From Chrysochromulina parva (taxonomy: Eukaryota > Haptophyta > Prymnesiales > Chrysochromulinaceae), in the NCBI GenBank assembly GCA_002887195.1, contig PJAB01001976.1:1-11170 (forward strand): a stretch of DNA of 11,170 nt, written 5' to 3'. This document shows positions 1 through 11,170 of this stretch, one piece after another. The notes under the pieces are model-generated. The model was given only the letters and a program-made list of their open reading frames with translations, searched no databases and was not told where the DNA came from. Both the position numbers and the translations under genes were made by a program. Positions within the stretch are counted from its first letter, which is position 1. The number at the start of each line of letters is the position of its first letter.

Positions 1-1
1 G

Positions 2-553
2 ATCGCGCTGCACCCGATCAAGCACGCGGACGAGTATGAGCCCATGTACCGAGCCCTCGAGGTGCGCGACATGTTCTATGAGCCTCTGCTACAAGCATGG
101 CGGCGCGACGCGGCGCACGCGCGAGCGGAGGCGGGTCGCGCCAAGGGTGTGGGCTCTTTCGTCGGGACGACGGGCGACGAGGGAGCCGCGCCGATCTCGC
201 CGATCTCGCTTGGGGGGACGGCAATAGCCAGCGCTCGTGGGCAGGGCGGGGCGTGGATGGGGGGCAGCGATAGCGGCAACGCCAACGGCGGCGGCTTGGA
301 GCTGAGTGAAGGCGCCATCGTGAGCATCGTAAGAGCTGAGGTGCGCAAGCAGCTCTCAGGTCTAGCAGCGCGCATGCGACCGGAGCAGTGGCCTTACGTT
401 GCCATGGACACATATGCTGCGCCGTTGCAAACGGCGCCAGGGTCTGCCCCGGCAGCATCTGCAGTCAGCGGGGCGCCGCCTCCGCTGACTACGGCTGCTG
501 CTGACGTGCGGGCTGACGTGACGGCGACGGTGCCCGTGGTTATGCTAGTGTAG
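2..553 (+). CDS. C-terminal part of an unrecognised protein (5' end outside the window)
   Basis: The frame is open from the left edge to a TAG stop, giving about 183 residues; the first in-window ATG is at 44, but the frame continues upstream of it, so this is probably the end of a longer protein or its last exon. The first ~45 residues look folded: charged and aromatic, with HPIKHADEYEP and VRDMFYEPLLQAW, then an Arg/Ala-rich helix. A Gly/Ser/Ala-rich low-complexity stretch follows, then a short helical piece (SEGAIVSIVRAEVRKQL) and an Ala/Pro/Thr-rich tail. A 9-bp tandem (gccgatctc twice) lies near 190-207. I do not recognise the family and propose no function. The left end could also be an exon edge that the sequence cannot reveal. 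Moderate confidence that it is coding, because of the composition of its first part and the good open length. Confidence 0.5.
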   Translation: MALHPIKHADEYEPMYRALEVRDMFYEPLLQAWRRDAAHARAEAGRAKGVGSFVGTTGDEGAAPISPISLGGTAIASARGQGGAWMGGSDSGNANGGGLELSEGAIVSIVRAEVRKQLSGLAARMRPEQWPYVAMDTYAAPLQTAPGSAPAASAVSGAPPPLTTAAADVRADVTATVPVVMLV

Positions 554-1028
554 TCCACGAGAGCGCGGCAGAGAGGTGTGCGCCGCCCGCATCGGTGTGT
601 CACCTCGGGCTTCGACTCGCGAGGTTTTCCGGCACGCCCTTATCTGGGCGGAAGGTTGTGGGCAGGAAGTCGTTGAAGTTGTCGAGATCGAGTCGTACGT
701 AGCGACGCCCGCGGCGCATGCGGCGGCACAGCTTGCCTACCCGTGTGTGTCCCGGCTCCCCCGGTGTCTTTTTACCGGTGTACACGTACATTTGTGGCCC
801 TGCGATTTGCGCATTTGCGTCCGGCCGAGGGCAGCCGCGCGTCGGGAGGCGGTCCGACAGAAATGACAAGAGGTTTATTCATGAAGCTGTCCGAGTGAAG
901 CTGAAGGCAGAATACCAAAAACGGCAAGTTTGAAGCGCTTCACCAACACACGCATCCCTTTTGCGCCCCTCGAAGCATCTCCTCGAGCCAGGCCTCGGGT
1001 CGCGTCGCGACCTTTCAAGTTCAAGGGA
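554..1028. other. Intergenic region: 3' flank of the left gene and 5' flank of the SFT2 gene
   Basis: No convincing coding sequence is seen; the open frames here are short and start or stop at random. It should hold the 3' UTR of the upstream gene and the promoter and 5' UTR of the SFT2 gene. A small direct repeat, ccggtgt, flanks a T-run near 762-782. The SFT2 frame is open upstream of its ATG back to about 930, but with no ATG, so the extension is probably leader sequence. Confidence 0.5.
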
Positions 1029-2096
1029 ATGGAAGGTTTCAAGTTCATGGCGGAGATGGGCGCGTCAATGGCGTCCGAGCGGCTCGCGAGCGTCGCGGAG
1101 CAGGCGCGTGAGCAGGCGCGCCTTGCCTCCGAGCTAGCGCAGCAGCGGGCGCAGGAGGCGGCCGCGCGCGTGCATAGCCGCGCGAGCGAAATGGCGACCA
1201 TGGCCAATAACATCGACATCACAAAGATCAAGGACATATCCGTCTCCGACGTCTACGCGTCTGCCGATTCGCTTCGCGAATCCGCCACGAAGTCCGTTTC
1301 GGTCCTAGGCGCGACCGTCACGAGTGTTGCGGCTGGCGAGTGGTCAGGAGCTGCTGCCGGTGGCGGTCGGCCTCCGACGTCGCAGGAGGACGGCGGCTCC
1401 GAGTCGGGCGGCGACGATTACAGCTCATCCGGCTGGTCCATCTCGCGCATCGGGCTCGGCGGCGCACGCAACCCGGAGAAGCAGGGCCTCATCCCAAAGC
1501 GCGACGTCGAGGCGGGCGGCGGCGGCTGCAGCTCCCCTCTGGGTGGCCTCTCGAGCGCGCCATGGAGCGCGCTGCAGACCGTTCGCGACTACGGCGTGGC
1601 CGGGGCCACGACGGTGGGGAGCACCATCGGGCTCGTCGAGAAGCCTAAGGTACCTGAGACGCGGCTCGAGAAGCTCTGCCGATGCTGCCCGACCCTGACT
1701 TACAAGCAACGGCTGCTCGGGTTCGGCTTCTGCTTCTTCTTCGGCGTATCGCTCTCGCTCTCGGCGCTCAACTCGCTCCCATCGCTCCTCCTCGGCAACC
1801 CAGCTCCCTTTGCATTCAAGTACACCCTCGGCAACCTGCTCGCCATCGGCTCGTCCTCCTTTTTGGTCGGGCCTGTGAAGCAACTTCAGGATATGGCAGC
1901 GCCCGAGCGGCGGACCGCATCGCTCGTGTACGTCTCGTCGCTCTGCGCCACGCTGCTCAGCGTCTTCGTCCTCAAATGGCAACTCGTCTCCTTTGTCCTC
2001 GTCGTGATCCAGTTCGGGGCGCTGACCTGGTACATGCTCTCTTACGTGCCGTACGGGCAGCAGATCTTCAAACGCTTCCTCTCGCGGCTGATGTGA
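1029..2096 (+). CDS. SFT2: SFT2-family vesicle transport membrane protein with long N-terminal extension
   Basis: This encodes a 355-residue protein. SFT2/Got1-type proteins are small four-helix membrane proteins of the Golgi, involved in retrograde, endosome-to-Golgi vesicle fusion. The C-terminal ~135 residues carry the family pattern: CCPTLTYKQRLLGFG (219-233), helix 1 (about 232-250), YTLGN (265-269) and helix 2, then GPVKQLQDM (281-289), helix 3 (about 298-316) and helix 4 with FGALTWYMLSYVP (329-341). The first ~215 residues are unusual for the family, where proteins are often near 200 residues in total. Residues 15-58 form a probable amphipathic Ala/Glu/Arg/Gln-rich helix, and a Gly/Ser-rich linker follows. 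The start is the first in-frame ATG; upstream codons in frame lack ATG. ATG 1047 is an alternative. No intron is needed. Family assignment is confident; the extent of the N-terminus is less so. Confidence 0.88.
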   Translation: MEGFKFMAEMGASMASERLASVAEQAREQARLASELAQQRAQEAAARVHSRASEMATMANNIDITKIKDISVSDVYASADSLRESATKSVSVLGATVTSVAAGEWSGAAAGGGRPPTSQEDGGSESGGDDYSSSGWSISRIGLGGARNPEKQGLIPKRDVEAGGGGCSSPLGGLSSAPWSALQTVRDYGVAGATTVGSTIGLVEKPKVPETRLEKLCRCCPTLTYKQRLLGFGFCFFFGVSLSLSALNSLPSLLLGNPAPFAFKYTLGNLLAIGSSSFLVGPVKQLQDMAAPERRTASLVYVSSLCATLLSVFVLKWQLVSFVLVVIQFGALTWYMLSYVPYGQQIFKRFLSRLM

Positions 2097-2582
2097 GGCG
2101 GCCCGCGCACGGTCGAGTGGCCATGTGGGGTCACCCAGCTAGGATGAGACAGTGCATGGAGCGCGCATGTGGTGCATGGTGGATACGCTCCTATTTCGCG
2201 TCTCAGGCAGCAAGAACAGTGCGTCGGTGCTAGCTACATACGGTCGATACCCCGACGCGACCTCAGATTGAGTGCCGCGGCTGCGGGGCGTGTGTATGTC
2301 GTCGAGCGGAGCTTCGAAGCTTGTACACGCTGTTGTTGCGAGAATTCGCGACTACAAGAACCGAACCCCGTAGCGAGCGTAGTAGCTACAGCCGCACACA
2401 CCCATGCCGCCCGAACACCGTACCCGTGCCACCATTGCAGCGCTGGCAGTAGGGACCTAGTCGAGTCACGAATGAGACGCGCCCGTGCGACACGATCGTC
2501 ACGTTCGTTTTCATGTGCGACAGTGACATACCACTTTCGATCATGACAATGCACTCGTTCTCTCATTGCCCCTCTCATTGCC
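2097..2582. other. Convergent intergenic region (3' flanks of SFT2 and DNA ligase genes)
   Basis: This is 486 bp between the stops of two converging genes, so it should hold both 3' UTRs. No supported gene is seen; the open frames across it have no recognisable composition. A short tandem (ctctcattgcc twice, about 2560-2582) lies against the ligase stop. No clear terminator or polyadenylation signal is recognisable. Confidence 0.5.
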
Positions 2583-4091
2583 TCAGCATCCAGTGCGCTC
2601 CAGCATGCCTTCCAGGTCCGGGCGCTCGCGCAGAAATTTTGGGAACCTGGGCCCGCCTTGAAGGCCTAATTGGTACGCGAAGCTGACGATGCTCCCCGGT
2701 GGCGGCGGCGCCGTGCTACGATTCCAAGTGAGGTCAAAGGTGACGCCTGTATCGAGCGCCTGACAGCGCAGCGAGTCCTTGCCTTTCGCACGGTACTTGA
2801 GCACCTTCGCTTCCGCGTCCAGCCACCGCTTGCACTTGAAGAGGTCGGGCGAGTGCCCCGCGACGAAGCGCGAGGACGCACGGCGCAGGATGAGGCCCTC
2901 TCCGCCGCGCTGGCACACATGTTCGAGGAGCGCCTCCTTGGTAGTGACGTCCTCGCACGCCCTTGTCCCGACGACTTGCACGCGATCGCTCGTCGCCTCT
3001 GCGAACGCGCCGCCTCGGCCGAGCCGCTCGCGCGCCGTCTCGAGCCGCTCCTCAAAGCCGCCACGCGCCCCCGGCGCGTCGAAGACCATGAACTTGACCT
3101 CTGACCAGGTGGCCTCCTGAGGACGCTGCACCGCCGCCCATGTCTGCTCGAAGCGGCCGCGGCCGAGCCATAGCTCACCATCCAGCCGCAGGTCGCGCGG
3201 CAGCAGGGCGAGCATCGAGGGCGGCGGCGTGAGCTCGTTGCCGCGCCGCGTGCGGAAGCAAGGCGGGTCGCGCGCCACCTCCCAGGTCGCTCGCACCCCG
3301 TCGAACTTCTCCATCGCGACAAAGCCGCGAAGGTCCGTGCCAGGGCTGAAGTTGGAGGCGAGCGAAATGCCAAAATTGATCGCATCCTGCTGTCGGCGAG
3401 CCCCAAATCTGCCGCCACCGAAAGCCGCAAAGTGGTTGCCGCCGCTCGGCCTTAAGCGCTCCTCGGGGGGCGGCTTATGACCAAAGTGTAGCGACGCGAC
3501 GCGGGCGTGCACGGGCGCCGGCGGGCCGCCCTCTTCCTGCGACTGCTCCTCGTCGTCCGTCTCTGGCCCGTTCCGCTTGCGCTTGATGCAGCAGCGGCGC
3601 ATGCAGCCAGGCTGCCGTGCGCCCAGGCGGCACAACGGTATTGCTTCAGCTGCTGCGGGTGCGTCGCTTGCCTGATCGCCCAGATGGCACAACGGTGGTG
3701 GAGCTGCCGCAGTGGGTACGTCGTCGCTCACTGGTGTTAGCTCGGCACTCGTAGGTGCTACCGCGGGACCGTCGGTCGACAGCGTGGAATCGACAGAAGG
3801 TTGCACCGACGATGACGCTGCAGGCTGTGAAGAAGGCTTTGAATGCGATGCTCTCGGCGCAGGATAGTTTTCGTCGTTGGTATTGATGAGGGCCGCTAGA
3901 GTTGCGGCGTTGAGCGTTGGTAGTGGGGCGCGCCTGTAAAACTGTTGGAAGGTGCTGTTTTGTGGCATGACGCTGCGTGGCCGCCAGGGCCCAGGACGCC
4001 CGGGGTCGCGGTTGAAGGACTGCACAGACGCGGCAAATCGTGTGTGTGAAGAGCCAGAGAACCAAAAAAGGGTTTGGAACGCGGTAACCAT
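2583..4091 (-). CDS. Small ATP-dependent DNA ligase with long disordered N-terminus
   Basis: This encodes 502 residues that seal nicks in DNA through a lysyl-AMP intermediate. The catalytic half is residues ~225-500. Motif I is EKFDGVRATW with the adenylated lysine at K262. RTRRGNEL (about 279-287) follows, then motif III LDGELW (303-308), VFDAP (336-340), motif IV EGLILR (398-403) and motif V LFKCKRW (417-423). The OB-fold part includes PGSIVSFAYQ and PRFPKFLRERPD near the C-terminus. This matches the compact ligases (bacterial LigE-like, kinetoplastid mitochondrial type) rather than the large LIG1, as no helical DNA-binding domain is seen. Residues 1-225 are low complexity, with a basic cluster RRCCIKRKR (165-173) that could be a nuclear signal. 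A second Met (M42, ATG at 3968) begins MPQNSTFQQFY, resembling a PCNA-binding box. Residues 1-41 are Arg/Ser/Phe-rich with a single acidic residue, as in organelle targeting peptides. No introns. Family call is confident; targeting is inference. Confidence 0.9.
   Translation of the reverse strand: MVTAFQTLFWFSGSSHTRFAASVQSFNRDPGRPGPWRPRSVMPQNSTFQQFYRRAPLPTLNAATLAALINTNDENYPAPRASHSKPSSQPAASSSVQPSVDSTLSTDGPAVAPTSAELTPVSDDVPTAAAPPPLCHLGDQASDAPAAAEAIPLCRLGARQPGCMRRCCIKRKRNGPETDDEEQSQEEGGPPAPVHARVASLHFGHKPPPEERLRPSGGNHFAAFGGGRFGARRQQDAINFGISLASNFSPGTDLRGFVAMEKFDGVRATWEVARDPPCFRTRRGNELTPPPSMLALLPRDLRLDGELWLGRGRFEQTWAAVQRPQEATWSEVKFMVFDAPGARGGFEERLETARERLGRGGAFAEATSDRVQVVGTRACEDVTTKEALLEHVCQRGGEGLILRRASSRFVAGHSPDLFKCKRWLDAEAKVLKYRAKGKDSLRCQALDTGVTFDLTWNRSTAPPPPGSIVSFAYQLGLQGGPRFPKFLRERPDLEGMLERTGC
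3620..3696 (-). repeat. In-frame 57-bp tandem duplication inside the ligase N-terminal region
   Basis: The 20-base segments 3620-3639 and 3677-3696 match at 18 of 20 positions and are 57 bp apart, which is 19 codons. In the protein this gives PLCHLG (133-138) followed by PLCRLG (152-157). The reading frame is kept. It lies in the disordered part and probably has little structural effect. Confidence 0.75.
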
Positions 4092-4180
4092 CTCTCTAGA
4101 GACGAACTGGATGGTCAGAAGTGCCTTCCCTATGAACGAACACGGCGGGACGGACGAAAAAGGATTCGAAGAAGGCTCCC
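4092..4180. promoter_or_regulatory. Short divergent gap between the DNA ligase and site-1 protease starts (probable bidirectional promoter)
   Basis: Only 89 bp separate the two outward-facing ATGs, so transcription starts or upstream exons of the two genes must share or overlap this stretch. No TATA box or other element is recognised. An ATG at 4111 opens a 30-codon frame ending at 4203 that overlaps the protease ATG at 4181 out of frame; it would act as an upstream ORF if the transcript begins before it. The protease frame itself is closed by a TGA at 4133-4135. Confidence 0.45.
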
Positions 4181-7100
4181 ATGTCGGAGCCGTCGACGCT
4201 TAACGCCGCGTCGCGCGAGCGTGTGATCATCTCGTTTCGCTCGCGCGTCGCCCACGACGAAGCGCGAAAGCTTGTCCACGACGCGCTGCACACGCTCGAG
4301 TGCGCACACGACGGTTGGTGGACGGTCGTGCGCCGGCGCACACCTAGCGCGAGCAACTTTGCTGTGGTCGACATGCGCCTCACGCTGCCGTTGCAGCGCA
4401 CGCGCGCACTTGCAGCGCTGCGCATGCTCGATGCCGTGATTGGGCTCTCACCTGAACGTCGGTATGAGCTTCCGGCGATCCAGCAAGTGGCGGCGACGGA
4501 TGCTTCCGACCATACGGCGCCACCGCCAACGCCGGCTTGTGCCAACTGCTCTCAAGGCGGCTCCACGGAGCGAGCCGAGTGCTCGGCGACCTCCAGTGGC
4601 GACCCTACCGCGCGGCATCCGCTTTCCACCGCCAAGAGGACGGCGACCAACCCGGCAGGCGCCGCGCCTTCGGAGCACACGCCGCAGGTGACGTCAAGGC
4701 TGCATGCGCGTAGGGCATGTGCTCCTCCTCGCCCAGCATGCAAGTGCTCACCACGGCGCCGTGCCTTCCCCGCAGGTGGCATCGAGGCTGCACGCGGAGG
4801 CGCTGTGGCGGCTCGGGTACACGGGCAAGGGCGTGCACGTGGCCGTCTTCGACACGGGGCTGGGGCACGGCTTGCCGCAGCTCGCCGTCGAGGAGCGCAC
4901 AAACTGGACCGACGAGGAGGACTCGGATGATAAGGTCGGGCACGGCACCTTTGTGGCGAGCGTGATCGGCTCGCGCTCCGGCTGCCTCGGCCTCGCTCCT
5001 GACGCCTCGCTCCACATTTACAAGGTGTTCAATTCGAAGCAGGTGAGGGCGCCGAGTGCGTCGTGTGAGTGCGCTTCCTGGCCCGTCCTCAGGGTTTGCT
5101 CATCTGTGAAGCAGGTGTCGTACACGTCGTGGTTCTTGGACGCATTTGACTACGCGCTGCTCAAGCGCGTACATGTACTCAACCTCTCTATCGGTGGCCC
5201 TGACTTTGCCGACCGGCCGTTTATGCGGAAGGTGGGCTGATGGCCACTCGGTGCCTCCCTGATGGCCAAAGGTGCCTCCCTGATGGCTACTAGGTGCCTC
5301 CTTGGTGGCCACTCGGTGCCTCCCTGACGGCCACTAGGTGCCTCCTTGATGGCCACTCGGTGCCTCCCTGACGGTCACTAGGTGCCTCCTTGGTGGCCAC
5401 GATTGGCATCGGGTGGCATCTGGTTGCCTCCGACTGCCACCGATGGCCACCGACTTCGCCGAGCGGCCGTTGATGCTTTCAGGTGGATGAGGTGGTCGCG
5501 GCCAACGTGGTCATCGTCTCCGGCATTGGGAATTCGGGCCCCATGTGGGGAACCTTGATGAATCCAGCCGACCAGCCGGACGTCATTGGCGTGGGTGGGG
5601 TGGATGACGAGGGGCGTCTGGCGGACTTCTCCTCTCGCGGGATGACCTCGTGGGAGCTCCCGGACGGTTACGGTCGCGTCAAGCCGGACGTCCTCACCTA
5701 CGGCACGCATGTGCTTGGCATGTCGCTGCAGGTGAGTGCCCCTAGTTGCCCCTAAATGTGCCTCATTGCCGGACGTCCTCACTTGACTTGACTTGACTTG
5801 GCTTGTCTTGACTTGACTGTCGGCGCATCAGGGAGGGTGCCGGACTCTCTCAGGCACTTCGGTGGCCTGCCCGGTGGTCGCCGGTGCCATCGCCCTGCTC
5901 GCCAGCATTGTCCCAGAGCCGCGTCGGTGGCAGCTACTCAACCCCGGCGCCATCAAGCAGGTGCTGGTGGAGTCGGCGCACCGGCTGCACCGTCGCTCCG
6001 CGTACGAGCAAGGCGCGGGCACCATGGATCTGCTCGGCGCGGCGCAGGTGAGGGCGCTACCCATCGCCTCCACTTATGGCCTCTGATGACCTCTGATGGC
6101 CTCTGATGGCCTCTAATGACCTCTGATGACCTCTGATGGCCTCTGATTGCGCTACCAATCGCCTCCACTGATGGCCTCTGATGGTCACACACTGGTTTCT
6201 CACGCCCGCTCCCTGCCGAGCGGAGCCCCTCGACGCGGCGCAGCTTGTGACCGAGTACCGTCCGCACGCATCGGTGATACCCCCCACCCTCGACCTGTCG
6301 CCGTGCCAACCGACGGGGGCGCCTGTGCTGGGCGACGGGTACATGTGGCCGTTGTGCGCGCAACCGCTCTACCATGGTGCGCTGCCCGCGCTCGTCAACC
6401 TGACAGTCCTCAACGGGATGGCTCGCGTCTCCTCCTTCTCGAGGGCTCCAGTCTTCTCGACGAGCATCGCGGCGCATGCCTCCCTTCTCGAGATTTCGTT
6501 CGAGCACCAGCAGCTGCTTTGGCCGTGGGGTGGGACGCTCGGCGTGGCGCTGCGCCCAACGAGCGCGGCCGCCGCCTTTGAAGGTCTGATCCACGGTGTG
6601 ATCACCTTTGAGCTCAAGGCGGTGGGCGGCCTGAACGCGGGCGCCACCTCGGCTGTGTCGGTGCCGGTGGTGGCTCACGTGGTGCCCACCCCGGCGCGCC
6701 ATCGACGCCTCCTCTGGGACCAGGTGTGCTTGCATCTGATGGTCCCTCTGAGGACTATGCTGATGTGTGTTGATGGCCCCTCTGACGACTTTTCTGATGT
6801 CTCTGATGGTCCCTCTTGATGGCCTCCCCCTGATGGCCCAGTTGAGGACCCCTCTGAGAGCCTCTCGGATCATCGCTCTTGCCGGTGAGCAGGCGCACTC
6901 GGTGCGCTACCCTCCGTCGTACTCCCCCCGCGACAATCTCGCCGTCACTGACGAAATGCTTGATTGGACCGGGGACCACATTCACACCAATTACCGCGAT
7001 CTCTTCATTTGGCTGCGCGAGCAAGGCTACTACGTCGAGACGCTTGGGTGCGCCTTCACATGCTTCAATGCGACCGAGTACGGAGCACTCCTGCTCGTCG

Positions 7101-8677
7101 ATTCGGAGGCCGAGTACGGCGCGCTCGAGGTGATCGCCCCCCATTTGCCCCCGAATCGCCCCTCGAGTGCTGCTCATAGCCCTCGAGTGCACATGGTTGA
7201 CCATGGATGGACCGCCCCTCTTTCACTCGACCTCTTCCACTCGGAGGCCAACTACTCCCCGAATCGCCCTAATCGCCCTGATTTCCCTAATCGCCCTAAT
7301 CGCCCTAGTTGCCCTTGAATGCTCATGATGGTTCATGGTGCCTCCTCTTCCGCCCCGAGGCCGACTACCCTCCTGATCGCCCTAGTGAGCACCCTCCCGA
7401 CTGCCCTCCCCTCGCTGTCCCTCCCGACTGCAGGCGCGCAAGCTGCGTCACGACGTGATGCAGCGCGGCCTGTCCCTCATCGTGCTCGCCGACTGGTACA
7501 ATCCAGCCGTGATGAAGACCCTTCGCTTCTTTGATGAGAACTCGCAGGTGCGCCGCCTGATGCGCCTGATTGCGCCTGATTGCTTCTTTGATGTGAACTC
7601 GCCACAGCCCCTATGTGTGTCTGCTGGCCTTCTCTAACTCTGCTCCTCGGCGAGCGCCGCGTTGGGCATGCGCAGTCGTGGTGGACTCCGGTCACGGGCG
7701 GCGCCAACGTGCCCGCGATCAACGAGCTGCTCGCGCCGTTTGGCGTGGCTTTTGGCGACGCTGTCCTGCGCGGCGATCTGAGCGTTGGCGGCTCGGCGGT
7801 GCAGCTCGCCTCCGCCGCACAGATCGTGCGCTTCCCTGTGGGCGGCTGGCTCGTGCGCGCTGCCTCCCTTCAAGACGAGGGTGCCAAAATCGCCGGCGTG
7901 CTTCCCTTTATGCGCGTGCGGCGCAACGTGCCGATCCTCGGCTTGTTGCAACCGCGCGCGCCGGGCGCTGGCCGACTAGTCACGTTTGGCGACTCGGAGT
8001 GCGTCGACTCACTCGCCGCACAGCAGGGCTCCGCGCCGTGTTGGTGGCTGCTCCAGGCGCTCCTCACCTTTGCATGCGACGGTCGTCGCGACCCGGCGCT
8101 CTTTCCGGATCACTTGCGCCTCTTGCAGTCACTCGGCGACTCGGAGCCTCTGCCAGCACGCGCGCCCACCTTGAGCAGCGCGCATGGCGATACGCGCTCC
8201 GCCGCGGCCGACGATGCCAATCCGTCCGCATGCCTCCTCTCCCGCCTCGGCCTCACCCCGGCACCCGTCGGCCTTGGCCGTGCCGAATGGTCCTCCCTAC
8301 CCGACGAGCCGTTTGGTGTGCTCGCCCATTGGCCGCATGCCGCCGCGGAGCCTTTCCTGCCCGATCTGTCCGCGGCCGACCTGACCATGGCGCGCTCCAT
8401 CGCCCCCGATGGCAGCGGCGCGGAGGACAGCGGCGCCGGCGGCTTTGGCGCGGCCCACCTGCTCGCGACACGTGCGGCCTCAGCGGCCCTCGTGCTGCTC
8501 ACGCTGGGCGCGGGCCTGTTCTACACATTTGCACGCGTGCGCGTGGGCACCGGTGGACGTGCTGCGCGGGCTTCGGGCGGAAGCCGTAGCAACCGCGGAC
8601 AGCCCTCGCCGCTCAAGGGCAGCCGACAGCGAGGCGCGAACTCGGCCGTTAGCAGCAATCGGTTGCATGCCGTCTGA
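4181..8677 (+). CDS. MBTPS1: Membrane-bound site-1 protease (S1P, subtilase family), nine exons
   Basis: S1P is a Golgi/ER membrane subtilase that makes the first luminal cut in membrane-bound transcription factors such as SREBP and ATF6-type bZIPs. The spliced model joins 4181-4687, 4776-5042, 5115-5231, 5483-5731, 5832-6047, 6244-6723, 6893-7129, 7434-7547 and 7676-8677: 3189 nt, 1062 residues, against about 1050 in animals. All eight introns are GT-AG and phase 0. A prodomain-like region covers residues ~12-100 and a variable linker ~105-169. The catalytic residues are D195 (VAVFDTGLG), H225 (GHGTFV), N314 (GIGNSG) and S390 (LSGTSVACP). Also diagnostic are [30 protein letters not shown]-type [10 protein letters not shown] and TGGANVPA. 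One transmembrane helix lies at ~996-1015, followed by a basic tail. No signal peptide is visible after the ATG at 4181, so an upstream exon may be missing from the model. Splice sites were chosen by family alignment from memory and by frame. Confidence 0.92.
4688..4775 (+). other. Intron 1 of the site-1 protease gene (88 bp), with a copy of the exon 2 start
   Basis: It runs from gtgacg to ccccgcag, between Q169 and V170. The 27 bases 4682-4708, which span the 5' splice site, match 4770-4796, which span the 3' splice site, at 23 of 27 positions, and all four differences are transitions. The start of the intron is therefore a diverged copy of the start of exon 2 (VTSRLHA against VASRLHA), and both copies contain cag|gtg. 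Confidence 0.88.
5043..5114 (+). other. Intron 2 of the site-1 protease gene (72 bp, no stop codon)
   Basis: It runs from gtgagg to gaagcag, and the joined exons read [10 protein letters not shown], as in the family. Its length is a multiple of three and the frame through it is open, so retention would add 24 residues without ending the protein. The 10-base gaagcaggtg spans both splice sites 72 bp apart; the match is short and could partly reflect splice-site preference. Confidence 0.85.
5232..5482 (+). other. Intron 3 of the site-1 protease gene (251 bp), with exon 3 tail copy and 22-bp satellite
   Basis: It runs from gtgggc to gctttcag, between K297 and V298. Just before its 3' splice site, 5452-5476 matches the exon 3 end at 5202-5226 at 22 of 25 positions; the copy still reads DFAERPLM where the exon reads DFADRPFM. 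Most of the rest is the tandem array annotated separately. Confidence 0.88.
5238..5400 (+). repeat. 22-bp tandem array within intron 3, about 7.5 copies
   Basis: Seven units (5238, 5260, 5281, 5303, 5325, 5347, 5369) of 21-22 bp end in ggtgcctcc(c/t), followed by a decaying half unit. From unit 3 on, two versions alternate, one with ctagg followed by cctcct and one with ctcgg followed by cctccc. A 44-bp higher-order period therefore lies on top of the 22-bp one. Confidence 0.9.
5732..5831 (+). other. Intron 4 of the site-1 protease gene (100 bp), with exon 4 fragment copy
   Basis: It runs from gtgagt to cgcatcag; the joined exons read [13 protein letters not shown]. The 15 bases gccggacgtcctcac at 5768-5782 are an exact copy of exon 4 positions 5683-5697 (coding for PDVLT), 85 bp away. 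The copy is followed by the pentanucleotide array. Confidence 0.87.
5782..5816 (+). repeat. Pentanucleotide (cttga)n array in intron 4, seven units
   Basis: Seven consecutive 5-bp units, five exactly cttga and two with one change (cttgg, cttgt). It directly follows the exon 4 fragment copy, so slippage has probably overwritten the rest of that copy. Confidence 0.92.
6048..6243 (+). other. Intron 5 of the site-1 protease gene (196 bp), with exon 5 tail copy
   Basis: It runs from gtgagg to gcggcgcag; joined exons read [12 protein letters not shown]. The last 21 bases (6223-6243) match the last 21 bases of exon 5 (6027-6047) at 17 positions, including cgcggcgcag at the end. A 35-bp segment at 6054-6088 recurs at 6149-6183 with two differences, bracketing the 10-bp array. 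Confidence 0.86.
6071..6150 (+). repeat. 10-bp tandem array (ctctgatggc) in intron 5, eight units
   Basis: Eight decamers stand in register, mostly ctctgatggc or ctctgatgac, with end units drifting. Further copies of the core follow at 6168-6184. Because 10 is not a multiple of three, all three frames read the repeat in turn, which produces long spurious open frames on the opposite strand. Confidence 0.92.
6724..6892 (+). other. Intron 6 of the site-1 protease gene (169 bp), repeat-rich
   Basis: It runs from gtgtgc to ggtgagcag; joined exons read [13 protein letters not shown]. The 15 bases tctgatggtccctct occur at 6735-6749 and again at 6802-6816, and tgatggcc occurs at 6771, 6817 and 6831. 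A copy of the exon 6 tail is not convincing here. Confidence 0.85.
7130..7433 (+). other. Intron 7 of the site-1 protease gene (304 bp), with two copies of an exon 7 segment
   Basis: It runs from gtgatc to cgactgcag; joined exons read [14 protein letters not shown]. Exon 7 positions 7094-7117 (coding for LVDSEAEY) recur at 7232-7255 (19 of 24) and 7345-7368 (17 of 24). The two intron copies match each other at 20 of 24, so one was probably made from the other. The word cctcgagtgc is also repeated at 7161 and 7181. Confidence 0.86.
7262..7315 (+). repeat. 9-bp tandem array (aatcgccct) in intron 7, six units
   Basis: Six nonamers in a row: four are exactly aatcgccct and two have drifted (gatttccct, agttgccct). 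The array follows directly after the first intronic copy of the exon 7 segment. Confidence 0.92.
7548..7675 (+). other. Intron 8 of the site-1 protease gene (128 bp), with exon 8 tail copy
   Basis: It runs from gtgcgc to gcatgcgcag; joined exons read [14 protein letters not shown]. Positions 7581-7602 match the exon 8 end at 7524-7545 at 20 of 22 positions, and the copy still reads CFFDVNS where the exon reads RFFDENS. The copy ends near a ccacag that looks like an older 3' splice site. A ctaac at about 7634-7638 is a possible branch point. Confidence 0.88.
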
Positions 8678-8793
8678 GGTACAAAGTGTCATTCATGATT
8701 CCTCAAAATTCCTCAGGCCTGCAACGCTGTCGCAGCTTCGACGACGTCCGGGACACGTCATCATCAAGAAGAAACCGAGCTCTAGACGTCGCG

Positions 8794-9834
8794 ATGCTTG
8801 CGTGGCAGGCGCTTGCGTATGGCGTGGACGGCAATCCGGGCGACACGATCTCAAAGCTCGTGCTCAAGGACGATGTGCCGATCCCGGTGGCAAAGGACGG
8901 CCAAGTGGTCATCAAGGTTGAGATCTGCGCCATCAACCCGATCGACTGGAAGCTCTTCTCAGGCGGCTTTGATGGCATGTTCCCTCTAACTTTCCCGTAC
9001 ACGCCGTGCTTCGACATTTCCGGCACCGTTAGTGCGGTCGGTGCTGGCGTCACGGCACTTGCGGTGGGAGATGAGGTGTGCGTCGACCTTGGCTTGGTGG
9101 AAACCTGTGGAGCCGGGAAACCTCTTGGCCCATGCGGCGGTCTTGCCCAGTACGCAGTGGCCTTGGCAGAGACCGTCTCGAAGCGCGGAACCCTGACCGC
9201 GGAGATTGCCGCTGGCCTTCCGCTGGCTGGGCTCACCGCCTATCAGGCCCTGTTCACTGGCTGCGCCACGAGCTTCGCGGGCACTCCGCTCGGGCAGCTG
9301 ACCTCCGGTCAGAAGCTACTCATCCTTGGAGGCTCAACAGCGGTGGGCCAGTACGCAATCCAACTGGCGAAGAACGCAGGTGTGTCGGTGACCGTGACGT
9401 GCAGCGCCGCGACGATGGCGGACGGCACCTCGAAGGCCGACTACCTCAAGCAGCTCGGCGCTAACGAAACCATCTGCTACAAGGAGGCCGACTGGGCGAC
9501 AGTCCTCGCTGGACGGGACTTCGACCAGATCCTTGATGCGGTGGGCTCCGAAGAAGATTGGGCAAAGGCCCCGGGCGTGCTCAAGGCCGGCGGTGACTAC
9601 GTGACCATCGCCAACTTCACGACGCAGCCCTCGGCAGACGACAAGGTGAAGTTCAAGGTCTTTCTCCTGAAGACCATGGCGTCGGACCTCGACGTCCTGG
9701 TAGGCATGGTGGAGAAGGGCATGCTCAAGGTACCCATCGACCATGTGTACGACTTCAAGGATGCGCCGGCGGCACTTGCGAAGAGCTTCGAGCTCGCCAA
9801 CATGGGCAAACTGCTCGTCAAGGTTCCGCAGTGA
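8794..9834 (+). CDS. Zinc-independent quinone oxidoreductase-type MDR dehydrogenase
   Basis: This encodes a 346-residue medium-chain dehydrogenase/reductase that probably uses NADPH to reduce quinones or enones. The N-terminal GroES-like domain includes VVIKVEICAINPIDWKLFSG (38-57) and FDISGTVSAVG (73-83). The nucleotide-binding fold has LLILGGSTAVGQYAIQLAK (175-193), the family's glycine-rich loop. LKAGGDYV (263-270) and a C-terminal MGKLLVKV are also typical. No GHE zinc motif or structural zinc cysteine cluster is seen, which supports the zinc-free QOR branch, near yeast AST1-type or RTN4IP1-type proteins. The ATG at 8794 was chosen because the conserved part begins there. An upstream in-frame ATG at 8695 would add 33 Ser/Arg-rich residues, perhaps a targeting peptide, but begins only 17 bp after the protease stop. 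Substrate and location are unknown. Confidence 0.88.
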   Translation: MLAWQALAYGVDGNPGDTISKLVLKDDVPIPVAKDGQVVIKVEICAINPIDWKLFSGGFDGMFPLTFPYTPCFDISGTVSAVGAGVTALAVGDEVCVDLGLVETCGAGKPLGPCGGLAQYAVALAETVSKRGTLTAEIAAGLPLAGLTAYQALFTGCATSFAGTPLGQLTSGQKLLILGGSTAVGQYAIQLAKNAGVSVTVTCSAATMADGTSKADYLKQLGANETICYKEADWATVLAGRDFDQILDAVGSEEDWAKAPGVLKAGGDYVTIANFTTQPSADDKVKFKVFLLKTMASDLDVLVGMVEKGMLKVPIDHVYDFKDAPAALAKSFELANMGKLLVKVPQ

Positions 9835-10682
9835 TTCCGCATGCACGCGACCTGTACGTGGCCTGTAGCGTGTAGGTCGTAGCAACCATGAACCAGCGCG
9901 CAGGGGTGCGCTTTGCAGCTCGGTTGTACCGGGGTCCGGGCGATGGGTGCGAGCGGTAGAGGATCCCGGGGAGATCCCCCCAGGACGTGTGGGTCGCCAC
10001 TCATGCTAAAGAGAGAGGACGAACGAAACCTCGTCGTGACGTCGCGTTCGTGTTACCGTCTGATGTGATCGCAGTGATCGCAGTCGCACGCACTTCTTGT
10101 TTGTTGTTAGACGGTAAGCGTATCCGTCCGCCCGTCCCGCGGTCCATGCCCGCGGTCTCTCGCGTGGTGCTCGTGCGTTTGCGTGACTAAGTGAGTCGCA
10201 AGCACTTCGGGAGCGGGACTTTGGCGTTTGGCCGCCTGGAGTTCATCGATGCCCGACCTTAGAGCCAGCGAGAGGCCTCTACTGCCACTTTGCCATACGT
10301 TGTACGTAATATTTTACACCCACCTATAGCTATACCAAGTGGGCACAGCAGGTCCGGTGCGTCGGTCCCCCTTCAGCTTTACCTGGCGTGGGGAGACTGG
10401 GGAGACTGAGCGAGATGTCCGATCCGCGATCGGCGATCGCGCACCGGCTCTGTGTAACTATCCTGTCGTGGGCGCGCTGCTGTGTTACGGCTGAAGGGTG
10501 CGACACAATCAATGCATACTTCTTTCTAACCGCACTCATTTCAGGCATCAGGGCTTCCAACGCAAACACCGCTTTGAATGGATACCCGTGATCCCTCGTC
10601 CCCAGTAAAAGAGCGTAAAGCTCCTTCAAGTCTGGACATGCGAGACCCGATGAGGACCCACACGCTGAGACTCCCGGCTGGA
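9835..10682. other. Convergent intergenic region (3' flanks of the dehydrogenase and EF-3 genes)
   Basis: 848 bp without a supported gene. Open frames are short, with no recognisable composition. It should hold the two 3' UTRs. Small structures seen: a 9-bp tandem tgatcgcag twice (10066-10083), a ggggagact tandem (about 10390-10407), a short gggga/tcccc hairpin near 9968-9979, and the paired hairpins annotated below. An A/T-richer patch (gtaatattttaca) lies near 10305-10317. Confidence 0.5.
10419..10440. other. Two overlapping perfect 6-bp hairpins sharing an arm
   Basis: Stem ccgatc/gatcgg (10419-10424 with 10428-10433, loop cgc) and stem gcgatc/gatcgc (10426-10431 with 10435-10440, loop ggc) overlap and cannot form together. 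Their role, if any, is unknown; gatcg-rich repeats are easily generated in GC-rich DNA. Confidence 0.4.
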
Positions 10683-11170
10683 TTACTTGCCATCCGTGAG
10701 CGTCGGGTCGTAGCCGGCCTTCTCGACCTCCTCGTCGGTCCAGACCTCCTTGCCGTTCTTGCGCATGGCCGCGACTTCCTTCTTGATCTTCTTGAGCTCG
10801 GCCTTGGGGATCTTCACCGCCGCCTTCTTCTCCTCGATCTTGTTGCCGAAGGCGTCGAACTTGTCCTCCTTGCCGATCATGGCGGTCTTGGCGGCCTCCT
10901 TCTCGGCCTTCTTGCGTGCCTTCTCGGCAGCCTCCATCCAGTCGCCGCCGGAGACGGTGCAGCGGCCGTCGACGACTGACCAGACCTCAGGGCACAGGGC
11001 GCTGTAAAACTCGCGCTGGTGGCTAATGATGATGACGCCGCCCTGGTACCGCTTGATGGCGGTGGCGAGCGCGCCGAGCGAGTCGCGGTCGAGGAAGTTG
11101 GTGGGCTCATCGAGGATGGTCACATGCGGCTCCATCCACATGCACGCGGCGAGCACGACCTTGACCTTCT
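10683..11170 (-). CDS. TEF3: Translation elongation factor 3 (EF-3), ABC-F ATPase, C-terminal part
   Basis: About 162 C-terminal codons lie in the window; the gene runs off the right edge. EF-3 is a cytosolic ribosome-bound ABC ATPase that helps release the E-site tRNA and supports translocation. The frame opens with KVKVVLAACMW, which follows the ABC signature in EF-3. Walker B is VTILDEPTNFLDRDSLGAL, and the switch histidine lies in VIIISHQREF. The sequence then continues as VWSVVDGRC and, after a Lys/Ala/Glu-rich helix, EDKFDAFGNKI, which is a hallmark of EF-3 and New1 tails, not of other ABC-F proteins. The end is moderately basic and finishes in YDPTLTDGK rather than the long polylysine tail of yeast EF-3. 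Third codon positions are almost all G or C, consistent with high expression. Stop is TAA. Confidence is high for EF-3-type, slightly lower against a New1-type paralogue. Confidence 0.9.
   Translation of the reverse strand, partial: KVKVVLAACMWMEPHVTILDEPTNFLDRDSLGALATAIKRYQGGVIIISHQREFYSALCPEVWSVVDGRCTVSGGDWMEAAEKARKKAEKEAAKTAMIGKEDKFDAFGNKIEEKKAAVKIPKAELKKIKKEVAAMRKNGKEVWTDEEVEKAGYDPTLTDGK

Follow-up and report, generated by a model that had tools for sequence, protein, structure and literature searches.

Results

The site-1 protease gene of Chrysochromulina parva

The window, i.e. the whole stretch of 11,170 nucleotides analysed here (contig PJAB01001976.1 of assembly GCA_002887195.1), belongs to a genome of 45 Mb in 2199 contigs and harbours a gene for a site-1 protease (S1P), an MBTPS1-like subtilase, at positions 4181..8677 of the forward strand. 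Nine exons (4181-4687, 4776-5042, 5115-5231, 5483-5731, 5832-6047, 6244-6723, 6893-7129, 7434-7547 and 7676-8677) encode 1062 amino acids plus the stop codon. In this gene model all eight introns are GT-AG and in phase 0, and the joined exons make up one frame. Judged by domain similarity, the gene is a site-1 protease: its match to the S1P chain of PDB 8uwc (E = 3.6e-217, 618 of 620 residues given) spans the catalytic and the following domains, and its homologues reach 67% identity at best and 64% in Prymnesium parvum over the region searched. With a query from exon 2 on, no gap occurs at junctions 2 to 8 against the 8uwc chain, and junction 1 (PQ|VA) shows none against the P. parvum homologue. 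The three neighbouring genes, Got1/Sft2-like (930-2096, forward), ATP-dependent DNA ligase-like (2583-4091, reverse) and a zinc-type dehydrogenase (8686-9834, forward), are single open frames, whereas S1P has eight introns.

Intron 1 (4688..4775, on the forward strand like all the introns of this gene) is a putative introner-type intron of what is called here family A. Its GT 5′ splice site and spacer (4688..4708) are identical in 17/21 positions to the start of exon 2 (4776..4796), which is the coding copy of the duplicate, and the whole repeat covers 27 nt with 85% identity (4682-4708 and 4770-4796). Lying between the two copies are a 5′ extension of the insert (4709..4735) of the CTCCTCCTCGCCCA type, found in several other copies, in which GCATGTGCTC is perhaps a degenerate core; a 25-nt conserved core, GCATGCAAGTGCTCACCACGGCGCC (4736..4760), whose motif CTCAC is a putative branch point; and a pyrimidine-rich tail with the 3′ splice site (4761..4775, GTGCCTTCCCCGCAG). 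In the case of intron 3 (5232..5482), a minisatellite with a 22-nt unit (5237-5400) lies between two exon-end copies (5192-5226 and 5441-5476; 25 nt from 5202 on with 88% identity), each followed by AG|GTGG within 6 nt. Intron 5 (6048..6243) combines repeats of the 10-nt ATGGCCTCTG (6076-6184) with a copy of the exon end 6026-6047 at 6222-6243 (22 nt, 82%), which finishes in the 3′ splice site. Introns 4, 7 and 8 hold extra sequence beyond a simple duplicate-insert-duplicate layout. Exon positions 5683-5697 recur in intron 4 (5732..5831) at 5768-5782 (15/15), followed by ACTTG repeats (5781-5818). Intron 7 (7130..7433) carries a diverged copy of the exon end 7086-7117 at 7224-7255 (32 nt, 75%), a second recurrence in which 7231-7271 is found again at 7344-7384 (80%), and CCCTAATCG repeats (7258-7315), and intron 8 (7548..7675) has CGCCTGATTG repeats (7554-7583) and a copy of the exon end 7525-7545 at 7582-7602 (21 nt, 95%). 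As for the remaining two, intron 6 (6724..6892) contains a TCTGATGG-type minisatellite (6735-6816), and intron 2 (5043..5114) only a 10-base repeat over the splice sites (5036-5045 and 5108-5117), six bases of which are the splice consensus CAG|GTG.

Comparison of the flanking exon 60-mers with 1000 dinucleotide shuffles of each intron gave p values of 0.01, 0.47, 0.001, 0.001, 0.001, 0.87, 0.011 and 0.001 for introns 1 to 8, and a Fisher combined p of 1.2e-9. The exon copies reported by the first-pass annotation are thus present where it had placed them, and the shuffled-sequence control that it had proposed is exceeded by the real sequence in 6/8 introns; no significant exon copy was found by this test in introns 2 and 6, so that the 10-base repeat that it had also listed for intron 2 exists but does not stand out from shuffles. 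The p value of intron 1 comes from another alignment, in which the insert is matched with the upstream exon (score 23), while the junction copy itself (17/21) scores 22, the same as the best wrong exon (22). In a sample of six 10-kb stretches, not chosen by insert, 27 local duplications were detected versus 0 in one shuffle each, their spread being uneven and some of them being coding repeats.

A dispersed insert with a 25-nt core

An own-genome search with positions 4682-5500 (S1P introns 1-3) as the query returned, among the 60 places listed, the window itself, 58 matches to the intron 1 part and one to the intron 3 part. The core 22-mer CATGCAAGTGCTCACCACGGCG has 400 exact copies in the 45-Mb genome (221 forward and 179 reverse), and the same 22-mer read backwards has 0. 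Among the fetched loci (137 copies found from a left-hand seed in the core, 160 from a right-hand one), the conserved block is the 25 nt of GCATGCAAGTGCTCACCACGGCGCC, with sharp edges, little conservation before it and a pyrimidine bias after it. This core opens and closes with 6-nt palindromes, GCATGC and GGCGCC. Exact cores with the CCCCACAG end have GT next in 196/224 cases. A longer form of the insert begins (GT)ACGTTGATTG..., and a 22-mer of its 5′ part is found in 40 exact copies. On the other hand, a recognisable CACAG tail follows 73 of 121 exact copies, and 68 distinct tails occur among these 73, which together with the identical 22-mer cores indicates that a single master copy is no sufficient explanation. 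The 400 core copies, as putative introns, would amount to many near-identical introns at unrelated sites, as expected of introners. An Rfam search of positions 4640-4820 gave only a sub-threshold match, to malK-III (E = 4.6, 11.9 bits versus a gathering threshold of 50).

Target duplications around family A

Loose core hits in 231 kb numbered 84, of which 23 were dropped for lack of an AG or of a flank and 61 were scored for a duplication anchored on the splice sites, using as control upstream and downstream flanks of different loci paired with each other. Most scored copies (55/61) exceed the control 95th percentile, and 21/61 exceed the control maximum of 50. The second duplicate starts at exon base 1 in 45/61 scored copies, and does so with GT in 41 of these 45. 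In the 37 clear cases (score of at least 24, offset of at most 1 and gap of at most 40), the first copy opens with GT in 35 and with GA in 2. These two GA-start duplicates, at L022 2307 and L043 1468 (minus strand), are possible non-canonical 5′ splice sites.

A second test, not anchored on the splice sites, covered 119 exact copies, namely those in the first 100 of the 400 places in contig order plus the loci similar to intron 1, excluding copies with less than 80 nt of left or 90 nt of right flank. The threshold of 35.2 is the 99th percentile found in 1182 mispaired comparisons; rare high values occur in the mispaired controls of both tests, with maxima of 72 (unanchored) and 50 (splice-anchored). 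A duplication above the 99th percentile surrounds 71/119 copies. The other 48/119 show none above this threshold, S1P intron 1 falling narrowly below it (34 versus 35.2); in the splice-anchored test it scores 22 versus a control 95th percentile of 20. For intron 1 the evidence is not the shuffle test but the family to which it belongs and the precise placement of its copy at the two splice sites.

Tandem or nested copies account for 8 of the 71, leaving 63 non-tandem ones, whose duplicates are at least 94% identical in 48 cases and still perfect in 22, so that the events look recent to judge by sequence identity. In the 48 well-preserved copies the duplication has a median length of 30 nt (IQR 24-34, range 18-45), counting the AG or CAG common to the insert end; measured from the GT in 40 introns, the median is 29.5 nt (range 16-45). 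Duplicates end within 2 nt of the left edge of the core, GCATGC, in 15/48 copies. With respect to geometry, 41 of the 63 have GT-AG at the duplicate start, 4 inside it, 3 are GC-AG and 15 have none. Copies without usable GT/GC-AG sites (15) and those with them (48) show median lengths of 29 and 31 nt (p = 0.22), and these like lengths indicate that selection for splicing alone does not set the length of the duplication. Of the 15 without splice geometry, five lack the tail, a subset that the search pattern biases. Microhomology at the tail-less junctions was considered and dropped, since it is favoured by a search pattern with CGGCG at its end.

Three loci carry tandem double insertions, in which duplicate, core and tail are followed by duplicate, core, tail and a last duplicate: L026 (forward strand, cores at 1954 and 2028), L028 (reverse strand, 1973 and 2053) and L101 (forward strand, 360 and 433). 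The tails are identical within each pair.

Layout and predicted splicing of family A introns

The layout of family A can be described as exon | GT-duplicate (about 30 nt), 25-nt core, pyrimidine tract and AG | GT-duplicate and the rest of the exon. The 40 introns with GT at the duplicate start are 68-93 nt long (median 75), and their core starts a median of 34 nt (range 26-53) from the 5′ splice site. Core and tail without the duplicate amount to about 42 nt; the first duplicate would supply the GT 5′ splice site and a spacer, bringing the intron to the length observed, and a putative branch region as well as the 3′ splice site would come from the insert. In the same 40 introns the length of the duplicate correlates negatively with the gap (rho = -0.56), the relation expected if introns had a minimum size, although decayed duplicate counted as gap can produce part of this value.

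After removal of the predicted introns the reading frame was continuous in the cases tested. Eight peptides were picked by eye from 45 predicted spliced products and one made separately, and in 7/8 a Pfam domain extends across the predicted junction (bromodomain, ABC ATPase, gelsolin, pyridine-nucleotide oxidoreductase, C2, EF hand and NAD-binding Rossmann), the eighth having no Pfam match. Together with the gapless S1P junctions, these domains suggest insertions into coding exons whose product would be restored by splicing, as expected of introners. The length of the open reading frame before and after predicted splicing was uninformative, since it increased in only 12/45 products.

Family B and other inserts

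A second type of insert, family B, consists of TGATTGCC-type repeats, often ending in CCTCATCAG, and similar minisatellites are found in other S1P introns. Its end TGATTGCCTCCCTCATCAG, a 19-mer, has 730 exact copies. A scan of 268 kb, mostly of loci chosen by the core, for inserts of 20-150 nt and with laxer conditions than those of the 48-copy length measurement, yielded 67 duplications around family A, 27 around family B and 43 around other inserts, with median lengths of 24, 26 and 22 nt; the lengths of A and B do not differ significantly (p = 0.75). The insert between the copies has a median of 48 nt in A and 57 nt in B, inserts of less than 20 nt being excluded. GT-AG geometry is present in 52/67 A, 19/27 B and 10/43 other duplications, as compared to 20% of fake duplications; the other class, with 33/43 lacking such geometry, is about what chance gives and may be mixed or consist of ordinary repeats. 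In family B the splice sites can be a GT at the start of the duplicate, an AG|GT within it or one at its end. An AG|GT lies inside the duplication in 9/27 B and 9/67 A cases, versus 15% of fake duplications. The idea of the first-pass annotation that an AG|GT in the duplicated segment supplies both splice sites at once therefore fits S1P intron 3 and those 9/27 members of family B, but family A is at chance level; what holds more broadly of its proposal is that one or both splice sites derive from duplicated exon.

Some single loci deserve mention. At L017 (8896-9040), a telomere-like insert of 91 nt (AGGGTA/TTAGGG) sits between 27-nt duplicates, with no GT-AG geometry. B-like and A sequences are joined in L037, L057, L081 and L015. 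At L033 (4975-5199), a family A insertion has as its direct neighbour a 32-nt insert of unrelated sequence, flanked by 41-nt duplicates with AG|GT in them, so that two apparently young introns lie within about 225 nt. Finally, L065 (4200-4554) comes from IMG/VR; by eye, its ORFs look phage-like, and the contig ends with a family A core and a GACGAACCCT repeat, which sit between what are, again by eye, duplicates of some 38 nt. As the only viral locus found, L065 was rejected as evidence of a viral carrier of family A, the contig being probably a chimera.

Discussion

The introns described here look like the products of an introner-type process, carrying apparent insertion scars with unusually long target duplications. 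Short inserts placed into coding exons, each duplicating about 20-45 nt of the target, are the probable origin of these introns, and the classification as introner-type insertion with a long duplication has good probability as far as sequence comparison goes. The exon copies would then probably mark the birth of introns, as the first-pass annotation had proposed. The mechanism that it had in mind, local tandem duplication, was right about duplication being involved; the event is not a plain tandem one, since a foreign piece separates the copies.

How the inserts came in is a different matter, and break repair is a way in for which we infer about even chances. Breaks with staggered ends of about 30 nt, both filled in, would yield target duplications, and an existing short sequence (an intron core, a minisatellite or perhaps a telomere-like repeat) would be captured between the filled ends; selection would then retain the products that splice. 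Fill-in of staggered breaks plus capture is favoured over a transposase with fixed stagger by the variable duplications, the unlike inserts, the missing ends and the tandem copies. Against random capture, the sharp-edged core resembles more a mobile element. In its full form, the proposal would be that introns of this haptophyte are minted by DNA break repair and not by a transposase, with ends staggered by about 30 nt sealed around a captured 25-nt 'branch-point cassette' and a newly made pyrimidine tail, and that every such event would assemble a whole intron out of the cassette and exon of the host; so specific a scenario is tentative and somewhat doubtful.

Target duplications of variable length are also left by target-primed reverse transcription, which is unlikely here though the strongest of the rivals; in this case a reverse transcriptase would have copied the core, as a tiny RNA of SINE-like or intronic origin, into a nick. 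Duplications varying between 18 and 45 nt, the sharp left edge at GCATGC with duplicates ending at most 2 nt away in 15/48 copies, and the five or more genomic matches to reverse transcriptase would all fit it. Elements mobilized in this way typically have a fixed 3′ end or tail and a variable 5′ truncation, whereas family A has a sharp left edge, a right end that is mostly CACAG and tails that nearly all differ (68/73), with no poly-A or fixed tail seen. Moreover, right ends are sometimes missing, and inserts made of simple repeats have like duplications.

Much less probable is a plain, local tandem doubling of exonic sequence with AG|GT, with simple repeats expanding later. In its favour, AG|GT follows each of the two copies in S1P intron 3 and occurs inside 9/27 family B duplications (versus 15% by chance), and a gain of this kind is reported for a potato gene (PMC4974935). 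Adjacent copies with nothing foreign between them would be expected, and the copies are in fact separated by median inserts of 48 nt (A) and 57 nt (B): in family A by a dispersed foreign insert with its own AG, in family B by inserts common to unrelated loci (the CCTCATCAG end, 730 exact 19-mer copies). For family A this explanation is refuted by the core common to many loci.

A DNA transposon of the MITE type, moved by a transposase with a short and fixed target duplication, has very little likelihood, even though the core edges are sharp and the 2022 introner survey attributes most introners to DNA transposition (PMC9860276). Instead of a fixed duplication of 3-9 bp, lengths vary from 18 to 45 nt (IQR 24-34, 48 copies), and the edges of the consensus core, GCATGC and the CCCCACAG end, are by eye not inverted copies of each other.

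Later copying of exon into pre-existing introns, by gene conversion or slippage, or assembly artefacts are hardly credible as a general account: S1P introns 4 and 7 do hold copies inside longer introns, where such copying may have occurred, and the assembly is fragmented (2199 contigs), but family A copies start at both splice sites at dozens of loci with only core, short extension and tail between them. The first-pass annotation had kept exon copying in reserve as its alternative, and it suits family A poorly, as the intron consists of duplicate, core and tail and the second duplicate starts exactly at the first exon base in 45/61 copies.

Tandem duplications in rice were reportedly attributed to staggered-break fill-in by Vaughn and Bennetzen in 2014. 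In mouse ES cells, according to the part of the study at hand, nicks 43 bp apart lead through fill-in of 3′ overhangs to small tandem duplications (PMC8355091). These resemble the present ones in reaching tens of nt with no transposase, and are tied there, in the same portion of text, neither to introns nor to a recurring insert (PMC8355091). Intron gain by tandem genomic duplication in the potato RdRp gene shares with our case the duplicated exon sequence; here, unlike in the potato account as far as available (PMC4974935), an insert recurring across the genome separates the copies. Elsewhere, direct repeats close to splice sites, 4-30 bp long with a mean of 11.4 bp, have likewise been interpreted as insertion scars (PMC11782384); in this genome the median is 30 nt and the insert family is identified.

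With regard to known introners, family A is closest in its logic to those of Symbiodinium microadriaticum, where a dispersed insert provides the AG and the duplication the GT; those introners have 4 bp duplications and terminal inverted repeats in the survey text available (PMC9860276), whereas family A has variable duplications of 18-45 nt, no inverted repeats by eye and conservation of the 25-nt core only. Introners of a Chrysochromulina sp. (TARA_PON_109_MAG_00232), as presented in the same text, are alike in having a target duplication and no terminal inverted repeats, and differ in that the duplication is of 4 bp and that the roles of the two splice sites are swapped relative to family A, the 5′ one lying in the element and the 3′ one being recruited (PMC9860276). 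Short direct repeats are also given for introners of Amoebophrya (3-5 nt; PMC7789003, available part) and, with 3-9 bp, for some earlier families cited in the survey (PMC9860276, available part), and the Mirusvirus introners are defined by sequence similarity in what is available of that work (PMC12768974). The open-licence PMC literature searched yielded no description of introners with duplications of around 30 nt. The host of the Chrysochromulina sp. introners is a haptophyte.

The published procedure of the 2022 survey (PMC9860276) admits only introns whose mutual similarity sets in no more than 5 exonic or 10 intronic bases from each end, and it removes families of low complexity, so that neither family A nor family B should have been picked up by it. 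The core of family A, which starts a median of 34 nt (range 26-53) inside the 40 introns measured, would fail that criterion at the 5′ end, and this points to a blind spot of the survey.

The origin of new introns is a long-standing open question, and this genome offers hundreds of copies of one insert for its study. The findings link three models that are usually kept separate: mobile introners, tandem duplication of exons and break repair. They suggest that the duplication turns a cassette of insufficient length for an intron into one by adding a 5′ splice site and the length that it lacks. If the minting of introns by break repair were true, a large share of lineage-specific introns could originate in this way and have been missed by the 2022 survey.
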